Shown: piece by piece, positions 1-64,000 of the stretch
Layout of the letters: every line of letters begins with the position of its first letter
Position numbering within the stretch: position 1 is the stretch's first letter
Translations under genes and position numbers: made by a program
The notes under the pieces: model-generated
Database searches by the model: none
Told to the model about the DNA's origin: nothing
Seen by the model: the letters and a program-made list of their open reading frames with translations, nothing else
NCBI RefSeq assembly: GCF_004114375.1
Contig: NZ_CP034692.1
Span: 2,418,001-2,482,000, forward strand
Origin: Halorubrum sp. BOL3-1
GTDB lineage: Archaea; Halobacteriota; Halobacteria; Halobacteriales; Haloferacaceae
DNA length: 64,000 nt
Reading direction: 5' to 3'

Positions 1-63
1 GCTACTTCACTCAAGATCAACTCCCCACCTTACTTTGGTCATCCTGATCACTTCCTTTGTGGT

Positions 64-1164
64 TCACTGACCAGAAGAATCGACGACATCCACCCAGAGA
101 TGGAGGTCCCGATACGCCGTTTCCTGCGTAGGCGTCTCTGGGGGTTCCCCATCGTACAACAGGTACTGAACGCGGAGGTTCTCACCAGTTCGTGTTGGCT
201 GAAGCTGATGTTGCTCATGATGGGTGGTGTTATGATCAAGTGTTGCTGTGAAGCGATCGATCTCCTGTCGATTGATTACTTGGGTCTCATTCCCCTCTTG
301 GGTAACCTCCTGTAGTTGGACCACAACCGTGTACGCCGTCCGTTCATACTCGTTATTCGAGATGCCAACGATCAGCTCTGCCCGTTCACCTTGTTCTAGC
401 TGTTCGGGGTAGTCGTCGGCCACCAACTCTCCGTCAGGGTTCTCAGTCAACAAATAAAATTCGCTGAACTGCTCTCCCTGTTGGGGGACAGCAACAGCAT
501 AGCCAACACTACCGATCGCCAGCAATATCGAGACAACGAGGAGCACATTGAGCGCAGCATCAGTGCGACCTTCAGGCTCAACCAGTTCCGCTCGCGCCGT
601 AGTGAGCCACGTTCGATACGGGACCGAGAACAGATCAGTTGGTGGCAGTGCGTGGCGACGGCGTGCAGCCACCGCGACACTAATGAGTGTAAAGCCAGCC
701 ACCGCGACGACGATTGGCACGAGTCGGATCCCCCAAGGGGTGAAATTCAACACTAACCCGATCAGGGGGACAATAGCAATTGAGAGCCCAACCCGTTCAA
801 TACCGTCGATGCCCTCGGGGTCCGGTTCCGGCGGTTGAGCTGTTGTCTCCGCTTCGGCTGCTGCATCAGTGCCTGGGACAGCACTCGGTTTGTCGCTCGA
901 CGCAGCAGCTGAATCCGCCGTAGTATCCACTGTTACGGAAGATGAGCGGCCACCGGCTTCTGGGAAGAGGGCAGTAACAAACGCATACCCAGGCAAAAAT
1001 AAGACGAAACACAGTCCAAACACGATTCGCAGCGGAGTCTCGTTGAGAACTGGAACAAACACGCTCACAAGCGTGACTGCCGTGAGGAGTACAACCGCAG
1101 CTAAATCGGCAGGAAGGTTTCGAAGGGGACGAGGAAGGAGTAGCCATACGTCCCGTCGATCCAT
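64..1164 (-). CDS. DUF1616-type membrane protein
   Basis: A 366-residue protein with about five hydrophobic segments (near residues 21-40, 45-67, 125-146, 148-167 and 203-226), an acidic Glu/Pro/Asp linker between segments 2 and 3, and an extracellular C-terminal region of about 140 residues with beta-rich character. This arrangement matches the archaeal DUF1616 family. Members are often found near S-layer or archaellin glycosylation genes (family knowledge), so a link with the archaellins downstream is possible but unproven. It starts with an ATG and its stop lies at the left edge of the window. Codon use is less GC-biased than in the arl genes. The biochemical role is unknown. Confidence 0.7.
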   Translation of the reverse strand: MDRRDVWLLLPRPLRNLPADLAAVVLLTAVTLVSVFVPVLNETPLRIVFGLCFVLFLPGYAFVTALFPEAGGRSSSVTVDTTADSAAASSDKPSAVPGTDAAAEAETTAQPPEPDPEGIDGIERVGLSIAIVPLIGLVLNFTPWGIRLVPIVVAVAGFTLISVAVAARRRHALPPTDLFSVPYRTWLTTARAELVEPEGRTDAALNVLLVVSILLAIGSVGYAVAVPQQGEQFSEFYLLTENPDGELVADDYPEQLEQGERAELIVGISNNEYERTAYTVVVQLQEVTQEGNETQVINRQEIDRFTATLDHNTTHHEQHQLQPTRTGENLRVQYLLYDGEPPETPTQETAYRDLHLWVDVVDSSGQ

Positions 1165-1178
1165 ACAGTGTTCGAACG

Positions 1179-1640
1179 CTAGCGTCGGTAAAAAGCGTAC
1201 GATACAACAGGTATCGCTCTAGACACACCATTAACTACGACACGCACACTGTCGGCAGAAGTGGACTGATAGAGCTCAAGGGTGAACGTGATCGAAGAGA
1301 AGAGTGGTCTCACTCTCTGGGCTGATCTCGAGGTAGCGCTCAGTCGCCAAGTGACGGATTTCGATCGTCCGTTCTGTTCTGCCACCGATCGTCAGTGTCT
1401 CGCTGTTCGCAGGCGTGGCGACAAGTTCTTCAGCGGAGCACAGCTTGTCGACGGTATAGGTCGCCCCGGCAATGCTGCCGACGTGTTGGACTCCTTCGGC
1501 CGGTGGCTGCGCCGCCTCAGTCACGCTGAGTCCACTGGTCACCGCAGCAGTTCAATCTTGAGCTTGGACGGTTGCCGTGTAGGTTCCCGGGTTGAGTGTA
1601 GTGGCAATATCCGTAACACTGGTTTGCTCGACGGCGCCGG
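1179..1640 (-). pseudogene. Decayed surface-protein remnant
   Basis: Read on the minus strand, three frames carry pieces of coding-like sequence. At 1552-1640 a frame reads NPGTYTATVQAQD and then stops, which resembles the last beta strand of CARDB-like or adhesin domains in haloarchaeal surface proteins. At 1276-1542 an open stretch of 88 codons follows. From about 1300 to 1179 a third frame continues with strand-like sequence (FTLELYQSTSADSVRVVV). No single frame joins them, so I read the stretch as a decayed gene or two gene ends. An intact small gene at 1276-1542 cannot be excluded. Confidence 0.3.
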
Positions 1641-2148
1641 CGTCACGGTGCTCGTGAGCGTCCTGCCGGTCGTTGGGCTGGCCGCGCCCGCGGTCGGCGG
1701 CGGCGTGGCGAGCTGGACCGACGAGTCCGCGGCCGCCCGCGGCCCGCGGATCGGTGCCGCGACGGGGGCGCTGGTCGCGCTGCTCTCGCTGCCGCTGACG
1801 TTTCTCGCGGTCTGAATCGCGGCTTCCGTGTCGCCCGCGGCGACCGTTGGCGTCCTCGAACTCAGGCTGTTCGGCGCGGCGTACGTCGTCGGCAGTCGGA
1901 CGCTTGGCGGGTATCTCGCGGACCGGACCGCCGCGGACCGCAAGTGCTCTTGGGCAGCTGACAGTGACGCGGCGGTCGAATCTGCGATCGAGCGCCTCAG
2001 GTACCGCTACGTCGAGGGAGAGCTCTTCGACGCGGAGTTTGAGCGCCGCCTCGACAGGCCGGTAGCCGCTGACGACGACTACAACCGACTCGAGCCGGAC
2101 TCCCGATCCGAGCGATCCGACCCGCCGGTGCGCGAACGCGAGCGCTGA
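1635..2148 (+). pseudogene. Broken DUF5518/SHOCT-like membrane protein gene
   Basis: One reading frame runs through this stretch. It has a hydrophobic pair (VLVSVLPVVGLAAPAVGGG, then GALVALLSLPLTFLAV), a TGA at 1813-1815, then in the same frame more hydrophobic sequence (LFGAAYVVGSRTLGGYLA) and a SHOCT-like end (IERLRYRYVEGELFDAEFER). SHOCT domains are short C-terminal modules seen in many haloarchaeal membrane proteins. The frame is unbroken on both sides of the single stop and the 5' end is missing, so this looks like one decayed gene. The part from the GTG at 1828 could still be expressed as a 106-residue protein. Confidence 0.5.
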
Positions 2149-2469
2149 TTTCCGCCCCCGGGAACCCCAACACCGAACGTAGCTTCGCCTCCTGTCGACC
2201 GCACTCCTTCGACTTCGACCGACAACCGGCCTCGCCGATCACTAGATTTGCGGACATCTCGCCGCCGATCTCCGACGGATCCATATCTGATACTGCCGTC
2301 GAAACATAGTTAATAAATACTGTAACTAATTTGCTGTAAATAAATCAAAAAACGCAGGACAGCAGTTGTTTATCAGACCGGATAACCGGGAGCGTGATCT
2401 TAAGTATGAATTCCCCTACGCTAACGATAACGCCCGCCGGGCAGGCCGGGGGCCAACGCAACACAACCA
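2149..2469 (+). promoter_or_regulatory. AT-rich upstream region of the archaellin genes
   Basis: There is no credible gene in these 321 bases. The centre (about 2280-2400) is far more AT-rich than the surroundings and holds several TATA-like stretches, including TTAATAAATA near 2309 and TCTTAAGTATG near 2398. The latter would place a transcription start about 45 nt before the archaellin ATG. The exact promoter cannot be fixed from sequence alone. Confidence 0.4.
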
Positions 2470-3063
2470 ATGTTCGAAACCATACTGGACGAGGAAGAGC
2501 GCGGTCAAGTGGGGATCGGGACGCTCATCGTGTTCATCGCGATGGTGCTGGTGGCGGCGATCGCCGCCGGCGTCCTGATCAACACCGCCGGGTTCCTCCA
2601 GACGCAGGCGGAAGCAACGGGCGAAGAGAGTACAAGCCAGGTCTCAGACCGGCTTCAGATTGTGAGCACATCAGGCGATGTCGATAGCAACCAGAATATC
2701 GAAAATGTGAGTTTCATCGTCGCCACCTCTCCTGGATCGGGAGCGATTGATCTCAATCAAACGACCGTCGAATTCGTCGGCGAGCAGGGTCAAGATCGAT
2801 TCGAAGTGGATTACAGTGAGGTTGGAGAGGGCATCGTCGGGACTGATGGTGGTGTTTTAACCGACAACAGTGATCGGGCTGAGCTGAAATTCCAGCTTAC
2901 TACTCCCAACGTGACCTCGGGATTCAACGAGTACAATAGTCAACCGCTTGCAGAGGACGAAACGGTTACGGTGACATTCACTACCTCATCAGGCGCCTCC
3001 ACAGTCAAGGAGATCCGGGTTCCGACAACGATCACGTCTGATGACAGCTCAGTGAGGCTGTGA
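2470..3063 (+). CDS. Archaellin (first of a tandem pair)
   Basis: A structural subunit of the archaellum filament, 197 residues. The N-terminus holds the class III signal peptide ending EERG, followed by [19 protein letters not shown], the hydrophobic helix that archaellins use for assembly. The prepilin peptidase (PibD/ArlK) would cut after the Gly. The rest is Ser/Thr/Asp-rich with NxS/T sites (ENVS, NQT, NVT) that could be N-glycosylated. The length is normal for haloarchaeal archaellins. It is directly followed by a second archaellin and probably transcribed with it. The archaellum motor genes lie 7-15 kb downstream. Confidence 0.93.
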
Positions 3064-3065
3064 AA

Positions 3066-3683
3066 ATGTTTGAGAAACTACTCAACAAGGAAGAACGCGG
3101 TCAGGTGGGAATCGGGACGCTCATCGTGTTCATCGCGATGGTCTTGGTGGCAGCGATCGCTGCTGGTGTCCTGATCAACACGGCTGGATTCCTCCAGTCA
3201 CAGGCTGAGTCGACCGGTCAGGAAAGTACGGACCTTGTGTCAGAGCGGATTGAGGTCTCGAGTACGACTGGGATCGTTGGTTCCGCAGACACTGGTAATC
3301 TCAGTAAGATCCATGTCGTGGTCACCACTGCGCCCGGTGCTGGAGACATCGATCTAAATGAAACCGTGATTCAGGCGGTGGGTCCGGAAGGCGAAGAAAG
3401 CCTGACGCTGGACAAGGATAGCAGTGCTACAGCGGGCAGCGGAGAATTCGGTCTCTTGGACCACTCCGAAGCTGGCACAGCGGTCCTCAACGACGACAAC
3501 GAGGAGTTCACGATTACGCTCGATCCGGAGAGTACACCCTTCGGTACGAGTAACGGAGCTGACGCCTTCGGTGAGGGAGACGATGCGACGCTCGACATCG
3601 TCTCGCCCGCGTCCGCGACAACGTCGGTTGAGCTCAACTCGCCCGACCTCTACAACACCGACGGCGAAGCGGTCCGGCTCTAA
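3066..3683 (+). CDS. Archaellin (second of a tandem pair)
   Basis: A second filament subunit, 205 residues from the ATG at 3066. A GTG at 3060 overlapping the previous stop would add only two residues; the ATG gives [12 protein letters not shown], matching the first archaellin, so I chose it. The signal peptide and hydrophobic helix ([18 protein letters not shown]) are almost identical to the first copy, including at the DNA level. The C-terminal two thirds diverge, which is typical of duplicated archaellins kept for different filament properties. Sequons include GNLS and LNET. Confidence 0.93.
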
Positions 3684-3765
3684 CGAGCCTCGCACAGCGC
3701 GGTAACCACCTTCGGCGGCTCGGCCGCCCGCAACACCTATTTTACGGCGCGCGCTACCACGACTC

Positions 3766-4533
3766 ATGAGCGACGACGACGCGATACCGGCCGATCCGGA
3801 GGAACTCGACTTCACCGACGACGAGAGCGTCGTCGAGATCGGGGACGGCCGCTACGTCGTCGGGACGAACGGCCGCCCCAACGTCGGCCGCTCGCGCGGA
3901 CAGCGGCGCGCGCCGCCCGAGGATGATTCCGACTTCACCGCGGCCGACCCGGCGAATCCATCGGACCGCCGCCCCGCCGGCGACGATCCGCGGGCGAGCG
4001 CGGTCGGCGCCGGCGAACGCCGCCAGCCCGCCGGCGGACAGTCCGACGGTGGTCAGCCTCCCGGTGGGCAACCCGGTGCCGAGCGACAATCTGCCGGAGA
4101 ACCGCCCGGAGGCGGGCAGCCGCCGCCGAACGCCGCCGGAGGGCAGCGCCGAACGCAGCCCGCGGCGGAGGGCGGCGCGGTCGACCGGCAGGCCGTGAGT
4201 CGGTGGCTGGCCGACTCTTTCGACGGCGACGGGTTCGACTACGGCATCGACGCGACGCTCCACGCGAACGGCGACACTACCCGGCAGCGGACCGTGTCGA
4301 ACGACGTGACGGCGACGTTCGACACGCTCCTCACGTGGTTCGCGTCGAACGCCGGCCCGAGTTCGCCGACGCCGGAGGCGATCGGCCTGCTGCTCGCCGC
4401 CTCCGAGACCACCGTCGACGTCCCGCCGGTGATGATAAAACGGTTCGCGGCGAGTCAGGGACTCTCCGCGAGCGACAGTATCGGTGACTTGGTTCGCGCC
4501 GCCGAAGAGCAGGGCGGGTTCCGGATCGAATAG
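3766..4533 (+). CDS. DUF7500-like protein of the archaellum region
   Basis: A 255-residue soluble acidic protein. It has a conserved-looking N-terminus (about residues 10-35, containing LDFTDDESVVEI and GRYVV), a low-complexity Pro/Gly/Gln/Arg linker (about 45-135) and a folded C-terminal domain (about 138-255) with a helical end. From memory this matches the haloarchaeal DUF7500 family, which often lies beside archaellin genes. It follows the archaellins on the same strand after about 80 nt, with a TATA-like CTATTTTA about 27 nt before the ATG, so it may have its own promoter. Its function is unknown; a regulatory or accessory role in motility is only inferred from position. Confidence 0.6.
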   Translation: MSDDDAIPADPEELDFTDDESVVEIGDGRYVVGTNGRPNVGRSRGQRRAPPEDDSDFTAADPANPSDRRPAGDDPRASAVGAGERRQPAGGQSDGGQPPGGQPGAERQSAGEPPGGGQPPPNAAGGQRRTQPAAEGGAVDRQAVSRWLADSFDGDGFDYGIDATLHANGDTTRQRTVSNDVTATFDTLLTWFASNAGPSSPTPEAIGLLLAASETTVDVPPVMIKRFAASQGLSASDSIGDLVRAAEEQGGFRIE

Positions 4534-5338
4534 AGCCATTTCTTGAGTCCACTCCCTAATATGGCGTGTTTCAGGGACGATCCGGACCGCAGTATATCCT
4601 ACTAAGAAAGTGAGTAGAACAGCAAGTTCGTGTCTCACTAGTGCGACTGTCACCCAACTCCGAGCTGTTGCGCATCGTGAATCCACTGTAAAGTGGCGCG
4701 GTAGTGCGTATCACCGCTGATCCGCTCGACAGTGTCGCACCGAGTTGGCACGGCAACCACCCAGTACAATATTCTGTGGGCTGACACAACGATCGGAAAA
4801 CGGCGGATCACCCCCGAAAGTTGGGGGGTGATCACCGAGATCTCACAGTTCAGGTAGGGTAAATAAACAGAGACACCTGCTCTGTCATGGCCCCTCAGGT
4901 ATGACACCTGATACAGGCAATGGCGTTGCCGGCTAGCGATTTCGGCGCGACCGGACACCTCGGGTGCGATCCGGATTGACTCACACCGACCACGCGACAC
5001 TCAACACCATACTGGTCGTCATTTTTTTCACCCGTTCAGGAGGTGATCTTGCGGCGGGACGATTCCCTGAACCCGCACGATCTGCGGGCAGACGCTCTTG
5101 AATACGCTTTGTGGGGTGACCTGCGGGGTGATCCGTTCGTGAACTGAGACTTCCATTGCGAATTCTATCCGATCTTGATTACCGAAGGCACCGCGGTGGA
5201 CACCGGCGGAAACAGGGGACCGTCCCACAGGCACAGTTGCCACTCGCATCAAGCTGTGCGTAGGCGGTGGGTGAACCCAGCTACCACGCCCTCGACGTCT
5301 GACATACGAGACCGTCCGAACCGTTTGTACCCAGTCGC
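4534..5338. other. Long gene-free stretch with decayed appearance
   Basis: About 800 bases without a convincing gene. Frames on both strands are broken by frequent stops. It contains a perfect 10-bp inverted repeat at 4806-4833 and, at 5041-5050, a GGAGGTGATC string matching the full anti-Shine-Dalgarno complement, followed only by a 32-codon TTG frame ending at 5147. Base composition is lower in GC than the flanking genes. It may be remains of a mobile element, but I recognise no transposase. Confidence 0.4.
4806..4833. repeat. Perfect 10-bp inverted repeat
   Basis: The arms GATCACCCCC (4806-4815) and GGGGGTGATC (4824-4833) flank an 8-base loop. It lies in a gene-free region, so it could be a terminator hairpin, an operator or the end of a lost mobile element. 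No T-run follows it on either strand. Confidence 0.6.
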
Positions 5339-5788
5339 TTATAGTATAATGAGCAGCGCCACGCCGATCAGCGCCAATATCGCGTAGAGTCCGGCCATCA
5401 CTTCGCGTTTCAGGGAACTCCCCAGCGGCTCGGCGGTGAGCCGCCGGAGCGGCGGCAGGATTACGATCCCCGCGAGGATCAGCGGAAAGGCACCGATCGC
5501 CGGGACGAACGTGAGCGCGACGACGGTTGTCCCGTAGCCGAGGACGTAACAGCCGCGCCGCCAGAGCTGCTCGCGGTCGCTGAGGTCGGCCATGTCCGCG
5601 AGTCCGTCCGAACTGGCGTCGCCTCCACTCTCTTCGCCGCTTCCGCCGCCGCCCGAGATCTGCTGTGCCTGCCGCTGGACGTACTCGTCGAGCTCCTCGG
5701 CCGCGTCCTCCGTCTGCGGCGCGCCACACTCAGCGCAGTACCGGTCGCCGTCGTCGGTCGGCGCGTCACAGCGGGGACACGATGGCAT
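5339..5788 (-). CDS. Zinc-ribbon membrane protein
   Basis: A 149-residue protein. The N-terminus carries a CPRC-x13-CAEC zinc ribbon (residues 4-21). It is followed by an acidic, Gly/Ser-rich linker and two hydrophobic segments (about 84-110 and 133-149), the last at the extreme C-terminus. This layout is common in haloarchaeal membrane proteins of unknown function. It is divergent from the large surface protein downstream. Nothing in the sequence suggests a substrate or partner. Confidence 0.75.
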   Translation of the reverse strand: MPSCPRCDAPTDDGDRYCAECGAPQTEDAAEELDEYVQRQAQQISGGGGSGEESGGDASSDGLADMADLSDREQLWRRGCYVLGYGTTVVALTFVPAIGAFPLILAGIVILPPLRRLTAEPLGSSLKREVMAGLYAILALIGVALLIIL

Positions 5789-6012
5789 GCTGGTAGATGT
5801 GCTTCTCCCGTCGGAGTTAATTCTTCGGGGAACGCCCGACCGCCGAACCCCGCCGTCGTCTTCCGGTCTCGCCTCTCGGCGCGTCCGACCTCGCGCTGTG
5901 ATTTTTTTCGATGATAATCGAGAGGGTACGTTTTAGTCGGTGACTCACGGAGTCCAGTCTAACCGACGGCCGGCCGGTCCCACGGCCCGCCATTCGAGAA
6001 CTCCCACACACG

Positions 6013-8385
6013 ATGATATCCGAACGCCCTCCGGACGATGCCGACCGCGCTTCGGCCGACGCTGACCGCCTTTCGGACGACTTGAGCGCGCGCAACGAGG
6101 ACCCCGCCGCTACGGATTTGAGTGCGCGTCGCTCAACGCTCCGGGCCGCGGTCCTCGCGGTGACCGTCTGCCTCGTGCTCGTCGCCGCCGCGGCCGTCGG
6201 CCCCGGTGTCGTCGCCCTTTCCCCGGACGGTACGACGCCGACGGCCGAGACGGGGGACGCCGGCCCTTCCGCCGCGGATGACCGCCGGGCGGTCGCCGCC
6301 GAACCGTCCGACCGAGCCGAGATCAGCGGCGGGTTTAGCCGGTCCGTGTACACCGGTATCGCCGGCGACCCCGTCGAGATCAGGCACGCCGTCGACGCCT
6401 CTGACGGCGACGAGGCGTACCTGCTCATCGGCGGGAACCGACTCACCGACACGAGACAATCTGTCGGATTCGTCGACGTCGTCAGGGTGAGCGGCTCCGA
6501 GACTATGATCAACACGCGAACCCTCGGGACCAACGCGACCAACGTCGAGAGCTGTGGAACCCCCGAGGTCGACTGCGACCTCGAGTTCCGCAACGAGGAC
6601 GGGGACGTGATCGCCGAGAACCTCTCAGAACTCCCCGGTGCGACCGGTGCCGGCGGACTTCCGCGCCCGATAGCCCCGCAGCGGTACCGCCTCGCGATCA
6701 CCAACGGGACGTTCGTCGTCGAGGACGCAGGACAGGTGACGCCGGCCGAGATGGCGGCACGGGCCGAGCTCGTCTTAGAGAAGCCGACGTTCCACGACGA
6801 GATCGAGGTGTTCACCACCGCCGACCGCGAGGATCTTCCGGACGCCGACCCCGACGCCGAGGAGTCGCTCGACGCACTCCGGCAGAACGGACTCGACCGG
6901 ACCGCCGTGACGAAGGGCGACCGCGTCGTGCTCGGGTTCGAGTCGAGCGGGGTCTGGGGCGCGCTCTCGCACCTCGCCGGATCGACCGAGGATGTCCAGC
7001 CCGGGGCAGAGCTCAACCACACCGTCCTGACCGACCTGCTCGGAGCGGAGGAGGGAGTCTCGCTCCGCGTCCGACAGACCAATCCCGGCCGGAACCGCGC
7101 GCCGTCGGAACTCGACCTCTCCGAGGCTGATCCGGACGACGTCACCCTGATTCTGGCCGAACCCGAGGGAGAGACGGCCGGCGACGCCGACCCGACGGCC
7201 GGGCGATTCTACCTCGTCCTCGACACGAGCGACGGCGGTCCGTTCACGAGGGATCCCGAGCCCGGCGACGAGTTCGCCGTCGAGTTCGCGCTGGAGGGGA
7301 CCGAGAGCGAGCGGTACGCGTTCTCCGACGGGCGGGAGCCGCCCGCGGCGTTCGACGCGGCCTCGTCGGCGTCCGAGCAGTTCCCGTACTGGGAGGCGTT
7401 CGACGAGACCACGAGCGCCGAGGCGTCGTTCAGCGTCCGGGAGCGGTACATCAGGTACGACCACGTCACCGACGACGGCGAGCTCCTCGTCGAGGCCGAC
7501 GGCGGGACGGTCACCGGGACGACCACAATCCTCCCGGTCGAGGAGATGGCCGCGAACTTCGTGAACGACGCTGGAGAGCCGATCCGGACGGAGGCGACGA
7601 TGGAGATGTCTGACGGAAACTTCACGATCGACGCCGGTCTCGACGGCGCCTCGCCCGGCACTCGCCTGAACTACGAGCTGTACCAAGGGACGTCACTCAA
7701 GGACAGCCGGACTGTCGTCGTCGTCGGCGATGCCGACAACCCGGACGAGTTGGTGATCGACGACGCCCCCGAGAACGTCACCATCACCGAGGGTAGAAAC
7801 CTCTCCGCGCTCCGGGTCACCGCGCGCAACGCGGGCGGTCTCACCGGTGAAGGCGAGCTTACCCTCGCCGTCGACAACGGTAGCGTCACCGGGTCTTGGG
7901 GCGTCCGGCTCGCGCCGGACGAGTCCCGGACGTACGGGTTCGGTACCGTGATCGCGGACCTCGACCCCGGGACGTACCCCTTCACCGTCGCGCTCGACGA
8001 AGACAGCCGAAACGGAACGCTGACGATCACGGACGACCCGGCGAAGACGACGGTCGCCAACGATGACGACGGCGCGGACTCCGGCGACGGGAACGCCACC
8101 GACGACGAGAACTCCGCGGACGACGGGAACTCTACCGGTCCCTCCGACGCGGGGTCCGACGGACCGGAGGACGACGACTCCTCGGAGTCGGACGGAAACG
8201 CTTCGGAGTCGGACGGAAACGCTTCGGATCCGGACGGAAACGCCTCGGAGTCGGACGGCGACTCGGGCGGCGAGGACGGAGGAGACGAGCCGGCGACGTT
8301 CCTCCCGTTCGGTATCGGGACGCGCGAGACGTTCGGCGGGACGGTCCTCGTCGGGGCGACGTACCTCCTTGGTCACTGGGTGTGA
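6013..8385 (+). CDS. Large DUF7827-like surface protein
   Basis: A 790-residue exported protein. An Asp/Ser-rich N-terminus precedes one hydrophobic segment (about residues 43-69), which acts as a signal or anchor. A long extracellular part follows, with many NxT/S sequons and beta-sandwich-like stretches (about 95-680). Near the end are a 21-nt repeat encoding SESDGNA units and a final hydrophobic tail (ETFGGTVLVGATYLLGHWV). From memory this resembles haloarchaeal surface glycoproteins with a DUF7827 (BGTF-like) domain. It sits between the archaellins and the che genes, so an adhesion or cell-surface role connected with motility is plausible but inferred. Confidence 0.65.
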   Translation: MISERPPDDADRASADADRLSDDLSARNEDPAATDLSARRSTLRAAVLAVTVCLVLVAAAAVGPGVVALSPDGTTPTAETGDAGPSAADDRRAVAAEPSDRAEISGGFSRSVYTGIAGDPVEIRHAVDASDGDEAYLLIGGNRLTDTRQSVGFVDVVRVSGSETMINTRTLGTNATNVESCGTPEVDCDLEFRNEDGDVIAENLSELPGATGAGGLPRPIAPQRYRLAITNGTFVVEDAGQVTPAEMAARAELVLEKPTFHDEIEVFTTADREDLPDADPDAEESLDALRQNGLDRTAVTKGDRVVLGFESSGVWGALSHLAGSTEDVQPGAELNHTVLTDLLGAEEGVSLRVRQTNPGRNRAPSELDLSEADPDDVTLILAEPEGETAGDADPTAGRFYLVLDTSDGGPFTRDPEPGDEFAVEFALEGTESERYAFSDGREPPAAFDAASSASEQFPYWEAFDETTSAEASFSVRERYIRYDHVTDDGELLVEADGGTVTGTTTILPVEEMAANFVNDAGEPIRTEATMEMSDGNFTIDAGLDGASPGTRLNYELYQGTSLKDSRTVVVVGDADNPDELVIDDAPENVTITEGRNLSALRVTARNAGGLTGEGELTLAVDNGSVTGSWGVRLAPDESRTYGFGTVIADLDPGTYPFTVALDEDSRNGTLTITDDPAKTTVANDDDGADSGDGNATDDENSADDGNSTGPSDAGSDGPEDDDSSESDGNASESDGNASDPDGNASESDGDSGGEDGGDEPATFLPFGIGTRETFGGTVLVGATYLLGHWV
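8182..8262 (+). repeat. 21-bp tandem repeat in surface protein gene
   Basis: Nearly four units of 21 bp encode SESDGNA (one unit reads SDPDGNA). The unit is a multiple of three, so changes in copy number would alter the stalk length without shifting the frame. Each unit contains an NAS sequon. Confidence 0.75.
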
Positions 8386-8491
8386 GTCGCGGATTCGGTC
8401 TCGCGCCGCCCCTCGTCTCCCGGCGCTATTCTCAGCGCTGAGAACCGCGGGGGAGCGATTAAGTGATCGCTCGACCCCCTTTCAGACAACT

Positions 8492-8848
8492 ATGGCTACG
8501 CGGGTACTCATCGCCGACGACTCGGAGTTCATGCGGAACCTCCTCCGGGAGATCCTCGAAGGTGAGTTCGAGATCGTCGGGGAGGCGGAAAACGGCGTGG
8601 AGGCGGTCAACATGTACGAGGAACACGGGCCGGACCTCGTGATGATGGACATCGTGATGCCGATCCGCGACGGGATCGAGGCGACGACGGAGATCTTAGA
8701 GGAGAACCCCGACGCGAAGGTGATCATGTGTACCAGCGTCGGGCAAGAAGAGAAAATGAAGGCGGCGATCAAGGCCGGTGCGGAGGGGTACATCACGAAG
8801 CCGTTCCAGAAGCCGAACGTGCTCGACGCCATCGGCTCGGCGGTATAA
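8492..8848 (+). CDS. cheY: Chemotaxis response regulator CheY
   Basis: A 118-residue single receiver domain. The acidic pocket is D9-D10, the phospho-acceptor is D53 (in MMDIVMP), and T81 and K103 complete the switch residues. Phosphorylated CheY signals to the archaellum motor, in haloarchaea through adaptor proteins and ArlC/D/E (family knowledge). I chose the ATG at 8492: the frame is open further upstream but that part overlaps the surface protein and lacks receiver features. The stop overlaps the ATG of cheC by one base, so the two are translationally coupled. Confidence 0.95.
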   Translation: MATRVLIADDSEFMRNLLREILEGEFEIVGEAENGVEAVNMYEEHGPDLVMMDIVMPIRDGIEATTEILEENPDAKVIMCTSVGQEEKMKAAIKAGAEGYITKPFQKPNVLDAIGSAV

Positions 8849-10050
8849 TGCGGGTCGATGTCCGCGCGCTCGGCGCGTGTAACCGCCTCGCGGAGCAGGG
8901 AGCGAAACGGGCCGCCGGCGCGCTCTCGGATCTCACCGGGACGGACCTCGCGGTCGAGGTGACGGGCGCGAGCGTCGCCAGCGGCGAGGACCTCGCGAAG
9001 TCGTTCGCGGGCCGGGAGTCCATCGGCGTGAGCGTCGGGCTCCGCGGCGGGTTGGACGGCGAGGCGGTCCTCGCCTTCGACGCCGTCAACGCTGACGCGC
9101 TGCTCTCGCTCCTCCCCGGCGGACGGTCGATGGACCGGAGCGCGGTGACGGAGGTCGGCAACATCGCGCTGGGCGGCTTCCTCGACGGCTGGGCGAACTA
9201 CCTCGGCGCGGCGATCGACATGTCGCCGCCGCGGTACTTCGAGGCCGACGGCGCGGCGGTGCTGCCGGACGGCGCGCTCGCCGGCGACGGCGTGTTCCTC
9301 TTCGAGAGCCGCCTCGACGCGACGACGACGGACCTGGACTTCTCGATCTACATGCTCCCCGACTCCGGGCCCTTCCGGGACCTGATCGTCGGGAAGACGG
9401 CGCCCGCGGCGGCGAGCGGCGACGCTCCCGGGGCGGCGGCGAACGGCGGCACGGCGAGTACCGCAGTACCCTACGAGTCGCTGTCGACGTTCTCGTCGCT
9501 GGCGAAGGAGGGGTCGGCGAACGCCGCCGACAACATCGAGATGATGACCGGGCTGGAGACGAGCGTCGACGTGAGCCGGCTTCGGTTCGTCCCGCTCGCC
9601 GACGTCCCCGCCGAGGTCGGCGACGAGCCGCACGCGGGCACGGTGTTCGAGCTTCAGGGACAGCCGAGCGGCTACCTCGCCATCCTCTTCGAGGAGTCGT
9701 CGGCGGCGGCCGTCGCGGACGCGATGCTCCCGATGGACCCCGACGAGCCGCTGGGCGACATGGCCGAGAACGCGCTCTGCGAGCTCGGTAACGTGATGAC
9801 GAGCGGGTTCATCGACGGCTGGGCGAACGTGCTCGGCACGTCGATAACCCACTCGCCGCCCGAGTTCGTCCACGACATCGGCGCGTCGACGATCAGCCCC
9901 CTCGTCGCAAAGCTGAGCGAGCGGCAGGACTACGGGTTCGTGATTGACACCGCGATCCGGACGGAGGGAATCCAGGCGCGGTGTGACGTGTACGCGCTCC
10001 CCGACGAGCGCGAACTGGCTCAGGCGCTCGACCGCCTCTCGGAATCGTGA
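8848..10050 (+). CDS. cheC: Chemotaxis phosphatase-type protein CheC, two-domain
   Basis: A 400-residue protein with two CheC-like units. The first carries the E-x2-N motif in TEVGNIALGGFLDGWAN near residue 100. The second carries CELGNVMTSGFIDGWANVL near residue 311. In CheC/CheX proteins these Glu and Asn residues dephosphorylate CheY-P. The duplicated form is long compared with the roughly 200-residue single-unit CheC. It overlaps cheY by one base at the start and cheD by four at the end, so cheY-cheC-cheD form one operon that modulates adaptation. Confidence 0.92.
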   Translation: MRVDVRALGACNRLAEQGAKRAAGALSDLTGTDLAVEVTGASVASGEDLAKSFAGRESIGVSVGLRGGLDGEAVLAFDAVNADALLSLLPGGRSMDRSAVTEVGNIALGGFLDGWANYLGAAIDMSPPRYFEADGAAVLPDGALAGDGVFLFESRLDATTTDLDFSIYMLPDSGPFRDLIVGKTAPAAASGDAPGAAANGGTASTAVPYESLSTFSSLAKEGSANAADNIEMMTGLETSVDVSRLRFVPLADVPAEVGDEPHAGTVFELQGQPSGYLAILFEESSAAAVADAMLPMDPDEPLGDMAENALCELGNVMTSGFIDGWANVLGTSITHSPPEFVHDIGASTISPLVAKLSERQDYGFVIDTAIRTEGIQARCDVYALPDERELAQALDRLSES

Positions 10051-10634
10051 CCCGCTCGCTCTCCGACGATCGGTCGGACGATCCGCCGGACCGAACGCGA
10101 AGCGACGGGAACGCGGTCGCCGACGCGGAGCCGACCTCCGTCACCGGCGGGTCGGAGGCCGACGACCGCGGTCAGATCAAGGTCGGCGTGGGCGAACTCG
10201 CGGTCACGACCGACGACGCGGTGCTGACGACCAGCGGGCTCGGCTCCTGTGTCGCGGTCGCCCTCGTCGACGACCGGGCGGGCGTTCGCGGGCTCCTCCA
10301 CGCCATGTTGCCCGCGAGCGAGGGACGAACTACCGCGGTCTCGCGGCCGGCGAAGTACGTCGACACCGGAGTCGACTCGCTGATCGGGGCGCTTGACGAC
10401 GCCGGCGGCGATCCCCGGCGCCTGAAGGCGCGGGTCGCCGGCGGCGCCGAGATGCTTGATCTCACCGACGCGGTCGGCCCGCGGAACGTGGAACGGGTCG
10501 GTGAGGTGCTTGACGCGGCGGGCGTGCCGATCGTCGCCAGCGACGTGGGAGACACGGTCGGACGGACCGTCAGGTTCGGCCCGGACGGGCGCCTCGTCAT
10601 CCGGGCCGCGGACGGCTTCGAACGAGCGATCTGA
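10047..10634 (+). CDS. cheD: Receptor glutamine deamidase CheD
   Basis: A 195-residue protein. The catalytic pair is C68 (GLGSCVAV) and H85 (GLLHAMLP), as in CheD enzymes, which deamidate glutamines of chemoreceptors and bind CheC. The GGAEM motif follows. About 42 residues before the catalytic domain are Asp/Arg-rich and not part of the family core. The GTG at 10047 overlaps the cheC stop, supporting coupled translation and this start. The operon ends here; 128 bases separate it from arlCE. Confidence 0.92.
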   Translation: MTRSLSDDRSDDPPDRTRSDGNAVADAEPTSVTGGSEADDRGQIKVGVGELAVTTDDAVLTTSGLGSCVAVALVDDRAGVRGLLHAMLPASEGRTTAVSRPAKYVDTGVDSLIGALDDAGGDPRRLKARVAGGAEMLDLTDAVGPRNVERVGEVLDAAGVPIVASDVGDTVGRTVRFGPDGRLVIRAADGFERAI

Positions 10635-10762
10635 CTCCGACTCGGCTGCCGCTATCGGCCGTCTCCGGCCGTCTCATTGGTTGTCTCGACTCGTGTGGTC
10701 CCTTCTCACGAGTGATATTTTGAGGGGTGAATTGAAGTGTGTTCTGCGGGTGGTAGACGATA

Positions 10763-12763
10763 ATGGGCCTCGAACTACCGGTGTGGGGAGCTCCAACCGC
10801 CGCCTGGGCAGTCGCCACGCTGGGGCTCGTCGGTGCGAGCGTCCTCGACAGGTTCCTCGACGACGACGGATCCGACGACGACGGTTCCGGTGGTATGGAC
10901 GGCGACGACGACCCCTTCGGCGGCATGGACGGCGGCGGAGGGATGGGCGGCGGTGGAGGGATGGGCGGTGGCGGCGGTGGCGGCGGTGGCGGTGGCGGCG
11001 GTGGCGGCGGTGGCGGCGACGATTTCGACGACTTCGACGGGATGGACGAGTGGGACGACGAGTTCGACGACGGCGGCGGTGGCGGTGGCGGTGGCGGCGG
11101 CGGCGGTGCCGCCACCGACGAGCTGGAAAACCGGCTCGACGAGCTGGAAAACGAGGTCGCCTCGCTCTCCTCGACCGTCTCGACGGTCCGCTCGGAGAAC
11201 GAGGAGATCTCGAACGCGGTCGACGACATCGAGGAGGATGTCCGCAACCTCCTCGACATCTACGAGATGGTCACCCGCGGTATCAACCCGTTCGTCGACG
11301 ACGGCGGCGGCTTCGACAGCGTCGCCGGCGGCGGCGAGGGGTCGTTCGGCATCTTCGACGACGAGGAGGGCGGCGAGGAGGAGGACCTCGACGAGGATGT
11401 CGCGAGCGCGGACGCGGACGGGTTCTTCGACGACGACCTCCTCGACGAGGAGGAGACGGACGGCTTCGACGACGACGGGGACGACGACGACGACTTCGAG
11501 GACCTCGACGGGGACGACGACGGGTTTGAGGATCTCGACGAGAACGATGACGACGACTTCGAGGACCTCGACGACGACTTCGACGAACTGGACGACGACA
11601 GCACGGACGACGCCGCGTCCGAGACCGAAACGGCGGAGGACGGAGACGACATGAACGACGATGGAAAGAGTTTCAACGAATTGAAAGAAGAGTACGACTC
11701 CGGGGAGGCCGACTGGGCCGAGGAGGGCGACGACGGCGCGGACGACGACCCGTTCGAGGACGGGGACGACTCGTTTGCCGACCCCGGCGACGAAACCGAC
11801 TCGTTCGACGACGGGACCGCCGACGAGGGCTTCGGCGGCGACGACCTCGGCGGCGTCGAGGACGACGGCTTCGACGAACCGGCAGACCCGGAACCGGCCG
11901 GCGGCGCACCCGAGCCCAAACCGGCCGGCGGCGCCGACCCCGCGCCCGACCGACGCCCCGGCGGCGACCCCGCCGAGGCGTCCGGCGGCTTCGAGTACGT
12001 CGGCGAGGACGACCTCTCGGGGGAGAACGGCCGCGGCAAGCCGTACCTCACCGAGTTGCCGGGCGACTACGTGGGCGACCTCCTCGTGATGGAGTGGCTG
12101 GAGTTCCTCGTCTCCGAGAGCGACGTCACCGACGCGGTGCGCGCGATAAACTACTACGAGCGGATCGAGTGGATCGGTCCCGACGCCGCGGCGCGGCTCC
12201 GGGACTTTCTCTCCGGGTTCGGCACGATCGACCGCAACCTCGTCGACCGGCCGGGCACCGACCGACTCGTCCGCGAACACCACACCCGCAGCCTCCGGTA
12301 CGTGACCCAGCTCAACGGTACCAACAGCCACACGGTACTGTTGGACCGCTGGGACGACCTCGCCGGCGGTTCGCTGGTCGGGGGCTCCCCGCCGACCGGC
12401 GGGCGTCGCGGCGGCCGGCGCGGCGGCCGAGCCGATTCCGGTCGCGACGGCCGCGGCCGTCCCAACCGCCCCGACCGTGACGGACGAGACGGCCGGAGCG
12501 ACCGGCCGCCCGCGGACCGGAACGGCCACGACGCGTCCGGGCGCGGCGACGCGCCCGACGCACGCGAGCGACGAACGAACGGCGCGGACCACGACGACGC
12601 GACGGACCGCGGCGACGCGCGGTCCCGGACGGAGCCGGACCGCCGGGACGGTCACCGCGACGACCGACGCGACCGGAACGGTTCCACGCGACCGATGAAC
12701 GACCCGAATCCCCGTTCCGACCGCGCCGACCCGGCCGACGGAGGGTGGGGAGATGGGCGTTAG
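10763..12763 (+). CDS. arlCE: Archaellum accessory protein ArlCE with very long linkers
   Basis: A 666-residue fusion of the FlaC-like and FlaD/E-like parts. The N-terminus is hydrophobic. A Gly/Asp-rich tract follows, with two polyglycine runs (about residues 60-90 and 104-115). A coiled coil covers about 118-175, a very acidic linker about 180-420, and the FlaD/E domain about 425-545 (starting YLTELPGDYVGDLLVMEWLE). A basic, Arg/Asp/Gly-rich tail of about 120 residues ends the protein. ArlC/D/E form the cytosolic ring that links CheY signalling to the motor. It is clearly longer than I expect for haloarchaeal ArlCE because of the linkers and tail. Its stop overlaps the arlF start by 11 bases. 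Confidence 0.9.
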   Translation: MGLELPVWGAPTAAWAVATLGLVGASVLDRFLDDDGSDDDGSGGMDGDDDPFGGMDGGGGMGGGGGMGGGGGGGGGGGGGGGGGGDDFDDFDGMDEWDDEFDDGGGGGGGGGGGGAATDELENRLDELENEVASLSSTVSTVRSENEEISNAVDDIEEDVRNLLDIYEMVTRGINPFVDDGGGFDSVAGGGEGSFGIFDDEEGGEEEDLDEDVASADADGFFDDDLLDEEETDGFDDDGDDDDDFEDLDGDDDGFEDLDENDDDDFEDLDDDFDELDDDSTDDAASETETAEDGDDMNDDGKSFNELKEEYDSGEADWAEEGDDGADDDPFEDGDDSFADPGDETDSFDDGTADEGFGGDDLGGVEDDGFDEPADPEPAGGAPEPKPAGGADPAPDRRPGGDPAEASGGFEYVGEDDLSGENGRGKPYLTELPGDYVGDLLVMEWLEFLVSESDVTDAVRAINYYERIEWIGPDAAARLRDFLSGFGTIDRNLVDRPGTDRLVREHHTRSLRYVTQLNGTNSHTVLLDRWDDLAGGSLVGGSPPTGGRRGGRRGGRADSGRDGRGRPNRPDRDGRDGRSDRPPADRNGHDASGRGDAPDARERRTNGADHDDATDRGDARSRTEPDRRDGHRDDRRDRNGSTRPMNDPNPRSDRADPADGGWGDGR

Positions 12764-13226
12764 CGTCTCCGCGTCCACGGCCATCATCGTCGCGGGGCTG
12801 TTCTTCGCGTTCACGACGTTTTATCCCGTGGCGGCCAATGGGCTCGACCGGGTCTCCGACGCCCGACACGGCGTCGACGAGCGCGCGCTCGAACGGCAGA
12901 ACACCGACTTCGCGGTGACGAACGCGACCTACGACACGGGTACGGACACCCTCACCGTCAACGCCACGAACGAGGGGTCGGTCGGTCTCGTCGCGGACGA
13001 CGCGACGCTGGTCGTCGGCAACGAGTACGTCGACGTCGGCGGCCCGAACGCGACGACGACCGTCGACGGCGACGGCGACACCGCGCTCTGGCTGGGCGAC
13101 GAGACGCTCACGGTGCGGGTCAACCAGACCGCCACGGCGACGGAGATCGGGGACGGCACCCGGGTCGTCCTCGTCGTCGAGTCCGGCGTCCGCGACGCCG
13201 CGACCGTCACGGAGGTGAGCGGGTAG
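12753..13226 (+). CDS. arlF: Archaellum stator protein ArlF
   Basis: A 157-residue protein with one N-terminal membrane helix (about residues 5-27, ASTAIIVAGLFFAFTTFYPV) and an extracellular beta-sandwich domain. ArlF binds the S-layer and with ArlG forms the stator-like complex of the archaellum. NATY, NATN and NQT sequons fit an extracellular domain. The gene overlaps arlCE by 11 bases in another frame and is immediately followed by arlG. Confidence 0.93.
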   Translation: MGVSVSASTAIIVAGLFFAFTTFYPVAANGLDRVSDARHGVDERALERQNTDFAVTNATYDTGTDTLTVNATNEGSVGLVADDATLVVGNEYVDVGGPNATTTVDGDGDTALWLGDETLTVRVNQTATATEIGDGTRVVLVVESGVRDAATVTEVSG

Positions 13227-13718
13227 ATGGCGAGCGTCCCCGTCTCGCACCTGATCCTGTTCATCGCGAGCCTCGTCATCGCCGCGGGCGTCGTGGGGAC
13301 GATCACCACCGGCGTCGACCGCGTGAGCGCCGCCGTCGAGGACGCCGGTCTCGACGCGACCGAGACGCTTCGGACCGACGTGACGATCATCTCGGACCCC
13401 AGCGCGGGGGTGTACAACGCGAGCGGCGACGAGAACGTGACACTGCTGGTCAAAAACACCGGCACCTACCGGCTCGCGCCCGACGGCTCGGACCTCGATG
13501 TCGTCCTCGACGGGTCGTACGTCCGGCCAAACGCGACCTCCGGAGAGCTGGTCTCCGCAGAGGGCGGCAACGCTTGGAGCCGCGGCGACGTGCTCCGGCT
13601 CACGATCGACGTGAACGAGATCGACGGGTCGGGCGGCCTCGCCGACGGCGACCACCGGGTGTACTTCACCGTAAACGGCGACGAGGAGCTGTTCCAGTTC
13701 CGCGCGAAGGAGAACTGA
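13227..13718 (+). CDS. arlG: Archaellum stator protein ArlG
   Basis: A 163-residue protein with an N-terminal membrane helix (about residues 5-28) and an extracellular domain that resembles ArlF in layout (NVTLLVKNTGTYRLAPDGSD). ArlG filaments capped by ArlF anchor the motor to the S-layer. The ATG follows the arlF stop with no gap, and arlH starts two bases after its stop. It is part of the arl operon. Confidence 0.93.
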   Translation: MASVPVSHLILFIASLVIAAGVVGTITTGVDRVSAAVEDAGLDATETLRTDVTIISDPSAGVYNASGDENVTLLVKNTGTYRLAPDGSDLDVVLDGSYVRPNATSGELVSAEGGNAWSRGDVLRLTIDVNEIDGSGGLADGDHRVYFTVNGDEELFQFRAKEN

Positions 13719-13719
13719 G

Positions 13720-14469
13720 ATGCCACACGACAACCTACTCTCGATCGGACTCGGCGAGCGCGACCGACTGAACAAAGAGCTCGGCGGCGGCATCCCGCGG
13801 GGGAGCATCGTCCTCATGGAGGGCGACTACGGCGCCGGTAAAAGCGCCATCTCTCAGCGGTTCGCCTACGGGCTCATCGAGGAGGGTGCGTCCGTGACGA
13901 TGATGTCCACGGAGCTGACCGTCCGCGGATTCATCGACCAGATGCACTCGCTGGAGTACGACATGGTGAAGCCGCTCCTCCAGGAGGAGCTGCTCTTCCT
14001 CCACGCCGACTTCGACTCCGGCGGCGCGTTCTCCGACGGCGACGGTGAGCGCAAGGAGCTGCTCAAGCGGCTGATGAACGCCGAGGCGATGTGGAACTCC
14101 GACGTCGTCTTCCTCGACACGTTCGACGCCATCTTTCGGAACGACCCCACGTTCGAGTCGCTGGTCCGGAAGAACGAGGAGCGACAGGCCGCTCTGGAGA
14201 TCATCTCGTTCTTCCGCGAGATCATCTCTCAGGGGAAGGTGGTGGTGCTCACCGTCGACCCCTCGGCGGTCGACGACGACGCGATCGGTCCGTTCCGCTC
14301 CATCGCCGACGTGTTCATCCAACTGGAGATGGTCGAGGTCGGCAACGACATCCGCCGACAGATCAACGTCAAGCGGTTCGCGGGCATGGGGGAACAGGTC
14401 GGCGACACCATAGGGTTCTCGGTTCGGTCCGGAACCGGTATCGTGATAGAGAGCCGCAGCGTCGCCTGA
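13720..14469 (+). CDS. arlH: Archaellum ATPase regulator ArlH
   Basis: A 249-residue RecA/KaiC-like protein. Walker A is GDYGAGKS (residues 35-42) and Walker B is in VVFLDTFDAI (about 128-137). ArlH binds ATP, interacts with ArlI and is thought to act as a switch for motor assembly or rotation. Its length is normal. It sits between arlG and arlI in the standard haloarchaeal order. Confidence 0.95.
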   Translation: MPHDNLLSIGLGERDRLNKELGGGIPRGSIVLMEGDYGAGKSAISQRFAYGLIEEGASVTMMSTELTVRGFIDQMHSLEYDMVKPLLQEELLFLHADFDSGGAFSDGDGERKELLKRLMNAEAMWNSDVVFLDTFDAIFRNDPTFESLVRKNEERQAALEIISFFREIISQGKVVVLTVDPSAVDDDAIGPFRSIADVFIQLEMVEVGNDIRRQINVKRFAGMGEQVGDTIGFSVRSGTGIVIESRSVA

Positions 14470-14540
14470 CACATGACCCGTAGACGCACAGTCGGTCCGC
14501 GCGACCGGACCGCGACCACCGCGACGACGCAGCGTGGGAC

Positions 14541-16214
14541 ATGACCGAACACGGCACCGCCAAACCGTCCGACGAACTCCGGAAGGCCGCCATGCGGCGG
14601 CCCCACCTCCGGGAACACCTCCGCGAGTTCAAACAGATCACGGGGGAGTTCCCGCAGTTCATCGAGGAGCCGAAAGACGAGTACGAGTCCGACCGCCCGA
14701 ACGTTATCTACCCCGTCGGCGGTCCCATCTACAGCCACATCCACGGCGACCTCGGGCAGGACACGAAGTACTACGCCATCGAGCCCGAGGTCAGCGGTCC
14801 GCAGGTGGAGGTGCTCAACGAGGTGAAAAACCGGCTGCTCACCGCCAGCGGCCAGCACACTGCCCCCGACAACGAGGCGGAGTACGACGACCTCATCGAG
14901 GAGTTGTTAGAGGAGGTGACCCACGTCGACGACTCGGCGAGCGGCTGGCGGAAGGGGCTCTCGAAGCTGAAGAACTTCGGGAAGCTGTCGGTCACCGAGG
15001 AGACCTACGAGAACATCCGGTACCGGCTCAACCGCGACATCGTCGGACTCGGTCCCCTCGAACCGATCATGCGTGACTCGGCCAACGAGGACATCCACGT
15101 CATCGGTCCCCAGGAGTGTCACGTCGACCACGGCACCTACGGCATGCTGGAGACGACCGTCGACTTCGGCACGCCACAGGAGTTCGACAACTGGCTTCGG
15201 AACATGGGCGAGCGGATGGGCGACCCCCTCTCCGACTCCGACCCCATCGTCGACTCCACGCTGCCCGACGGGTCGCGTATCAACATCATCTACTCCGACG
15301 ACGTCTCGCTGAAGGGGTCCTCACTCACGATCCGGCAGGGCGACGAGGTGCCGCTGTCGATCAACCAGATCACCCACTGGGGAACGCTCTCGCCGCAGCT
15401 CTCGGCGTACCTCTGGCTCTGTTTGGAGAACGAGCAGACGGTGTTCGTGGTCGGAGAGACGGCGTCCGGGAAGACGACGACGCTGAACGCGATACTGTCG
15501 TACATCCCGGACGACTCGAAGATTTACACCGCGGAGGACACCGCCGAGGTCATCCCGCCCCACAACACCTGGCAGCAGCTGTTGACCCGCGAGGGCGGGG
15601 ACGAGGGCTCTTCCGACGTCGACATGTTCGATCTGGTCGCCGCCGCGTTGCGGTCGCGTCCGGACTACATCATCGTCGGAGAGGTTCGTGGTGCCGAGGG
15701 GCGCATGGCGTTCCAAGCGGCCCAGACGGGCCACCCGGTCATGCTGACGTTCCACGCGTCCGACATCGTCTCGATGATCCAGCGGTTCACCTCCGAGCCG
15801 ATCAACGTCCCCGAGACGTTCATGGACAACGCCGACGTGGCGCTGTTCCAGAACCGCGTGAAGCAGGGCGACGACGTGCTCCGGCGCGTCACGAGCGTCC
15901 AGGAGATCGAGGGGTACTCCAAGGAGATGGACGGCGTCGTCACCCGCGAGGCGTTCAGCTGGGACCCCGTCGAAGACGAGATCGTCTTCCAGGGGATGAA
16001 CAACTCCTACGTGTTAGAAGAGCAGATCGCGACGCTTCTGGGGTACGCTGACACCCGCGACATCTACGATGACCTGGAGTTCCGCGCGGAGCTGATAGAG
16101 CGGATGATCCAGGAGGGGATCTTGGGTTACCACGAGGTCAACGACGCGATCAACGCCTTCCAGCGCGACGGCGTCGAGGGGCTCCCCTTCGACATGCACC
16201 GGAACACGAGGTAG
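14541..16214 (+). CDS. arlI: Archaellum motor ATPase ArlI
   Basis: A 557-residue ATPase of the type II/IV secretion superfamily. The N-terminal domain covers about residues 1-250. Walker A is GETASGKTT (about 304-312), followed by Asp-box, Walker B (PDYIIVGEVRGAEGR) and His-box (GHPVMLTFHA) regions. The hexamer first powers filament assembly and then rotation. The ATG at 14541 starts 71 bases after arlH. arlJ begins 46 bases after its stop. Confidence 0.96.
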   Translation: MTEHGTAKPSDELRKAAMRRPHLREHLREFKQITGEFPQFIEEPKDEYESDRPNVIYPVGGPIYSHIHGDLGQDTKYYAIEPEVSGPQVEVLNEVKNRLLTASGQHTAPDNEAEYDDLIEELLEEVTHVDDSASGWRKGLSKLKNFGKLSVTEETYENIRYRLNRDIVGLGPLEPIMRDSANEDIHVIGPQECHVDHGTYGMLETTVDFGTPQEFDNWLRNMGERMGDPLSDSDPIVDSTLPDGSRINIIYSDDVSLKGSSLTIRQGDEVPLSINQITHWGTLSPQLSAYLWLCLENEQTVFVVGETASGKTTTLNAILSYIPDDSKIYTAEDTAEVIPPHNTWQQLLTREGGDEGSSDVDMFDLVAAALRSRPDYIIVGEVRGAEGRMAFQAAQTGHPVMLTFHASDIVSMIQRFTSEPINVPETFMDNADVALFQNRVKQGDDVLRRVTSVQEIEGYSKEMDGVVTREAFSWDPVEDEIVFQGMNNSYVLEEQIATLLGYADTRDIYDDLEFRAELIERMIQEGILGYHEVNDAINAFQRDGVEGLPFDMHRNTR

Positions 16215-16260
16215 CGACGATGAAGGGGAACGCGACGATAGAGCGGAGGGCGCACTGACG

Positions 16261-17997
16261 ATGGCTGTAAAGGAGATGGGCGACGGGCTCGCGACGGCCG
16301 CGCGGCTGACCTCCGAGGTCATGGAGTCGTACGACCAGCTCGACATCTCCAAGCGGAAGTACGTCGGTTTCGTGTTGCTGCCGGCCGTGCTCATCTTCCT
16401 CGCGAGCGTCGTCGGGCTGGTCGCGCTTCCCCTCCCGATCGCCGCCCGGATACCGATCCCGATGTTCGGTGGGCTCGTGCTGTTCGCGGCCGTCATCTAC
16501 CCGAAGATCTACCTCTCCAGCCTGGAGACGAAGATCGACAACCAGCTACACCTCGTGATGACGCACATGACGGTGTTGTCGACGACGAACATCGACCGCA
16601 TGGAGGTGTTCCGGACGCTGGCGAAAGAGGAGGAGTACGGCGTCGCGGCCGAGGAGATCGACCGCGTCGTCCACCTCGTCGACACGTGGAACCAGAGCCT
16701 CGACGACGCGTGTCGCCGTCGGGCACAGGAGGTCCCCTCCGACGCGATGGCCGACTTCTTCGACCGGCTCGGGTACACGATGGGCGCGGGGCAGTCGCTA
16801 CAGGAGTTCCTCGTCTCCGAGCAGGACGTGATGCTCGCGCAGTACGAGACCCGCTACGAGTCCGCGCTCTCGAACCTGGAGGTGATGAAGGACCTGTACA
16901 TGTCGATGATCCTCTCGATGACGTTCGCCTTGGTGTTCGCCATCGTGCTCCCGATCCTCACCGGTAACGACCCGACCGCGACGGTGGCGGCCGTCATCGT
17001 GCTGTTCGTGTTCGTCCAACTGGGCTTCTACGCGATGATCCGCGCGACGTCGCCGTACGACCCGATCTGGTACCATCCGGACGAGCGCGCCCCCGGCGAC
17101 CTGAAGCTGTGGACATCGCTGATCGGCGGCGGCGGACTCTCTTTCGTGATCATCGGGATCACGGCCGCCGGAATGTTCGGACACGGTCCCGGCCTACCCG
17201 GACTCCTCTTTTTCCTCGACGACGTCCGACTGCCGCTGTACCTCGCGGTTCCCATCTCGCCGCTCATTATCACCGGGGTGGTCCTCCGGAGCGAGGAGCA
17301 GGCGATCTCCGCCCGCGACGGCGAGTTCCCGTCGTTCGTGCGCGCGCTCGGGGCGACGGAGAGCGCGAAGCAGTCGACGACGACCGACGTGCTGACGACG
17401 CTCCGCGACAAGAACTTCGGCGAGCTCTCCGAGTCGATAGAACGGCTCTACCGCCGGCTCAACATGCGGATCAGCACCGAAGGTGCGTGGCGAGCGTTCA
17501 CTCGTGACACGCGCTCGTACCTCATTCAGAAGTTCTCCGAGATGTACCTCGTCGGCCGGCGGATGGGCGGCGACCCGAAGATGCTGGGCGAGCTGATCTC
17601 GCAGAACATGAACGCGGTCAACCAGCTCCGCGAGCAGCGCCGGCAGGCGGCGATGACGTTCATCGGGCTGCTGTACGGGATCACGGCGGCGGCGACGTTC
17701 GCCTTCTTCATCGGGCTGGAGATCGTCGCGATCTTAGCCGACCTGACCGCCGACTTCGGACTCGAAGAGATGGACATCGGCCAGATCGTCTATCCAGGCG
17801 CCTACGACATCCCGCTCATCGAGTACCTGCTGCTCGTCGTCGTCCTCTTCAACGCGGCGCTCTCTTCGCAGATGATCCGCCGGATCGACGGCGGGAACCC
17901 CGCGAACGGCTACATCCACTTCGTGTTGCTGACGTGGCTGGGCGCTGTGACCGCCATCGCGACGCGGACGCTGGTCAACGCGCTCCTGTCGGTCTAG
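16261..17997 (+). CDS. arlJ: Archaellum membrane platform protein ArlJ
   Basis: A 578-residue polytopic membrane protein with two T2SSF/TadC-like cytoplasmic regions (about residues 85-215 and 355-470) separated and flanked by membrane helices. It is the integral platform that couples ArlI to the filament. The membrane helices near 40-80, 220-265, 280-345 and 470-575 are clear. It is the last gene of the arl operon here; the next gene runs the other way. An arlD gene, which often follows, is not present. Confidence 0.95.
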   Translation: MAVKEMGDGLATAARLTSEVMESYDQLDISKRKYVGFVLLPAVLIFLASVVGLVALPLPIAARIPIPMFGGLVLFAAVIYPKIYLSSLETKIDNQLHLVMTHMTVLSTTNIDRMEVFRTLAKEEEYGVAAEEIDRVVHLVDTWNQSLDDACRRRAQEVPSDAMADFFDRLGYTMGAGQSLQEFLVSEQDVMLAQYETRYESALSNLEVMKDLYMSMILSMTFALVFAIVLPILTGNDPTATVAAVIVLFVFVQLGFYAMIRATSPYDPIWYHPDERAPGDLKLWTSLIGGGGLSFVIIGITAAGMFGHGPGLPGLLFFLDDVRLPLYLAVPISPLIITGVVLRSEEQAISARDGEFPSFVRALGATESAKQSTTTDVLTTLRDKNFGELSESIERLYRRLNMRISTEGAWRAFTRDTRSYLIQKFSEMYLVGRRMGGDPKMLGELISQNMNAVNQLREQRRQAAMTFIGLLYGITAAATFAFFIGLEIVAILADLTADFGLEEMDIGQIVYPGAYDIPLIEYLLLVVVLFNAALSSQMIRRIDGGNPANGYIHFVLLTWLGAVTAIATRTLVNALLSV

Positions 17998-18026
17998 TGC
18001 GTCCCGCCTCGGTCCGCCCCCTCCGA

Positions 18027-18950
18027 CTATCGCTCGAATAGCGTCGGCGCCGCGACGTCGGCCGCTGCCGCCTCGCGCCACGACCGCGTCGGCGTCCAGC
18101 CGAACAGCCGCTCTGCCTTCGCGACCGCGTAGCCGGTCCGGTCGCTGCCCTCGTCGACCGCGCAGTTGTCGGGAACGTCGCCGTACACCTCCCGAAGGAG
18201 GTCGAGCAGGGGACGCCCGAGCGCGTTGTCCGCGGCGACGCAGTTGACCGCCTCGTGAGCACCGGGTTCGACGGGCGAATCGGGTCCGCGCGTCTCCGCG
18301 AGCGCGGCCGCGACGAGGTCGGCCACGTCCCGGGCGTCGACGTACGACCAGAAGTTACCGGCGCCGGCGTCGAGGTCACTGACGTACTCGTCGGCGCGGC
18401 AGGCGTACTCGCCGGGGTACTGGATCCACGACGGGCGGACCGAGACCGCGGGCACGTCGCGGCGACGTGCGACCGCGCCCGCCGCCGCCTCCGCGGTCAC
18501 CTTCGAGAGCCCGTACGGGTCTTCGGGCCGGAGCGGGTGGCCTTCGGTGATCGGCAGCTCGTCGGGGAGCGGCGTGGGGTCGGCGAAAAAGAAGCCGTAG
18601 GCGCCGTCGCTGGAGGCTTGGACGATCCGGGCGTCGGCGCGGCCGGCGGCGTCGAGGACGTTCTTGGCGGCGAGCGCGTTGTTCTTGAACACCCGCCCCT
18701 CGGGGTGGGTGCCGGCGACCGGGATCGCGGCCCAATGGACGACGGCGTCGGGGTCGACGGCGCTCACGGCGTCGAGCGCCTCGCCCCGCTGCGCGAGGTC
18801 GGCCGCGCGGAACGAGACGTGCGGAGCGGGGTCGACGTCGAGTCCCGGGTGGTCGTAGTCGACGACGACGACCTCGTAGTCGCCCGCGAGCCGGTCGACG
18901 ACCCAGCGCCCGGAGGCGCCGCGGCCGCCGGTGACGAGGACTGTCTCCAT
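18027..18950 (-). CDS. NAD-dependent epimerase/dehydratase (extended SDR)
   Basis: A 307-residue Rossmann enzyme. The nucleotide loop is TGGRGASGRW near the N-terminus, the SDR catalytic motif is YGLSK with Tyr and Lys in place, and a Ser/Ser pair (VQASSDGAYG) precedes it. The family includes nucleotide-sugar epimerases and related oxidoreductases; the substrate cannot be told. I chose METVLVTGG at 18950, since the frame upstream is poor coding sequence. It converges on arlJ and is divergent from htpX. Confidence 0.85.
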   Translation of the reverse strand: METVLVTGGRGASGRWVVDRLAGDYEVVVVDYDHPGLDVDPAPHVSFRAADLAQRGEALDAVSAVDPDAVVHWAAIPVAGTHPEGRVFKNNALAAKNVLDAAGRADARIVQASSDGAYGFFFADPTPLPDELPITEGHPLRPEDPYGLSKVTAEAAAGAVARRRDVPAVSVRPSWIQYPGEYACRADEYVSDLDAGAGNFWSYVDARDVADLVAAALAETRGPDSPVEPGAHEAVNCVAADNALGRPLLDLLREVYGDVPDNCAVDEGSDRTGYAVAKAERLFGWTPTRSWREAAAADVAAPTLFER

Positions 18951-19061
18951 GCGTTCGGGTCGCCGCCGCGCGGCAAAAACGCACCGCACTCGGTGGATAT
19001 GCGAGAGCGAAACGGTTCGCGCTCCGGCAGGCTTTACCGCGCTGAACGATTACTCAACGCC

Positions 19062-19931
19062 ATGGACTGGAAGACAGACTGGGGGTTGCGTGGGCGGATG
19101 GCGTTCACGATGTTCCTCCTGTTCGCCCTCTACGTCGTATTCGTCGGAGCCCTGACGGTGTACTTCGGCGACTTCCTCTTCCCGCTGATCATGCTCGGCG
19201 GGTTCTCGGTCGCACAGTACTTCTTCAGCGACAAGCTCGCGCTCAAGAGCATGGGTGCCCGCGAGGTCGACCCCGACGAGTACCCCGACCTCCACCGGCG
19301 GATCGAGCGGCTGAGCCAGCAGGCCGACCTGCCGAAGCCGGCGGTCGCGGTCGCGAACACGCAGGTACCGAACGCGTTCGCGACCGGGCGGAACAAGAAG
19401 AACGCGACCGTCGCGGTGACGACCGGTCTGCTGGAGAGCCTCGACGAGGACGAGCTGGACGGCGTGCTCGCCCACGAGCTCGCCCACGTGAAGAACCGCG
19501 ACGTGATGGTGATGACCATCGCGTCGTTCCTCTCGACTATCGCCTTCTTCATCGTGCGGTGGGGCTGGCTGTTGGGCGGCGACAACCGGCAGGGTGCGCC
19601 CGTCATCGTGGCGATCCTCGTGTCGCTGGTCGTCTGGGTGATCTCGTTCCTGCTCATCCGCGCGCTCTCGCGGTACCGCGAGTACTCCGCCGACCGCGGC
19701 GCGGCGCTGATCACGGGCCAGCCCGGCGCGCTGGCCTCGGCGCTGATGACGATCGACGGTCGGATGGACAGGGTACCCGACGAAGACCTCCGTGAGGAGG
19801 CGGAGATGAACGCGTTCTTCATCATCCCGATCAAGGCCGGCTTCGTCGGCAAGATCGCCTCGACGCACCCCTCGACGGATAACCGTATCGAGCGGCTGCG
19901 TGAGATGGAAACAGAGCTGGAGACGGCCTGA
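19062..19931 (+). CDS. htpX: HtpX-family membrane zinc protease
   Basis: A 289-residue M48-family peptidase. There are two N-terminal membrane helices (about residues 12-50), the zinc motif HELAH (about 138-142, in AHELAHVKNRD), two more helices (about 150-205) and the third ligand region in YREYSADRGAA. It degrades misfolded membrane proteins. The start is the ATG at 19062, 111 bases from the divergent epimerase; the open frame continues upstream but only as antisense of that gene. Confidence 0.93.
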   Translation: MDWKTDWGLRGRMAFTMFLLFALYVVFVGALTVYFGDFLFPLIMLGGFSVAQYFFSDKLALKSMGAREVDPDEYPDLHRRIERLSQQADLPKPAVAVANTQVPNAFATGRNKKNATVAVTTGLLESLDEDELDGVLAHELAHVKNRDVMVMTIASFLSTIAFFIVRWGWLLGGDNRQGAPVIVAILVSLVVWVISFLLIRALSRYREYSADRGAALITGQPGALASALMTIDGRMDRVPDEDLREEAEMNAFFIIPIKAGFVGKIASTHPSTDNRIERLREMETELETA

Positions 19932-19961
19932 GACGGACCTGCGTTCGACTTTTTAGCCGAT

Positions 19962-20135
19962 TATTTATAAATCGTCGAGAGCGGACCGGCGACGAACACC
20001 GCCGAAGTCCCGGTCGATCGTTTATAAATAACCGACTACGGATCGGCGGTGACGACCGCCGAAGCCCCAGTTGCTCGGCCGTACGACGACTTTCGTTATA
20101 AACCGAGGTCCGACACGGACACCGCCGAAGCCCCG
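19962..20135 (+). repeat. Degenerate tandem units with TATA-like and CCGCCGAAG boxes
   Basis: Three successive stretches each begin with an AT box (TTTATAAA near 19964, TTTATAAA near 20021, TTATAAA near 20096). About 35-40 bases later each carries CCGCCGAAG followed by T/C-CCC (19999, 20056 and 20122). Spacing is about 57-72 bases. The last unit runs into the longer intergenic repeat that ends before the RNase P RNA gene. Confidence 0.55.
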
Positions 20136-20266
20136 CTCCGCACAGCACCGCAGCCTCACGCCTCCCCAGCCTCGTCAGTCGCCCTCGCTTCGCTTCGGGC
20201 GACTGACTCCCTCGCGCGTACGACTCGCGCCCTCCGGGCGCTCATCGGCACGCGCCACCACCTTAT
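20118..20266 (+). repeat. GC-rich intergenic repeat, copy A
   Basis: It starts with CCGCCGAAGCCCC. After a shorter than usual first part it carries the shared core CGCAGCCTCACGCCTCCCC, CCTCGTCAGTCGCCCTCGC and CTCGCGCCCTCCGGGCGCTC. The same core occurs at 38487-38700 and 44528-45890. No reading frame is conserved between copies, so it is not a gene. Confidence 0.75.
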
Positions 20267-20297
20267 CTATCAGTAATCACGGAATGGCCGCGCCGCT

Positions 20298-20645
20298 CGT
20301 CGGTGCGAGCGGACTGAGGGGAGTAAGCCCCCTTCGGTTCGTCCCGACATTCGGCTGAGCGTCCGCGCCGTGGCCGGACTACCTTGTGGCACGGACTTGC
20401 ACCGGCGAGGATTCGCCGTTCCATCCGTTCCCGCCCGTCGGCCCTCTCCGGGTTAACTCCCTTCCCTCGCGGGTCGGTTCGCGCGGGTCCTCGGTCGAGG
20501 CGGGGGGTGTCGTTGCTGTTCCAGAGCCAGCCGTCTCCGACTCCGGGCGTGTGCCCGGTCGCCTGTCCGGCCGGTGGGGGGACTTTCCTCATGCCGGAGG
20601 CACGGGAGTCGGGCTCCCTCTGTCCGTTCCGCCCTTTCGCCCGCC
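20298..20645 (-). ncRNA. rnpB: RNase P RNA
   Basis: Read on the minus strand, it has the conserved element GAGGAAAGTCCCCCC (complement of 20576-20590), preceded by CGGACAGAGGGAGCCCGACTC. Near the 3' end is GGGGGCTTACTCCCCTCAGT. The two ends pair: CGGAC with GTCCG and GAGGGAG with CTCCCCTC, forming the closing stem. An internal CACAAGGTAGTCCGGCCACG lies near 20370-20395. Layout and length (about 350 nt) fit archaeal type A RNase P RNA, which processes tRNA 5' ends. The exact ends are estimates from the closing stem. Confidence 0.9.
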
Positions 20646-20765
20646 GGCGAATAAGCGGTTCGGTCCGAGCGGTCGGTCGGCCGCGGACTGACCGAGACGC
20701 CGCGAACCCTGCGAGGACGGCGTACAAGGGAAGCGTTCAAGTCGTCAGCAACGTAACGGTCTCTC

Positions 20766-21368
20766 ATGTCCGAGGCTCAGACCGTTCAGCTGTCGTACGA
20801 CGACGGTGCACGAGCGGTCGAACTCGCGCGGGAGGCGGTCGAGTCGTTCGTCCAACACGGACAACGCGAACAGCCTGGAAGCATGCGCGAGGCGTTCTAC
20901 GCCCGCACCGGGGCCTTCGTTCGCATCCAGTCGACCCGGGGGCGCGGCTGCCTCCGCGGCTGCGCCGGCGCGTGGGAGACCTCAGACCAGCTCGGCCACG
21001 CCATCGTCGAGGCCGCCATTAAGGCGGCCTCGGACGACTCCTGCGGCTCCGAGGTGGAACCGAAGGAGCTGGACAATATCACCGTTTCGGTGTTCGTCGT
21101 CTCGAACACCGTCCTCACGAACGAGCCGCTCGAAGACCTCGAAATCGGCACCCACGGCGTCGCTGTCGACAGCGGTAACGCCCACGGCTGGCTCTACCCG
21201 ACGGTCCCCGTCGAGAACGGCTGGTCCGGCGCCGAGTTCCTCTCGCGCGCCTGCCGGAAGGCGAAGATCAGCTCGACCGCTTGGCAGGAGGAGGACACGA
21301 TGGTGACGCTCATCGAGGGCCAGGTGTTCCGAGAGCGCGCCGACGGCGGCGCCGTCGAGGAGCTGTAG
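20766..21368 (+). CDS. AMMECR1 domain protein
   Basis: A 200-residue protein of the AMMECR1/TIGR00296 family. The hallmark LRGC motif (RGCLRGCAGAW, near residue 60) is present, and the length matches the stand-alone archaeal form. The molecular role is not settled; in archaea it is often beside MEMO or radical SAM genes, which are not seen here. The ATG is 121 bases from the 5' end of the divergent RNase P RNA gene. Confidence 0.88.
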   Translation: MSEAQTVQLSYDDGARAVELAREAVESFVQHGQREQPGSMREAFYARTGAFVRIQSTRGRGCLRGCAGAWETSDQLGHAIVEAAIKAASDDSCGSEVEPKELDNITVSVFVVSNTVLTNEPLEDLEIGTHGVAVDSGNAHGWLYPTVPVENGWSGAEFLSRACRKAKISSTAWQEEDTMVTLIEGQVFRERADGGAVEEL

Positions 21369-21574
21369 CCGGTCCCTCTGCTCGACCCGCCCGCGTCCGG
21401 AAGTCCCGAACACACTTTCGTCCCCGCTCGACGCCGAACGCCGAGCCGCCGCCCCGTCCGACACGCCCCGCTCACACCGCCGACTCGCTCCTCGGTTCGC
21501 CTCCGCGGAGTTCCCTTTTTCCGTGGCCGCCAAACTCCTTAGGCTGTCATAAAAACCGCTGGCTTTTTGATGTT

Positions 21575-21593
21575 TTAGGTTAGCCTAATCTAC
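21575..21593. promoter_or_regulatory. DtxR/IdeR-type iron box
   Basis: TTAGGTTAGCCTAATCTAC matches the 19-bp DtxR-family consensus TWAGGTTAGSCTAACCTWA at all but two or three positions. The inner arms TTAGG and CCTAA are perfect. A half-site TTAGGCTG lies 37 bases upstream (21538-21545). The box ends one base before an ATG. DtxR-type metal regulators (SirR/Idr) are known in haloarchaea. Confidence 0.7.
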
Positions 21594-21650
21594 ATGAGAC
21601 GCCCGGCCAACGCACACGTTCGGTCCGCCGACGGCGGTGACACGCGGTGA
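21594..21650 (+). CDS. Possible 18-codon upstream ORF
   Basis: An ATG immediately after the iron box opens an 18-codon frame (starting MRRPANAHV). Its TGA at 21648-21650 overlaps the GTG start of the next gene. If the transcript is leaderless or nearly so, this short frame would be translated first and could couple to the main gene. I see no conserved peptide feature, so it may be chance. Confidence 0.3.
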   Translation: MRRPANAHVRSADGGDTR

Positions 21651-22474
21651 CCGTCGAGACCCACGTCGACCGCGCTCGCGATCGGGTGGCCGCCGAGCGC
21701 GACGGCGCCGCGGACGAGCGACGGGCCTACGAGCGGTTCGGCTCGGTCGTCGCGTCGATCCCCACGGCTTCCGGTCCGACGGTTGGTCCGACGGCTTCCG
21801 GCGGGGAGACGGACGTCGGTACGGGACCGAGCGCCGGCGGCGTTCGCGCGGTCGTCGGGGGCAAGAGCGCCGCGTCGACCGACGGCTGCGGTCGGGTCCG
21901 CGAGGCCTTCGACGAGACGGTGCGTCCACACAGCGTTGCCGACCGCTCCGCCGACGAGCCGCTGTTGGCGACGGTTCGCGAGGAGCTGGGCGACGCCGTC
22001 GCGGTCGCGCTCTCACCGAAGACGGACCACGGACTCACCCCCCGGCTCGCGTCCGCCATCGGCTCCGCCGTCGACGACCGGCTCGCGGAGCTCGCGGTGT
22101 TCGACCAGACGTTAACGCGCGAGGCGGCGTCGCTCCGGTCGACACACGAGACGGTCCGAGAGGTCACCGACTGGCTGGCGACCGCGGACGAGACGCCCCT
22201 CTCGACGCTCGGATTCGACGAGCTGTGCCGCCGCCACGAGGCGCTTACCGAGCGGGTCACGACCTGCGAATCGCTGCTTGCGGACCGTCAGGCGGTCCTC
22301 GACCGAACAGCCAGCCGCGGCGCCGCGGTCGGGATCCGACACCGGCCGACGGTCGCGTACCTGTACGACGATTTCCCGGTGTCGTACCCCGTCCTCTCGA
22401 CGGTCGCGCGTCTCGTCGAGACGCTCTCCGAGTGTCAGCGAGCGGTCCGCGACCACCTGACGCGGAGGGCGTGA
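21647..22474 (+). CDS. DUF7260-like protein
   Basis: A 275-residue protein of mainly helical character with no membrane segment, starting at GTG. The C-terminus (VAYLYDDFPVSYPVLSTVAR, then ECQRAVRDHLTRR) matches what I remember of haloarchaeal DUF7260 proteins. Function is unknown. An in-frame stop at 21638-21640 limits the start to 21647 or later. The iron box and short ORF upstream suggest metal-dependent expression, in line with the ferritin-like dpsA gene that converges on it from the right. Confidence 0.6.
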   Translation: MTVETHVDRARDRVAAERDGAADERRAYERFGSVVASIPTASGPTVGPTASGGETDVGTGPSAGGVRAVVGGKSAASTDGCGRVREAFDETVRPHSVADRSADEPLLATVREELGDAVAVALSPKTDHGLTPRLASAIGSAVDDRLAELAVFDQTLTREAASLRSTHETVREVTDWLATADETPLSTLGFDELCRRHEALTERVTTCESLLADRQAVLDRTASRGAAVGIRHRPTVAYLYDDFPVSYPVLSTVARLVETLSECQRAVRDHLTRRA

Positions 22475-22514
22475 CCGCGTCGGACGCGCCGCGCCCGACC
22501 GCCGCTCCGTCGTC

Positions 22515-23060
22515 TCAGTTCGTCGCGGACTCGACGACGAGCGAGTCGTCTTCGAGGTAGTGTTCGATGTGGTGGGCGTGCTCTTCGAGCGTCTCCAGCT
22601 GCTCGCGGAGCGTCTGGCTCGTCGCGTAGTCCCCGAGTCCGTCCGCGAGCGCGACGTGTTCGCGGTAGCTCTCGATGATGTCCCCCATCATCTCTAGGTC
22701 GCTCGCGAGCGACGTCCGCACGTCGTACACGTCCTCGTCTTCCGGCTCGACGGTCGCCTCGTCGGCCAGCGTCGTCATGCCCGCGTGCGGCACGCCGCCG
22801 ATCGCTTGGAGCCGCTCCGCGAGCTCGTCGGCGGCGGCCTCGACGTCCTCGTAGACCTCCTGAAGGAACACGTGGACTTCGAGGAACTCCGCGCCCTCGA
22901 CGTTCCAGTGGTGTTTGTGGAGCTGGTGGTAGAGGACGTACGCGTTCGCGAGGTCGCCGTTCAGCGCCTCGACGATCTGTTCCGCTTTCTCCGCGTCCAG
23001 CCGCAACGCGTTCTCGTCGACGGTCCCGGCCTGCTGGCGCGTGGACTTTTGTGTACTCAT
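22515..23060 (-). CDS. dpsA: DNA-protecting ferritin-like protein DpsA
   Basis: A 181-residue four-helix ferritin-like protein, very similar in layout to the Halobacterium DpsA I know (MSTQK start, ANAYVLYHQLHKHHWNVEGAEF, then AHHIEHYLEDD at the end). Dps dodecamers oxidise and store iron and protect DNA. I chose MSTQKS at 23060 over a start 14 codons upstream because it matches the family N-terminus. A TATA-like GATATAAG lies about 30-40 bases before it on the minus strand. A TTAGG half-site of an iron box lies further upstream. Confidence 0.93.
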   Translation of the reverse strand: MSTQKSTRQQAGTVDENALRLDAEKAEQIVEALNGDLANAYVLYHQLHKHHWNVEGAEFLEVHVFLQEVYEDVEAAADELAERLQAIGGVPHAGMTTLADEATVEPEDEDVYDVRTSLASDLEMMGDIIESYREHVALADGLGDYATSQTLREQLETLEEHAHHIEHYLEDDSLVVESATN

Positions 23061-23198
23061 TACGCGTCTGAATACGCGCTCCACCGGCTTATATCTTATC
23101 AATAAACAAACAATTTTTCGTGTCGCCTAAAAGTCGATCATATGGTTGTCTGGTGGGCTATTCCAGTCACTCCGAGAACTATTATACGCAATATGAAA

Positions 23199-24359
23199 CT
23201 ATTGGTCGCTCTCGTATCCCACCGTCTCCGCGTCCGCGAGCGCCCGCTCCGTCGCCGCCGACAGGTCGAACGCGTCGCCGTCGACGACCTCGCCGTCGCG
23301 GATCACCGGCTCCATGAGCGACTCGGCTCCCTCGGGTCCCGAGCGGTCCGCGAGTCCGACGGCGTGGGCGCCGTCGGCGGTACGGTAGGCGTCCTTCGCG
23401 CCGGAGAGCTTCCCCCGCTTGGCCGCCGGTTCACCGTCGACGGCGACGACGTCGAGCGCGAAGTCGACCGGGTCCGCGTTGGAGACGTACCCGCCGACGC
23501 CGAACCCGCCGACGACGTCGCGCAGCTCGCGGAGGTCCCCGGGTCCGAGTCCCCCGGAGACGTACACGTCGACGTCCCCGTGGCCGCGCGCGTCGAGTTC
23601 CCACCCCACCTCCCGCACGATGTGTCTGAAGTCGCCGCGCCGCGAGCCGGTCGTGTCGAGGCGGACGCCGTCGAGGTCGTCACCGAGCGTCTCCACGGCC
23701 CGGAGGACCTCGCCGACCTCGTCGGAGTAGGTGTCACACAGCGCGATCCGGGGCGCGCCTTCCGGGACGCCCTCGTCGTAGGCGCGCCACGCGGCCGCCT
23801 GCTCGCCCCGACCGAAGCAGATTGCGAGCGCGTGCGGCATCGTCCCGGACGCCTCCCGGCCGATCAGGTCGCCGGCGGCGACGTGCGAGAAGCCGTCGAA
23901 CCCCCCTACGAGGGCGGAGCGCTCGACCGCCGCGGTCATTGCGGGGTGGACGTGGCGCGCCCCGAAGGAGAGCACCTGCGACTCCGGCGCGGCGACCCGG
24001 CACTCCAGCGCCGCCGTCGCCATCCCGGACGCGTGCGAGAGGAACCCCAGAAGCGACGTCTCCAGCCGCGCGAACGCGAGGTACGGTCCCTCGATCCGCA
24101 TCACCGGCCCGCCGTCGAACAGCCGCCCCTCCGGGATCGCGTGAACGTCGACGTCGCGGCCGGCCAGCAGCTCGACGGCGTTACCGAGACCGGCGAACAG
24201 CTCGAACTCCCCGTCCGGAAACTGGTCCGCGGTCACCTCGGCGACGACGTGGGGGTTCCGCCCCGCGGCCTCCAGCGCCGCCTCGGTCCGCTCGAAGTAC
24301 GCGTCGGTCGCGCGTCCCTCTCGGACCGCGGCCGCGTCGACGATGTCGAACTCGCTCAT
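23199..24359 (-). CDS. pncB: Nicotinate phosphoribosyltransferase
   Basis: A 386-residue enzyme that makes nicotinate mononucleotide from nicotinate and PRPP. Visible features are the N-terminal region with TDAYFERTEAALEAAGRNP, the FARLETSLLGFLSHASG substrate region, a phosphate-binding end (DVYVSGGLGPGDL) and GGYVSNADPVDFALDVV. The MSEFDIV start at 24359 was chosen because upstream sequence is antisense of the next gene. Its partner nicotinamidase lies at 26380 beyond a surface-protease gene. Quinolinate phosphoribosyltransferase is a more distant alternative. Confidence 0.88.
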   Translation of the reverse strand: MSEFDIVDAAAVREGRATDAYFERTEAALEAAGRNPHVVAEVTADQFPDGEFELFAGLGNAVELLAGRDVDVHAIPEGRLFDGGPVMRIEGPYLAFARLETSLLGFLSHASGMATAALECRVAAPESQVLSFGARHVHPAMTAAVERSALVGGFDGFSHVAAGDLIGREASGTMPHALAICFGRGEQAAAWRAYDEGVPEGAPRIALCDTYSDEVGEVLRAVETLGDDLDGVRLDTTGSRRGDFRHIVREVGWELDARGHGDVDVYVSGGLGPGDLRELRDVVGGFGVGGYVSNADPVDFALDVVAVDGEPAAKRGKLSGAKDAYRTADGAHAVGLADRSGPEGAESLMEPVIRDGEVVDGDAFDLSAATERALADAETVGYESDQ

Positions 24360-24447
24360 GCCCGACCGTTTGTCCGCGGAGACGAAAAGCCACCCGTGTC
24401 GCGGCAACCCCGCGCGGGAGTCGTCGATCACGCACGCACGGGGCCGA

Positions 24448-26226
24448 CTACGTCGACCGTCGCGCGGACAGTCCCAGCGCGGCCACGAGGGCGACGAGCG
24501 CCGCCGCGACGCCGAACCCGGGCGCGCTGTTGCCGGTGCTGTCGCCGTCGCCGCCGTCGCTTTCGTTTTCACCGCTCCCGCCGCTTTCGTCGCCGTCGTC
24601 GCTCCCCCCGTCGGTGTCGTCGCTTCCGTCACTTCCGTCGCCGCCGTCCGTCCCGTCGCTTCCGTCTCCGCCGTCCGTCCCGTCGGTGTCCGGGAGCGCG
24701 AGGTCGGCGTCCGGCCGCAGTTCGAGGACGCCTTCGGGGGACGGCGCGTGGGTTATCGTCACGCTCGTTCCGTCGCGCTCGACGCCGTACGCGCCGGGGA
24801 AGTCGCCGTCGTCGACGTCGTAGACGGTTCCCTCGACGTAGTCGCCGTCGCCGTGCGCGGTCAACATCCGGACGTAGGCGTCGCGGAACGCCGCGGCGTC
24901 CGCCTCGGTCCGCCACTCCGTCGCCCAGACGTACCCGTCGCGGTCCCCGTTCCGGTAGGGGTACAGCTCGTCGCCGGCCCACCCGTCCGTCGCGGGGTGC
25001 GCGTAGTTGTAGACTCCCCGGGTCTGGAGCTGTGCGTCCGCTTCGAGGAGGATGTTGAAGTTCCCGCCGGCGGATCGGTCGGGATCGAGTACCGAATACT
25101 CGTACGCGCCGTCGAACTGTATCCCGGCGCTCTGGTACCAGAACATCACGAACATCGACGCCTCGCCCGCGGTCTCCGCGCCGTCGGCCCCCTGGTCCCC
25201 GTACGTCTCCCACCCGCCGGTCGCCGCGTCCTCGAAGCCGACTTCGCTCGTCTCGTAGCCGGGGTTCCGGTGGATGACCCCCGCCGTCGACGTCGGCGGG
25301 TCGTTCATCGTCTCGTTGACGGCCGCCCATCCCCCCTCGTCGACGAGCTCGCGGACGTAGAGCGCGCCGTCGCCGTACGGCTGGAGGACGGTCTGGAGGA
25401 TGCCGATGTTCCCCGAGAAGCCGCCGCCGCCTCCGCCCCCGCCTTCGGGGGCCTCGGCGCAGGTCCAGTTGTCCGCGCAGCGGTCGGCGTACCGCTCTTC
25501 GACGTGGACCGCTTCCCCCTCGACGATCCCGTCGGCCGCGAGGTCGCCGTCCTGGGTGACGCCGACGTAGCGCGGGTCAGTGAGGTCGTGGTACTGGTCT
25601 TGCATCGCGTGGAGCAGCTCGTGGGCGAGCGTCGAGGGGTCTATCTCGGCCGACTCGCCGTCCGGGACGACGATGACGATCCGGTCTTCGGCCGGCGAGT
25701 AGAAGCCGGAGACCGCGCCGCCGAGCACCGAGTCTATCTCGTCGTTCGCGTCCGCGTCGTCGCCGACGACGAACAGCGCCTCCCACACTTGGTCGTTCCA
25801 GCGTCGGAACGCCTCGGAGCCGTTCCCCCCGCTCGCGGTGCCGTTGACGTACTCGCTCCGCGAAACCGTCTCGACCGGCACGTCCCCGCGGAAGGGCCGC
25901 TGTCGGACGTGTTCGACGCGCGCCATCGTCAGGTCCGTCAGCGCCCCCAACTGCGTCTCGTTGAGCCCGCCGGTCTCCTCGAAGTCGACCGACTCCTCGT
26001 AGTGCGTCCCGTTCCAGCAGCCGACCAGGTCGGTGCCGTTTCCGGGGGCGCACTCGTCGGCCGACGCGGAGGGTACGTCGCCCGGCGCTGCCGACCCGCT
26101 GCCGGACGCGGAGTGGACGATGCCGGCGTCCGGCGCGGCGGCGGCGCCGGCGGTGAACGCGACACACAGGACGGCGACCGCGGCGACGGCGGCGGCCGCG
26201 GTCGAGAGGGTGAGAACCCGTCGCAT
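24448..26226 (-). CDS. Hvo_1808-type surface protein with HEXXH motif and PGF-CTERM-like end
   Basis: A 592-residue secreted protein. The signal peptide is MRRVLTLSTAAAAVAAVAV and the following region has NGT/NGS sequons. A HELLH motif lies within LAHELLHAMQDQYHDL, which is a zinc-peptidase signature. A Gly run (residues about 265-273) is present. The end is a long Asp/Gly/Ser spacer (about 515-570), then APGFGVAAALVALVAALGLSARR. The terminal PGFG-hydrophobic-basic pattern is the archaeosortase substrate tail, so the protein is probably anchored to the cell surface. The zinc-peptidase activity is inferred from the motif. Confidence 0.82.
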   Translation of the reverse strand: MRRVLTLSTAAAAVAAVAVLCVAFTAGAAAAPDAGIVHSASGSGSAAPGDVPSASADECAPGNGTDLVGCWNGTHYEESVDFEETGGLNETQLGALTDLTMARVEHVRQRPFRGDVPVETVSRSEYVNGTASGGNGSEAFRRWNDQVWEALFVVGDDADANDEIDSVLGGAVSGFYSPAEDRIVIVVPDGESAEIDPSTLAHELLHAMQDQYHDLTDPRYVGVTQDGDLAADGIVEGEAVHVEERYADRCADNWTCAEAPEGGGGGGGGFSGNIGILQTVLQPYGDGALYVRELVDEGGWAAVNETMNDPPTSTAGVIHRNPGYETSEVGFEDAATGGWETYGDQGADGAETAGEASMFVMFWYQSAGIQFDGAYEYSVLDPDRSAGGNFNILLEADAQLQTRGVYNYAHPATDGWAGDELYPYRNGDRDGYVWATEWRTEADAAAFRDAYVRMLTAHGDGDYVEGTVYDVDDGDFPGAYGVERDGTSVTITHAPSPEGVLELRPDADLALPDTDGTDGGDGSDGTDGGDGSDGSDDTDGGSDDGDESGGSGENESDGGDGDSTGNSAPGFGVAAALVALVAALGLSARRST

Positions 26227-26379
26227 ACGGATCGTATCGGACGCCCCGGTAAGTAGTCTGTCGGTTCCTTCGGCGCCGCGGCCGGCGGATTTTTCGGAGC
26301 GGTCCGACGCTCGTCGACGCGACCGACGGAGTCGGCGGCCGGGACGACGATTTTTGAGGACCGCGCCACAACCCCGGGT

Positions 26380-26958
26380 ATGGCGTTCGATCCGACCGGG
26401 ACCGCGGTGGTCGTCGTCGACATGCAAAACGGGTTCTGTCACCCCGACGGGAGCCTCTACGCCGAGCCGAGCGAGGCGGCGGTCGAGCCGGTGACGGCGC
26501 TCGTCGACCGCGCCCGCGACGCCGGCGCGAGCGTCGTCTACACCCGCGACGTCCACCCGCCCGACCAGTTCGACGAGACCCACTACTACGACGAGTTCGA
26601 CCGGTGGGGCGAACACGTCGTCGAGGGGTCGTGGGACGCCGAACTCGTCGCCGACCTCGACGTCCGCGACGCGGACCACGTCGTCGAGAAGCACACCTAC
26701 GACGCCTTCTACCGAACGGACTTGGAGGGATACCTCGACGCCCACGGCGTCCGCGATCTCCTGATCTGCGGCACGCTCGCGAACGTCTGTGTCCTCCACA
26801 CCGCGGGCAGCGCCGGGCTCCGAGACTACCGACCGGTCGTCGTCGAGGACGCGCTCGGCTACATCACCGACGAACACAGGGAGTACGCGGTCGACCACGC
26901 CGACTGGCTGTTCGGTGAGACGACGGCCCGCGACGACGTCGCCTTCGCGTCGGCGTAG
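26380..26958 (+). CDS. pncA: Nicotinamidase (isochorismatase family)
   Basis: A 192-residue cysteine hydrolase. The catalytic triad is D14 (VVVDMQNGF), K104 (VVEKHTYDAF) and C137 (LANVCVLHTA). Asp/His residues near 57-60 (RDVHP) fit the metal site of nicotinamidases. It converts nicotinamide to nicotinate, the substrate of the phosphoribosyltransferase encoded 2 kb away. Isochorismatase-like activity on another substrate is possible, but the neighbourhood favours NAD salvage. It is divergent from the surface-protease gene, with 153 bases between. Confidence 0.85.
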   Translation: MAFDPTGTAVVVVDMQNGFCHPDGSLYAEPSEAAVEPVTALVDRARDAGASVVYTRDVHPPDQFDETHYYDEFDRWGEHVVEGSWDAELVADLDVRDADHVVEKHTYDAFYRTDLEGYLDAHGVRDLLICGTLANVCVLHTAGSAGLRDYRPVVVEDALGYITDEHREYAVDHADWLFGETTARDDVAFASA

Positions 26959-27073
26959 GGGGGTCGCAGTCCGTCGGTATCGGGTCGTCGGGTCCGCGAT
27001 CCTCGGCATCCGCGATTATCACGCGCGGCAATCGGCGTGTAACCCTTTTCGTCGCTCGCCGGAACCCCGAGGT

Positions 27074-27628
27074 ATGGACATCTCTCGGCGGGGCGTACTC
27101 GGGGGTCTCGGTGCGGCCTGCGCGGTCGGCGCCGTCGGCTTCGCGGGCGCGACGCGGGTGACGGACGGCGAGGCGATGGAGGGAATCGGGGGGGACGGCC
27201 CGGGACCGACGGACGGCGGCGGCGACGGCGACGGCGCCCCGATGTCGGCCGGCGTCGACCCCGACGCGCCGTTCGCGGCGCGGATCACCGGCGACGACGG
27301 CACCGACGCGCGGCTGTTCGACGCGAGCGACCTCGACCGCGTCAAGGGCGTCTTCTCCGAGGACGGCGAGTACCTCGTCCAGGTCGTGCTCTCCGAGGCG
27401 GGCGTCGAGTCGTTCCGAAGTCGCCTCGAAGACGCGGGCGCGACCGACGATCCGACGGCGTTCGTCGTGTCGATGGCGCTCGACGGGACCGAGGTCAGGC
27501 GCGTCGAACTCGACCCGGGGACCGTCGACGCGCTCACCGGCTCCGAGTGGGCGGGCGTGTTGACGCTCCCCTTCGGGGAGGAGTCGGTCGCCCGCTCCGT
27601 GTACGACCGACTGGCCGACGGCGAGTGA
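27074..27628 (+). CDS. Exported protein of unknown function
   Basis: A 184-residue protein. An N-terminal ISRRGVLGG motif followed by a hydrophobic stretch (to about residue 28) is a Tat-type signal or anchor. A Gly/Asp linker follows, then a compact domain (about 65-184) with alternating strands and helices (FAARITGDDG, YLVQVVLSEAGVESFRSRL). The domain loosely recalls the substrate-like P1 region of SecD, but this is a weak resemblance. ATG at 27074 was chosen as the first that gives the signal sequence. Confidence 0.6.
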   Translation: MDISRRGVLGGLGAACAVGAVGFAGATRVTDGEAMEGIGGDGPGPTDGGGDGDGAPMSAGVDPDAPFAARITGDDGTDARLFDASDLDRVKGVFSEDGEYLVQVVLSEAGVESFRSRLEDAGATDDPTAFVVSMALDGTEVRRVELDPGTVDALTGSEWAGVLTLPFGEESVARSVYDRLADGE

Positions 27629-27721
27629 GCCGTCGCCGGACCGTCCCGGACGACCGACCGTCGGGTCTCGCGGCCCGGACGGCGTGGACAGCGTTTTGAT
27701 CCCCCGGCCCGTGTATCCGCC

Positions 27722-27853
27722 GTGAGCGACGGAACCGCGGACGACGGCGGCCGCCCGTGCCCGGTCTGTGAGACGCCGATGTACCACCGACACTGCAAGT
27801 ACGTCTGCCCTGACCACGGCGTCGTCTACGACTGTAGCGACACCTTCTACTGA
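27722..27853 (+). CDS. Small zinc-finger protein (HVO_2523 type)
   Basis: A 43-residue protein starting at GTG. It has CPVC (residues 14-17), a HxxxC pair (H24, C25) and CPDH then C (CKYVCPDHGVVYDC), giving two zinc knuckles. Small haloarchaeal CPxCG proteins of this kind include HVO_2523, which in Haloferax lies just before the phytoene synthase gene, as here. It is likely a binding partner or regulator, but its target is unknown. It lies 160 bases before crtB on the same strand. Confidence 0.8.
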   Translation: MSDGTADDGGRPCPVCETPMYHRHCKYVCPDHGVVYDCSDTFY

Positions 27854-28012
27854 TCGCTCAGCCGGTTCGTGCGGCACACCGAGAGATCGGAATTAGCCGG
27901 CTCGATGGGGACCAAACTGGGTTGTGCGAACTGTTATATTCTTGGAGACCGAATTTTTCCACATGATGGGCGACCCGCACGTGACCCTCCTTGCCGGCCT
28001 TCCGGGGTCAGC

Positions 28013-28978
28013 ATGGTAGCGCAAAAACAGGTTGCCCGGAGCAAGCGGATCCAGCGCCGCACCGGGAAGACGTTCCACGTCGCCACCCGACTGCTGCCGC
28101 AGCGGATCCGCCATCCGACGTACGTGCTGTACGGGTTCTTCCGGACCGCCGACGAGGTCGTCGACGCCGAGGACACCGCGCCCCCGGCCGAGCAGCGCGC
28201 CGAACTCGACCGACTCCGGGCGGCCGCGCTCGGTGAGGAGCAGACCGACGACCCGGTGTTGGAAGCGTTCGCAGAGGTGTGCGAGCGCAACGACATCCCC
28301 GACGAGGACGTCCACTCGTTCGTGGACGCGATGGCGAGCGACATCGACACCGACCGGTACGAGACCTACGCGGACTTGGAGGCGTACATGGACGGCTCCG
28401 CGGCCGCCGTCGGGCGGATGATGACGGCGATCATGGACCTCGACTCGGAGGGAGAGGCCGAGGCGCTCCCGCACGCCACGAAGCTCGGCGAGGCGTTCCA
28501 GATGACGAACTTCCTCCGCGACGTGCGCGAGGACGTCGTCGAGCGCGACCGGATCTACCTCCCCTTGGAGACGCTCCGCCGTCACGGCGTGAGCGAGCAG
28601 CAGATCCTCGACCTGGAGTTCGACGAGCACGTCGCGGCCGCGATCCGCGAGGAGATGACCCGCACCGAGCGCCTCTACGAGGAGGGCGTCGCGGGCATCA
28701 AGTACCTCCCCGAGGACTGCCAGCTCGCGGTGCTGCTCGCGGCGGTGCTGTACGTCGACCACCACCGCCTCATCCGAAACCGCGGCTACGACACGGTGTC
28801 GGTCACGCCGGAGCTGTCGTTCACCCGGAAGATATCGCTGCTCGTCCGCACCCGCTGGAAGTGGCAGTGGAACCGCGACCCGGAAGCGGTGTTCTACGAC
28901 ATGTGCACCGACTTCGACCCCGGCCGCGACCGCCACGGCCACGGTCCTCACGGCGCGGGCGTCCCGCAGACGGACTGA
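28013..28978 (+). CDS. crtB: Phytoene synthase
   Basis: A 321-residue trans-isoprenyl synthase that joins two geranylgeranyl diphosphates to phytoene, the first step to C40/C50 carotenoids such as bacterioruberin. The two metal-binding motifs are DEVVDAED (about residues 47-54) and NFLRDVREDVVERDRIYLP. The chosen ATG (28013) fits the family start (KRIQRRTGKTFHVATRLLP); the frame upstream extends but is poorly coding. A TATA-like TTATATTC lies near 27932, about 80 bases upstream. Confidence 0.94.
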   Translation: MVAQKQVARSKRIQRRTGKTFHVATRLLPQRIRHPTYVLYGFFRTADEVVDAEDTAPPAEQRAELDRLRAAALGEEQTDDPVLEAFAEVCERNDIPDEDVHSFVDAMASDIDTDRYETYADLEAYMDGSAAAVGRMMTAIMDLDSEGEAEALPHATKLGEAFQMTNFLRDVREDVVERDRIYLPLETLRRHGVSEQQILDLEFDEHVAAAIREEMTRTERLYEEGVAGIKYLPEDCQLAVLLAAVLYVDHHRLIRNRGYDTVSVTPELSFTRKISLLVRTRWKWQWNRDPEAVFYDMCTDFDPGRDRHGHGPHGAGVPQTD

Positions 28979-28990
28979 GCGGCGGCCCGC

Positions 28991-29200
28991 ATGGAGCGCT
29001 CCCGGTTCGTCTCGCTCGCGGTCGCCGCCTTCGGACTCGTGTTCGTCTCCTTCCTCCTCCGCGGCGTGACCCGGCTGGTGGCCCCCTACGAGGTCGCCGT
29101 CGCCGTGTCGGCGCCCGTCCTCTTCGCGGCCGCCGCGCTGCTCGTCGCGCTCGTCGTCCTCGCGGTCCTCGACGCGACCGGGACCCGCCCGATGGAGTAG
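28991..29200 (+). CDS. Small two-helix membrane protein
   Basis: A 69-residue protein with two hydrophobic helices (about residues 6-24 and 34-60) and short polar ends. It starts 12 bases after the crtB stop, so it is probably co-transcribed. I cannot assign a function. It has a good start and coding-like codon use, and the position behind crtB is reminiscent of other haloarchaea. Confidence 0.65.
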   Translation: MERSRFVSLAVAAFGLVFVSFLLRGVTRLVAPYEVAVAVSAPVLFAAAALLVALVVLAVLDATGTRPME

Positions 29201-29297
29201 TCCGCGAGACGGATGTCTCCCCGTTTCGCTCGCGTCGACGCGACATCGCCGTCGCCCGAGTCGGAACGCCCTTGCCCCGTCGCCTCCGATAACGGGT

Positions 29298-30575
29298 ATG
29301 GACGTACGAAGCGTCGCGGACCTCTCGCCGGCCGAACGGCGCGCCTTCTTCGAGCGCGACGCCGGCGTCGAGGGGGTCCGCGAGGACGTGCGAGGCATCG
29401 TCGAGCGGGTCCGCGAGGAGGGCGACGTCGCGGTCCGCGAGTTCGCGGAGGAGTTCGACGGGGTGGCCGTCGGCAACATCGACGTGACGGACGCGGCGGA
29501 ACGCGCACACGAGGAACTGGCCGACGCGGACGATCCGGTCCTCGACGCGGTCCGCGAGGCGGCCGCGAACGTGCGGGCGTTCCACGAGCGGCAGCGCCCC
29601 GAGGACTGGCGAGACGACTTCGGCGGCCGGGAGCTGGGCCGCCGGTTCCGCCCCATCGACCGCGTCGGCGTGTACGTGCCCGGCGGCGCGGCCGCGTACC
29701 CCTCCAGCGCGCTGATGGGCGTCATCCCGGCGGTCGTCGCCGGCGTCGACCACGTCGCGGTCGCGACCCCGCCGGCGGAGGAACTCAACCCGGTCACCCT
29801 CGCGGCGATCCACGAGGCGGGCGCCGACGCGGTGTACCAGATCGGCGGCGCGCAGGCCATCGGCGCGCTCGCGTACGGAACGGAGACGGTGACGCGGGCC
29901 CAGAAGGTGGTAGGCCCGGGCAACAAGTGGGTCACCGCCGCCAAGTCGATCGTCCAAGGCGACGTCGAGATCGACTTCCTCGCCGGGCCGAGCGAGGTCC
30001 TCGTCCTCGCCGGCGAGACGGCGGACCCGGGGCTGGTCGCCGCCGACCTCGTCGCGCAGGCCGAGCACGACCCGAACGCCGCCGCGGTCGCGGTCACCGA
30101 CGACGCCGACCTCGCCGACGCCGTCGCCGACGCGGTCGACGAGCAGGCGGCCGAGCGGGAGCGCGAGGAGGCGATCCGGGCCGCGCTCGACAACGAGGCG
30201 TCGGGGGTCCTCCGCGCGCGGTCGATGTCGGAGGCGGTGCTGTTCGCGGAGGAGTACGCGGCCGAACACCTCTCGATCGTGGCCGACGACGACGAGGAGC
30301 TCCTCGATCGGATCACGAACGCCGGCTCGGTGTTCCTCGGCCCGTACTCCCCCGTGGCCGCCGGCGACTACGCCGCCGGGCCGAACCACGTTCTCCCGAC
30401 GAACGGCGGCGCGAAGCGGTACGGCGGGCTCTCGGTCGACACCTTCCTCCGGTCGTCGACGGTCCAGCGGCTCGACCGCGACGCTCTCGACGACCTCTCC
30501 GGGTCGATCACCGCGCTCGCGGAGGCGGAAGGGTTGGAAGCGCACGCCGAGAGCGTGCGGAAGCGGTTCGAGTGA
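29298..30575 (+). CDS. hisD: Histidinol dehydrogenase
   Basis: A 425-residue enzyme that catalyses the last two oxidations of histidine synthesis (histidinol to histidine) with NAD and zinc. Typical motifs are VYVPGGAAAYPSS, QIGGAQAIGALAYGTE, KVVGPGNKWVTAAK, the zinc-site AQAEHDPNA, catalytic AAEHLS and AGPNHVLPT. Length is normal. No other his gene is adjacent, as is common in haloarchaea. Confidence 0.96.
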   Translation: MDVRSVADLSPAERRAFFERDAGVEGVREDVRGIVERVREEGDVAVREFAEEFDGVAVGNIDVTDAAERAHEELADADDPVLDAVREAAANVRAFHERQRPEDWRDDFGGRELGRRFRPIDRVGVYVPGGAAAYPSSALMGVIPAVVAGVDHVAVATPPAEELNPVTLAAIHEAGADAVYQIGGAQAIGALAYGTETVTRAQKVVGPGNKWVTAAKSIVQGDVEIDFLAGPSEVLVLAGETADPGLVAADLVAQAEHDPNAAAVAVTDDADLADAVADAVDEQAAEREREEAIRAALDNEASGVLRARSMSEAVLFAEEYAAEHLSIVADDDEELLDRITNAGSVFLGPYSPVAAGDYAAGPNHVLPTNGGAKRYGGLSVDTFLRSSTVQRLDRDALDDLSGSITALAEAEGLEAHAESVRKRFE

Positions 30576-30593
30576 GCCGGGACGCGGTCGTCG

Positions 30594-32054
30594 TCACCCC
30601 GTCCCGTCGCCGGTCGACCCGAGTTCCCAGTACCACCTCGGTGGAATCGCGTCCGTGTCTCCGAGCCGGTCGTACTGGAACGCGACCCGGACGCGCTCCC
30701 CGGTCGGGACGTGGACGTACGTCGCCGACAGTTCGAGGACGAGCCCGTCGGCGGTGACGAACGCGACGGCGCGGACATCGCGGACCTCGTCGCCGAGCGC
30801 CGCCGACCCGCCCTCGACTTCGACCCGATAGAGCGGCACCGCCGTGGCGGCGGCCCGGACCGTCGAGTCGCTCCCGTTCAGGAACCGTCGGACCGGCTCC
30901 TCCGTGACTTCCCCGACGAGGGCCGTCGCGTTCGGGGCGGCTGCGGGCGAGACCCGACGCGTCTCGACGCCGTCCGGCCCCACGGTCCGCTCGTAGACGG
31001 CGTCGCCGTCGGCGAACGTCTCGACGGTCCCGTCGCCGGTCGCGTTCGCGACCGACGCGTTCCCCGAGCGGACGAGCCGGTACCGCGTCGCCGACGCGAC
31101 GGCCAGTTCGACCCCGCCGTCGCCGGCGACCCCGATCCGACCGCCCGTCGTCCCGTCCGGACGCGTCGCGTTCGCCGGCCCCGACGCGACGAGGAGGACG
31201 GACGCGGACGAGAGGCTCTCGGCGGTCGCGACGTGGGCGTCGGCGAGCGCGTCCGGGTCGTACACGCCGGTCAGGAAGACGCCCGGGGGCGTCCGGGCGG
31301 TCGACCCGACGGTCCCCGTCAGTCCCTCCTCGTAGAGTCCGAGGTACGCCGCGTCGTCCAGCGTGGCCGCGCCGCGCTCGGCGGACTCCGCCGTCCCGAT
31401 GGCGCTCGCCGCGTCCTCGTACTCCCCGTCGGCCGGCGGCGAGGGCGCGACCCGCTCCGCGTCGTCCGAGTCCGTCAGGACGCCGGCGAACGCCGGGACC
31501 CCTCCGCCGGCGACCACCACGGCGGCCGCCAGCAGTACGGTGACGAGCGCGAGGGCGCCGGCGGGAGACCGGACTCCCTCGACCGCCGATCGGCCGGCCC
31601 GCGCCGCGCGGCGCCCGGCCCACACTGTCCGTCGCCCGAGTCCGTCCGGCTTCGGGGAAGCCGCCGCGTCCGCGATCCCGACGCCGAAGTGCCGCCGGAA
31701 CAGTCGGTCGGCCGCGTCCCGATCGGTCCCGTAGAGCAGTCGCTCCCGGAGGTCCGTCGGGGAGACGTAGGTCGCGTCGACCGCCTCGGCCCGGCGCCGC
31801 GGGGTCGGCGACAGGACGCGCCGCGTCCCGTCCCCGACGATCACGTCGGCGTCGTCCGGAACGGGGGTCCCGACCGCGACGCGTCGGACGCGGCCGTCGC
31901 GGCGGGCAACGACGCTCGTCGCGCCCGACTCGCCGGCCTCGCGTGTCGTCTCCCAGCCGCACGCGGCCCACAGTTCGGAGACGAACTCGCGCCGTTCGGC
32001 GGTCGAGAGCGCACGGTATCGCCGGCCGAACGACGCCTCTGACGGGACCTCCAT
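30594..32054 (-). CDS. Membrane-anchored haloarchaeal protein of unknown function
   Basis: A 486-residue protein. The cytoplasmic N-terminal part (about 1-155) has ALSTAERREFVSELWAACGW, then an Arg/Val-rich core weakly like restriction-endonuclease-fold modules. One membrane helix lies at about 168-195. The remaining 290 residues are extracellular, with sequons (NAT, NAS, NGS) and a C-terminal half resembling haloarchaeal lipoprotein-like beta domains (DGLVLELSATYVHVPTGERV). The start is the ATG at 32054. It converges on hisD and is divergent from the phn operon. No function can be assigned. Confidence 0.6.
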   Translation of the reverse strand: MEVPSEASFGRRYRALSTAERREFVSELWAACGWETTREAGESGATSVVARRDGRVRRVAVGTPVPDDADVIVGDGTRRVLSPTPRRRAEAVDATYVSPTDLRERLLYGTDRDAADRLFRRHFGVGIADAAASPKPDGLGRRTVWAGRRAARAGRSAVEGVRSPAGALALVTVLLAAAVVVAGGGVPAFAGVLTDSDDAERVAPSPPADGEYEDAASAIGTAESAERGAATLDDAAYLGLYEEGLTGTVGSTARTPPGVFLTGVYDPDALADAHVATAESLSSASVLLVASGPANATRPDGTTGGRIGVAGDGGVELAVASATRYRLVRSGNASVANATGDGTVETFADGDAVYERTVGPDGVETRRVSPAAAPNATALVGEVTEEPVRRFLNGSDSTVRAAATAVPLYRVEVEGGSAALGDEVRDVRAVAFVTADGLVLELSATYVHVPTGERVRVAFQYDRLGDTDAIPPRWYWELGSTGDGTG

Positions 32055-32128
32055 GGGGGTCGTGTGGGACGCGGCGCATACAAACGTGTCGCGGCCGGGT
32101 CCCCCGTCTGCCCGGGCGCGAGCCGAGA

Positions 32129-32149
32129 CCTATATATCGGTACGTACCG
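32129..32149. promoter_or_regulatory. TATA box next to a perfect 12-bp palindrome
   Basis: CCTATATAT (32129-32137) is directly followed by CGGTACGTACCG (32138-32149), which is its own reverse complement. It lies between the divergent membrane-protein gene (start 32054) and phnD (start 32304). It could be an operator of the phn operon, leaving a leader of about 140 bases, or belong to the divergent gene. Confidence 0.45.
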
Positions 32150-32303
32150 CTCCGCGTCGCTCTGACGGCTCCCGTGGGTCGCCGAGGGGTACCGAACACA
32201 TCCCAGCTCTCACCAGGGACCGGGAGCGATTCGGGACGCCCGAATCACCTCAATACCCCTCATAGCAGCCTTCTTAGCCCGAAAGACGACAGATGCGTCC
32301 GTA

Positions 32304-33536
32304 ATGGTGAACGACACCGACGGACGGACGAGACCGAGTTCCAGGCGGAAATTCCTTCTGGCCGGCGGAGCGGTTACGCTCGCCGGGCTGGCCGGCTGTT
32401 CCGGCGGGAGCGGTGAGAGCGGAGACGCCGGTGCCGGCCTCGACGGGGGCGACGGAAGCGACGGGAGCGACGGCTCTGACGGCTCTGACGGCGGCGACGG
32501 CGGGGAGCCGGGCGACCCGATGCTCGCGGACGACTCGGAGTTCGAGTTCTCCGACCCCAACTGGGAAGAGAACAACTACCTGCTGACGGCCGTCGCGGAG
32601 AACGACTACTTCCAGGGGAGCAAACAGGACCTGGAGAACATGCGGAACCGTGACATCGAGGAGATCGCCCACGGTGAGCCGGTACAGGAACTCCCCGACG
32701 ACGAGAGCGAGTGGGTCGACCCCGACCCGCTCATCTTCGTCGACAAGCCCGGCGAGTCCGGCCAGGCCCAGTTCCAAGAGACGATCCAGCCGCTGATGGA
32801 CCGGATCGAGGAGGCGACCGGCCGGTCGGTCAAGTGGCAGCCCGTCGACTCCAACGCGGCGTCCGTGGAGGCGCTCCGGTCGGGCCGCGCGCACTTCGGG
32901 AGCGTCTCGACGGGGACGGCGGGGTTCGCGGTCAACCTCGGCGGCGCCGTTCCGTTCACGGCCGACGTCAGTCCCACGGGCCAGTTCGGCTACCGGCTGC
33001 TGGCGATCACTCGCGCCGACGAGGACGATATCCAGTCGGTCGAGGACTTCGCGCGCGGCGATGTCAACGTCGCGCACTCCGAGCCGGCGTCGAACTCCGG
33101 CCATCAGGCGCCGTCGGCGCTGTTCGACCAGTACTTCGACGTGACGCCCGACGAGGACTACGAGGTCGACTTCTCCGGCGGCCACGACCAGACCGGCCGC
33201 GGAATCGCCGTCGGAGACTACGACGCCGGCCCGATCTGTAGCACGTGTCTGGACGACCTCATTCAGGCGAACGACGACATGAGCTACGACGACTTCAAAG
33301 TGGTCTGGGGCAGCAACCCGTTCCCGCCCGGTCCGCTCGTCCACCGCTACAACCTCCACCCGGACCTCGTGGAGGGGATCAAGGAGGCGACGATCGGGAC
33401 CGACTGGACGGGGACCGACTACGCGGAACAGACCGGCGAGGCCGAGTTCGTCCCGATCGACTTCAAGCGCGTCTACCACGACATCATGGTCATCCAGCGG
33501 TACAACGACGTCGAGTACGAGAGCGGGAGTCTGTAA
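32304..33536 (+). CDS. phnD: Phosphonate/phosphite-type ABC transporter substrate-binding lipoprotein
   Basis: A 410-residue binding protein. The N-terminus has a twin-arginine signal (RRKFLLAGG) with lipobox LAGC, so C32 becomes the lipidated residue. An Asp/Ser/Gly spacer follows (about 33-72). The PhnD-like core includes SGQAQFQETIQPLMDRIEE, ALRSGRAHFGSVSTGT and the hinge region. PhnD proteins bind phosphonates, phosphite or phosphate esters; the ligand is not predictable here. First gene of a five-gene operon; phnC starts three bases after its stop. Confidence 0.9.
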   Translation: MVNDTDGRTRPSSRRKFLLAGGAVTLAGLAGCSGGSGESGDAGAGLDGGDGSDGSDGSDGSDGGDGGEPGDPMLADDSEFEFSDPNWEENNYLLTAVAENDYFQGSKQDLENMRNRDIEEIAHGEPVQELPDDESEWVDPDPLIFVDKPGESGQAQFQETIQPLMDRIEEATGRSVKWQPVDSNAASVEALRSGRAHFGSVSTGTAGFAVNLGGAVPFTADVSPTGQFGYRLLAITRADEDDIQSVEDFARGDVNVAHSEPASNSGHQAPSALFDQYFDVTPDEDYEVDFSGGHDQTGRGIAVGDYDAGPICSTCLDDLIQANDDMSYDDFKVVWGSNPFPPGPLVHRYNLHPDLVEGIKEATIGTDWTGTDYAEQTGEAEFVPIDFKRVYHDIMVIQRYNDVEYESGSL

Positions 33537-33539
33537 CCG

Positions 33540-34400
33540 ATGCTCGAAACAGAGAACCTCGGGAAGACGTACCCGACGGGCGACGAGGCGCTCCGCGACG
33601 TGTCGGTCACGATCGGCGGCCGGGAGGTCGTCGCGATGATCGGCCCGAGCGGGGCCGGCAAGAGCACGTTCGTCCGGTGTGTCAACCGGCTCGTCGAGCC
33701 GACGACGGGGAGCGTCCGCCTCGACGGCCGCGAACTGACGGGGGTCGGAGAGGACGAACTCCGGAACGCCCGTCGGGACATCGGGATGGTGTTCCAGGAG
33801 TACAATCTCGTCGAACGGCTCACCGTGATGGAGAACGTGCTCTCCGGGCGCCTCGGCTACGTCTCGAACTGGGCCGCGCTCCGCCGGAACTTCCCGCCCG
33901 AGGACGTCGAGCGGGCGTACGAACTGCTCGACCTCGTCGGTCTCGACGATATGGAGAACAAGCGGGTCGACGAGCTCTCCGGCGGCCAGCGCCAGCGGGT
34001 CGGTATCGCGCGGGCGGTGGTCCAAGAGCCGAAGATCGTCCTGGCCGACGAACCCACGTCGAGTCTCGACCCCGAGACGTCGCGGGACGTGATGGAGCTG
34101 CTCACCGACATCGCCGTCGAACGCGACGTCCCGGTCGTGATCAACATCCACGAGGTCGACCTCGCCGAACAGTACGCCGACCGAATTCTGGGACTCCACG
34201 GCGGGGAGCTCGTCTTCGACGGTCCGACGGCCGACCTCACCGACGAGTCGAAGGGCGTCATCTACCGGGGCGAGGGGCCGCCGGAGTCGGCGGCGACGGA
34301 CTCGGACCGACTGTCGAACGGCACCGGCGGCGAGGGCACGCCAGAAATCACCGGGGACGGGCCGACCGCCGGAAGCGGCCGCCTTTCGGCGGAGGACTGA
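33540..34400 (+). CDS. phnC: Phosphonate-type ABC transporter ATP-binding protein
   Basis: A 286-residue ATPase. Walker A is GPSGAGKST, the Q-loop is in [11 protein letters not shown], the signature is [16 protein letters not shown], and Walker B is [16 protein letters not shown]. It ends with a switch His in INIHEVD. The EYNLVERL Q-loop is typical of PhnC. The last 30 residues are an acidic extension. It is followed by phnE after three bases. Confidence 0.93.
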
Positions 34401-34403
34401 CGG

Positions 34404-35240
34404 ATGGCGACCGAATCACCGACCCCGACCGACTCGCTCGACGCGGCCGAACGGCGGACGTGGCGACGGCCGACGGCGTTCCGCAACCGCTACACGAAGT
34501 GGGCGGTGTACGGGGCCGTCCTCGCGCTCGTCGTCTGGTCGGTGGCGAGCCTCCGGATCACCCCCGGGCGGTTCATCTCGGGGCTCGGGTACGGCTACGA
34601 GCTGATCGACTCGATGCTGCCGCCGGAGACCGGCAGCGAGAACATCGCCAGACTGGTGGATCGCATGATCGAGACGATCGCGATGGCGATGATCGCGACC
34701 GTCGCCGGGATCGCGATCAGCCTGCCGGTGGCGCTCGGGGCGGCGGGGAACCTCTCGCCGCGGCCGACGTACTACCTGAGCCGCGGGATCATCAGCGTCT
34801 CCCGGGCGATAGACGGGCTGATCGTCGCGATCGTCGCCGTCATCGCGCTCGGGTTCGGACCGCTCGCGGGGATCTTCGCGATCAGCTTCAAGACGATCGG
34901 GTTCTTTTCGAAGCTGTTCGCCGAGGACTTAGAGGACATCGACATGGGCGGCGTCGAAGCGATCGAGGCGACGGGCGCCTCCCGGTTCCAGCGGCTCGTC
35001 TACGGGGTCGTCCCCCAGGTCGTCCCGCGGTTCGCCGGCCTCGCGGTGTACCGCTGGGACATCAACATCCGGTCGTCGACGATCGTCGGGATCGTGGGCG
35101 CCGGGGGGCTCGGCGTGCTCCTCCAGCGGTCGTACTCCCGGTACGAGTACGACTACGTGGCCGCAATCTTGATCGCCATCATCGCGGTCGTCCTGGTCGC
35201 GGAGTTCGTCAGCGCGGTCGTCCGACGGAGGGTCCAGTGA
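34404..35240 (+). CDS. phnE: Phosphonate-type ABC transporter permease PhnE (first)
   Basis: A 278-residue permease with about six membrane helices (first at about 32-52). The EAA-like coupling loop GGVEAIEATGASRFQRLVYGVVPQ contacts PhnC. The end matches PhnE (AVYRWDINIRSSTIVGIVGAGGLG). It overlaps the second permease gene by one base. Two different permease genes in tandem suggest a heterodimeric channel. Confidence 0.92.
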   Translation: MATESPTPTDSLDAAERRTWRRPTAFRNRYTKWAVYGAVLALVVWSVASLRITPGRFISGLGYGYELIDSMLPPETGSENIARLVDRMIETIAMAMIATVAGIAISLPVALGAAGNLSPRPTYYLSRGIISVSRAIDGLIVAIVAVIALGFGPLAGIFAISFKTIGFFSKLFAEDLEDIDMGGVEAIEATGASRFQRLVYGVVPQVVPRFAGLAVYRWDINIRSSTIVGIVGAGGLGVLLQRSYSRYEYDYVAAILIAIIAVVLVAEFVSAVVRRRVQ

Positions 35241-36034
35241 TGGCGGGAGCGACACGCGACTGGAGCCGGTTCGACGCGAGAGAACGGCTCTTCCGGATCG
35301 GCTCCGTCGTCGTCGCCGCCGCCGTCGTGGTCGGATCGTGGGAGTGGCTCGACATGAGCCTGCGATACGTGGGTTCCGCGCCAGTCCAGGTCGGTGACCT
35401 GCTCGGACGGATGTACCCGCCCGACTGGGCGTACCTCCCGAACGCCGTCGGCCCGCTGGCGGAGACGATCCAGATCGCCGTCGTCGGGACGATCGGCGCG
35501 GTCCTGATGGCCGCGCCAGTCGCTTATATCAGCGCCGAGAACACGACGCCCAACCGGGCGACGTACGCGCTCGGGAAGCTCATCGTCACCGTCTCGCGGT
35601 CGGTCCACACGATCGTCTGGGCGCTGCTTTTCGTCGTGATGTTCGGTCCCGGCGCGCTCGCCGGAACGGTCGCGACCGCGGTCAGGTCGATCGGGTTCCT
35701 CGCGAAGCTCCTCGGCGAGGAGATCGAGGAGATCGACTTCGGACAGGTCGAAGGGGTCCGCGCGACCGGCGCGAGCCCGTTCAAACTCCTCGTCTACGGG
35801 ATCGTGCCGCAGATCAAGCCCGCGCTGGTGGGCGTGTCGGTGTACCGCTGGGACATCAACGTCCGAGCGGCCACGATCCTCGGCTTCGTCGGCGCCGGCG
35901 GGATCGGCGTCCAGCTGTTCCAGGCGATCGACTCGTTCGCTTGGCGGACGGTGTCCGCCCTGCTCGTCGCCATCCTAGCGGTCGTGCTCGTGAGTGAAGG
36001 GATTTCGGCGTACGCGCGGAAGAAGGTCCGATGA
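35240..36034 (+). CDS. phnE: Phosphonate-type ABC transporter permease PhnE (second)
   Basis: A 264-residue permease, related to the first. The coupling loop is EGVRATGASPFKLLVYGIVPQ and the end SVYRWDINVRAATILGFVGAGGIG. The ATG at 35240 overlaps the stop of the first permease. The frame is open far upstream as a shadow of phnC and phnE, which should not be mistaken for coding sequence. It overlaps the HAD gene by four bases. Confidence 0.92.
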   Translation: MAGATRDWSRFDARERLFRIGSVVVAAAVVVGSWEWLDMSLRYVGSAPVQVGDLLGRMYPPDWAYLPNAVGPLAETIQIAVVGTIGAVLMAAPVAYISAENTTPNRATYALGKLIVTVSRSVHTIVWALLFVVMFGPGALAGTVATAVRSIGFLAKLLGEEIEEIDFGQVEGVRATGASPFKLLVYGIVPQIKPALVGVSVYRWDINVRAATILGFVGAGGIGVQLFQAIDSFAWRTVSALLVAILAVVLVSEGISAYARKKVR

Positions 36035-36777
36035 GACCGACCACTCTCGACGAGGGCGACGTCGTCCTCTTCGACATGGACGGCGTGATCCTCGACGGGT
36101 GGGGGACCGACGACGCGGTTCACGCCCGCGCGCTCGACGACGTCCTCGACGAGCGAGACGTGCGGGTGACCGGCGACCTCCGGCGATCGCTCGAAACGCA
36201 CGAGTACGACGAGGAGTTTCGAGCCGCCTGCGAGGAGATCGGTGTCGACTCCGCCGAGTTCTTTCGGGGGCGAGAGGAGCGCAGCGCGAAGCGCGCGGTC
36301 GCGCGGCTCGCGGCCGGCACGAGACGGCTCTGTTCCGACGTCGACGCCCTCGGCGAGCTGGCCGAGCGCGTCCCCGTCGGACTCGTGAGCAACAACTACC
36401 ACCCGACCGTCGAGTTCGTCGTCGACCACTTCCGTCTCGACGCGTTTTCGTTCGTTCGCGGCCGCGAACTCGGTCCCGAGGGGTTCCGGCGGCGGAAGCC
36501 CGACCCGCACTACCTGAACGAGGCGCTCGCCGCGCTGGACGCCTCGGGGGGACTGTACGTCGGCGACCGCGCCACGGACATGATCGCCGCCGAGCGAGCC
36601 GGACTCGACGGCGTGTTCCTCAGGCGAGACCACAACGCCGCGATCGACCCCGACGCCGACCCGGCCTTCGAGGTCGAGAGCCTCCGCGCGCTCGTCGACA
36701 TCGTCGAACCGGACGCGTCGACCGGAGAAACGACGCGGCCGGATGGCGGCCCGACCGACCGGACGCGCGCCGAGTAG
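36031..36777 (+). CDS. HAD-family phosphatase of the phn operon
   Basis: A 248-residue HAD hydrolase. Motif I is FDMDGVILD (nucleophile and acid Asp), motif II SNN, motif III in RRKPDPHYL, motif IV GDRATDM. Its start overlaps the last permease gene (ATGA), so it is part of the operon. It may cleave an imported organophosphate ester or phosphonate breakdown product, which is inference; phosphonoacetaldehyde hydrolases are in the same superfamily, but the diagnostic Schiff-base lysine is not evident here. Confidence 0.85.
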   Translation: MRPTTLDEGDVVLFDMDGVILDGWGTDDAVHARALDDVLDERDVRVTGDLRRSLETHEYDEEFRAACEEIGVDSAEFFRGREERSAKRAVARLAAGTRRLCSDVDALGELAERVPVGLVSNNYHPTVEFVVDHFRLDAFSFVRGRELGPEGFRRRKPDPHYLNEALAALDASGGLYVGDRATDMIAAERAGLDGVFLRRDHNAAIDPDADPAFEVESLRALVDIVEPDASTGETTRPDGGPTDRTRAE

Positions 36778-37013
36778 GCGACACACCAGTCGCCTCCCCC
36801 GGAGCCCCGCGGGCGCCCCCGCTGCCGACGGCGACCTCGACGCTGACCGCGACGTCGACACCGACCGCGACCTCGACGCCGCCGCGGCCGGTTCCGCCGG
36901 TGAGGCGCGGTGAGCGGTCTCAGTCGGTCGCTCCCGAGCGTCGCGCGGTCCGGTCGGCCGGGCGGACCGATCCCGCCGGTAGGGTTTTGAGTGTCCGTGC
37001 CGAACGGGTTCGC

Positions 37014-37388
37014 ATGAGTACCGAACCGGCCGACACCGGGACCGAGGGAACCGACCCGGCGATCGAGGTGACTCCGGACGCCGCCGAGGAGGCGCTCTCG
37101 CTCCTCGAGGGCGAGGGACTCGACACCGACGTCGCCGGCCTGCGACTGTTCGTCCAGCAGGGCGGCTGCGCGGGCCTGTCGTACGGAATGCGGTTCGACA
37201 CCGAGCCGGAAGCGGACGACCTCGTCGTGGAACACCACGAGCTGCGGGTGTTCGTCGACCCCGCGAGCCGCAACTACATCGGCGGGAGCACGCTCGATTA
37301 CGAACACGGGCTTCAGGCCGCGGGCTTCGAGGTCGAGAACCCCAACGTCGTCTCCGAGTGCGGCTGCGGCGAGTCCTTCCGGACGTAG
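37014..37388 (+). CDS. HesB/IscA-type iron-sulfur assembly protein
   Basis: A 124-residue A-type carrier. The three conserved cysteines are C52 (QQGGCAGLSYGM), C116 and C118 (ECGCGESF). It binds and delivers Fe-S clusters or iron. An acidic N-terminal extension of about 18 residues precedes the domain. The ATG at 37014 gives the family-length protein; the frame is open far upstream only as shadow. A gene-free 236-base stretch with GAC/GCC-rich repetitive sequence lies before it. Confidence 0.92.
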   Translation: MSTEPADTGTEGTDPAIEVTPDAAEEALSLLEGEGLDTDVAGLRLFVQQGGCAGLSYGMRFDTEPEADDLVVEHHELRVFVDPASRNYIGGSTLDYEHGLQAAGFEVENPNVVSECGCGESFRT

Positions 37389-37482
37389 TCGTCGCGTCCG
37401 CGCAGCACCCCGTCTCTTTCGCGACCGTCTCTCGCGACGCGCGAGTCCCCCGCTTAAGTCGCTCCGTCGAATAGCGGTAGCC

Positions 37483-37728
37483 ATGAGCCTAGAAGCGTCG
37501 ACGACGCCGAGCGGGGAGCGGGTGTACACCGACCGGTCGCACGCCGAGCGCGGCGCGGACGGTCCCTTCTACGTCGTGTTCGCGGACGAGACGGGAGAGT
37601 CCCGCTGGGGGTTCCGCTGTGGCAACTGCGGGTCGTTCGACACCGCGATGGACACGATGGGGCGGATCCAGTGTACCGAGTGCGGAAACCTCCGGAAGCC
37701 GGACGAGTGGGACGCCGCCCACGAGTGA
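37483..37728 (+). CDS. DUF5816 zinc-ribbon protein
   Basis: An 81-residue soluble protein with two CxxC pairs (RCGNCG and QCTECG, about residues 46-68) that form a zinc ribbon. It matches the haloarchaeal DUF5816 family by its WGFRCGNC and MGRIQCTECGN segments. Function unknown. It lies alone between hesB and a DUF7116-type gene. Confidence 0.75.
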   Translation: MSLEASTTPSGERVYTDRSHAERGADGPFYVVFADETGESRWGFRCGNCGSFDTAMDTMGRIQCTECGNLRKPDEWDAAHE

Positions 37729-37810
37729 GCCGCGTCCGCGATCCCTCGGACTGCGCTCCGATCCGTCGGGACGGTGCGTCCGATTCTCCGGGATCAAAAT
37801 CGTGAGAAAG

Positions 37811-37840
37811 TTTATCACGGATGGCGACCAACCCGGAGGT
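37811..37840 (+). promoter_or_regulatory. TATA-like box and ribosome-binding site before the DUF7116 gene
   Basis: TTTATCA at 37811-37817 is about 29 bases before the ATG, and GGAGGT at 37835-37840 is two bases before it. The spacing of GGAGGT is shorter than usual for a Shine-Dalgarno site, so the gene may instead be leaderless. Confidence 0.4.
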
Positions 37841-37842
37841 AG

Positions 37843-38181
37843 ATGGCCACTGCGAGCATCCCCCCGACGACCGAGGCCAGAGACGTCTTCCGCGAACTGG
37901 GATACACCGTCTCCGAGGGCGGACGGGAGTTCGTCGCGGAACGCAAGTGGCGGCGCGTGCTCGTGACGGTGCTGTGTCTCGACGACGACGACCTCGACCC
38001 GTATCTCGCAGACGGCAGCGAAACCCCGAGACTCCGGTGTTTCGTCACGTGGCGCGACCGCGCGGCCGACCTCCAAGACCGACTCGTCTCCGCGAAACCC
38101 CCCTACGACTGGGCGGTCATCGGGATCGACCGCGACGGCGAGGATTTCGCCGTGATGGAAGGCGCACCGGGCAGTCCGTAG
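37843..38181 (+). CDS. DUF7116-like protein
   Basis: A 112-residue alpha/beta protein (ARDVFRELGYTVSEGGREFVAERKWRRV and DWAVIGIDRDGEDFAVM are recognisable to me as the haloarchaeal DUF7116 type). No membrane segment, no obvious catalytic motif. It precedes the dodecin gene by 72 bases, with a separate promoter in between. Confidence 0.6.
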   Translation: MATASIPPTTEARDVFRELGYTVSEGGREFVAERKWRRVLVTVLCLDDDDLDPYLADGSETPRLRCFVTWRDRAADLQDRLVSAKPPYDWAVIGIDRDGEDFAVMEGAPGSP

Positions 38182-38220
38182 TCGCGTTCGGTCTCCTCCC
38201 CGCAGTTCGGGACGCGTATT

Positions 38221-38226
38221 TTTATC
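38221..38226 (+). promoter_or_regulatory. TATA box of dodecin gene
   Basis: TTTATC in a T-run, about 30 bases before the dodecin ATG. With the usual 25-27 base offset the transcript would start at or just before the ATG, as in leaderless haloarchaeal genes. Confidence 0.5.
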
Positions 38227-38253
38227 CCCTCGTGCGTCCTACCAGCACGCGAC

Positions 38254-38454
38254 ATGGTGTTCAAGAAAATCACGCTGATCGGGACGAGCGAGGAGAGCTT
38301 CGACGCCGCGGCCGACGAGGCCATCGACCGTGCCGAGGACACGCTGGAAAACGTCTACTGGGCCGAAGTAGCGGAGTTCGGCGTCGAGCTTCAGGGGGAC
38401 GCCGACCGCGAGTACCAGGCCGAAGTTGAGGTCGCGTTCGAACTGGAGGGCTGA
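38254..38454 (+). CDS. Dodecin (flavin-binding protein)
   Basis: A 66-residue dodecin, with the family pattern [20 protein letters not shown], the flavin-stacking Trp in [10 protein letters not shown] and a Gln in VELQGD. Dodecins form hollow dodecamers that store riboflavin or lumichrome. In Halobacterium a dodecin has this size. It has its own TATA box. Confidence 0.93.
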
Positions 38455-38486
38455 GCGGCCGGATCGCGTTCTCTTTTTTTCGGATC

Positions 38487-38700
38487 ACACACGCCGAAGC
38501 CCCAGCCGGGAGGACTCGATGCGCTCGCTGCGGTCCTCGTCGCTCACTGCGTTCGCTCCTGCGGTCCTTGTGTCGCGCGTCTTCGTCCTCACGGCTGCCC
38601 CTTCGAGTCCCACCCCGCACGGCATCGCACCGCAGCCTCACGCCTCCCCGGCCTCGTCGGTCGCCGTCGCTTCGCTCGGCGACCGACTCCAGCGAGAATC
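38487..38700 (+). repeat. GC-rich intergenic repeat, copy B
   Basis: It begins CGCCGAAGCCCCAGCC, then a palindrome-rich middle with GCGCTCGCTGCGG, followed by CGGCTGCCCCTTCGAGTC, CACCCCGCACGGCATCGCA, CCTCACGCCTCCCC and a GTCGCC...GGCGAC pair around CTTCG. It shares order and spacing of these blocks with copy C. The 402-base gap between dodecin and alaX holds this repeat and otherwise only the alaX promoter. Confidence 0.8.
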
Positions 38701-38826
38701 GGAGATTATCCGGCAGCCGGACGTAGTCCGGCGACCTCGCGCGACGCTCCTCGGCCGCGGTTCGGCCTCGGAGGCACGCGCCGACCGCCACGCCGTGGGT
38801 TTGTTAATAATCGTGCGGCGGCCACC

Positions 38827-38834
38827 TATTTATT
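38827..38834 (+). promoter_or_regulatory. TATA box of alaX-type gene
   Basis: TATTTATT centred about 26 bases before the ATG at 38857, which suggests a leaderless transcript. Confidence 0.5.
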
Positions 38835-38856
38835 CGCCCGCCCCCACAACCCGGCA

Positions 38857-40158
38857 ATGACCGCTTCACGCGCGCCGGCCGAGCCGGCGGTCCGGGAGTT
38901 CGAGGCGACGGTCGAGTCCGTCGACGGCCGCGAGGTCGTCCTCGACGAGACGTACTTCTACGCCGAGGCCGGCGGCCAGCCCGCCGACAGGGGCACGCTC
39001 GACGGCCACCTCGTCGACGACGTCGTCGAGCGCGACGGCGCGGTCGTCCACTCGCTCGCGTCCGACGCCGACCCGGACGACCTCTCGCTCGCGCCCGGGG
39101 ACTCGGTGACGGGGCTGATCGACGACGCCTTCCGGACCTACTGCGCCCGGGCGCACACCGCCTCGCACGTGCTGTACGGCGCCGCGCGCCGGACGGCGGA
39201 CGACCTCGGCTACGCCGGGTTCGACATCTCCGAGACGAAGGTCCGCGTCGACCTGACGACCGCCGAGCCGCTGGGCGACGACGACCTGATCGAGTTGGAA
39301 CGGCTCGTCAACCGCGCCGTCTGGGACTCGCTCCCCGTCTCGTGGGAGACTCACTCGGCGGCCGAGGCCCGCGATATCGACGGGATCGCGTTCAACACCA
39401 AGACCGAGGAGGGCGCGATGAGCGACGGCGCGGTCCGCGTCGTGACGGTCGGCGGCGACCGATCGGGTTCGGCGGCGGGCGGGGCGGCGGCCGGAACGGA
39501 GACCGACGCCGACCCGTGGGACGTCGCCGCCTGCGGCGGCACCCACGTCTCGAACACCGCGGAGATCGGCCCGGTCGCGGTGCTGGACCGGTCGAACCCG
39601 GGCGAGGGCGTCACGCGCGTCGAGTTCGCGGTCGGCCCGACGGCGATAGACGAGATCGGCGCGGTCCACGCCGCCGCGCTCGACGCCGCGACGGCGCTCG
39701 ACGCGCGCGTCGGTGACCTCCCGGACGCGGTCGCCCGCCTCCGCGAGGAGCGCGACCGATTGGAGACCGACCTGCGGGCCGCCCGCGAGGAACTGCTCGC
39801 GGCCCGACTACGCGACCTGTCGACCGCCGAGGTCGACGGTGCGCGGTGGGCGATCGGGACCGTCGACGACGCCGACCCGAACGAGCTCCGGGAACCGGCG
39901 ACCGCGGTGGTCGGCGGCGAGATGAGCTCCGACGACGGTCCCGACGCCCTCGCCGCGGTCGGGGCGGGAGACGCTCCGTTCCTCGTGGTCGCGGTCGACG
40001 GCGATGCGACCGGCGACGCCGGAGTCGACGCGGGCGACGTCGTGGGCGCGGTCACCGACGAGTTCGGCGGCGGAGGCGGGGGCGGTCCGACGTTCGCGCA
40101 GGGCGGCGGTCTCGACGCCGACCCCGAGGCCGTCGCGGCGTGGCTCCGCGAGCGATGA
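38857..40158 (+). CDS. AlaX-type alanyl-tRNA editing protein with DHHA1 domain
   Basis: A 433-residue trans-editing enzyme that removes mischarged Ser or Gly from tRNA-Ala. The zinc-binding site is formed by HTASH (about residues 100-104) and CGGTH (CGGTHVSNT, about 227). A coiled coil follows (about 285-315), then a DHHA1 domain with a glycine-rich loop (EFGGGGGGGPTFAQGGG). The layout is that of AlaX-L (long) proteins. An acidic insertion (about 195-215) is unusual. It overlaps the next gene by four bases. Confidence 0.9.
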   Translation: MTASRAPAEPAVREFEATVESVDGREVVLDETYFYAEAGGQPADRGTLDGHLVDDVVERDGAVVHSLASDADPDDLSLAPGDSVTGLIDDAFRTYCARAHTASHVLYGAARRTADDLGYAGFDISETKVRVDLTTAEPLGDDDLIELERLVNRAVWDSLPVSWETHSAAEARDIDGIAFNTKTEEGAMSDGAVRVVTVGGDRSGSAAGGAAAGTETDADPWDVAACGGTHVSNTAEIGPVAVLDRSNPGEGVTRVEFAVGPTAIDEIGAVHAAALDAATALDARVGDLPDAVARLREERDRLETDLRAAREELLAARLRDLSTAEVDGARWAIGTVDDADPNELREPATAVVGGEMSSDDGPDALAAVGAGDAPFLVVAVDGDATGDAGVDAGDVVGAVTDEFGGGGGGGPTFAQGGGLDADPEAVAAWLRER

Positions 40159-41159
40159 CTGGCAAACTCGGCCCCGACGCGCTCGCGGCGGTCCTCGCGG
40201 CGACCGGCGCGGACGACGCCGCGGTCCGGAAGGGACCCGCCTACGGCGAGGACGCGGCCGCGATCGGTCTGGCCGGCGCCGCCGAGACCCTCGTCGTCGC
40301 GGCCGACCCCCTGTCGCTGGCGGCCGAGTCGGTCGGGACCCTCGCCGTCCACGTCGCCTGTAACGACGTGGCCGCGAGCGGCGCCGACCCGCGGTGGCTC
40401 ACCCACACGCTCTTTCTGCCGGACGACGACTCCGAGCGGCTCCGGACCGTCGTCGACCAGGTCGACGCGGCCGCGCGCGACCTCGACTGCGCGGTCATCG
40501 GGGGCCACACCGAGGTCCTCCCCGCGCTCGACCGCCCGCTCTGCTCGCTGACGGCGATGGGGACGACGGACCGCTTCGTGTCGACCGGGGGTGCCGCGCC
40601 GGGCGACCGACTCCTGCTCACCAAGGGGGCGGCGGTCGAGGCGACCGCGATCCTCGCGACCGACTTTCGGGAGGCGTGTTTGGACGCCGGGGTCTCGGCC
40701 GCGACGCTCGATTCCGCCGCCGAGTTCTTACGGGAGGTGAGCGTCGTCTCCGACGCGGCCGCGGTCCGCGACGCCGCGAGCGCGCTCCACGACCCGACCG
40801 AGGGCGGCGTGGCGACCGCGCTCGTCGAGATGGCGTCGGCGAGCGAGACCGCCCTCGCCGTCGAGCGCGACTCGGTCCCGGTCCGCCCCGAGACGCGGGC
40901 CTGCTGTGACGCGCTCGGCGTCGACCCGCTCGCGGCGTTCGGCTCCGGCGCGCTGCTGGCGGCCGTCCCGCCGGGCCGGGTCGACGACGCGCTCGACGCA
41001 CTCGACGCCGCCGGGATCGAGGCGGCGGAGATCGGTGCGGTCGAGGTGAGGGACGGCGACGCCGCTCCGGGCACCGTCCGGATCGACGGCGAGCCGCTCG
41101 CGGAGCCGCCGCGGGACGAGCTGTACCCGCTCTGGGAGGCGCGCGAGGCGGAGGAGTGA
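40155..41159 (+). CDS. AIR-synthase-like (PurM/HypE/SelD superfamily) protein
   Basis: A 334-residue protein. The N-terminal domain has the metal/ATP region VVAADPLSL and VACNDVAASGADPRW, and the C-terminal domain has LHDPTEGGVATALVEMA. These are the PurM superfamily motifs. The subfamily without a purine or hydrogenase context is annotated in haloarchaea only as AIR synthase-related. The ATG at 40155 overlaps the alaX stop. Whether it acts on tRNA editing products or another phosphoryl-transfer reaction is unknown. Confidence 0.8.
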   Translation: MTGKLGPDALAAVLAATGADDAAVRKGPAYGEDAAAIGLAGAAETLVVAADPLSLAAESVGTLAVHVACNDVAASGADPRWLTHTLFLPDDDSERLRTVVDQVDAAARDLDCAVIGGHTEVLPALDRPLCSLTAMGTTDRFVSTGGAAPGDRLLLTKGAAVEATAILATDFREACLDAGVSAATLDSAAEFLREVSVVSDAAAVRDAASALHDPTEGGVATALVEMASASETALAVERDSVPVRPETRACCDALGVDPLAAFGSGALLAAVPPGRVDDALDALDAAGIEAAEIGAVEVRDGDAAPGTVRIDGEPLAEPPRDELYPLWEAREAEE

Positions 41160-41218
41160 GGAAGGACGACCCCCCGCCGATCGCTCATCTTTTTCCGTGG
41201 CGGATCGAAGTCGGTGAC

Positions 41219-42421
41219 ATGACCGGAGTACGCGTCGGCTCGGCGCTCACCGACGAACAGGCGGCGGTCCGCGACCTCGTCCGCGAGTTCGCGGCCGAGG
41301 AGGTCCGGCCGACCGCGGCCGAGGCCGACGAGACGGAGACGTTCCCGGAGGGGGTGTGGGACGGGCTCGCGGAGCTCGGCCTGACGGGTCTCACGGTCCC
41401 CGAGGAGTACGGCGGGTTCGGCGCCGACGAGACGACCTACGCGGTCGTCAACGAGGAGCTGGCGCACGGGTCGCTCGCGGTCGCGACCGCCCTCTCCGTC
41501 CACTGCCTCGCGACCGCCTGTATCGCCGAGTTCGGCACCGAAGCCCAGCGCGAGGCGTGGCTCCCGGAGATGGCCGAGGCGGGCCGCCCGGTCGGGATGT
41601 TCTGTCTCTCCGAGCCGCAGGCCGGGTCGAACCCGTCCGAGATGTCGACGACCGCGACGTACGACCCGGAGACGGACGAGTACGCCCTGAACGGCGAGAA
41701 GCAGTGGATCACGAACGGGCAGCGCGGCGGCGTCGCGATCGTCTTCGCGAAGGTCGTCGACGGGGACGGCGATGTCGGTGGGGACGGCGACGGCAATTCG
41801 ACCCAGACCGACGACGCGATCACGCAGTTCCTCGTCCCCGCCGACACGGAGGGGTTCGAGGTCGGGAAGGAGGAAGAGAAGCTCGGCCTCCGGGCGTCGG
41901 ACACGACCGGGATCACCTTCGACGACTGCCGGGTGCCGGCCGAGAACCGGCTCACCGAGCGGGGCGGCGGGCTCTCGGCCGCCTTCCGGACGCTGACCGA
42001 GGGGCGGATCGGCATCGCGTCACAGGCGGTGGGGGTCGCGCAGGCCGCGCTCGACGAGGCGAAGTCGTACGCGGAAGAGCGCGAGCAGTTCGACCGGCCG
42101 ATCGCGGACATCCAGACGATCCGGCACAAGCTCGCGGAGATGTCGACCGACGTGTCGGCCGCGCGGCTCCTCGTCCGCGAGGCGTGTCGGCAGGCGGAGG
42201 CGGGCGAGGACTACCGCGTCGCCGCCTCGAAGGCGAAGTACCGCGCCAGCGAGGCCGCGATGTCGGTGACCAACGAGGCGGTCCAGATCCACGGCGGCTA
42301 CGGCTACACGACCGATTTCGACGTCGAGCGGCTCTACCGCGACGCGAAGATCACGGAGATATACGAGGGGACGACGGAGATACAGAAGACGATCATCGCC
42401 CGCGGGGTGTTCGGCGAGTGA
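41219..42421 (+). CDS. Acyl-CoA dehydrogenase
   Basis: A 400-residue flavoprotein. Motifs are EEYGGFGAD, MFCLSEPQAGSNPS, GEKQWITNGQRG, EGRIGIASQAVGVAQAALDEA, IHGGYGYTTDFDVERLYRDAK and ITEIYEGTTEIQ, the last with the presumed catalytic Glu of the short/branched-chain type. An Asp/Gly insert (about residues 181-196, VDGDGDVGGDGDGNS) is unusual. The chosen ATG (41219) fits the family start better than a GTG 21 codons upstream. The HAD gene overlaps its stop. Confidence 0.9.
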   Translation: MTGVRVGSALTDEQAAVRDLVREFAAEEVRPTAAEADETETFPEGVWDGLAELGLTGLTVPEEYGGFGADETTYAVVNEELAHGSLAVATALSVHCLATACIAEFGTEAQREAWLPEMAEAGRPVGMFCLSEPQAGSNPSEMSTTATYDPETDEYALNGEKQWITNGQRGGVAIVFAKVVDGDGDVGGDGDGNSTQTDDAITQFLVPADTEGFEVGKEEEKLGLRASDTTGITFDDCRVPAENRLTERGGGLSAAFRTLTEGRIGIASQAVGVAQAALDEAKSYAEEREQFDRPIADIQTIRHKLAEMSTDVSAARLLVREACRQAEAGEDYRVAASKAKYRASEAAMSVTNEAVQIHGGYGYTTDFDVERLYRDAKITEIYEGTTEIQKTIIARGVFGE

Positions 42422-43068
42422 CCGAACGGATCGACGCTCGGCTCGCCGGCTACGACGCGGTCGTCTACGACCTCGACGGGACGCTCGTCGGGCTCGCGGT
42501 CGACTGGGACGCCGTCGCGGACGCGGTCCTCGACGTCTACGCCGAACACGCGCTCGTCCCGCCGACGGATGAGCTGTGGGGGTTACTCGGCGGAGCCGAC
42601 GAGTACGGGATCCGGGACGAGGTCGAGGAGGCGATCGCCCTCCACGAGCGGTCCGGCGCCCGCGACTCCGCGCGGCTCCCGCTCGGCGACCGGCTCGCGG
42701 CCGGGAGCCATACGTCGACCGACGGCAGCGTGTCGACCGACGGCAGCGTGTCGACCGACGGCAGCGTGTCGACCGACGGCGACTCGCTCCGCCCGCCCGC
42801 GGGCGTCTGCTCGCTCAACTGCGAGGCGGCCTGTCGGATCGCGGTCGAGACGCACGGACTCGACGACGCCCTGGTCTCGGACGCCGTCGTCGGGCGCGAC
42901 TCCGTCGGGAGCCACAAGCCGGACCCGGCGTCGCTGCTCGCGGCGATAGATCGGCTCGGAGGCACCCCAGAGACCGCGCTGTTCGTCGGTGACTCGCGGC
43001 GCGACGCGGTCGCCGCCGAGCGCGGCGGCGTCGACTTCGCGTGGGTCTCGGACCTGCTCGCGGAGTAG
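42418..43068 (+). CDS. HAD-family hydrolase with repeat insert
   Basis: A 216-residue hydrolase beginning with GTG inside the end of the acyl-CoA dehydrogenase gene (GTGA). Motif I is YDLDGTLVG, motif II probably in CSLNCEAAC, motif III in SHKPDP, motif IV GDSRRDA. An insert of STDGSV repeats (about residues 100-121) lies between the cap and core. The substrate is unknown. The operon relation to the dehydrogenase is suggested by the overlap. Confidence 0.8.
   Translation: MTERIDARLAGYDAVVYDLDGTLVGLAVDWDAVADAVLDVYAEHALVPPTDELWGLLGGADEYGIRDEVEEAIALHERSGARDSARLPLGDRLAAGSHTSTDGSVSTDGSVSTDGSVSTDGDSLRPPAGVCSLNCEAACRIAVETHGLDDALVSDAVVGRDSVGSHKPDPASLLAAIDRLGGTPETALFVGDSRRDAVAAERGGVDFAWVSDLLAE
42715..42780 (+). 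repeat. 18-bp tandem repeat in HAD gene
   Basis: Three full units and one partial unit of TCGACCGACGGCAGCGTG, identical to each other. The unit encodes STDGSV and keeps the frame. Perfect identity suggests recent expansion. Confidence 0.9.
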
Positions 43069-43102
43069 TCAGCACCGAGAGGCGGGAACGCATCGCTCGC
43101 GC

Positions 43103-43522
43103 TCAGTCGTGTTTTCCCGCTTCGGCCGGCGGGTCGTCCGCTGTGTCGTCCGTCGCTTCGGCCGGCGGACCGTCCGCCGCCACGTCGCGGTGCTTGTCGG
43201 TCTCGGTCTCGGCTTCGTCGGCTTCAGTCTCGGCCTCGTCGGCTTCGCCCGCTGCGCTCTCGTCGCCGTCGGCCTCGGTCGCCTCGCCGTCGCCGGCCTC
43301 GGCTCGCCTCGCGTACAGCGCGACGGCCACCGCGGTGACGAACCAGACGGGGGCGCCGACCCGGACCGCGAACGCCGCGCGCGCCCCCCACGACTCCAGC
43401 GCGACGAGCGTCGACAGCAGGGCCGCGACGGGGGCGCCGACGAGGATGGTGACGACGAACGTCGTCTGCATCACCCACGCGTAGTCGATCCCCTCGTACT
43501 CGGCCCGCTCGACTGGTTGCAC
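43103..43522 (-). CDS. DUF5822-like membrane protein
   Basis: A 139-residue protein starting with GTG (VQPVERAEYEGIDYAWVMQTT). It has two membrane helices (about residues 17-42 and 48-72) and an acidic Ala/Glu/Asp tail of 60 residues with repeated EADEAET and PPAEA units. The N-terminal part matches haloarchaeal DUF5822 as I remember it. Function unknown. It is divergent from panB with about 150 bases between. Confidence 0.65.
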   Translation of the reverse strand: MQPVERAEYEGIDYAWVMQTTFVVTILVGAPVAALLSTLVALESWGARAAFAVRVGAPVWFVTAVAVALYARRAEAGDGEATEADGDESAAGEADEAETEADEAETETDKHRDVAADGPPAEATDDTADDPPAEAGKHD

Positions 43523-43670
43523 GCGACGAACTCGGCGGCGGAGCGGCAAATCGGTGGCGGTCGGCGGGCAGCGGCGGTCGCCGTCGGATCGGTGAACGCG
43601 CCCTCGGTCCCGACGCGCCGCCTTTCCGGTTCCCGACGATTTTACGGCGTCGCGCGGACGACTCCGAGGC

Positions 43671-44477
43671 ATGACCACGACGCGGGGACTCCGGGAGGGC
43701 GACGGTCCGATCACGATGCTCACCGCCTACGACGCCCCGACGGCGGCGGTCGTCGACGAGGCCGGGATCGATATCGCCCTCGTCGGCGACAGCATGGGTA
43801 ACGCCGTCTTGGGCTACGACTCCACGCTCCCCGTCACGTTCGACGAGGTCGCGAGTCGGACCGCGGCGGTCGCGCGCGCGACCGAGGAGGCTCTCGTCGT
43901 CGCCGACATGCCGTTCCTCTCGTTCGGCGTCGACGAGGCCGAGTCGGTTCGCAACGCCGGCCGCCTGCTGAAGGAGGCGAACGCCGACGCGGTGAAGATC
44001 GAAAGCGGCCCGCACACCGTCGAGACGACGCGGCGGATGACGGAGGTCGGGATCCCGGTGATGGCCCACCTCGGCTTGACGCCCCAGCACGTGAACCGGT
44101 TGGGGGGGTACGATCGGCAGGGGACCGACCAGGAGGCCGCCGAGGAGATAATCGATCTGGCCGGCGCGCACGCCGACGCCGGGGCGTTCGCGCTCGTCTT
44201 GGAGCACGTCCCCGCGAACCTCGCGGGCGCGGTGACGGAGGCGCTCTCGATCCCGACGATCGGCATCGGCGCGGGGCCGGACTGCGACGGACAGGTGCTG
44301 GTGATCAACGACGCGGTCGGCCTCGGTGAGTGGTCGCCGCCGTTCGCGGAGCAGTTCGGGGACGTCCGCGGCGAGATGGTCGACGCCGTCGAGGCGTACA
44401 AGGAGGCGGTCGAGAGCGGCGCGTTCCCGGCCGACGAGCACTCGCACGACGAGGAGGATCTGGACGACTTGTACTGA
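43671..44477 (+). CDS. panB: 3-methyl-2-oxobutanoate hydroxymethyltransferase
   Basis: A 268-residue TIM-barrel enzyme that makes ketopantoate from 2-oxoisovalerate and methylene-tetrahydrofolate, on the way to coenzyme A. Motifs are MLTAYDAPTA, LVGDSMGNAVLGY (metal Asp), VADMPFLSFG, AVKIE, PVMAHLGLTPQ and LEHVPANLA with the catalytic Glu. Length is normal. It is followed by the intergenic repeat copy C. Confidence 0.95.
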   Translation: MTTTRGLREGDGPITMLTAYDAPTAAVVDEAGIDIALVGDSMGNAVLGYDSTLPVTFDEVASRTAAVARATEEALVVADMPFLSFGVDEAESVRNAGRLLKEANADAVKIESGPHTVETTRRMTEVGIPVMAHLGLTPQHVNRLGGYDRQGTDQEAAEEIIDLAGAHADAGAFALVLEHVPANLAGAVTEALSIPTIGIGAGPDCDGQVLVINDAVGLGEWSPPFAEQFGDVRGEMVDAVEAYKEAVESGAFPADEHSHDEEDLDDLY

Positions 44478-44527
44478 ATCGTTCGCGCCGGCGTAGTCGG
44501 ATCCGACAGAGGTGCTCCTCCGGACGA

Positions 44528-44752
44528 GGCCACCGAAGCCCCAGCCGCGAGGCGATCAGACGCTCGCTGTGCGCTTCAGTCGCTCGCGCTGCTCTCTCCT
44601 TCCAGTGCTTGCGTCGCCTCTGATCGCCTCGCGGCTGCCCCTTCGAGTCTCACCCCGCACAGCAACCGCACCTCACACCTCCCCACCCTCGTCAGTCGCC
44701 CTCCACTTCGTTTCGGGCGACTGACTCCCTCGCGGGCTCCTCGCGCCCTCTA
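44528..44752 (+). repeat. GC-rich intergenic repeat, copy C, left part
   Basis: It holds the full block order: CCACCGAAGCCCCAGCCGCG, a mirrored pair GCGAGGCGATCAGA / TCTGATCGCCTCGC around CGCTCGCTGTGCGCTTCAG, CGGCTGCCCCTTCGAGTC, CACCCCGCACAGCAACCGCA, CCTCCCC, CGTCAGTCGCCCTC, and CTCGCGCCCTCTA. It is cut there by the IS630 insertion sequence. Confidence 0.85.
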
Positions 44753-45857
44753 GTGATCGTCATAATATTTGAATAGATAGGAAGCGATCTATCCATGATT
44801 CTGCGAAGCTTATCCGATCGGCGTAGTCGTGAAAGACCGAACAGATCAGTTCTCGATACCTTTCAAGATCTGACGCGTCAAGCGGTGAGAGATCACGTTT
44901 TACGCTTTTCCAGATCTGTTCGATCGGATTGAGATCCGGCGAATACCGCGGCAGTGCTACTCTGTGTAGATCGTGTTTATTTACTACCTTATCGACATAC
45001 TCGGCAAAGTGAGACGAAAAGTTATCGCAGATGAGTATGATCGGTTGATCTGAGTTCTTCTCACGTATCTTGAGGGAAAAAATCGCCCACAGATTCCTTG
45101 CTCAGATCGTCTTTACACGAGACAACGCTGGTTCCGTTCAATGCGTAAAATCCGAAGACGACATCGTCAAAGTTCGCTGTCGGCGTCTCTTTTTTCAGGG
45201 TTGGTCGGCCGAAGCTCCACAGCCGCCGGCTGTTGTCTGTTGGACGAGGCCAGGCTTCGTCGAGAAACCCGACGACGACACCGCCGTCAGTCACTGTATC
45301 GTCGTCGAGGTCGTCGAGAGCGGCCTCGAGACGCTCTTCGAGTTGTTCTTCTGCGTCGTCAGGCCGATCTGGCGACTCTGGTCGCGGGATCGCATAATTT
45401 AATCCAAGTTTATTGAGAAGTCGCGATGTATGTCGCTGAGAGTATGATACATCGAACCCATCTTCGATGAGCTGTTGAACTTGATGGGTGGTAAGTGGTT
45501 GATGCTGTTTGAGGACCTCTTGAAGCCGGTCGCGTTGGTGCTCGTCAAGTTTTGGTGGGCGCCCGTCACCAGAATCTGGTCGAAGACCGCCCACAGCGTC
45601 GTTGTTCCAGCGATCAACCCAGCGGCTCGCGGTCGGCGTCGTGACGCCGACACGTGTCGCCGCTTCCGTGAGCGTATCACCGAGATAGATATTTTTGATC
45701 AGACATAATCGCCGGACGAGATAGGGTTCTTTGTCAGATTGAGCTTGATCGATCGCCTCATCGAGTTCCTCTTCACTCAGATGTTCGAGGTAATCTTTTG
45801 ATGGTCCAGGCATAGTTCATACTCATACTCCAACATTACAAATTCTTCGACTATCAC
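44753..45857 (-). mobile_element. IS630-family insertion sequence
   Basis: A 1105-bp element. The ends are inverted: left TAGTGATCGTCATAATATTT, right (read inward) TAGTGATAGTCGAAGAATTT, with a further shared G. A TA dinucleotide flanks each end (44751-44752 and 45858-45859), which is the IS630/Tc1 target duplication. It encodes one transposase in two frames on the minus strand. The sequence on both sides joins to match repeat copy A. Confidence 0.9.
44760..45813 (-). pseudogene. IS630 transposase in two frames
   Basis: The first frame (45813-45061) encodes an N-terminal helix-turn-helix pair (EAATRVGVTTPTASRWVDRW), a linker and the first catalytic Asp in FLDEAWPRP, ending in GDFFPQDT. The second frame (about 45080-44760) continues with the second Asp in LICDNFSSH and the Glu in RYSPDLNPIEQIW. 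Joined they give about 350 residues, the normal IS630 size. The shift occurs at a run of six T (GATTTTTTCCC). One T fewer would restore a single frame. It may be a frameshift mutation or programmed +1 frameshifting. Confidence 0.8.
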
Positions 45858-45890
45858 TACCGGGCGCTCGGAGGCGCGCCACCGCAGAGA
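45858..45890 (+). repeat. GC-rich intergenic repeat, copy C, right part
   Basis: After the TA it reads CCGGGCGCTCGGAGGCGCGCC, matching the continuation of copy A (CCGGGCGCTC, then CACGCGCCACC). It is the severed end of copy C. Confidence 0.75.
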
Positions 45891-45934
45891 ATCGGGAATA
45901 GTGTCGGCGGTCCCTCGTTAGAGGGTTCGATCGC

Positions 45935-46813
45935 TCAGACGGGGAGGAAGCCGAGAATCGCCGGCAGCTCGCTCGGGTCCACCTGCGTGACGGTGACGTA
46001 CAGAACGGTGAACAGCACGGCGTTGTGAAGCCCGTGGAGCAGCGCTGGAACGACGAGGTTCCCGGTGTACTCGTACACCGCGCCGAACACGAGGCTCGGC
46101 ACGAAGAGGATCGAGACGGTCGTCAGCTGCGCGGAGACGCCGCCGGTCAGCGCGATCACGTGAATCGCGGCGAAGATGGCGGCCGAAAGGAGGATCGACG
46201 GGACCGCCGACAGCGACTCGCGGAGCCGCCCCTGAACGACGCCGCGGTAGAGGATCTCCTCGCAGGGACCGATGACGAGGAACGAGGCGGCGATGAACAG
46301 GGGGATGATCGACGGATTCCCCATCGCCAGCTCGGCGCTGCTGTTCGCCGCCGTCTCCGTGCCGAGCAGCCGGACGATCGTCGAGACCACGAGGACCGAG
46401 ATCAGGATGAGGACCCAGCTGCCGAGGACGATCCCGACCTCCTTGAGGCTCGGCACTCGCACACCGAGGTACGAGACGATCCCCTCCCGGTCGAAGCCGC
46501 GCCACGCGAGGTAGCCCATCGCGAGTCCCCCGAACGCGACGTACTGGCCGAATATCAGCGTGAGAACGACGCTTGCGGCGAGCGAGAGGCCGCCGACGGC
46601 GGCGTCGATCGCGAAGATCGCCACGCCGCTCACGAGCGCGATCACGGGGCCGAGGACGCCGAGCACGAGGGCGACCGCGACCGCGACTCCCGGCGACCCG
46701 TCGGTCGACCCGGGGCCGTCCGCGTCGCCGGAGACGGCGTCCGGATCGACGTCGTCGAACTCCTCTGAGACGCCGCCGTCCGGCGTCGGACCGCCGCTGG
46801 AGGGGTCTGTCAT
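45935..46813 (-). CDS. CPBP-family intramembrane metalloprotease
   Basis: A 292-residue protein with an acidic N-terminus (about 1-40) and seven to eight membrane helices. The CPBP (Abi/CAAX protease) motifs are CEEILYRGVVQGRL, a His in FAAIHV and HGLHNAV. Members cleave within membranes or process bacteriocin-like peptides; the haloarchaeal substrate is unknown. The start is ATG at 46813. It lies between the IS and the NUDIX gene. Confidence 0.88.
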   Translation of the reverse strand: MTDPSSGGPTPDGGVSEEFDDVDPDAVSGDADGPGSTDGSPGVAVAVALVLGVLGPVIALVSGVAIFAIDAAVGGLSLAASVVLTLIFGQYVAFGGLAMGYLAWRGFDREGIVSYLGVRVPSLKEVGIVLGSWVLILISVLVVSTIVRLLGTETAANSSAELAMGNPSIIPLFIAASFLVIGPCEEILYRGVVQGRLRESLSAVPSILLSAAIFAAIHVIALTGGVSAQLTTVSILFVPSLVFGAVYEYTGNLVVPALLHGLHNAVLFTVLYVTVTQVDPSELPAILGFLPV

Positions 46814-46895
46814 TGCCTCCGGTAGGACCCGCCCGGCAAAATGGTTGTCCGTGCCGGATCGCGGCCCGGTCCCGAGGCGGTCAGCCCGCTCTGGC

Positions 46896-47504
46896 TCAGC
46901 GACGGAGCAGTTCGTACCACAGCACCGCGGTGACGGCTCGGCCGTCGCGCAGGCCGTCGTCGACGACCGCGGCGAGTAAGTCGTCGTACGGGACCGTCGC
47001 GACCGAAATCGACTCGTTGTGGTCCAGCTCGCGCTCGGCGGTCGGCTCGCAGCCGGTCGCGAGCACGTGGTGGTGGACCGCGTTCGCCATCCCGTTCGTC
47101 GGCTCGACGGTCGTCAGCCGCTCGAAGGAATCGGCCTCGTATCCGGTCTCCTCGGCCAGCTCGCGGGCCGCGGCGCGCTCGATCCCCGCCTCCTCGTCCC
47201 CGTCTTCCGGCTCCATCGTCCCCGCGGGGATCCCGCGGTTCACCCGGCCGACGGCCTGCCGCCACTCGTCGATGACGACGACGTCGCCGTCGGGCGTCAG
47301 CGGAAGTACCACCACCGCGGGCGGCTCGTCGACGTAGTGGAACCCGTCGGTCTCGCCGTCCGGGAACCGCACCTCGTCCCGGCGCACGTCGAAGCCGGGG
47401 CAGGCGTAATCGACCGCGGAGTCGAGCGTCTCCCACGAGAGGTCGGCTGCGTCGTCGGCGTCGTCGGCGTCGGCGGGGTCGTCGAGGTCGTCGGCGTCGT
47501 CCAT
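46896..47504 (-). CDS. NUDIX hydrolase
   Basis: A 202-residue pyrophosphohydrolase. The NUDIX box is GIERAAARELAEETGYEADS with the REL-x-EE core. The preceding VVVIDEWRQAVGR and following region resemble ADP-ribose pyrophosphatases. An acidic N-terminal extension (residues 1-25, Asp/Ala) is present. I chose MDDADD at 47504; nine extra codons upstream are possible. Substrate unproven. Confidence 0.88.
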   Translation of the reverse strand: MDDADDLDDPADADDADDAADLSWETLDSAVDYACPGFDVRRDEVRFPDGETDGFHYVDEPPAVVVLPLTPDGDVVVIDEWRQAVGRVNRGIPAGTMEPEDGDEEAGIERAAARELAEETGYEADSFERLTTVEPTNGMANAVHHHVLATGCEPTAERELDHNESISVATVPYDDLLAAVVDDGLRDGRAVTAVLWYELLRR

Positions 47505-47552
47505 GGATCGCGGTCGTCGCTCGGGAGGCAAAACCCACTCGCTCGTTCGCGG

Positions 47553-48029
47553 TTACTCTCCCCGCGTTGTCGACGCCGCCGCCGACGCGCCCCGTCGCTC
47601 CCGGACGCGGTCGACCGCAACCGCGGCGAGGGTCCCGACGAGCCACGCGACCGTCCCGAAGACCAGCGCCTCGACGCCGAGGAAGACGAGGCCGTCGGGC
47701 GAGAGGAAGGCGGCCGCGCGCTCGACGAGGGACCGACCGGAGAGCCCGAGGAAGGAGTGGTTCGCGCTGTACCCGAGCAGCGCGGCGTAGACGGTGAGCC
47801 ACGCGGGGATCAGGCCGTCCCGTCGGTACGCGAGCGCGACGGCAGCGACGACGCCGAGCGCCGCGGCGTCGAACGGGACGAACACCACGCCGCCGGCGAT
47901 GGCGAAGACGCCGACCGCGTAGGCGGCGAAGACGACGGCGAAACACAGCGGCGGTGCGACGAGTCGGGCGGACGGACGCGACCGCTCCCGGCTCGATCCG
48001 AGGAGGGCCGCGCGGAGGGCGGAGGCCAT
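47553..48029 (-). CDS. Four-helix membrane protein of unknown function
   Basis: A 158-residue protein with membrane helices near residues 24-46, 52-66, 73-92 and 118-140. The chosen ATG (48029) gives a short basic N-terminus. The frame extends upstream only as antisense of dinB. It follows dinB after 46 bases on the same strand, so it may be co-transcribed. No family recognised. Confidence 0.6.
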   Translation of the reverse strand: MASALRAALLGSSRERSRPSARLVAPPLCFAVVFAAYAVGVFAIAGGVVFVPFDAAALGVVAAVALAYRRDGLIPAWLTVYAALLGYSANHSFLGLSGRSLVERAAAFLSPDGLVFLGVEALVFGTVAWLVGTLAAVAVDRVRERRGASAAASTTRGE

Positions 48030-48075
48030 GCGACGCCGTTCTCGGGCCGTCCGCATAAATCTCCTCTCGGCGAGG

Positions 48076-49473
48076 TCACGACCAGTCGCCGAGCGAGGCC
48101 TGCCCGTCGCCGGTCCGGCGCTGGTCGTCGCCGCTCCCGGTGGCGGCGTCCGCACCCTCGTCGCCGCGGTCCGGCGGGCCGCCGACCCAGTCGGTGAGCT
48201 TGCCGCCGTCGCCAGCGTCGTCTCCTCGGATTCGGTCGCCGTCGCCGTCCGGCTCGAACCCGCCGAGCGTCGCCTGGTCGGTCTCCGCGAAGTCGAGCTT
48301 GGAGACGCGGACGCCCAGTTTACGGACCCGGGTCTCGTCGAACTCACCGAGCAGGTCCAGCGCCACCTCCTCGACGAGGTCCGGGTCGTCGACGGGACCG
48401 GGGAGGCTCCGGGCGCGGGTGTTGACGTCGAACGGCGGTTCGACCGCCTTGATCCCGATGGTGCGGTACAGGCAGCCCCGCTCCCGGGCGCGGCGGGCCA
48501 CGTCGGCGGCCAGCGCCGACACCGTCTCCCGCTTCGTCGCCTCGTCGGCGGTCGTCGGCAGCGCCGACTCCCGCGAGAGGCTCTTCGGGAGGCCGGTCGG
48601 CGTCACCTCGCGATCGTCGTCGCCGGCGGCGCGCCGGGATAGCTCCGGGCCGCGCTCGCCGAGGGGCTCGGCGAGCCGGTCGCGGTCTGCGGTCGCCAGG
48701 TCGCCCGCGGTCTCGACCCCCAGCTCCGCCAGTTTCCCCTCGGTGACGGGACCGACCCCGTGGACGTCGGCGGTCGGCAGCGGCGCGAGGAACCCGGCGA
48801 CGGTCCCCGGCGGCACGACGACGAGGCCGTCCGGCTTGTCGGCGTCGCTGGCGACCTTCGCGGCCGACATGTTCGGCGCGACGCCGACGCTCGCCGGGAC
48901 CCCCGCCTCGCGCTCGATGCGCCCTTTGACGTGGCGGGCGTACCCCTCCGCGAGCGTCCGCGCTTCGGCGGGACCGGCCGCGCCGCTCGGCGGCGGGTCA
49001 GCAGGGTCGTCGCCGGCGACCGTCCACGCGGTCCGGTCGGTGACGTCGAGGTACGCCTCGTCGATGCTCACCTCCCGGCGGGTGTCGGCGCAGTCGCGCA
49101 GGACGGCCTTCACCTCGCTCGCGACGTCCTCGTAGAAGCCGAGGTCGACGGGGAGGTACCGGCCGGTCTCCTCGGGGTCGGGCGCGTCGGGGTCGTCGGG
49201 GTCCGCGTCGGCGCGGCGGGGGAGCAGCTCTAAGGCCTCGGAGATCGGCATCGCGCTGTCGACGCCGAACGCTCGCGCCTCGTAGCTCGCGGTCGCGACC
49301 GCGCCGACCGACTCGCCCGGCTCGTACCCCATGCCGACCACGACGGGTTCGCCCGCGAGGTCGGGACGGCGCAGCCGCTCGCAGGAGGCGTAAAAGCAGT
49401 CCATGTCGACGTGACAGACGACCCGATCGGGCCCGTCGTCTCTCTCGTCGTGAGTGAATTTGTCCAACGACAT
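48076..49473 (-). CDS. dinB: DNA polymerase IV with element-derived 5' end
   Basis: A 465-residue Y-family polymerase for translesion synthesis. Catalytic residues are visible in CHVDMDCFYA (D23, D25) and SIDEAYLDVT. It has helix-hairpin-helix sequence (ADVHGVGPVTEGKLAELG), a little-finger domain, a long acidic tail and a PIP-like end QASLGDW. From residue 19 on the gene is chromosomal. The first 18 codons (MSLDKFTHDERDDGPDRV) come from the integrated element and replace the original MTGGRNAARETL...DERDDAPDRV start, now stranded at 56589. The frame is intact, so the enzyme is probably still made, but from an element-borne start. Confidence 0.93.
   Translation of the reverse strand: MSLDKFTHDERDDGPDRVVCHVDMDCFYASCERLRRPDLAGEPVVVGMGYEPGESVGAVATASYEARAFGVDSAMPISEALELLPRRADADPDDPDAPDPEETGRYLPVDLGFYEDVASEVKAVLRDCADTRREVSIDEAYLDVTDRTAWTVAGDDPADPPPSGAAGPAEARTLAEGYARHVKGRIEREAGVPASVGVAPNMSAAKVASDADKPDGLVVVPPGTVAGFLAPLPTADVHGVGPVTEGKLAELGVETAGDLATADRDRLAEPLGERGPELSRRAAGDDDREVTPTGLPKSLSRESALPTTADEATKRETVSALAADVARRARERGCLYRTIGIKAVEPPFDVNTRARSLPGPVDDPDLVEEVALDLLGEFDETRVRKLGVRVSKLDFAETDQATLGGFEPDGDGDRIRGDDAGDGGKLTDWVGGPPDRGDEGADAATGSGDDQRRTGDGQASLGDWS
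49333..49419. other. Left attachment repeat (att) within dinB
   Basis: An 87-bp sequence identical to 56425-56511. It encodes VCHVDMDCFYAS through GEPVVVG of polymerase IV. Beyond it, toward the element, a further 31 bases match the chromosomal version with five differences, and the encoded peptide DERDD-x-PDRV is kept. Confidence 0.92.
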
Positions 49474-49480
49474 GGATTCA

Positions 49481-49486
49481 CTCCCC
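49481..49486 (-). promoter_or_regulatory. Element-borne ribosome-binding site for dinB
   Basis: On the minus strand GGGGAG lies seven bases before the new dinB ATG (49473). It belongs to the inserted element, not to the original gene. Confidence 0.55.
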
Positions 49487-49591
49487 GTTCATCACCTCCG
49501 TATCGGTGGTCGGACGGGATAAGGGTGCGCCACCCACGATGGAAGTGGAACAGACGCCCCGTTCGTCGGCTCCCTGGCTTCGGAACACCCA

Positions 49592-50623
49592 ATGTCCAAG
49601 TTAGAACCCATCACGCCACGGGACGCATTAGAACTGTATTGCGACGACATGGAGGGGGAACTATCCCCAAACTCCGTCCGACAGAAACGGTATCAACTCT
49701 CCAAGTTCGTTGAGTGGTGCGAGGGAATAAACGCCGACGACCCACGGATTGAGAACCTCAATAATATCACGGGCAGAGACTTCACCCGCTTCAAGAATTG
49801 GCGTAGCGAGGGGATCAACAAAGTCACGCTGCGGACGAATCTCTCGGCGCTACGGTCGTTCATGCGCTTTTGCGTCTCCGTTGATGGTGTTGACCCTGTA
49901 ATCCCTCAGAAGATCAACGTGCCGACGTTAGATACCTCTGAGAACCACAACAGCGAACACATTAGCGCCGATGAAGCAACGGAGATTCTGAGCTACCTGA
50001 ATCAATTTGAGTATGCGTCAATGGATCATGTGCTGTTCAAGCTCCAATGGACCACTTCCATGCGAATGAGTGGGTTACACAGTCTCGATGTCGGGGATGT
50101 CGACGCCGCAGAGAGGACGCTTTCAGTCGTCCACCGCCCCGATCAGGGAAGCCGACTGAAGAACGCCGACGACGGCGAACGTGTCGTGACAGTCGACGCA
50201 GAGACGGCGAGAGTCGTCGCTGATTACATCGAACACAAGCGGACACCCGTTGAGGACGACCACGGTCGTCGCCCACTGTTCTGTTCACGATACGGGCGTA
50301 TGTCGAAACAGAACCTCAATAAGCGGATCTACCGTGTTACGTCTCCCTGCTATACGTCTCGGGGATGTCCGTCCGACAAAGACCCACAACAGTGCGAACA
50401 CGCAGGCTCCTATGACAACTACGTTACCTGTCCGCACAATATCCGCCCCCACGCGATTCGGGGCGGGAGCATTACGTACTGGTTACGCAACGACGTTCCG
50501 AAGCAAGCAGTCGGAGATCGGGTTAACGCTTCGATGAAAACCCTATCACGGCATTACGACGAGCGGAGTGAACAGGAAAAGGCGGAACAGAGACGGGACT
50601 TCTTCGAGAACGACGAGACGTAA
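49592..50623 (+). CDS. Tyrosine recombinase (XerC/D-like integrase)
   Basis: A 343-residue recombinase. The N-terminal SAM-like core-binding domain covers about residues 8-110, with LYCDDMEGELSPNSVRQKRY. The catalytic domain has Arg in SMRMSGLHSLD, a Lys in SRLKNADDGE, HAIR (HxxR) and the nucleophile Tyr in SRHYDERS. A cysteine cluster (CYTSRGC, QQC, TCPH) just before the HxxR box is typical of one haloarchaeal integrase family and may bind metal. It lies 172 bases inside the left repeat, the usual integrase position. A T-rich run follows its stop. Confidence 0.93.
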   Translation: MSKLEPITPRDALELYCDDMEGELSPNSVRQKRYQLSKFVEWCEGINADDPRIENLNNITGRDFTRFKNWRSEGINKVTLRTNLSALRSFMRFCVSVDGVDPVIPQKINVPTLDTSENHNSEHISADEATEILSYLNQFEYASMDHVLFKLQWTTSMRMSGLHSLDVGDVDAAERTLSVVHRPDQGSRLKNADDGERVVTVDAETARVVADYIEHKRTPVEDDHGRRPLFCSRYGRMSKQNLNKRIYRVTSPCYTSRGCPSDKDPQQCEHAGSYDNYVTCPHNIRPHAIRGGSITYWLRNDVPKQAVGDRVNASMKTLSRHYDERSEQEKAEQRRDFFENDET

Positions 50624-51350
50624 CGCAGATATACTTTTTCTTAGTATAATAGATATACATACGCATACTTACTATACTCTGACGGGGTGAATTTCCCCCT
50701 CTCTCTGTAACCCAACAGACGGCCTCTCAACGGTTTCTCACCGAGAGGATGGATACCCCTTGGAGCCGAATCAAGCCGCTCTATGACCGCTCTGAGACGC
50801 CACAGAGACAAGAATATGGCTCCACAGAGATACCACGGAACGGCTTGGTTCATCGTTGCTTCGATACTCCGTGAATCACCGAAACCACCAGACTCCAAAG
50901 GTATCCATATAGACCGTCTGAGTGTAATTCTAAGCCGTTTTTGTCACGAGATGATTAATACCATTTAGAGACAATTCAAATCGATTCTGACGGCACACAG
51001 ATGGTATATGATTAATTCTGAGACTACTCTGTGACTGACCGAGAGAGTTGAACCGAGACTCGGGGAGTGTGTGAACTGTTCTCAATCTGCGACGCTAATA
51101 GAAATATCCGCTCTGTCACAGCAGTAGGTGTAAGGTTACGCCTCCGTTCCTCGATTGGTCCCCCCCACTCGGTAGTTGTAGTAACAAGTAACTACAACAT
51201 ACCTTCGAGGGGGACACAATCTGCGGTACTCGGCGGTAACCGTTATAGAGAAATCCTCTATGGGATTGTCGTGGAGGGGGTGTCGTTGGTGAGGGTAACT
51301 CGGTGGGGAGGGATACCCGATAGGAGTAAATCACGGAGAGGGGTTCTCTC
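50624..51350. other. Gene-free part of the element
   Basis: About 730 AT-rich bases with only short frames and no recognisable protein. A run CTTTTTCTT (50633-50641) may end the integrase transcript. A 41-codon frame starting near the ATG at 50750 (MDTPWSRIKPLYDRS) is possible but unsupported. It contains the palindrome at 51175-51198. A replication origin or regulatory region would fit this place, but no repeat array is seen. Confidence 0.35.
51175..51198. repeat. Near-perfect 24-bp palindrome in the element
   Basis: The arms GTTGTAGTAAC (51175-51185) and GTAACTACAAC (51188-51198) are complementary at ten of eleven positions, around AA. It is about 150 bases before the small ORF at 51351. 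It could be an operator, origin or recombinase accessory site. Confidence 0.6.
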
Positions 51351-51536
51351 GTGACAAATTCTGCGTTAGAAGCCGTCGTAATTTTATTACTCGTGGAAAT
51401 GCTATATGTTGATATGCTGTCGGAAACTGAGGAGATCGCGTTCCAAGCGGCTCGAGATATGGGAGCCGTTGTCACAAAACACGAAGCCCGTCGTCGGCTC
51501 GACCGTGCCGAAGCAGACAATATATATGAAAACTGA
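51351..51536 (+). CDS. Small protein of the element
   Basis: A 61-codon frame starting with GTG. Alternative ATG starts inside give about 46 residues (MLYVDMLSETEEI). The C-terminal part is amphipathic and charged (ARDMGAVVTKHEARRRLDRAEADN). It could be a small regulator, but there is no family match and the start is uncertain. Confidence 0.4.
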   Translation: MTNSALEAVVILLLVEMLYVDMLSETEEIAFQAARDMGAVVTKHEARRRLDRAEADNIYEN

Positions 51537-51844
51537 TAGTCTAATAAAATCTGATATATTTTCAGTATGAGAACGGGGATAGTACGGGGCGTAGTGTAGC
51601 CCCCAGTGTAGCCCCGTGAGGGGCGGGTGTCCGTGGCCGTAGGCCCCAGTATGGCTCGCCCATGGGTGTCGGTGAGGTGGTCGCGTATGCCCGCCTATGG
51701 GGTTGGCCTGTCAAAGTGAATAGACCGAGATCACAGGAAAGTCGGGACAGGGGGTACGCCGTTCGTCTCCATTGTCGTCGTCGCCCACGCGCTATGTGAG
51801 CGATTAAAACGAATAGACGAAAGTTCCGCTGGATCGGGGGCAGA
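51537..51844. other. Gene-free stretch with a GNRA hairpin
   Basis: About 300 bases between the small ORF and the 3' end of the nuclease gene. A direct repeat AGTGTAGCCCC occurs twice (near 51593 and 51605). The second copy forms a hairpin GCCCC-GTGA-GGGGC (51611-51624). It may be a terminator region for the converging genes or part of a structured RNA. I see no protein gene. Confidence 0.4.
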
Positions 51845-53578
51845 TTAACCACTTTTCTCCAACAGACCGAGAAACTCGTACCGAATATCCCATGGAATAT
51901 GAATGTTAGCAGGAATCTCCGTACCAATAACAATGTACTCCCGTTCGTTCAGCTGATCCATAGCAGCCTTTGCCTTCTGAATCACTTGATGACGGTCGTA
52001 TAGGTGACCTTTCACCTCAATAACATACTTATTTGTGACAAAATCTGGTGTGTATGTTCGACCATTGCCGTAACTGATCTCCATCGATTCGTATTCATAA
52101 TCAATATCCGCGTTTAGAAGCATTTCAGCAACGTCTATTTCCCACGTGGAGCGGACAATATGGTCCAAATGTTCGGGGTCGTATTTTTTATTCGGGTCGA
52201 ATCCAGATGCTACGATAGCACTACTCCATGACCCGAATCTCTGTGTATACACTGACCCGCTAAATGCGCCGTTTTCATTCATGTCACTTCGCGTCGGTGT
52301 TCTACCCAGTTCCTCACCGAGGTGCTTGAGTTCCTCAATTAGATCTGACCGAGGGATATCCCGTCGTTCGGTCGGCTCAATGTCTGCTGCTTTGAGAGCC
52401 TCGTTCCACGTATCAAAAGTAGACATGTGAGTCGTTGAATCAAACTGGCCGTACCGATCCATATCTCGTCGCCCTGGCGTCCTGCCAACTTGCTCTTGGA
52501 CTGATTTGAGTTCAGTAATCAACTCTGATCGAGGTATATTTGTTCGGTTATTAATGTCGAATCCAGCCTCACGGAGAGTAGCATTCCAAGACCCGAAGGC
52601 CGTTCTGTATGTTGCCCACCCAAATTCACCATCCCTTTCCATCTCGACAGCTGTTGGCGTATGGCCGATCTCGTCGGCCAATCGACTTATTTCTCGCAGC
52701 AGCTCGGGCTTTGGGATATCATTCCGATTATTGGGAGCAAAACCAGCCTCTCGGAGAGCTTCGTTCCATGAACCAAATGACCTGTTGTACGTTGTGACCG
52801 CGAAGCGCCCGTACTGGCTCATCTCACTTGCCGTGGGGACTTTCTTATGTTCTCTTTTCAGCCGTTGTATCTCATCAAGTAGGTCCGAATCGTCTATGTT
52901 ACCTTCTTTATTCGTTCCGAGGTTTGCTTCTCTTAGTGCTTCGTTCCATGATCCGAATTCGGTAGAGTACGTGCTTGCGCCGAACTGACCCCGTTCTTCC
53001 ATCTGATGAACTGTTGGCGGCTCACCGAGGTCATCAGCGAGCCGTTGGAGTTCATCTATCAGTTTCGAGGCTGGTATTTCTCTCTGTTTTCCTAATTCAA
53101 GCCCTGCCTCCTGAATGGCTGAATTCCACGTTCCAAACGCGATAGAATACGTAGATGGAGCGTAGTTCCCTTTCTCAGCCATATCTCGCGAGGTTGGAGT
53201 TTCACCGATTTTGTCATAAAGTCGCCTCAATTCAGCTAGGAGTTCGGAGTCTGTTACGGAGGATTGCTTATTTACGGACAGATCGGCCTGTCTAAGTGAC
53301 TCATTCCACGAGCCGAACTTATCCTGGTACGTTTTTACCGAAAATCTACCACACTGGTTCATGTCACGCTGAGTAGGAGCACTCTCTTGTTCAGTAGCAA
53401 GTTTTTGAAGTTCCTCGATCATAGCCTCCTTAATTTCATCTTCAGAGTGGGATTTGCCCCTATGAATCCCCCTACCCTTGTTTGAGTCGAAGACCCTACC
53501 ACAGATTTCACAATTAAACGTCTCTTCTTTGCTCCCCGAGTCTGGTAGAAACTCGGAGATAGAAGTCTGGTTTTTCAT
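51845..53578 (-). CDS. Zinc finger, 7x HNR repeat, PD-(D/E)XK nuclease
   Basis: A 577-residue protein. Residues 23-44 form a C2H2 finger (C23, C26, H39, H44). Residues 49-468 are seven repeats of exactly 60 residues. Their conserved Trp lies at 91, 151, 211, 271, 331, 391 and 451, with a TP(T) turn, a Met, a TY pair and FGSWN-x-ALREAG in most. This is the homing-endonuclease-associated repeat (HNR). Residues about 470-577 are a nuclease-like domain with E485, PD at 511-512 and EVK at 521-523, the PD-(D/E)XK triad. HNR repeats are predicted DNA-binding units, so the protein is probably a site-specific endonuclease. The target and role (homing, defence or element maintenance) are unknown. Confidence 0.85.
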   Translation of the reverse strand: MKNQTSISEFLPDSGSKEETFNCEICGRVFDSNKGRGIHRGKSHSEDEIKEAMIEELQKLATEQESAPTQRDMNQCGRFSVKTYQDKFGSWNESLRQADLSVNKQSSVTDSELLAELRRLYDKIGETPTSRDMAEKGNYAPSTYSIAFGTWNSAIQEAGLELGKQREIPASKLIDELQRLADDLGEPPTVHQMEERGQFGASTYSTEFGSWNEALREANLGTNKEGNIDDSDLLDEIQRLKREHKKVPTASEMSQYGRFAVTTYNRSFGSWNEALREAGFAPNNRNDIPKPELLREISRLADEIGHTPTAVEMERDGEFGWATYRTAFGSWNATLREAGFDINNRTNIPRSELITELKSVQEQVGRTPGRRDMDRYGQFDSTTHMSTFDTWNEALKAADIEPTERRDIPRSDLIEELKHLGEELGRTPTRSDMNENGAFSGSVYTQRFGSWSSAIVASGFDPNKKYDPEHLDHIVRSTWEIDVAEMLLNADIDYEYESMEISYGNGRTYTPDFVTNKYVIEVKGHLYDRHQVIQKAKAAMDQLNEREYIVIGTEIPANIHIPWDIRYEFLGLLEKSG

Positions 53579-53746
53579 ATAAAATTAATCAGTTACATTG
53601 ACATCTATCTGAACGCTTGTAATTGTCACGGCCAACTGCCTGCTCACTGCTATATTCACCATAGATTGTTGGGTCAGGATACGGACATAGGGATGCCCTC
53701 ATAAGGGTTACCACAGTGCTCGTCTAGACCTAATATACCCGCCCCC

Positions 53747-53833
53747 ATGCCACCTGTCCGACTCATAGCCGAGTGGTGGCGAAAACCGAACGGTGAGGTT
53801 GTTGAGGTAGTCGTCGGCGCGTTCCTCTGGTAA
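53747..53833 (+). CDS. Possible 28-residue ORF
   Basis: MPPVRLIAEWWRKPNGEVVE followed by VVVGAFLW. A TAATATA box lies about 17 bases upstream, close for a leaderless start. It is divergent from the nuclease gene. The peptide is well balanced, with an amphipathic look, but too short to judge. Confidence 0.25.
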   Translation: MPPVRLIAEWWRKPNGEVVEVVVGAFLW

Positions 53834-54088
53834 GCCGTCAGACGATACCTATCCTTTCGGTACTACCCCCACAGTCTATCGGGGGAGATCACCGATCCAC
53901 GCCCCTGATTGAACCCACCAATAGTGGTGTATCTCCATTTGCGGGAATGTGGGGAGAGTCGCAAATCTTTGTCCTATTCCACAACTAACGTTCGTGGAAC
54001 AAAGCCGATATTCGTCTGTTTTACCTGTTTAAATTGCGGCTTCCTACTAACCGCAAACACTATTGTGGTGGCATCGAGTGGTAAAGCC

Positions 54089-54676
54089 GTGAATCTCAAA
54101 CAACACGACACCACGGACGGAATGAAGGTATGGCTCTCGGAGTCAGATACCGAACGGTTACTCGATACTGCCGAGACGACGGAACAACGGATCGCCTTTG
54201 CCCTAGCTGTTCGGTGTGGTCTTCGGTCCCACGAGGTACTACAGGTGTCGCCGTCAGACGTTGTTGAGACGGACGCAGGGGCGATGTTGACCGTGGAGCA
54301 TGGGAAAGGTGACAAGTACCGAGAAACGCCGCTGCCGCCGACTCTGCGGACGCAGATAGAGACTGTCGATGACATGCGAGACGACGACAGCACCGTCCCA
54401 ATTATCTCCGTAACGACCACACAATCACTACGCAATTGGATTCAATCGGCTCGGGAGACACTTGCCGACGAGACAGACGACGACCGATGGACGAACGTGT
54501 CGTTCCACGACTTACGTCGAACGTGGGCAACGTCGTTGGCGTCAAAGGACGTTGACCCGTTGGTAGTGTGTAACTGGGGCGGGTGGTCGGATCTCGATAC
54601 GTTCTTAGAACACTACAAGGGGACGTATTCACCCGAAGCGCAGCAACGGGAACGTGGAAAAGTTGAGTGGCTATAG
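54089..54676 (+). CDS. Second tyrosine recombinase, short catalytic-domain form
   Basis: A 195-residue recombinase from GTG at 54089 (NLKQHDTTDGMKVWLSESD). Catalytic residues: Arg in RCGLRSHEVL, Lys in GKGDKYRETPLP, HDLRR (HxxR), Trp in NWGGWSDL and nucleophile Tyr in HYKGTYSPE. It lacks a full core-binding domain, like other short haloarchaeal integrases I remember. The frame extends upstream to 53909 without recombinase features. It is distinct from the first recombinase in sequence and domain length. Confidence 0.85.
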   Translation: MNLKQHDTTDGMKVWLSESDTERLLDTAETTEQRIAFALAVRCGLRSHEVLQVSPSDVVETDAGAMLTVEHGKGDKYRETPLPPTLRTQIETVDDMRDDDSTVPIISVTTTQSLRNWIQSARETLADETDDDRWTNVSFHDLRRTWATSLASKDVDPLVVCNWGGWSDLDTFLEHYKGTYSPEAQQRERGKVEWL

Positions 54677-54783
54677 TATCCGTTTGAAATCACGCCTGAT
54701 AATCTAAACGGGAGTTATAAATGCTCTCGTGACGATTGTTTAGGTAGACACTCACCGTAAGGTAGTGTCGTAGAAATACGACA

Positions 54784-55203
54784 ATGATACAAAAAATCAA
54801 CACAATGCTGAACGATGATAGGGGCGTTTCACCTGTCATAGGTGTTATACTTATGGTTGCTATTACCGTGATTCTGGCCGCGGTAATCGGAACCTTCGTC
54901 CTCGGACTTGGTGACCAACTTGGAGATAGCCAGCCAACAGCGCAGTTGGACGTGAGCAGCAACGCTACTGCCGATAATATTACAATTAATCATAACGGCG
55001 GAGACCGACTCACAGTTAGTGATCTGAGGATTGAGGTTGCTGGAACTGACGAGACTTCCGCATTTACAGGTACTGTAACTGGTGACAATGTCAGCGTTGG
55101 CGACTCAGTGACATTTACTGCTGGTGGAGGCTTCAGTGAGGGAGACAGGCTTGTGATTGTCCACGAACCGTCCGACTCGATCCTCTTCGAACGGGAGCTC
55201 TAA
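54784..55203 (+). CDS. Type IV pilin carried on the element
   Basis: A 139-residue pilin. The short signal ends DDRG, followed by [20 protein letters not shown], the signature of archaeal type IV pilins (prepilin peptidase cuts after the Gly). The C-terminal domain is small and beta-rich with sequons (SNAT, NIT, NVS). A TTATAAA box lies about 70 bases upstream (near 54715). No pilus ATPase or platform gene is on the element, so it would use the host machinery. Confidence 0.9.
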
Positions 55204-55247
55204 CGCGGAGAGAGACAAGGCGTATATTTTCTTTTTTGAAATCTAAT

Positions 55248-56054
55248 ATGTGCTCCCTCGTCGATGAGGTGGATCTCGCGAGGACGTACAATCATCCGAG
55301 CAAAGATCCGTGGGAGGCAGTCATGCTTTGGCGAGAGGGTTCAAAGAAACCAGATAACTGGGGATCACAACGGGTTGCGACTGCGATTAATCGTGATCCA
55401 AATAACGATTTTGAAGGAGTGACACGCGGCGAGATTCGAGCGTGGGTGGATGACGGTGGCATGCCTGATGCTGCCCATGCTGTACAGACAGCCCGTGAAC
55501 TTGGCTGGAATGGTGACACATGGACTGATGCCGTTCGTGGAATAGCGAGGTTGGTAATCGGGGTCTATGCGTTCGGCTCGGTTAATGAGCGAAATTTCGC
55601 ACCTTCTTGGAGTCCCGACAATCCCGATAGTGAGATGGCCATTCAGGACGCACTCAATTCGGTTGGTGTCGGTCATCAACACGTTGAACGGGACAATTCA
55701 AAACAAGGGAACGAAATTCGACCCACCACACACGCAACACGGCTTGGTCGGGCACTTGTCGTTGCTGGCGCACCTGTCAGCAACAAGAACAAGACCTCTA
55801 TCGTCGCGCTCCCTGACTGGGTTGACGACGCGCCAATAGAACTGAAAACGGAGTTAGCCTTACTCTTTGTTCAAGATCGTAGTGTCGTGTATCAAGGGAA
55901 AGCAACTCGACGGATCCAGACTGATCGCAGACAGAGTTACTTTGAGGATATTGCTAAACTGATTACTGACGTGACTGGTGAGCAAGTGACCGCCAGTGAT
56001 ACGGGTGTCACAATCTCCGCTGCCGCCGTTCGGAAATTAGACCTGGTTAACTGA
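55248..56054 (+). CDS. Element protein of unknown function, possible DNA-binding
   Basis: A 268-residue soluble protein from the ATG at 55248; a TTG four codons upstream is possible. The N-terminal 75 residues look like a helix-turn-helix module (WGSQRVATAINRD, VTRGEIRAWVDDGGMPDA). The rest has a pattern loosely like LAGLIDADG-type endonuclease folds (RLGRALVVAGAPVSNKNKT, ALPDWVDDAP), but the catalytic LAGLIDADG helices are not visible. It could be an element regulator. It follows the pilin after 44 bases and may share its transcript. Confidence 0.5.
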   Translation: MCSLVDEVDLARTYNHPSKDPWEAVMLWREGSKKPDNWGSQRVATAINRDPNNDFEGVTRGEIRAWVDDGGMPDAAHAVQTARELGWNGDTWTDAVRGIARLVIGVYAFGSVNERNFAPSWSPDNPDSEMAIQDALNSVGVGHQHVERDNSKQGNEIRPTTHATRLGRALVVAGAPVSNKNKTSIVALPDWVDDAPIELKTELALLFVQDRSVVYQGKATRRIQTDRRQSYFEDIAKLITDVTGEQVTASDTGVTISAAAVRKLDLVN

Positions 56055-56424
56055 GGCGGAGAATATCTCAGTTGATTTGTGGTCTTATCTCAGATCTAAT
56101 CCCTCACGTCCCTCACCGTAGGGGCTATTCCGAAGCGTGTGTCGAGGCGGTCGCAGGGACTCGTTGCGCCAGCAACGATGTCCCAAGACCCGCCCGACCG
56201 CGCGTATTTCCCTCTCTCCTAACAACGAATCACCGCCTAACAACCGTCTCTCTATGAGTATCGGGTAATTCGTGTGTGTTGACTCATGTAACGATGGGGT
56301 AGTTTCAATTGAGAGGCTTCCATAGACACACGAGAAGTCAGGGACGACGAACGGGCAAGACGAAAACGCACGTCGTGTGCGTAAACTCCACACGAAACAC
56401 TGGGGCTACCTAACAGCAAAACCC
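56055..56424. other. Right end of the element, no gene, with a hairpin
   Basis: A 370-base stretch with short frames only. At 56156-56184 a stem-loop has arms GGGACTCGTTGC and GCAACGATGTCCC (one bulged base, loop GCCA). It may be a terminator or a recombination-associated structure near the right repeat. Confidence 0.45.
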
Positions 56425-56589
56425 GCCGACCACGACGGGTTCGCCCGCGAGGTCGGGACGGCGCAGCCGCTCGCAGGAGGCGTAAAAGCAGTCCATGTCG
56501 ACGTGACAGACCACGCGGTCGGGCGCATCGTCTCTCTCGTCGCCAGCGCCCGGGAGCGTCTCCCTGGCGGCGTTTCTCCCGCCTGTCAT
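56410..56589 (-). pseudogene. Stranded original 5' end of dinB
   Basis: On the minus strand an ATG at 56589 opens MTGGRNAARETLPGAGDERD, continues DAPDRVVCHVDMDCFYASC across the right repeat, then runs into the element and stops after GGFCC at 56410. It is the native start of dinB, separated from the rest by the insertion. It could still be translated as a 59-residue fragment. Confidence 0.85.
56425..56511. other. Right attachment repeat (att)
   Basis: An exact copy of 49333-49419 (87 bp). To its right is the native dinB start and promoter; to its left the element. Crossing over here would regenerate the unbroken original dinB. Confidence 0.92.
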
Positions 56590-56715
56590 CGCATTCGGCT
56601 CCGCGCTCCGCGGACTTAAGAACCGGCCACGCGCGCCGGAAGCGAACCCCGTCTCGCGTCGCTTCCCCGCTCCGTCCCGCGCTCAGATCCAGATCCGATA
56701 GTCGGGTCGGTAGTG

Positions 56716-56722
56716 TTTATCC
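56716..56722 (+). promoter_or_regulatory. TATA box of the sensor kinase gene
   Basis: TTTATCC centred about 26 bases before the ATG at 56744, which suggests a leaderless transcript. Confidence 0.5.
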
Positions 56723-56743
56723 CGTGCGCCCGTACGCTCAGGC

Positions 56744-58528
56744 ATGTACGCAGCGATCGACGTGCTACACGTCGACGACGACCCGTCAGTCCTCGACCTC
56801 GCGGAGGCGTACTTCGAGCGAGAGCTCGACTCGGTGGCGGTGACGAGCGTGACGGATCCGGAGACCGCGCTGGAACGGCTCGACGACGCCTCCTTCGACT
56901 GCGTCGTCAGTGACTACGACATGCCGCCGATGAACGGGTTGGAGTTCTTTGACGCGCTGCGCGAGCGCGACCAGAAGACCCCGTTCGTGTTGTACACCGG
57001 GAAGGGCTCCGAGGAGATCGCGAGTCAGGCGCTCAACGCCGGCGTCACCGGCTACTTCCAGAAGGGCGGTCCCGACCAGCTCCGCCGGCTCGCGAACCGG
57101 GTCGACCAGGCCGTCGAGGAGTCCCGAACAAAGGAGATCGCCGACCGCTACTCGACCGTCATCGAGGCGCTCAACTATCCGGTCTACGTCGTCGACGAGG
57201 CGGGGACGTTCGAGTTCGTCAACGAGGCGTTCGCGGAGCTGACCGGCTACGACCGCGACGAGATAATCGGAAGCAAGCCCGACATAATAAAGGGCGACGA
57301 GGCGGTCGACGAGTCGGAGAACCGCCTCGGGACGATCCTCTCGAGCTCCGGGCCGGACGTCCAGCGGTTCCGCGTCGACATCGCGCCGAAGGACGGCGAG
57401 CCGATCCCCTGCCAGGACCACATGGCGGCGTTGCCGTACGAGGGCGAGTTCTTCGACGGCAGCGTCGGCATCCTCCGCGACGTCTCCGAGGGGGTGGAGC
57501 GGCGTCGGGAGCTGGAGACGAAGACGCGCGCGCTCGACGAGGCGCCCGTCGGTATCGCCGTCACGGACCCCGGACGGGAGGATAACCCGATGGTGTACGT
57601 CAACGACCGGTTCGTCGAGATGAGCGGCTATTCCCGCGAGGAGGCGATCGGCGTCAACTGCCGGCTCCTTCAGGGACCCGACACCGACGAGGAGTCGGTC
57701 CGGGAACTCCGGGAGGCGATCGACGCCGAGGAACCGACGAGCGTCGAGCTGCTGAACTACCGGAAGGACGGGTCGGAGTTCTGGAACCGGGTGAGCGTCG
57801 CGCCGATCCGCGACGTCGACGGCGAGGTCACCGAGTGGGTCGGCTTTCAGCAGGACATCACGGCGTTCAAGGAGCGCGAGGTCGCCCTCGAACGGCAGAA
57901 CGACCGGCTCGACTCCTTCGCCAGCATCGTTTCACACGACCTCCGGAACCCCCTGAACGTCGCGCAGGGGCGGGTCCAGCTGGCGCGGGACGCGTCCGGG
58001 GACGCAGAGAACCTCGACGCCGCCCTCGACGCGATCGCCCGGATGGAGTCGATCGTCGAGCGCACCCTCGCGCTCGCCCGCGAGGGGGAGACGGTCGGGG
58101 ACCCGGAGTACGTCGCCCTCGCGGACATCGCCGACGACAGCTGGTCGACCGTCGACACCGCGTCTGCGACCCTCTCGATCGAGACCGACCGCGACGTGCT
58201 CGCCGACCCGGACCGCCTCAGAAACCTCTTCGAGAACCTGATGCGCAACGCGGTCAACCACGCCGGACCGGACGTCTCGACCCGCGTCGGCGACCTCCCG
58301 GACGGGTTCTTCGTCGAGGACGACGGACCGGGGATCGACCCCGCGATCGCGGACTCACTTTTCGAGCCCGGCGAGAGCGGATCGGCGGGTAACACGGGGT
58401 TCGGACTCGCAATCGTCGAAGAGATCGCCACCGCACACGGCTGGACCGTCGAGGCGACGACGGGCGGGGACGGCGGCGCGCGGTTCGAGGTCCGCGGCGT
58501 CGACAAGCGGACGCCGGCGGCCCAGTGA
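56744..58528 (+). CDS. REC-PAS-LOV hybrid histidine kinase
   Basis: A 594-residue cytoplasmic sensor kinase. The receiver domain is at about 1-125 with phospho-acceptor D57 (VVSDYDMPP). A PAS domain covers about 132-247. A second PAS at about 265-375 has LOV features: GVNCRLLQG with C306, and flavin-contact positions N338 (LLNYRKDG), N348 (FWNRV) and Q369 (GFQQD). The kinase core has the H-box SHDLRNP (H398), N502, DDGPGI and GFGLAIVEE. LOV domains bind FMN and form a Cys adduct in blue light, so this is probably a blue-light sensor. No membrane segment is present. Confidence 0.85.
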   Translation: MYAAIDVLHVDDDPSVLDLAEAYFERELDSVAVTSVTDPETALERLDDASFDCVVSDYDMPPMNGLEFFDALRERDQKTPFVLYTGKGSEEIASQALNAGVTGYFQKGGPDQLRRLANRVDQAVEESRTKEIADRYSTVIEALNYPVYVVDEAGTFEFVNEAFAELTGYDRDEIIGSKPDIIKGDEAVDESENRLGTILSSSGPDVQRFRVDIAPKDGEPIPCQDHMAALPYEGEFFDGSVGILRDVSEGVERRRELETKTRALDEAPVGIAVTDPGREDNPMVYVNDRFVEMSGYSREEAIGVNCRLLQGPDTDEESVRELREAIDAEEPTSVELLNYRKDGSEFWNRVSVAPIRDVDGEVTEWVGFQQDITAFKEREVALERQNDRLDSFASIVSHDLRNPLNVAQGRVQLARDASGDAENLDAALDAIARMESIVERTLALAREGETVGDPEYVALADIADDSWSTVDTASATLSIETDRDVLADPDRLRNLFENLMRNAVNHAGPDVSTRVGDLPDGFFVEDDGPGIDPAIADSLFEPGESGSAGNTGFGLAIVEEIATAHGWTVEATTGGDGGARFEVRGVDKRTPAAQ

Positions 58529-58641
58529 GGCGATCGGCTCCCGCCGCGCCCGGTCGACGGCCCACTGAGAACGCCGGTCACCAACGCGTCCGGTCGTCTC
58601 TCCGCCCGAAAGCGGATCGACTCCCCCCGTTCACAAGCGCC

Positions 58642-58647
58642 TTTATG
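58642..58647 (+). promoter_or_regulatory. TATA box of MFS gene
   Basis: TTTATG centred about 26 bases before the ATG at 58670; leaderless spacing. Confidence 0.45.
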
Positions 58648-58669
58648 CTCCGTTGCGAACGCCGAGTAG

Positions 58670-59983
58670 ATGGGACTGCTCTCCGGCGTGACCGACACCG
58701 ATCGGCGCGTGATCGTGCTGGCGCTCGCGCGGATGGTCGGCGCGGTCGGGAACTCCTTTCTCATCGTCGTGCTGCCGCTGTACATCGCGAGCGACCTCGT
58801 CGACGTCGACGCGCTGATCGGGACCGACGTCGGCGTCGGCGCGGTCGCGGTCACGGTCACGGAGCCGCTGCTAATCGGGGTCGTCCTCTCGCTTTTCGGC
58901 TTCCTCAACAGCCTCTCACAGCCGTTCACGGGGCGGCTCTCCGACCGCACCGGCGTCCGCCGCCCGTTCGTATTAGTCGGAATCCTCCTCTTGGGAACCG
59001 CGAGCGGGCTCTACATCTTCGCGGACGCGTACTGGCAGCTCGTCGCGCTGCGGGCCGCACAGGGGCTGGGCGCGGCGCTCACCATCCCGGCGACGGTCGC
59101 CCTGGTCAACGAGTACGCCGCGAGCGACGCGGACCGCGGCGGGAACTTCGGCGTGTTCAACACCTTCCGGCTGATCGGGTTCGGCTTCGGTCCCGTCCTC
59201 GCGGGCGTCGTCGTCGAGGCGGGTCCATACGACCTCTCGCCGGTCGGCCTCCCGGTCCTCGACGGGTTCGACGCCGCGTTCGTCGCGGCCTGCGCCGGCG
59301 CGTACCTCAGCTTCGCGCTCGTCTACCTCCTCGTCCACGACGCGGCCGAGTCGAGCGAGGCCGGCGAGGACCTCTCGATCCGGATCCGCGGCGAGGACCG
59401 GCTGCTCGACCCCGTGTTCGCCCTCGGGTTGGCGACGGTCTCGATGGGGATGTGTATCGCGCTGTACGCCACGCTCCAGAACCAGGTGAACGTCCGGCTC
59501 GACCAGGCACCGGTGTGGTTCGGGCTCCAGTTCGCGGCCGTCACCATCGCGAACGTTCTGCTTCAGGTCCCCGTCGGACAGGCCAGCGACCGATTCGGCC
59601 GCCGGCCGTTCCTCCTCGCCGGCTTCGTCCTCCTCGTCCCGACGACGCTGCTACAGGGGATCGTCACCGACCCGCTTCTCATGACGCTGGTCCGGCTCGG
59701 TCAGGGCGTCGCGGTCGCGTTCGTGTTCGCGCCGTCGCTCGCGCTCGCGGGCGACCTCTCCCGCGAGGGGGAGTCCGGCACGACCCTGTCGGTGCTGACG
59801 ATGGGCTTCGGGTTCGGCGTCGCGCTCGGCCCGCTCGCGTCCGGGTGGCTGGTCGGCTTCGGCTTCGTCGTCCCGTTCGCCGTCGGGGCCGCGGCCGCCG
59901 CGGTCGCGCTGGTCGCGGTCGTGACGCAGGTCGAGGAGACGCTGAACGCCGACGACGAGCCGACCGCGACGGCGGCGGACTGA
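58670..59983 (+). CDS. MFS transporter
   Basis: A 437-residue major facilitator protein with twelve predicted membrane helices. The loop 2-3 motif is GRLSDRTGVRRPF and a second related motif GQASDRFGRRPF lies after helix 8. A long periplasmic or cytoplasmic insertion is present between the first two helices (about 45-62). Substrate is unknown; drug or sugar export types are possible. Confidence 0.88.
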   Translation: MGLLSGVTDTDRRVIVLALARMVGAVGNSFLIVVLPLYIASDLVDVDALIGTDVGVGAVAVTVTEPLLIGVVLSLFGFLNSLSQPFTGRLSDRTGVRRPFVLVGILLLGTASGLYIFADAYWQLVALRAAQGLGAALTIPATVALVNEYAASDADRGGNFGVFNTFRLIGFGFGPVLAGVVVEAGPYDLSPVGLPVLDGFDAAFVAACAGAYLSFALVYLLVHDAAESSEAGEDLSIRIRGEDRLLDPVFALGLATVSMGMCIALYATLQNQVNVRLDQAPVWFGLQFAAVTIANVLLQVPVGQASDRFGRRPFLLAGFVLLVPTTLLQGIVTDPLLMTLVRLGQGVAVAFVFAPSLALAGDLSREGESGTTLSVLTMGFGFGVALGPLASGWLVGFGFVVPFAVGAAAAAVALVAVVTQVEETLNADDEPTATAAD

Positions 59984-60015
59984 CTTCCGGGGGGTCGCCC
60001 TGCCGAGCCGCGGCG

Positions 60016-60021
60016 TTATAA
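60016..60021 (+). promoter_or_regulatory. TATA box supporting the GTG start at 60047
   Basis: TTATAA about 28 bases before the GTG. The spacing fits a leaderless transcript starting at the GTG. Confidence 0.5.
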
Positions 60022-60046
60022 GTCGCTCGCGGGTCAATCCGTCGCC

Positions 60047-60325
60047 GTGCCCAGCGACCGCGTCCACTGCGTCGAGTGCCGCGAGCCGGTCCCCGGCGAC
60101 GCTCGGATCTGCCCGCACTGCCGGGCGATCCAGCCGTCGCCGCTCTTGGATGTCGTCGTCGTCGTCGCGGGCGTGTTCGCGCTGCTTTTCGGCGTCGTCC
60201 TCGCGGCGATGACGGTCGGGACCAGTCGCCTCATCGGGTTCGTCATGCTCGTCGTCGGCTTCGGCCTCGCCGTCGGCGGCTACACCAGATATATCGACCG
60301 GCAGGCGGCGGGGCGAGCACGGTGA
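60047..60325 (+). CDS. Small zinc-ribbon membrane protein
   Basis: A 92-residue protein starting at GTG. A CVEC-x11-CPHC zinc ribbon (residues 8-26) precedes two membrane helices (about 33-55 and 60-80). No function assigned. The next gene starts 47 bases later. Confidence 0.7.
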   Translation: MPSDRVHCVECREPVPGDARICPHCRAIQPSPLLDVVVVVAGVFALLFGVVLAAMTVGTSRLIGFVMLVVGFGLAVGGYTRYIDRQAAGRAR

Positions 60326-60372
60326 GCCGCGCGAGCTTATCCTTTAAGTACGAGCGCCCGCCACGGTCGACC

Positions 60373-61053
60373 ATGCTCACCCCACTCAACGGCGGTCTGG
60401 TCCTGGGCGGGCTGCTGCTCGCCTTCGTCGGCGCGGCGGTCTCCGTCTACGCGGTGACGCTGACGGGGCTGCTCGTCGGCGCCGGCGCCGGATTCCTGTT
60501 CGCGCCGAACGTCGTTGGTCTCGTCGCGGTCGACGGCGCGGTCCTGACCGCCGGCGCGGTCGCGGTCGGCGGCCTCCTCGGCGGCTTCCTGGCGTACGCC
60601 GGCCTCTCCTTCGCGGTGCTGGGGATCGGCGGCGTCGTCGGCGGGTTCGCGGGGCGGTTCGCGGTCGGACCGATGTACGCCGCGGACGCGGCCGGGTTCG
60701 AGGGGACGGCGCTGCTCGTCGGCGCGACGCTGGCCGGCGTCGCAGTCGGCGCCCTGTTCGGCTTCGTCCTCACGCGGACGACACTCGTGGCCGCGTCCGC
60801 GCTCATCGGCGCGGCGTTCGCCTCGCGGTCGCTCACGCCCGCGAACTTCGAGGCGGCCGCCGCGGAGACGACCGTCGAGCCGCTCCTCTTCGACCTGTCC
60901 GCGCCCGCTTTCCTCGCGGTTTTCGTCCTCGGAACCCTCTCGCAGCTCGGGCTGTTCCGGTTCGGCTACGTGACGAAGCTGGTCGGGCTGCTGCCGGGCG
61001 CGCGCCGCTGGACGGCCGACGACGACCGCGGCGGCGACGCGGAGGGGGCCTGA
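60373..61053 (+). CDS. Polytopic Gly/Ala-rich membrane protein
   Basis: A 226-residue protein with seven or so hydrophobic helices rich in Gly, Ala and Val from residue 8 to about 205, and an acidic C-terminus. It resembles DUF456- or DUF4203-like integral membrane proteins in general style, but I cannot name the family with confidence. ATG at 60373; the frame upstream is the shadow of the zinc-ribbon gene. Confidence 0.6.
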   Translation: MLTPLNGGLVLGGLLLAFVGAAVSVYAVTLTGLLVGAGAGFLFAPNVVGLVAVDGAVLTAGAVAVGGLLGGFLAYAGLSFAVLGIGGVVGGFAGRFAVGPMYAADAAGFEGTALLVGATLAGVAVGALFGFVLTRTTLVAASALIGAAFASRSLTPANFEAAAAETTVEPLLFDLSAPAFLAVFVLGTLSQLGLFRFGYVTKLVGLLPGARRWTADDDRGGDAEGA

Positions 61054-61067
61054 CCCCTCGTCGAATC

Positions 61068-61925
61068 CTAGTCGTACTCGTAGAATCCCTCTCCCGTCTT
61101 CTTGCCGAGGTCGCCAGCCTCGACCTTGCGCTTGAGGAGGTAGGCGGGCTTGTAGCGGTCCCCGAGTTCGTCGTGGAGCGTCTCGCTGGCGTCGAGCGCC
61201 ACGTCGAGACCGATGTGGTCCGCGAGTTCGAGCGGTCCCATCGGGACGTTCGTGCCGAGTCTCATCCCGCGGTCGATATCGGGCTTGTCGGCGACGCCCT
61301 CGTCGTACGCGCGGATCCCCTCGTTTATCCACGGCATCAGGATGCGGTTGGTGACGAATCCGGGCTTGTCGTCGGCCTCCCACGTCTCCTTGCCCAAGTC
61401 CTCAGCGAACGCGTGCGCGAAGTCGACGACCGCGGGGTCGGTGCGCTCGCCCACTACGACCTCGACGCCGTCCATGATCGGGACGGGGTTCATGAAGTGG
61501 AGACCGACCACGTCGCTCGCGCCGTCGGTCGCGTTCGCGATCGTCGTGATAGACAGCGTGGAGGTGTTCGTCGCGAGGACGGCGTCGTCGCCGGTGACGG
61601 CGTCGAGGTCACCGAAGACCTCTCGTTTCACGTCGAGGTCCTCGATCACGGCCTCGACGACGACGTCGGCGTCCGCGAGGTCGTCGAGGTCGGTCGTCCC
61701 GTCGATCCGCGAGCGGATCGCCTCCGGCTCCTCGTCGAGCGCGTCCTTCTCGGCCAGTCGGCCGAGGCTGTCGTCGATCGTCTCGAACCCGTTCTCGACG
61801 TACCCCGTCTCGACGTCGCGTATCACCACGTCGTATCCGGCGGTCGCCGCGACCTGCGCGATCCCGCTGCCCATCGTGCCGGCGCCGACGACGCCCACCG
61901 TGTCGATCTCGGAGAGTGACGGCAT
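61068..61925 (-). CDS. 3-hydroxyacyl-CoA dehydrogenase
   Basis: A 285-residue NAD-dependent enzyme of fatty-acid beta-oxidation or related butyryl-CoA-type routes. The NAD loop is GVVGAGTMGSGIAQ, the catalytic His is in GLHFMNPVPIM, and NTSTLSI, KPGFVTNRI and MGPLELADHIGLD are conserved. The length fits the monofunctional form. The chosen ATG (61925) directly precedes the Rossmann fold. Confidence 0.95.
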   Translation of the reverse strand: MPSLSEIDTVGVVGAGTMGSGIAQVAATAGYDVVIRDVETGYVENGFETIDDSLGRLAEKDALDEEPEAIRSRIDGTTDLDDLADADVVVEAVIEDLDVKREVFGDLDAVTGDDAVLATNTSTLSITTIANATDGASDVVGLHFMNPVPIMDGVEVVVGERTDPAVVDFAHAFAEDLGKETWEADDKPGFVTNRILMPWINEGIRAYDEGVADKPDIDRGMRLGTNVPMGPLELADHIGLDVALDASETLHDELGDRYKPAYLLKRKVEAGDLGKKTGEGFYEYD

Positions 61926-62090
61926 GTCGAGTCCAACCCCCGCGCGGATCGTAAGTATTGCGGACCCGACGCGGTCCCTCCTCCCGGCCGCGCCGAACCT
62001 CCGCGACGGACGCGTCGCGCCGCCCCCGATTATCATCCAGCGCCGTCGACGGGGAAGTTTCTTAAGAAAGTCCGCCAAGTTCGGATCGAG

Positions 62091-62813
62091 ATGGACGGCG
62101 AGCCCGCGGACCGAAAAGAGGCCGCCGCCGCGGACCGCGAGAGCGGCGAGCTCGTCGACCTGAAGTGGATCGGGCCGGCGACCGAGGCGGTCCTCTCGGA
62201 CGCCGACGTGACGGCCGCCGCCGTCCGTGAGAAAGGCGTCTCTTACCGCGCCCTCGTCGACGCCGGCGTGAACCCCGGCGTCGCGGCGAAGATCCGTCGC
62301 GAGCACTCCCTGTCGTGGTCGTTCGAGGCCGGCGACGGACTCGACCGCCGCTCGACCCAGGTCCGCGGACTCGGCAGCGAGGAGGCGGCCTGGGTGGCCG
62401 CCAGCGCCGGCGACTGGGAGTCTGACGGCTCCGAGTCTGACGGCGACGCGGGTGACGGCGCGGACTCGACTGCGGGCGACTGGGAGCCCGCCGGCGACTG
62501 GCCGTCGGTCGGCGGAGCCGACGACACGACTCCGGGCGATGACGCCGCGCCCGACGACGCCGCGGCGGCCGACGGAAGCGGTGACCCCGTCGCGGCCGAG
62601 ACGGCGTGGCGCACGCGGTCGGCGCCGACGCCGCTGTCGACGCTCTCGGCGGTCGCAGACGACGGGAACGCGGTCGAGCTGTTGGCGGACGCCGGGATCA
62701 GCTCCGTCCGGAGCCTCGCAGCGGCGGACCCCGACCGCGTCGCCGACGTGTTAGACCTTGACGCCGCCCGCGTCGACCGCTGGCACGCGGCGGCGCGCGA
62801 CGCCCGGAACTGA
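62091..62813 (+). CDS. Helix-hairpin-helix protein
   Basis: A 240-residue soluble acidic protein. The N-terminal HhH-like region is VDLKWIGPATEAVLSDADVT (about 22-75). A long Asp/Gly/Ala linker is followed by a second HhH-like unit (about 190-238, ELLADAGISSVRSLAAADPD, then VADVLDLDAARV). This may match the DUF7409 type. The presumed role is nucleic-acid binding, which is inferred from the fold only. Confidence 0.6.
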   Translation: MDGEPADRKEAAAADRESGELVDLKWIGPATEAVLSDADVTAAAVREKGVSYRALVDAGVNPGVAAKIRREHSLSWSFEAGDGLDRRSTQVRGLGSEEAAWVAASAGDWESDGSESDGDAGDGADSTAGDWEPAGDWPSVGGADDTTPGDDAAPDDAAAADGSGDPVAAETAWRTRSAPTPLSTLSAVADDGNAVELLADAGISSVRSLAAADPDRVADVLDLDAARVDRWHAAARDARN

Positions 62814-62999
62814 CTCACTGCCTCCCGGTCCGCTGAGAGGAGTTTCAGTCTCCGTTCACGACGACGAGAAATTTACTATCCTCGTAGTGCTATTGTCACC
62901 CCGAGAACCACGCGAAGAGGGGATCAACGGCCTTATTCTAGACTCTCTCTCGAGGACGCGGTCGCCGTTCACCACCGTCTTTTTTGTGTCTGTACGCGT

Positions 63000-63815
63000 A
63001 TGATTGAGCCGATGCTCCCACACGCCGCCGACCCCATCTCCCGCGATGGCAAGTCGCTCATCTTGGCGTACGACCACGGGCTCGAACACGGCCCGGTCGA
63101 CTTCGAGCCGAACCCGGACACCGCGGACCCCGAGCAGATATTCGAGCTCGCCACGCACGAGGCGGTCACCTCGGTGGCGGTCCAGAAGGGGCTCGCCGAG
63201 GCGTACTACCCGGACTACGAGGACGAGGTGAACCTCCTCCTCAAGCTCAACGGCACCTCGAACCTCTGGATGGGCGAGCCGGACAGCGCGGTCAACTGTA
63301 CCCCCGAGTACGCGGCCGAGCTGGGCGCCGACGCGGTCGGGTTCACCGTCTACGGCGGCTCAAACCGCGAGGTGGAGATGGCCGAGGAGTTCCGGGCGGC
63401 CCAGGAGGGCGCCCGCGAACACGACATGGCCGTCGTCATGTGGTCGTACCCCCGCGGACAGGGGCTCCGCAACGACGGCAGCCCGGACGTGATCTCCTAC
63501 GGCGCGCGGGTCGGCTTAGAGCTCGGCGCCGACGTGGTGAAAGTGAAGTACCCCGGCTCCGCCGAGGCGATGGGCCACGCCGTCGAGATGGCCGGTCCCG
63601 CCGACGTCGTGATGTCCGGGGGCACGATGCGCGACGACGAGGCGTTCCTCCGGACCGTCTCGAACGCCATCGACGCGGGCGCGACCGGCGTCGCCGTCGG
63701 GCGGAACGTCTTCCAGCGCGACGAGCCGGAGCGCATCCTCGACGCGTTGGAGGGCGTGATATTCGAGGAGACTCCCCCGACCGAGGCGCTCGCCGTCGCC
63801 GGGAGCGCGGACTGA
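63000..63815 (+). CDS. Class I fructose-bisphosphate aldolase (archaeal DhnA type)
   Basis: A 271-residue TIM-barrel Schiff-base aldolase. Features are ILAYDHGLEHGP, LLLKLNGTSNL, MWSYPRGQGLRNDGSPD and the presumed Schiff-base Lys in DVVKVKYPG, with SGGTMRD and GVAVGRNVFQ binding phosphate. It acts in gluconeogenesis/glycolysis. A short distance from the next gene (ATGA-type overlap with fbp) shows an operon. The start MIEPMLPHAAD at 63000 is preferred; a second ATG four codons later is possible. Confidence 0.93.
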   Translation: MIEPMLPHAADPISRDGKSLILAYDHGLEHGPVDFEPNPDTADPEQIFELATHEAVTSVAVQKGLAEAYYPDYEDEVNLLLKLNGTSNLWMGEPDSAVNCTPEYAAELGADAVGFTVYGGSNREVEMAEEFRAAQEGAREHDMAVVMWSYPRGQGLRNDGSPDVISYGARVGLELGADVVKVKYPGSAEAMGHAVEMAGPADVVMSGGTMRDDEAFLRTVSNAIDAGATGVAVGRNVFQRDEPERILDALEGVIFEETPPTEALAVAGSAD

Positions 63816-64000
63816 TGGTCTCCTCGACGCCCGCCGCCGACGGCGGCGACTCGCCCGGTGGCGACGACCCCGTCGTCGCGGCCGTCTTCGACGCGGTCGC
63901 CGCGACCGCCCCCGAGATCCGCGCCGCGCTCCCCGGCCGCCGCGTCGAGAGCGGGACGGAGAACACCTCCGGCGAGTCGGTGCTGGCCGGCGACCTGTAC
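63815..64000 (+). CDS. fbp: Fructose-1,6-bisphosphatase, start only
   Basis: The first 62 codons of a gene cut by the window end. The N-terminus has an acidic leader then VVAAVFDAVAATAPEIRAAL and ENTSGESVLAGDLY, which match the start of haloarchaeal class I FBPases. The ATG overlaps the aldolase stop by one base, so both gluconeogenic enzymes are in one operon. Confidence 0.8.
   Translation, partial: MVSSTPAADGGDSPGGDDPVVAAVFDAVAATAPEIRAALPGRRVESGTENTSGESVLAGDLY

Follow-up and report, generated by a model that had tools for sequence, protein, structure and literature searches.

A dinB-specific family of haloarchaeal integrative elements that appear to exchange the 5' end of a translesion polymerase gene

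The dinB gene of Halorubrum sp. BOL3-1 contains a 7,092-bp low-GC element. Very probably this is a mobile element that has integrated there, one of a dinB-specific family that uses a tyrosine integrase and swaps the 5' end of its target gene. It lies in a stretch of 64,000 nucleotides, here called the window. As far as sequence comparison can establish them, the insertion point, the swap of the start, the empty sites, the recurrence of the arrangement, an integrase clade tied to this site and a dinB frame that remains open and constrained are all established. Both direct-repeat att sites and an empty site, the marks of a site-specific integrative element, are found.

The element is bounded by an exact 87-bp direct repeat of dinB sequence (49333-49419 and 56425-56511; Table 1), which is part of a 118-nt pair with 96% identity and a spacing of 7,092 bp. 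Among the matches listed for positions 47001-60000, no other exact direct repeat of at least 18 nt has a separation of more than 1.5 kb. A preliminary description of this DNA had placed a low-GC segment of about 7.1 kb with two recombinase genes between such repeats, and it was right in both respects: the GC content is 51.1% in the element and 71.2% in the flanks, and tyrosine recombinases of 343 aa and 195 aa are encoded inside. The element also enters dinB without breaking its frame, as had been claimed, since 465 codons are open from the element-supplied start, while the native start (MTGGRNAARETLPGAG...) is now 7 kb from the dinB body, at the right end, where the repeat copy runs into MTGGRNAARETLPGAGDERDDAPDRV. 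The proposal that the element supplies an ATG and 18 codons in the dinB frame stands, but the Shine-Dalgarno site proposed along with them does not: GGAGGTG, which begins some 26 nt ahead of the ATG, has ACAGGTG as its counterpart in G033, the closest relative, and is therefore unsupported as a dinB ribosome site. The start codons of dinB and the integrase gene (int) are 118 bp apart. A 219-aa gene comparable to the short second recombinase is present in the element of G027.

Table 1. Features of the dinB locus and its element (window coordinates)
Feature	Position	Strand	Remarks
dinB, Y-family DNA polymerase IV	48076..49473	-	IMS domain, 2.9e-36; frame opened by element-supplied start
Left copy of exact 87-bp repeat	49333..49419		Core plus host dinB codons
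attL copy, 23-bp core	49397..49419		Codes for VCHVDMDC (Y-family catalytic motif); exact-repeat intersection of 8 elements
Element-supplied start codon and first 18 codons, MSLDKFTHDERDDGPDRV	49420..49473	-
Tyrosine integrase (int)	49592..50623	+	343 aa; Phage_integrase and SAM_1 domains; divergent from dinB
Cargo: HNH_repeat protein	51845..53578	-	7 matched stretches; C-terminal endonuclease-like domain
Second, short tyrosine recombinase	54089..54676	+	Catalytic domain only, 195 aa; not universal
Cargo: type IV pilin-like protein	54784..55203	+
Cargo: phrog_14115 family protein	55251..56054	+	No assigned function
Element-side arm	56425..56488		64/64 identical to the host's own dinB
attR copy, 23-bp core	56489..56511
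Stranded native dinB start, MTGGRNAARETLPGAGDERDDAPDRV	56512..56589	-	ATG at 56587-56589
Native upstream CTTAAG box	56615..56620	-	Left beside native start; position read from sequence
Host flank gene, response regulator/PAS/kinase-like	56744..58528	+	Named from sequence; divergent from dinB at empty sites

The 87 bp had been taken as the core of the site. This is not borne out: what the repeats of eight elements have in common is a stretch of 23 bp that codes for VCHVDMDC, so that the longer repeat is not the crossover site and, in the window, consists of this core and a 64-nt arm. The remainder of each repeat is a host-matched arm, and the repeats of two further elements, one of them that of G124, are compatible with the same core. 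In all seven elements with a detectable arm, in a test that left out G124, the element-side arm is closest to the dinB of its own host. Downstream of the core, the G027 element lacks homology, and in G351 no arm is detectable with blastn.

Within the genus, the native start is joined directly to dinB in 46 of 52 genomes (LPG-type; LLG in one), and six have a foreign start. This rules out MSLDKFTH as the normal start of the gene, which would have overturned the preliminary description. Empty sites, which that description proposed to seek in relatives, are frequent. Of 29 genus loci scanned (L003-L031), 26 have a divergent homolog of the window's right-hand flank gene at a distance of 156-246 bp from the dinB match, and two of the remaining three loci are occupied. 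Ten elements with both ends were found across six genera and three families, and each pairs a native LPG start at one end with an element start at the opposite end; the arrangement of the window thus recurs at identical codons in nine other genomes. Joining the flanks reopens the native-start dinB frame in 9/9 elements tested. The rejoined frame of G040 spans only 351 codons, with a frameshift in the body. The G124 element extends over two contigs, the adjacency of which is unproven.

A pattern for the core is present in 242 of the 392 genomes of the order that were searched. It occurs twice in six of them, each time flanking an element, and the element of G351 was found in this way without use of the integrase. 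A second pattern, for hosts with VDADC, allowed the N. pallidum element (C34/C35) to be completed; it matches 134/392 genomes, and many of these matches are unchecked or fall elsewhere than in dinB. When reversed as a control, the first pattern matched no genome and the second matched few. Two second-pattern matches close together in G236 proved on inspection not to mark an element. Finally, an element-type start persists in the fossil of G033 and the scar of G039, neither of which has a working element.

The integrases appear to be bound to this site. All nine integrases that are intact and reach at least 54% identity adjoin dinB and form one clade (100/100) in a tree that left out G351, the int of which is split over two frames. 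At the next-tier loci (at most 46% identity; flanks viewed over up to about 1.5 kb), dinB is found in 0/24 and a tRNA gene in 8/24. Order-wide searches scored about five candidates per genome (up to twelve in one search), and rarer members may therefore be missed. R158, K190, H287, R290 and Y322 are invariant across eight integrase sequences, and we take these residues to be the tyrosine recombinase catalytic set R...K...HxxR...Y. Int is the only gene common to all elements examined, G124 being compared only in part, and in nine elements it is divergent from dinB with 17-118 bp between the start codons. A scan for tRNA genes in the window and in locus L080 found none. No free plasmid or phage with an integrase of the dinB clade was found in 25 plasmid and 12 phage records, where the best identities among the matches listed are 41.5% and 40.2% and none exceeds 42%. 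In viral contigs, 17 matches to an integrase profile include no relative, and the 15 contigs with the core pattern yielded no dinB or element protein (tblastn, 1e-3). Domain and PHROG matching recognised no virion structural genes in the window element, several proteins of which match PHROGs without assigned function. The G105 element has a weak tape-measure match.

On these grounds, the tyrosine integrase would recombine attP and a 23-bp attB in which the DinB catalytic motif is encoded. AttP would bring a start codon of its own, with 17-31 codons in frame with the core, and integration would therefore swap the 5' end of dinB. After integration, the upstream region, start codon and N-terminus of dinB would be those of the element and the native start would be stranded at the far end; excision would reunite it with dinB. 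Gene conversion in the polyploid cell probably keeps the homologous sequence around the core matched to the host. It could alternatively be imagined that a captured dinB fragment led to single-crossover homologous recombination and that the integrase is incidental. The many long, host-matched repeats and the resemblance of arms to their own host's dinB favour this account, which nevertheless seems highly improbable: arms are absent in some elements, the stretch shared by eight elements is always the 23-bp core, with two more compatible, and intact integrases of the dinB clade were found only beside dinB. A local partial duplication of dinB without any mobile element would leave a duplicated 5' fragment such as the one observed. 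However, the two starts differ and the interval is of low GC with an integrase. This explanation, which the preliminary description had named as a possible refutation, is itself refuted, since empty sites exist and the same structure recurs in six genera, and its probability is practically nil.

It has to be considered, furthermore, whether the insertion effectively inactivates or alters dinB, the in-frame start being fortuitous or decaying. The occupied dinB of G040 is frameshifted, the native LPG motif is lost at occupied sites, and dN/dS of the dinB body is 0.15-0.29 where a pair includes an occupied or fossil site vs 0.17-0.20 in the two empty-empty pairs, so that the highest values lie above those of the empty-site pairs compared. 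Against this, dinB is full length in nine of ten occupied genomes, with a clamp-motif-like C-terminus retained; dN/dS is far below 1; and in G018 and G022 the gene is split between frames even at an empty site. There is only a very slim chance that such inactivation or alteration accounts for the locus.

A mobile element that swaps the 5' end thus remains the preferred reading, and it bears on the DinB protein as well as on its control. As judged from few codons, protein-level constraint seems to act on the N-termini that the elements supply: pN is below pS, with 0.22 vs 0.67 in four sequences (window, G027, G039, G143) and 0.07 vs 0.35 in three (G028, G040, Atlit), in a test of only eight codons that is biased towards constraint because codons were picked where peptides aligned. 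The test left out G033, which is near-identical to the window, as well as G124 and three genomes without an alignable peptide (G105, G154, G351). An LxxAro motif occurs in 10 of 12 element-supplied N-termini and in 0/47 native starts. It has been considered that the element re-engineers dinB, a PCNA-interaction-like N-terminus ([ST]LDx[FY]T / LxxAro; candidate peptide MSLDKFTHDERD) replacing the native LPG segment as a second sliding-clamp hook beside the C-terminal QASLGDWS, and new control sequences coupling dinB to the integrase region. This is quite unlikely; if it were true, the element would tune host mutagenesis or lesion bypass, or enlist DinB for the replication of the element itself. 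As the upstream sequences indicate, integration also replaces a conserved native box, yTTAAg, which is present at 44 of 46 native sites vs none of ten element-supplied upstream regions. It is plausible that dinB expression is under element control, and transcription may start in the int-dinB gap or in the 5' end of int. The element might even act as a regulatory switch, excising and reintegrating with growth or damage, so that dinB toggles between native and element promoters, like SpyCI at mutL. The divergent, closely spaced starts, the exchanged box and the SpyCI precedent, with a promoter inside int of SpyCIM5 in the cited passages (PMC3430984), speak for such a switch, which is nonetheless rather unlikely; dynamic switching seems unnecessary for dinB persistence because G033 and G039 keep the element-type start without a working element.

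Among known haloarchaeal integrases, those of the SNJ2 type (SNJ2, HHPV4) are the nearest characterised relatives found, and the window int has their SAM_1 and Phage_integrase domains. A single pair, window int and SNJ2 integrase, shows 40.2% identity over 98% of the protein, above the family threshold of at least 30% over at least 60% given in a review (PMC8371274). According to its relevant passages, the SNJ2 site is 13 bp long and lies at a tRNA gene end, whereas the dinB clade targets a protein-coding 5' end, all nine intact members being at dinB. The same review describes BJ1, Msmi-Pro1 and NitGar-E6 as archaeal elements integrated inside coding genes; unlike for the dinB elements, no 5'-end restoration is mentioned in its section 19, and the word dinB is absent from its main text. 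A 'polymerase IV' passage in PMC5867852, considered as an integration-site report, refers to a reagent.

In bacteria, SpyCI islands occupy the 5' end of the DNA-repair gene mutL in Streptococcus pyogenes and affect its transcription, as the cited passages report (PMC3430984, PMC4689407, PMC4129442). They resemble the dinB elements in their kind of target, a DNA-repair gene entered at its 5' end, and a SpyCI promoter inside int can rescue mutL. Integrated SpyCIM1, however, blocks mutL transcription, while dinB elements supply start and frame at once. The closest known kind is that of the dusA-specific islands and prophages of Proteobacteria, tyrosine integrase elements described as replacing the 5' end of their target (PMC4482086, Farrugia et al. 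2015), and the dinB elements are an archaeal version with a translesion polymerase as target. The arrangement is thus unusual, as the preliminary description had supposed, but it has a bacterial precedent. From what is described there, both groups have integrases tied to one 5' coding site, supply a new in-frame 5' end and strand the native one, have a short semi-conserved att (21 bp in dusA islands, 23 bp in dinB elements), share integrase as the only universal gene and carry variable cargo, including restriction or defence genes. DusA islands are bacterial, target a tRNA-modifying enzyme (dusA, dusB or dusC) and have been shown to excise by PCR; dinB elements are archaeal and known from sequence, their core encodes a catalytic motif and often lies next to host-matched arms. 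The integrase lineages are set apart by the nearest relatives found, which are haloarchaeal for dinB, and not by direct comparison. The target gene is expected to affect mutation and damage tolerance, and the landing site consists of the polymerase's catalytic-motif codons; as such a site is hard for the host to alter and common across genera, the elements can move widely. Native and element N-termini and upstream regions provide natural allele pairs for measuring the effect of the element on translesion synthesis. The 5'-end replacement of a housekeeping gene, described for bacterial dusA islands, thus appears to occur in archaea as well.

Every one of the 52 genus genomes searched has the dinB gene, which encodes the Y-family DNA polymerase IV, and its N-terminal codons were read in each. 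In 46 of the 52, the DinB body follows immediately on a native start containing LPG (LLG in a single case). As the preliminary description had proposed, it is thus the native start that is left behind by the element, and MSLDKFTH is ruled out as the normal start of the gene. A foreign start was found in the remaining six genomes, being those of the window, G027 (H. salipaludis), G028 (H. salsamenti), G040 (Halorubrum sp. CBA1125), G033 and G039. Empty sites were recovered as well: of 29 genus loci (L003-L031), 26 have a divergent homolog of the right-hand flank gene of the window that begins 156-246 bp from the start of the dinB match, and these loci, which include that of the scar genome G039 (L005), are empty sites. 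The homolog is absent at L012 and at the occupied loci L019 and L030.

In the window, the exact 87-bp direct repeat of dinB sequence is confirmed, and it is the sole one of its kind listed nearby. The 7,092-bp unit has a GC content of 51.1% vs 71.2% in the flanks. The right copy continues upstream into the stranded native start, MTGGRNAARETLPGAGDERDDAPDRV, and the genome contains one dinB and this fragment. The mini-ORF that precedes the element-supplied ATG is a possible leader or coupling signal, and its arrangement is retained in G033 with different codons (MVGR and a stop). A second dip in GC content holds a transposase ORF.

Coordinates of features in the window and in related elements
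Feature	Sequence	Position	Strand	Remark
dinB	window	48076-49473	minus	opens with MSLDKFTHDERDDGPDRV
Left repeat copy	window	49333-49419		87 bp
Right repeat copy	window	56425-56511		87 bp
Mini-ORF	window	49478-49492	minus	ATG AAC GGG GAG TGA; stops four bases before the dinB ATG
HNH_repeat protein	window	51845-53578	minus	roughly 180-nt tandem units, endonuclease-like C-terminus
Second low-GC dip	window	~44.5-45.9 kb
Transposase ORF	window	45061-45813	minus	presumably IS630-like, judged from its sequence
Fossil element, G033	L105	50-2400		internal deletion of int and of the greater part of the second recombinase
Second integrase homolog, G105	L066	4646-5640	opposite to first	split, 38-39% identity; position recalculated from the reverse sequence
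G154 element	L064	11183-17355		PADLOC matches HmaB, HmaC

The element belongs to a family. Among 392 genomes of the order, the six closest integrases (100-55% identity) all lie beside dinB; G028 and G040 were added by a follow-up in the genus and Halorubrum sp. Atlit-26R by a scan of named genomes. At strict thresholds, 4 of 170 genomes of the family and 7 of 391 of the class proved to have a member, all already known. All nine intact integrases of at least 54% identity adjoin dinB and form one group with 100/100 support in a 33-row tree, of which the sister relations are unsure because of midpoint rooting and the long branch L040 that joins next to the group. At the 24 next-tier loci (L038-L061, at most 46% identity), seen with flanks of no more than about 1.5 kb, dinB is found at none and a tRNA gene at eight (Ala at five, one of these also with Gly, Leu at two and Ile at one), which suggests that a change of target gave rise to the dinB clade. 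In a search for the repeat core that is independent of the integrase, 242 of the 392 genomes of the order gave a match to the pattern and none to its reversed control. Two copies are present in six genomes, namely five known elements and a new one, G351, whose integrase, split over two frames, falls in the same blastp cluster and was left out of the tree. With a second pattern, for VDADC hosts, the opposite end of the element in Natrinema pallidum (G124) was located on the next-numbered contig. The search of haloarchaeal genomes thus gives ten dinB elements that show both ends; going by the codes of their handles, they are spread over six genera of three families.

When both att sites are aligned, the exact repeats of eight elements intersect in 23 bp, GTCTGTCACGTCGACATGGACTG (window, dinB sense), an interval that is also inside the repeats of G124 (57 bp) and, read by eye, of G351. 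This core codes for VCHVDMDC, the Y-family polymerase motif that holds the catalytic aspartate; the stretch aligns with a solved DinB chain. Judged by eye, its dyad symmetry is near-perfect, and perfect in G027 (CATGTCGACATG), but this is no evidence of selection since the coding sequence imposes it.

Past the core, the element side frequently repeats a further 17-91 nt of dinB. Among the nine elements tested (all except G124), such arms are absent in G027 and G351, and in all seven with an arm the own host was the best match of the hosts compared, with a small margin in Atlit-26R (97.0% vs 95.5%). Gene conversion after integration would be the simplest reading, and haloarchaea are polyploid (PMC7776575). 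Elements that circulated recently among members of a single species may instead account for the matching. Directly after the core, a derived indel is common to G028 and G040, and their downstream arms still match their own hosts (47/47 and 98.9% over 91). As the arm beyond the core is host-matched, the 87-bp length of the repeat is, by these alignments, no property of the integrase.

The element-type peptides fall into a group [STA]LDx[FY][TA] (window, G033, G027, G124, G039, G143), a group TL(A/G)AY (G028, G040, Atlit-26R) and the singletons G105, G154 and G351. Synonymous differences are more frequent per site than amino-acid changes (0.67 against 0.22 in four sequences, 0.35 against 0.07 in three), over eight codons picked for alignability and hence biased. 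Of the 46 native sites, 44 carry a yTTAAg box, as against none of ten element-supplied upstream regions, in search windows that differ slightly and without a shuffled control; the G105 region has a near match (CTTAAA). In the nine elements tabulated (G351 excluded), int and dinB are divergent, with their start codons 118, 102 and 105 bp apart in the window, G027 and G124, 66 and 22 bp in G154 and G143, and 17, 19, 18 and 18 bp in G105, G028, G040 and Atlit-26R. Where the gap is so short, any promoter for dinB would necessarily extend over the coding start of int.

Nine of the ten occupied sites have a full-length dinB, and in G040 the gene is frameshifted; breaks occur at empty sites too (G022 and G018, split between frames). 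In the two empty-empty pairs the dN/dS of the dinB body is 0.17 and 0.20, and in the ten pairs that include an occupied or fossil site it spans 0.15-0.29, so that constraint persists, perhaps slightly relaxed in some. Besides its internal deletion, the fossil G033 lacks the right end, native start included, as well as part of the flank gene, and its dinB N-terminal frame is open up to the contig end. G039, without an element, retains MALDTFAHD beneath native-looking upstream sequence. Since both keep an element-type start, they suggest that such a start alone can suffice.

An LxxAro motif is present in 10 of the 12 element-type N-termini, which are non-independent, and is lacking in all 47 native N-termini (those at 46 empty sites and the stranded start of the window). 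The window peptide also shows a resemblance to the PIP segment in Dpo4 of Sulfolobus. Most DinB C-termini among those listed have a QASLGDWS-like end; Haloferax PolY reportedly has a somewhat diverged C-terminal PIP motif, the archaeal consensus being QxxLxxFx (PMC7776575). The element N-termini are without the Q, as is 34% of a curated PCNA motif set (PMC6881253). The putative clamp-like motif is a lead, not a result.

The only gene found in all ten elements, that of G124 being seen only in part, is int. The window element carries the HNH_repeat protein (six copies visible as 180-nt spaced direct repeats D1, seven stretches by Pfam), a pilin, a short recombinase and a phrog_14115 protein. Twenty larger cargo proteins were scanned against Pfam, and most of those remaining had no match. 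Beside a DUF1424 Rep, the G154 element encodes three proteins, a DUF1156 methylase, one that weakly matches PglZ and a DUF499 protein; given the PADLOC matches to HmaB and HmaC, this cargo may be defensive. Mrr nucleases occur in G143 and G351, an NrS-1 polymerase-like domain in G351 and a weak tape-measure match (PHROGs) in G105. The second integrase homolog of G105 may derive from an element that is nested or decayed.

A review of archaeal recombinases names a few integration sites in coding genes, dinB being absent from its main text, and the part of the open-access literature consulted yielded no description of dinB being used for integration in archaea. The dusA islands of Proteobacteria are described as replacing the 5' end of dusA, bringing promoter-like sequence and a replacement strand; they have only the integrase in common, and excision was seen by PCR (PMC4482086). 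The dinB elements are alike in both respects, the integrase as sole universal gene and the swapped 5' end of the target. For the SpyCI islands at mutL, integration at the 5' end can control a repair gene, and a promoter inside int can rescue it (PMC3430984).

Follow-up and report, generated by a model that had tools for sequence, protein, structure and literature searches.

Within a window of 64,000 nucleotides from Halorubrum sp. BOL3-1 (contig NZ_CP034692.1, positions 2,418,001 to 2,482,000), the gene at 51845..53578 on the minus strand codes for a 577-aa protein consisting of a C2H2-like finger, seven 60-residue repeats and a PD-(D/E)XK domain, in this order. It raises the question of what an array of equal repeats does when joined to a nuclease domain, and whom the cutting would serve. 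A first reading, made from the sequence alone, had suggested a modular sequence-specific endonuclease acting either in the homing of its host element into dinB or against competing elements and viruses.

Gene and domain layout

The gene was delimited by its ORF, its translation and Pfam matches and has full-length orthologues in the genomes G204, G347 and G395. Compared with the 63% orthologue it has pS 0.79, a saturated value, and pN 0.21, and it is intact and constrained.

The repeats, defined by DNA repeats, Pfam matches and repeat comparison, all lie on the minus strand and cover residues 48-107 (repeat 1, 53258..53437), 108-167 (repeat 2, 53078..53257), 168-227 (repeat 3, 52898..53077), 228-287 (repeat 4, 52718..52897), 288-347 (repeat 5, 52538..52717), 348-407 (repeat 6, 52358..52537) and 408-467 (repeat 7, 52178..52357). 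Their tryptophans, W91, W151, W211, W271, W331, W391 and W451, are separated by six intervals of 60 residues, and at the DNA level the seven copies are spaced by exactly 180 nt. The Pfam family PF18780 (HNH_repeat), the “homing endonuclease associated repeat” (HNR), matches seven stretches with a total of 448 bits (cut-off 26; E 1.5e-137), which places the array far beyond chance and bears out the seven equal repeats of the sequence-only reading.

The proposed C2H2 finger (53447..53512, minus strand) stands as far as its residues C23, C26, H39 and H44 are concerned, all of which are present and invariant in the orthologues, although its Pfam score is weak (zf-C2H2_4, 13.6 bits against a cut-off of 27, E 0.12). 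At the N-terminus, residues 4-10 (QTSISEF; 53549..53569, minus strand) form a PIP-box-like motif, Qxx[I/L]xxF being the pattern of a PCNA-interacting peptide. Q4 and F10 are invariant in the three-orthologue alignment, and the pattern recurs in all four full-length orthologues, in a broken copy from Haloquadratum and in a version of the protein from Halonotius with a different array (see below). QTSISEF may act as a PCNA tether. The protein encoded by dinB in the same window has the C-terminal end QASLGDW, which resembles this motif.

The nuclease domain and its relatives

The C-terminal domain (residues 468-577; 51848..52177, minus strand) belongs to the T7 endonuclease I-like PD-(D/E)XK nucleases, as a profile of 17 of its relatives matches the T7 endonuclease I chains in the PDB with E 1.7e-7; profile searches thus upheld both the repeat family and the nuclease fold of the sequence-only reading. 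With 17.4 bits against the gathering cut-off of 29.1 for PF05367, the domain is a distant relative of that family and not a member. The alignment of the 17 relatives gives E480, D512, E521 and K523 as the conserved catalytic set. Three of these, D512, E521 and K523, had been named correctly before, but the fourth, E485, was wrong since it varies among the relatives, and the proper glutamate is E480, which is part of a WE motif and invariant in all 17. D512 is near-invariant. It is changed in a NUMOD3-type relative (L071:1489-1824) with TPGF instead of TPDF, which is probably a decaying copy. Across the orthologues of the HNR nuclease all the catalytic residues are invariant.

The domain is present in 46 of the 391 genomes of the class, and the frames read among these 46 are largely genes for the RFC small subunit interrupted by inteins, in which it forms the endonuclease part behind NUMOD3-like modules. 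Such inteins occur in many haloarchaea, and the source genome too has a match in an RFC-intein-like frame. RFC inteins of Halobacteria have been described previously (PMC4071816). The same domain was found in free-standing NUMOD3-type proteins, some of them with a finger, and, together with a NUMOD3 match, in the halovirus gene HVTV-2 gp37. The viral gene adjoins thymidylate synthase in HVTV-1/2 and HCTV-5 and is unmatched there in HCTV-1 and HCTV-16; scans of IMG/VR gave no viral homologues. In the RFC intein endonuclease and HVTV-1 gp37 the nuclease domain is 31-36% identical to that of the HNR nuclease and has the same catalytic residues, but both use NUMOD3-like modules, and the intein lies inside splicing blocks, whereas here the protein is free-standing and carries seven HNR repeats.

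Judged by sequence, these relatives (inteins, NUMOD3 proteins and viral gp37) are the company of homing endonucleases, and the catalytic domain is common to the HNR nuclease and the endonucleases of mobile RFC inteins. An endonuclease within an intein cuts the intein-less allele. As the substrate of T7 endonuclease I is branched DNA, it is by analogy with the intein relatives that sequence-specific cutting is attributed to the HNR nuclease. A free-standing homing endonuclease derived from a catalytic domain resembling a Holliday junction resolvase is already known in F-CphI (PMC6083498). The HNR nuclease is likewise free-standing with a resolvase-like catalytic domain, although F-CphI has the Endo VII motif and the protein described here that of T7 endonuclease I (PD-(D/E)XK).

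Structure, exchange and predicted DNA reading of the array

The AlphaFold2 model built with 24 sequences (mean pLDDT 81.6, pTM 0.30) shows each repeat as four helices of 15-7-8-7 residues, with a dip of confidence in every linker between repeats, and the two-repeat model built with 73 sequences reaches pLDDT 86.6 and pTM 0.68. Helix 2, the turn and helix 3 of the repeat model have the spacing of a helix-turn-helix (HTH). The array is thus modelled as HTH beads on a string with loose linkers and not as a solenoid; no rigid solenoid was seen, and the protein-binding solenoid that would have spoken against the sequence-only reading is absent from the prediction. Foldseek searches returned no match below E 0.001, TetR and Myb HTH proteins and PD-(D/E)XK nucleases being among the weak matches without significance, so the fold assignment of the repeat rests on the model and the helix spacing. 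Solved structures matching the HNR repeat by sequence included none that was convincing, and a lectin neck (E 0.001) was rejected as a homologue because the match covers short helical stretches only.

Candidate DNA-reading positions were sought by comparing the repeats within proteins and, between three orthologues (63%, 51%), each repeat with its counterparts. Of the 60 unit positions, nine (2, 23, 24, 27, 34, 35, 38, 39 and 58) vary between repeats yet are fixed for each repeat (permutation p<0.005), with position 33 following at p 0.0055. Seven of the nine fall within 23-39, the stretch from helix 2 to helix 3, and exposed positions of helix 1 drift freely. At variable positions the per-repeat effect is 0.289 in 22-39 versus 0.125 elsewhere (U test, p 0.013). 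The turn and the recognition helix carry a net charge of +0.76 per repeat and are the sole basic part of an otherwise acidic protein, helix 1 having -1.62. It is suggestive that fixation within the HTH marks the residues that read DNA, although this is not general, as the signal recurs in three other HNR families and is absent in two.

The array invites comparison with TALE and BurrH proteins, in which equal-length two-helix units of 33-35 residues form one continuous superhelix. Equal repeat length and a few variable residues as candidates for specificity are common to both, but here the units are four-helix HTH beads of 60 residues on linkers predicted with low confidence, and there is no single hypervariable residue pair. 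We know of no recognition code for HNR repeats.

Proteins with PF18780 arrays were matched in 228 of the 391 class genomes. Most of the tandem PF18780 proteins fetched have a C-terminal HNH domain, and the others consist of the array only or end in a zinc-ribbon-like or recombinase-like part. In three of the loci (L012, L014 and L021) 8-9 HNR repeats precede a C-terminal part with no Pfam match which by eye resembles a degenerate tyrosine recombinase. The source genome itself has array-only HNR proteins of 8 and 4 repeats at L039:5104-7533, with a stop codon and a short gap between them, and the nearby gene 1943-4681 codes for a large, secreted-protein-like product which looks like an S-layer glycoprotein. 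The haloarchaeal HNR-HNH proteins resemble the HNR nuclease in the repeat, the tandem architecture and the C-terminal position of the nuclease, and differ from it in that the nuclease here is T7-endonuclease-I-like PD-(D/E)XK and is accompanied by the finger and the PIP-like N-terminus.

Only Halorubrum and Haloquadratum yielded the fusion of an HNR array with a T7-endonuclease-I-like domain. The search of the 391 class genomes gave the source genome, two other Halorubrum (H. halodurans and H. vacuolatum, the latter being G347) and a broken copy in Haloquadratum walsbyi J07HQW1, and a search of the genus added a Halorubrum MAG (G395). The broken copy is a frame-broken HNR nuclease at L043:8283-9632 (G313), and a further nuclease-domain fragment lies in the same strain at G313:C1:2074994-2075331.

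Two kinds of exchange among the relatives bear on the function of the array. The first is replacement of the whole array. The gene adjoining the HNR nuclease in H. halodurans codes for six classical HTH repeats on a nuclease 58-60% identical, and another HTH-array version was found in Halonotius pteroides, whose N-terminal MSDQSTLSEF is common to the HNR version. The genes for this combination of six HTH repeats with the T7-endonuclease-I-like nuclease lie at L041:7052-8506 and L115:4900-6336, one of which directly adjoins the HNR version. Since a classical HTH array here takes the place of the HNR repeats, there is strong circumstantial evidence, by analogy, that the HNR array would bind DNA as well.

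The second is exchange inside the array. The G347 and G395 alleles occupy the same locus and differ at 0.7% of the bases in codons 1-200 and at 2.9% in codons 338-589, but at 34% in codons 201-337, where synonymous sites are near saturation. This pattern indicates that repeats 3-5 came from a diverged allele, with the register kept, into otherwise near-identical alleles. The T5orf172 homing endonucleases of phages, in which DNA-binding modules are arranged as beads on a string, recombine between modules and swap domains (PMC10448857), offer the closest precedent for the exchange of repeats 3-5, although they combine their own nuclease with zinc-finger modules and belong to phages, whereas PD-(D/E)XK is joined here to HTH beads in archaea.

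Modular reading of DNA is thus the most likely task of the array, and the enzyme would be a sequence-specific endonuclease of the homing type. Of the original proposal, the modular array on a nuclease holds: the HMM matches, the HTH-like prediction, the HTH residues fixed per repeat, the basic recognition helix, the internal exchange of repeats and the replacement by a classical HTH array all point that way. The part that found no support is homing of the element into dinB by the nuclease.

The dinB element and the role of the nuclease

The nuclease gene belongs to a roughly 7-kb element at the 5′ end of dinB, bounded by a 118-bp duplication of dinB repeated at the element's far end, with the left att copy at 49333..49450 in the 5′ part of dinB and the right copy at 56425..56542; the two are 96% alike, and the site is uninterrupted in other species. 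The element encodes a tyrosine integrase (49592..50623, plus strand; Pfam Phage_integrase, E 8.7e-10), a second recombinase-like gene (53909-54676), a pilin-like gene and a gene with a relative in a Natrinema virus. The 61-aa ORF at 51351-51536, which is 42-43% identical over about 50 residues to ORFs of the dinB elements L095 and L096, is a small gene conserved among these elements.

In three other species (L097, L095 and L096) the dinB site is taken by elements with integrases 80% and 54% identical, which are accompanied by other cargo and by no nuclease, which makes the nuclease itself cargo. In Halorubrum, tyrosine-integrase elements whose cargo differs have in this way settled repeatedly at the 5′ end of dinB. 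That the nuclease brings the element into dinB, as first suggested, is therefore not supported, in view of the element's own integrase and att repeat and its nuclease-free relatives, and a requirement of the nuclease for the insertion was rejected on the same grounds. The search for an empty site of the nuclease gene gave no clean case, the flanks of the G347 copy being non-syntenic in relatives. A related element in G394 (L136, G394:C26, 480-930) was considered and rejected as such a site, because the loss of about 5 kb, the nuclease region included, has fused the start of its first integrase gene with the end of the second recombinase gene, which makes it a deletion remnant.

We consider it reasonably probable that the protein is a free-standing homing-type endonuclease which travels as cargo of the tyrosine-integrase element and is not its dinB inserter. 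The seven HTH beads would lie along the DNA and jointly specify a long target, a part of the proposal which is well supported, each bead contributing with the first part of helix 2 and with its recognition helix, and with the finger and perhaps the PCNA-binding peptide assisting. The T7-endonuclease-I-like domain, probably acting as a dimer in the manner of T7 endonuclease I, would cut the duplex at or near the target, as its catalytic residues and intein relatives suggest, and repair from the nuclease-bearing copy would copy the gene or its surrounding region and so spread the gene, as expected from its lineage.

Homing is the better-supported role, and the main alternative is interference, in which the array would recognise sequences of rival dinB elements, of plasmids or of viruses, and the cutting would protect the element or the host instead of spreading the gene. 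The location of the gene in an integrative element agrees with it, as do the surroundings of the H. halodurans copy (integrases, serine recombinases and a dGTPase-like gene), the competing elements that other species have at this dinB site and the internal exchange of repeats, which an arms race would favour. The nuclease lineage, however, is common to inteins, which are selfish; no immunity partner was seen; and PADLOC recognised no convincing defence model, giving only partial matches to PDC-S68 (E 2.7e-4, over 58 residues, and 4.1e-4), on which grounds a known anti-phage defence system was rejected. Interference is accordingly regarded as rather unlikely.

Much less probable is a nuclease that resolves branched DNA during recombination of the element, with the array only bringing it to element or host sites. 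The closest solved relatives are indeed those of the T7 Holliday junction resolvase, and a PIP-like motif would suit work at forks, but tyrosine recombinases do not need a resolvase, the intein relatives argue for cutting of intact duplex, and the gene is absent from related dinB elements. Marginally less credible still is an array that serves as a scaffold for protein or RNA, or as a regulator that binds DNA, with an incidental or dead nuclease, since, although array-only HNR proteins such as those of the source genome imply that arrays can serve without a nuclease, the catalytic residues are invariant across orthologues, the model consists of separate HTH beads and not of a solenoid, and the nuclease also occurs with classical HTH arrays in place of the HNR array.

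As a free-standing homing-type endonuclease, the protein, carried by a small mobile element of a salt-loving archaeon, would exemplify a natural and hardly studied type of modular DNA-targeting nuclease, among whose relatives both beads and whole strings of beads have been exchanged. The literature searched makes just one passing mention of the PF18780 family despite its matches in 228 of the 391 class genomes. HNR arrays usually sit on HNH nucleases, and the new part is the fusion with a T7-endonuclease-I-like domain, a type of domain now linked to both intein and free-standing homing. Tentatively, HNR arrays may even represent a further natural programmable DNA-recognition system beside TALE-like repeats and zinc fingers, in which each bead would read a few bases through positions 23, 24, 27, 33-35, 38 and 39, recombination would swap beads and thereby give a new target, and the effector may be HNH, T7-endonuclease-I-like, recombinase-like or none, here with the addition of a PCNA tether. 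The exact register, the named candidate specificity residues and an allele pair differing mainly in repeats 3-5 are at hand, and this pair, together with the same nuclease on two types of array, makes modular DNA reading by HNR repeats directly testable.
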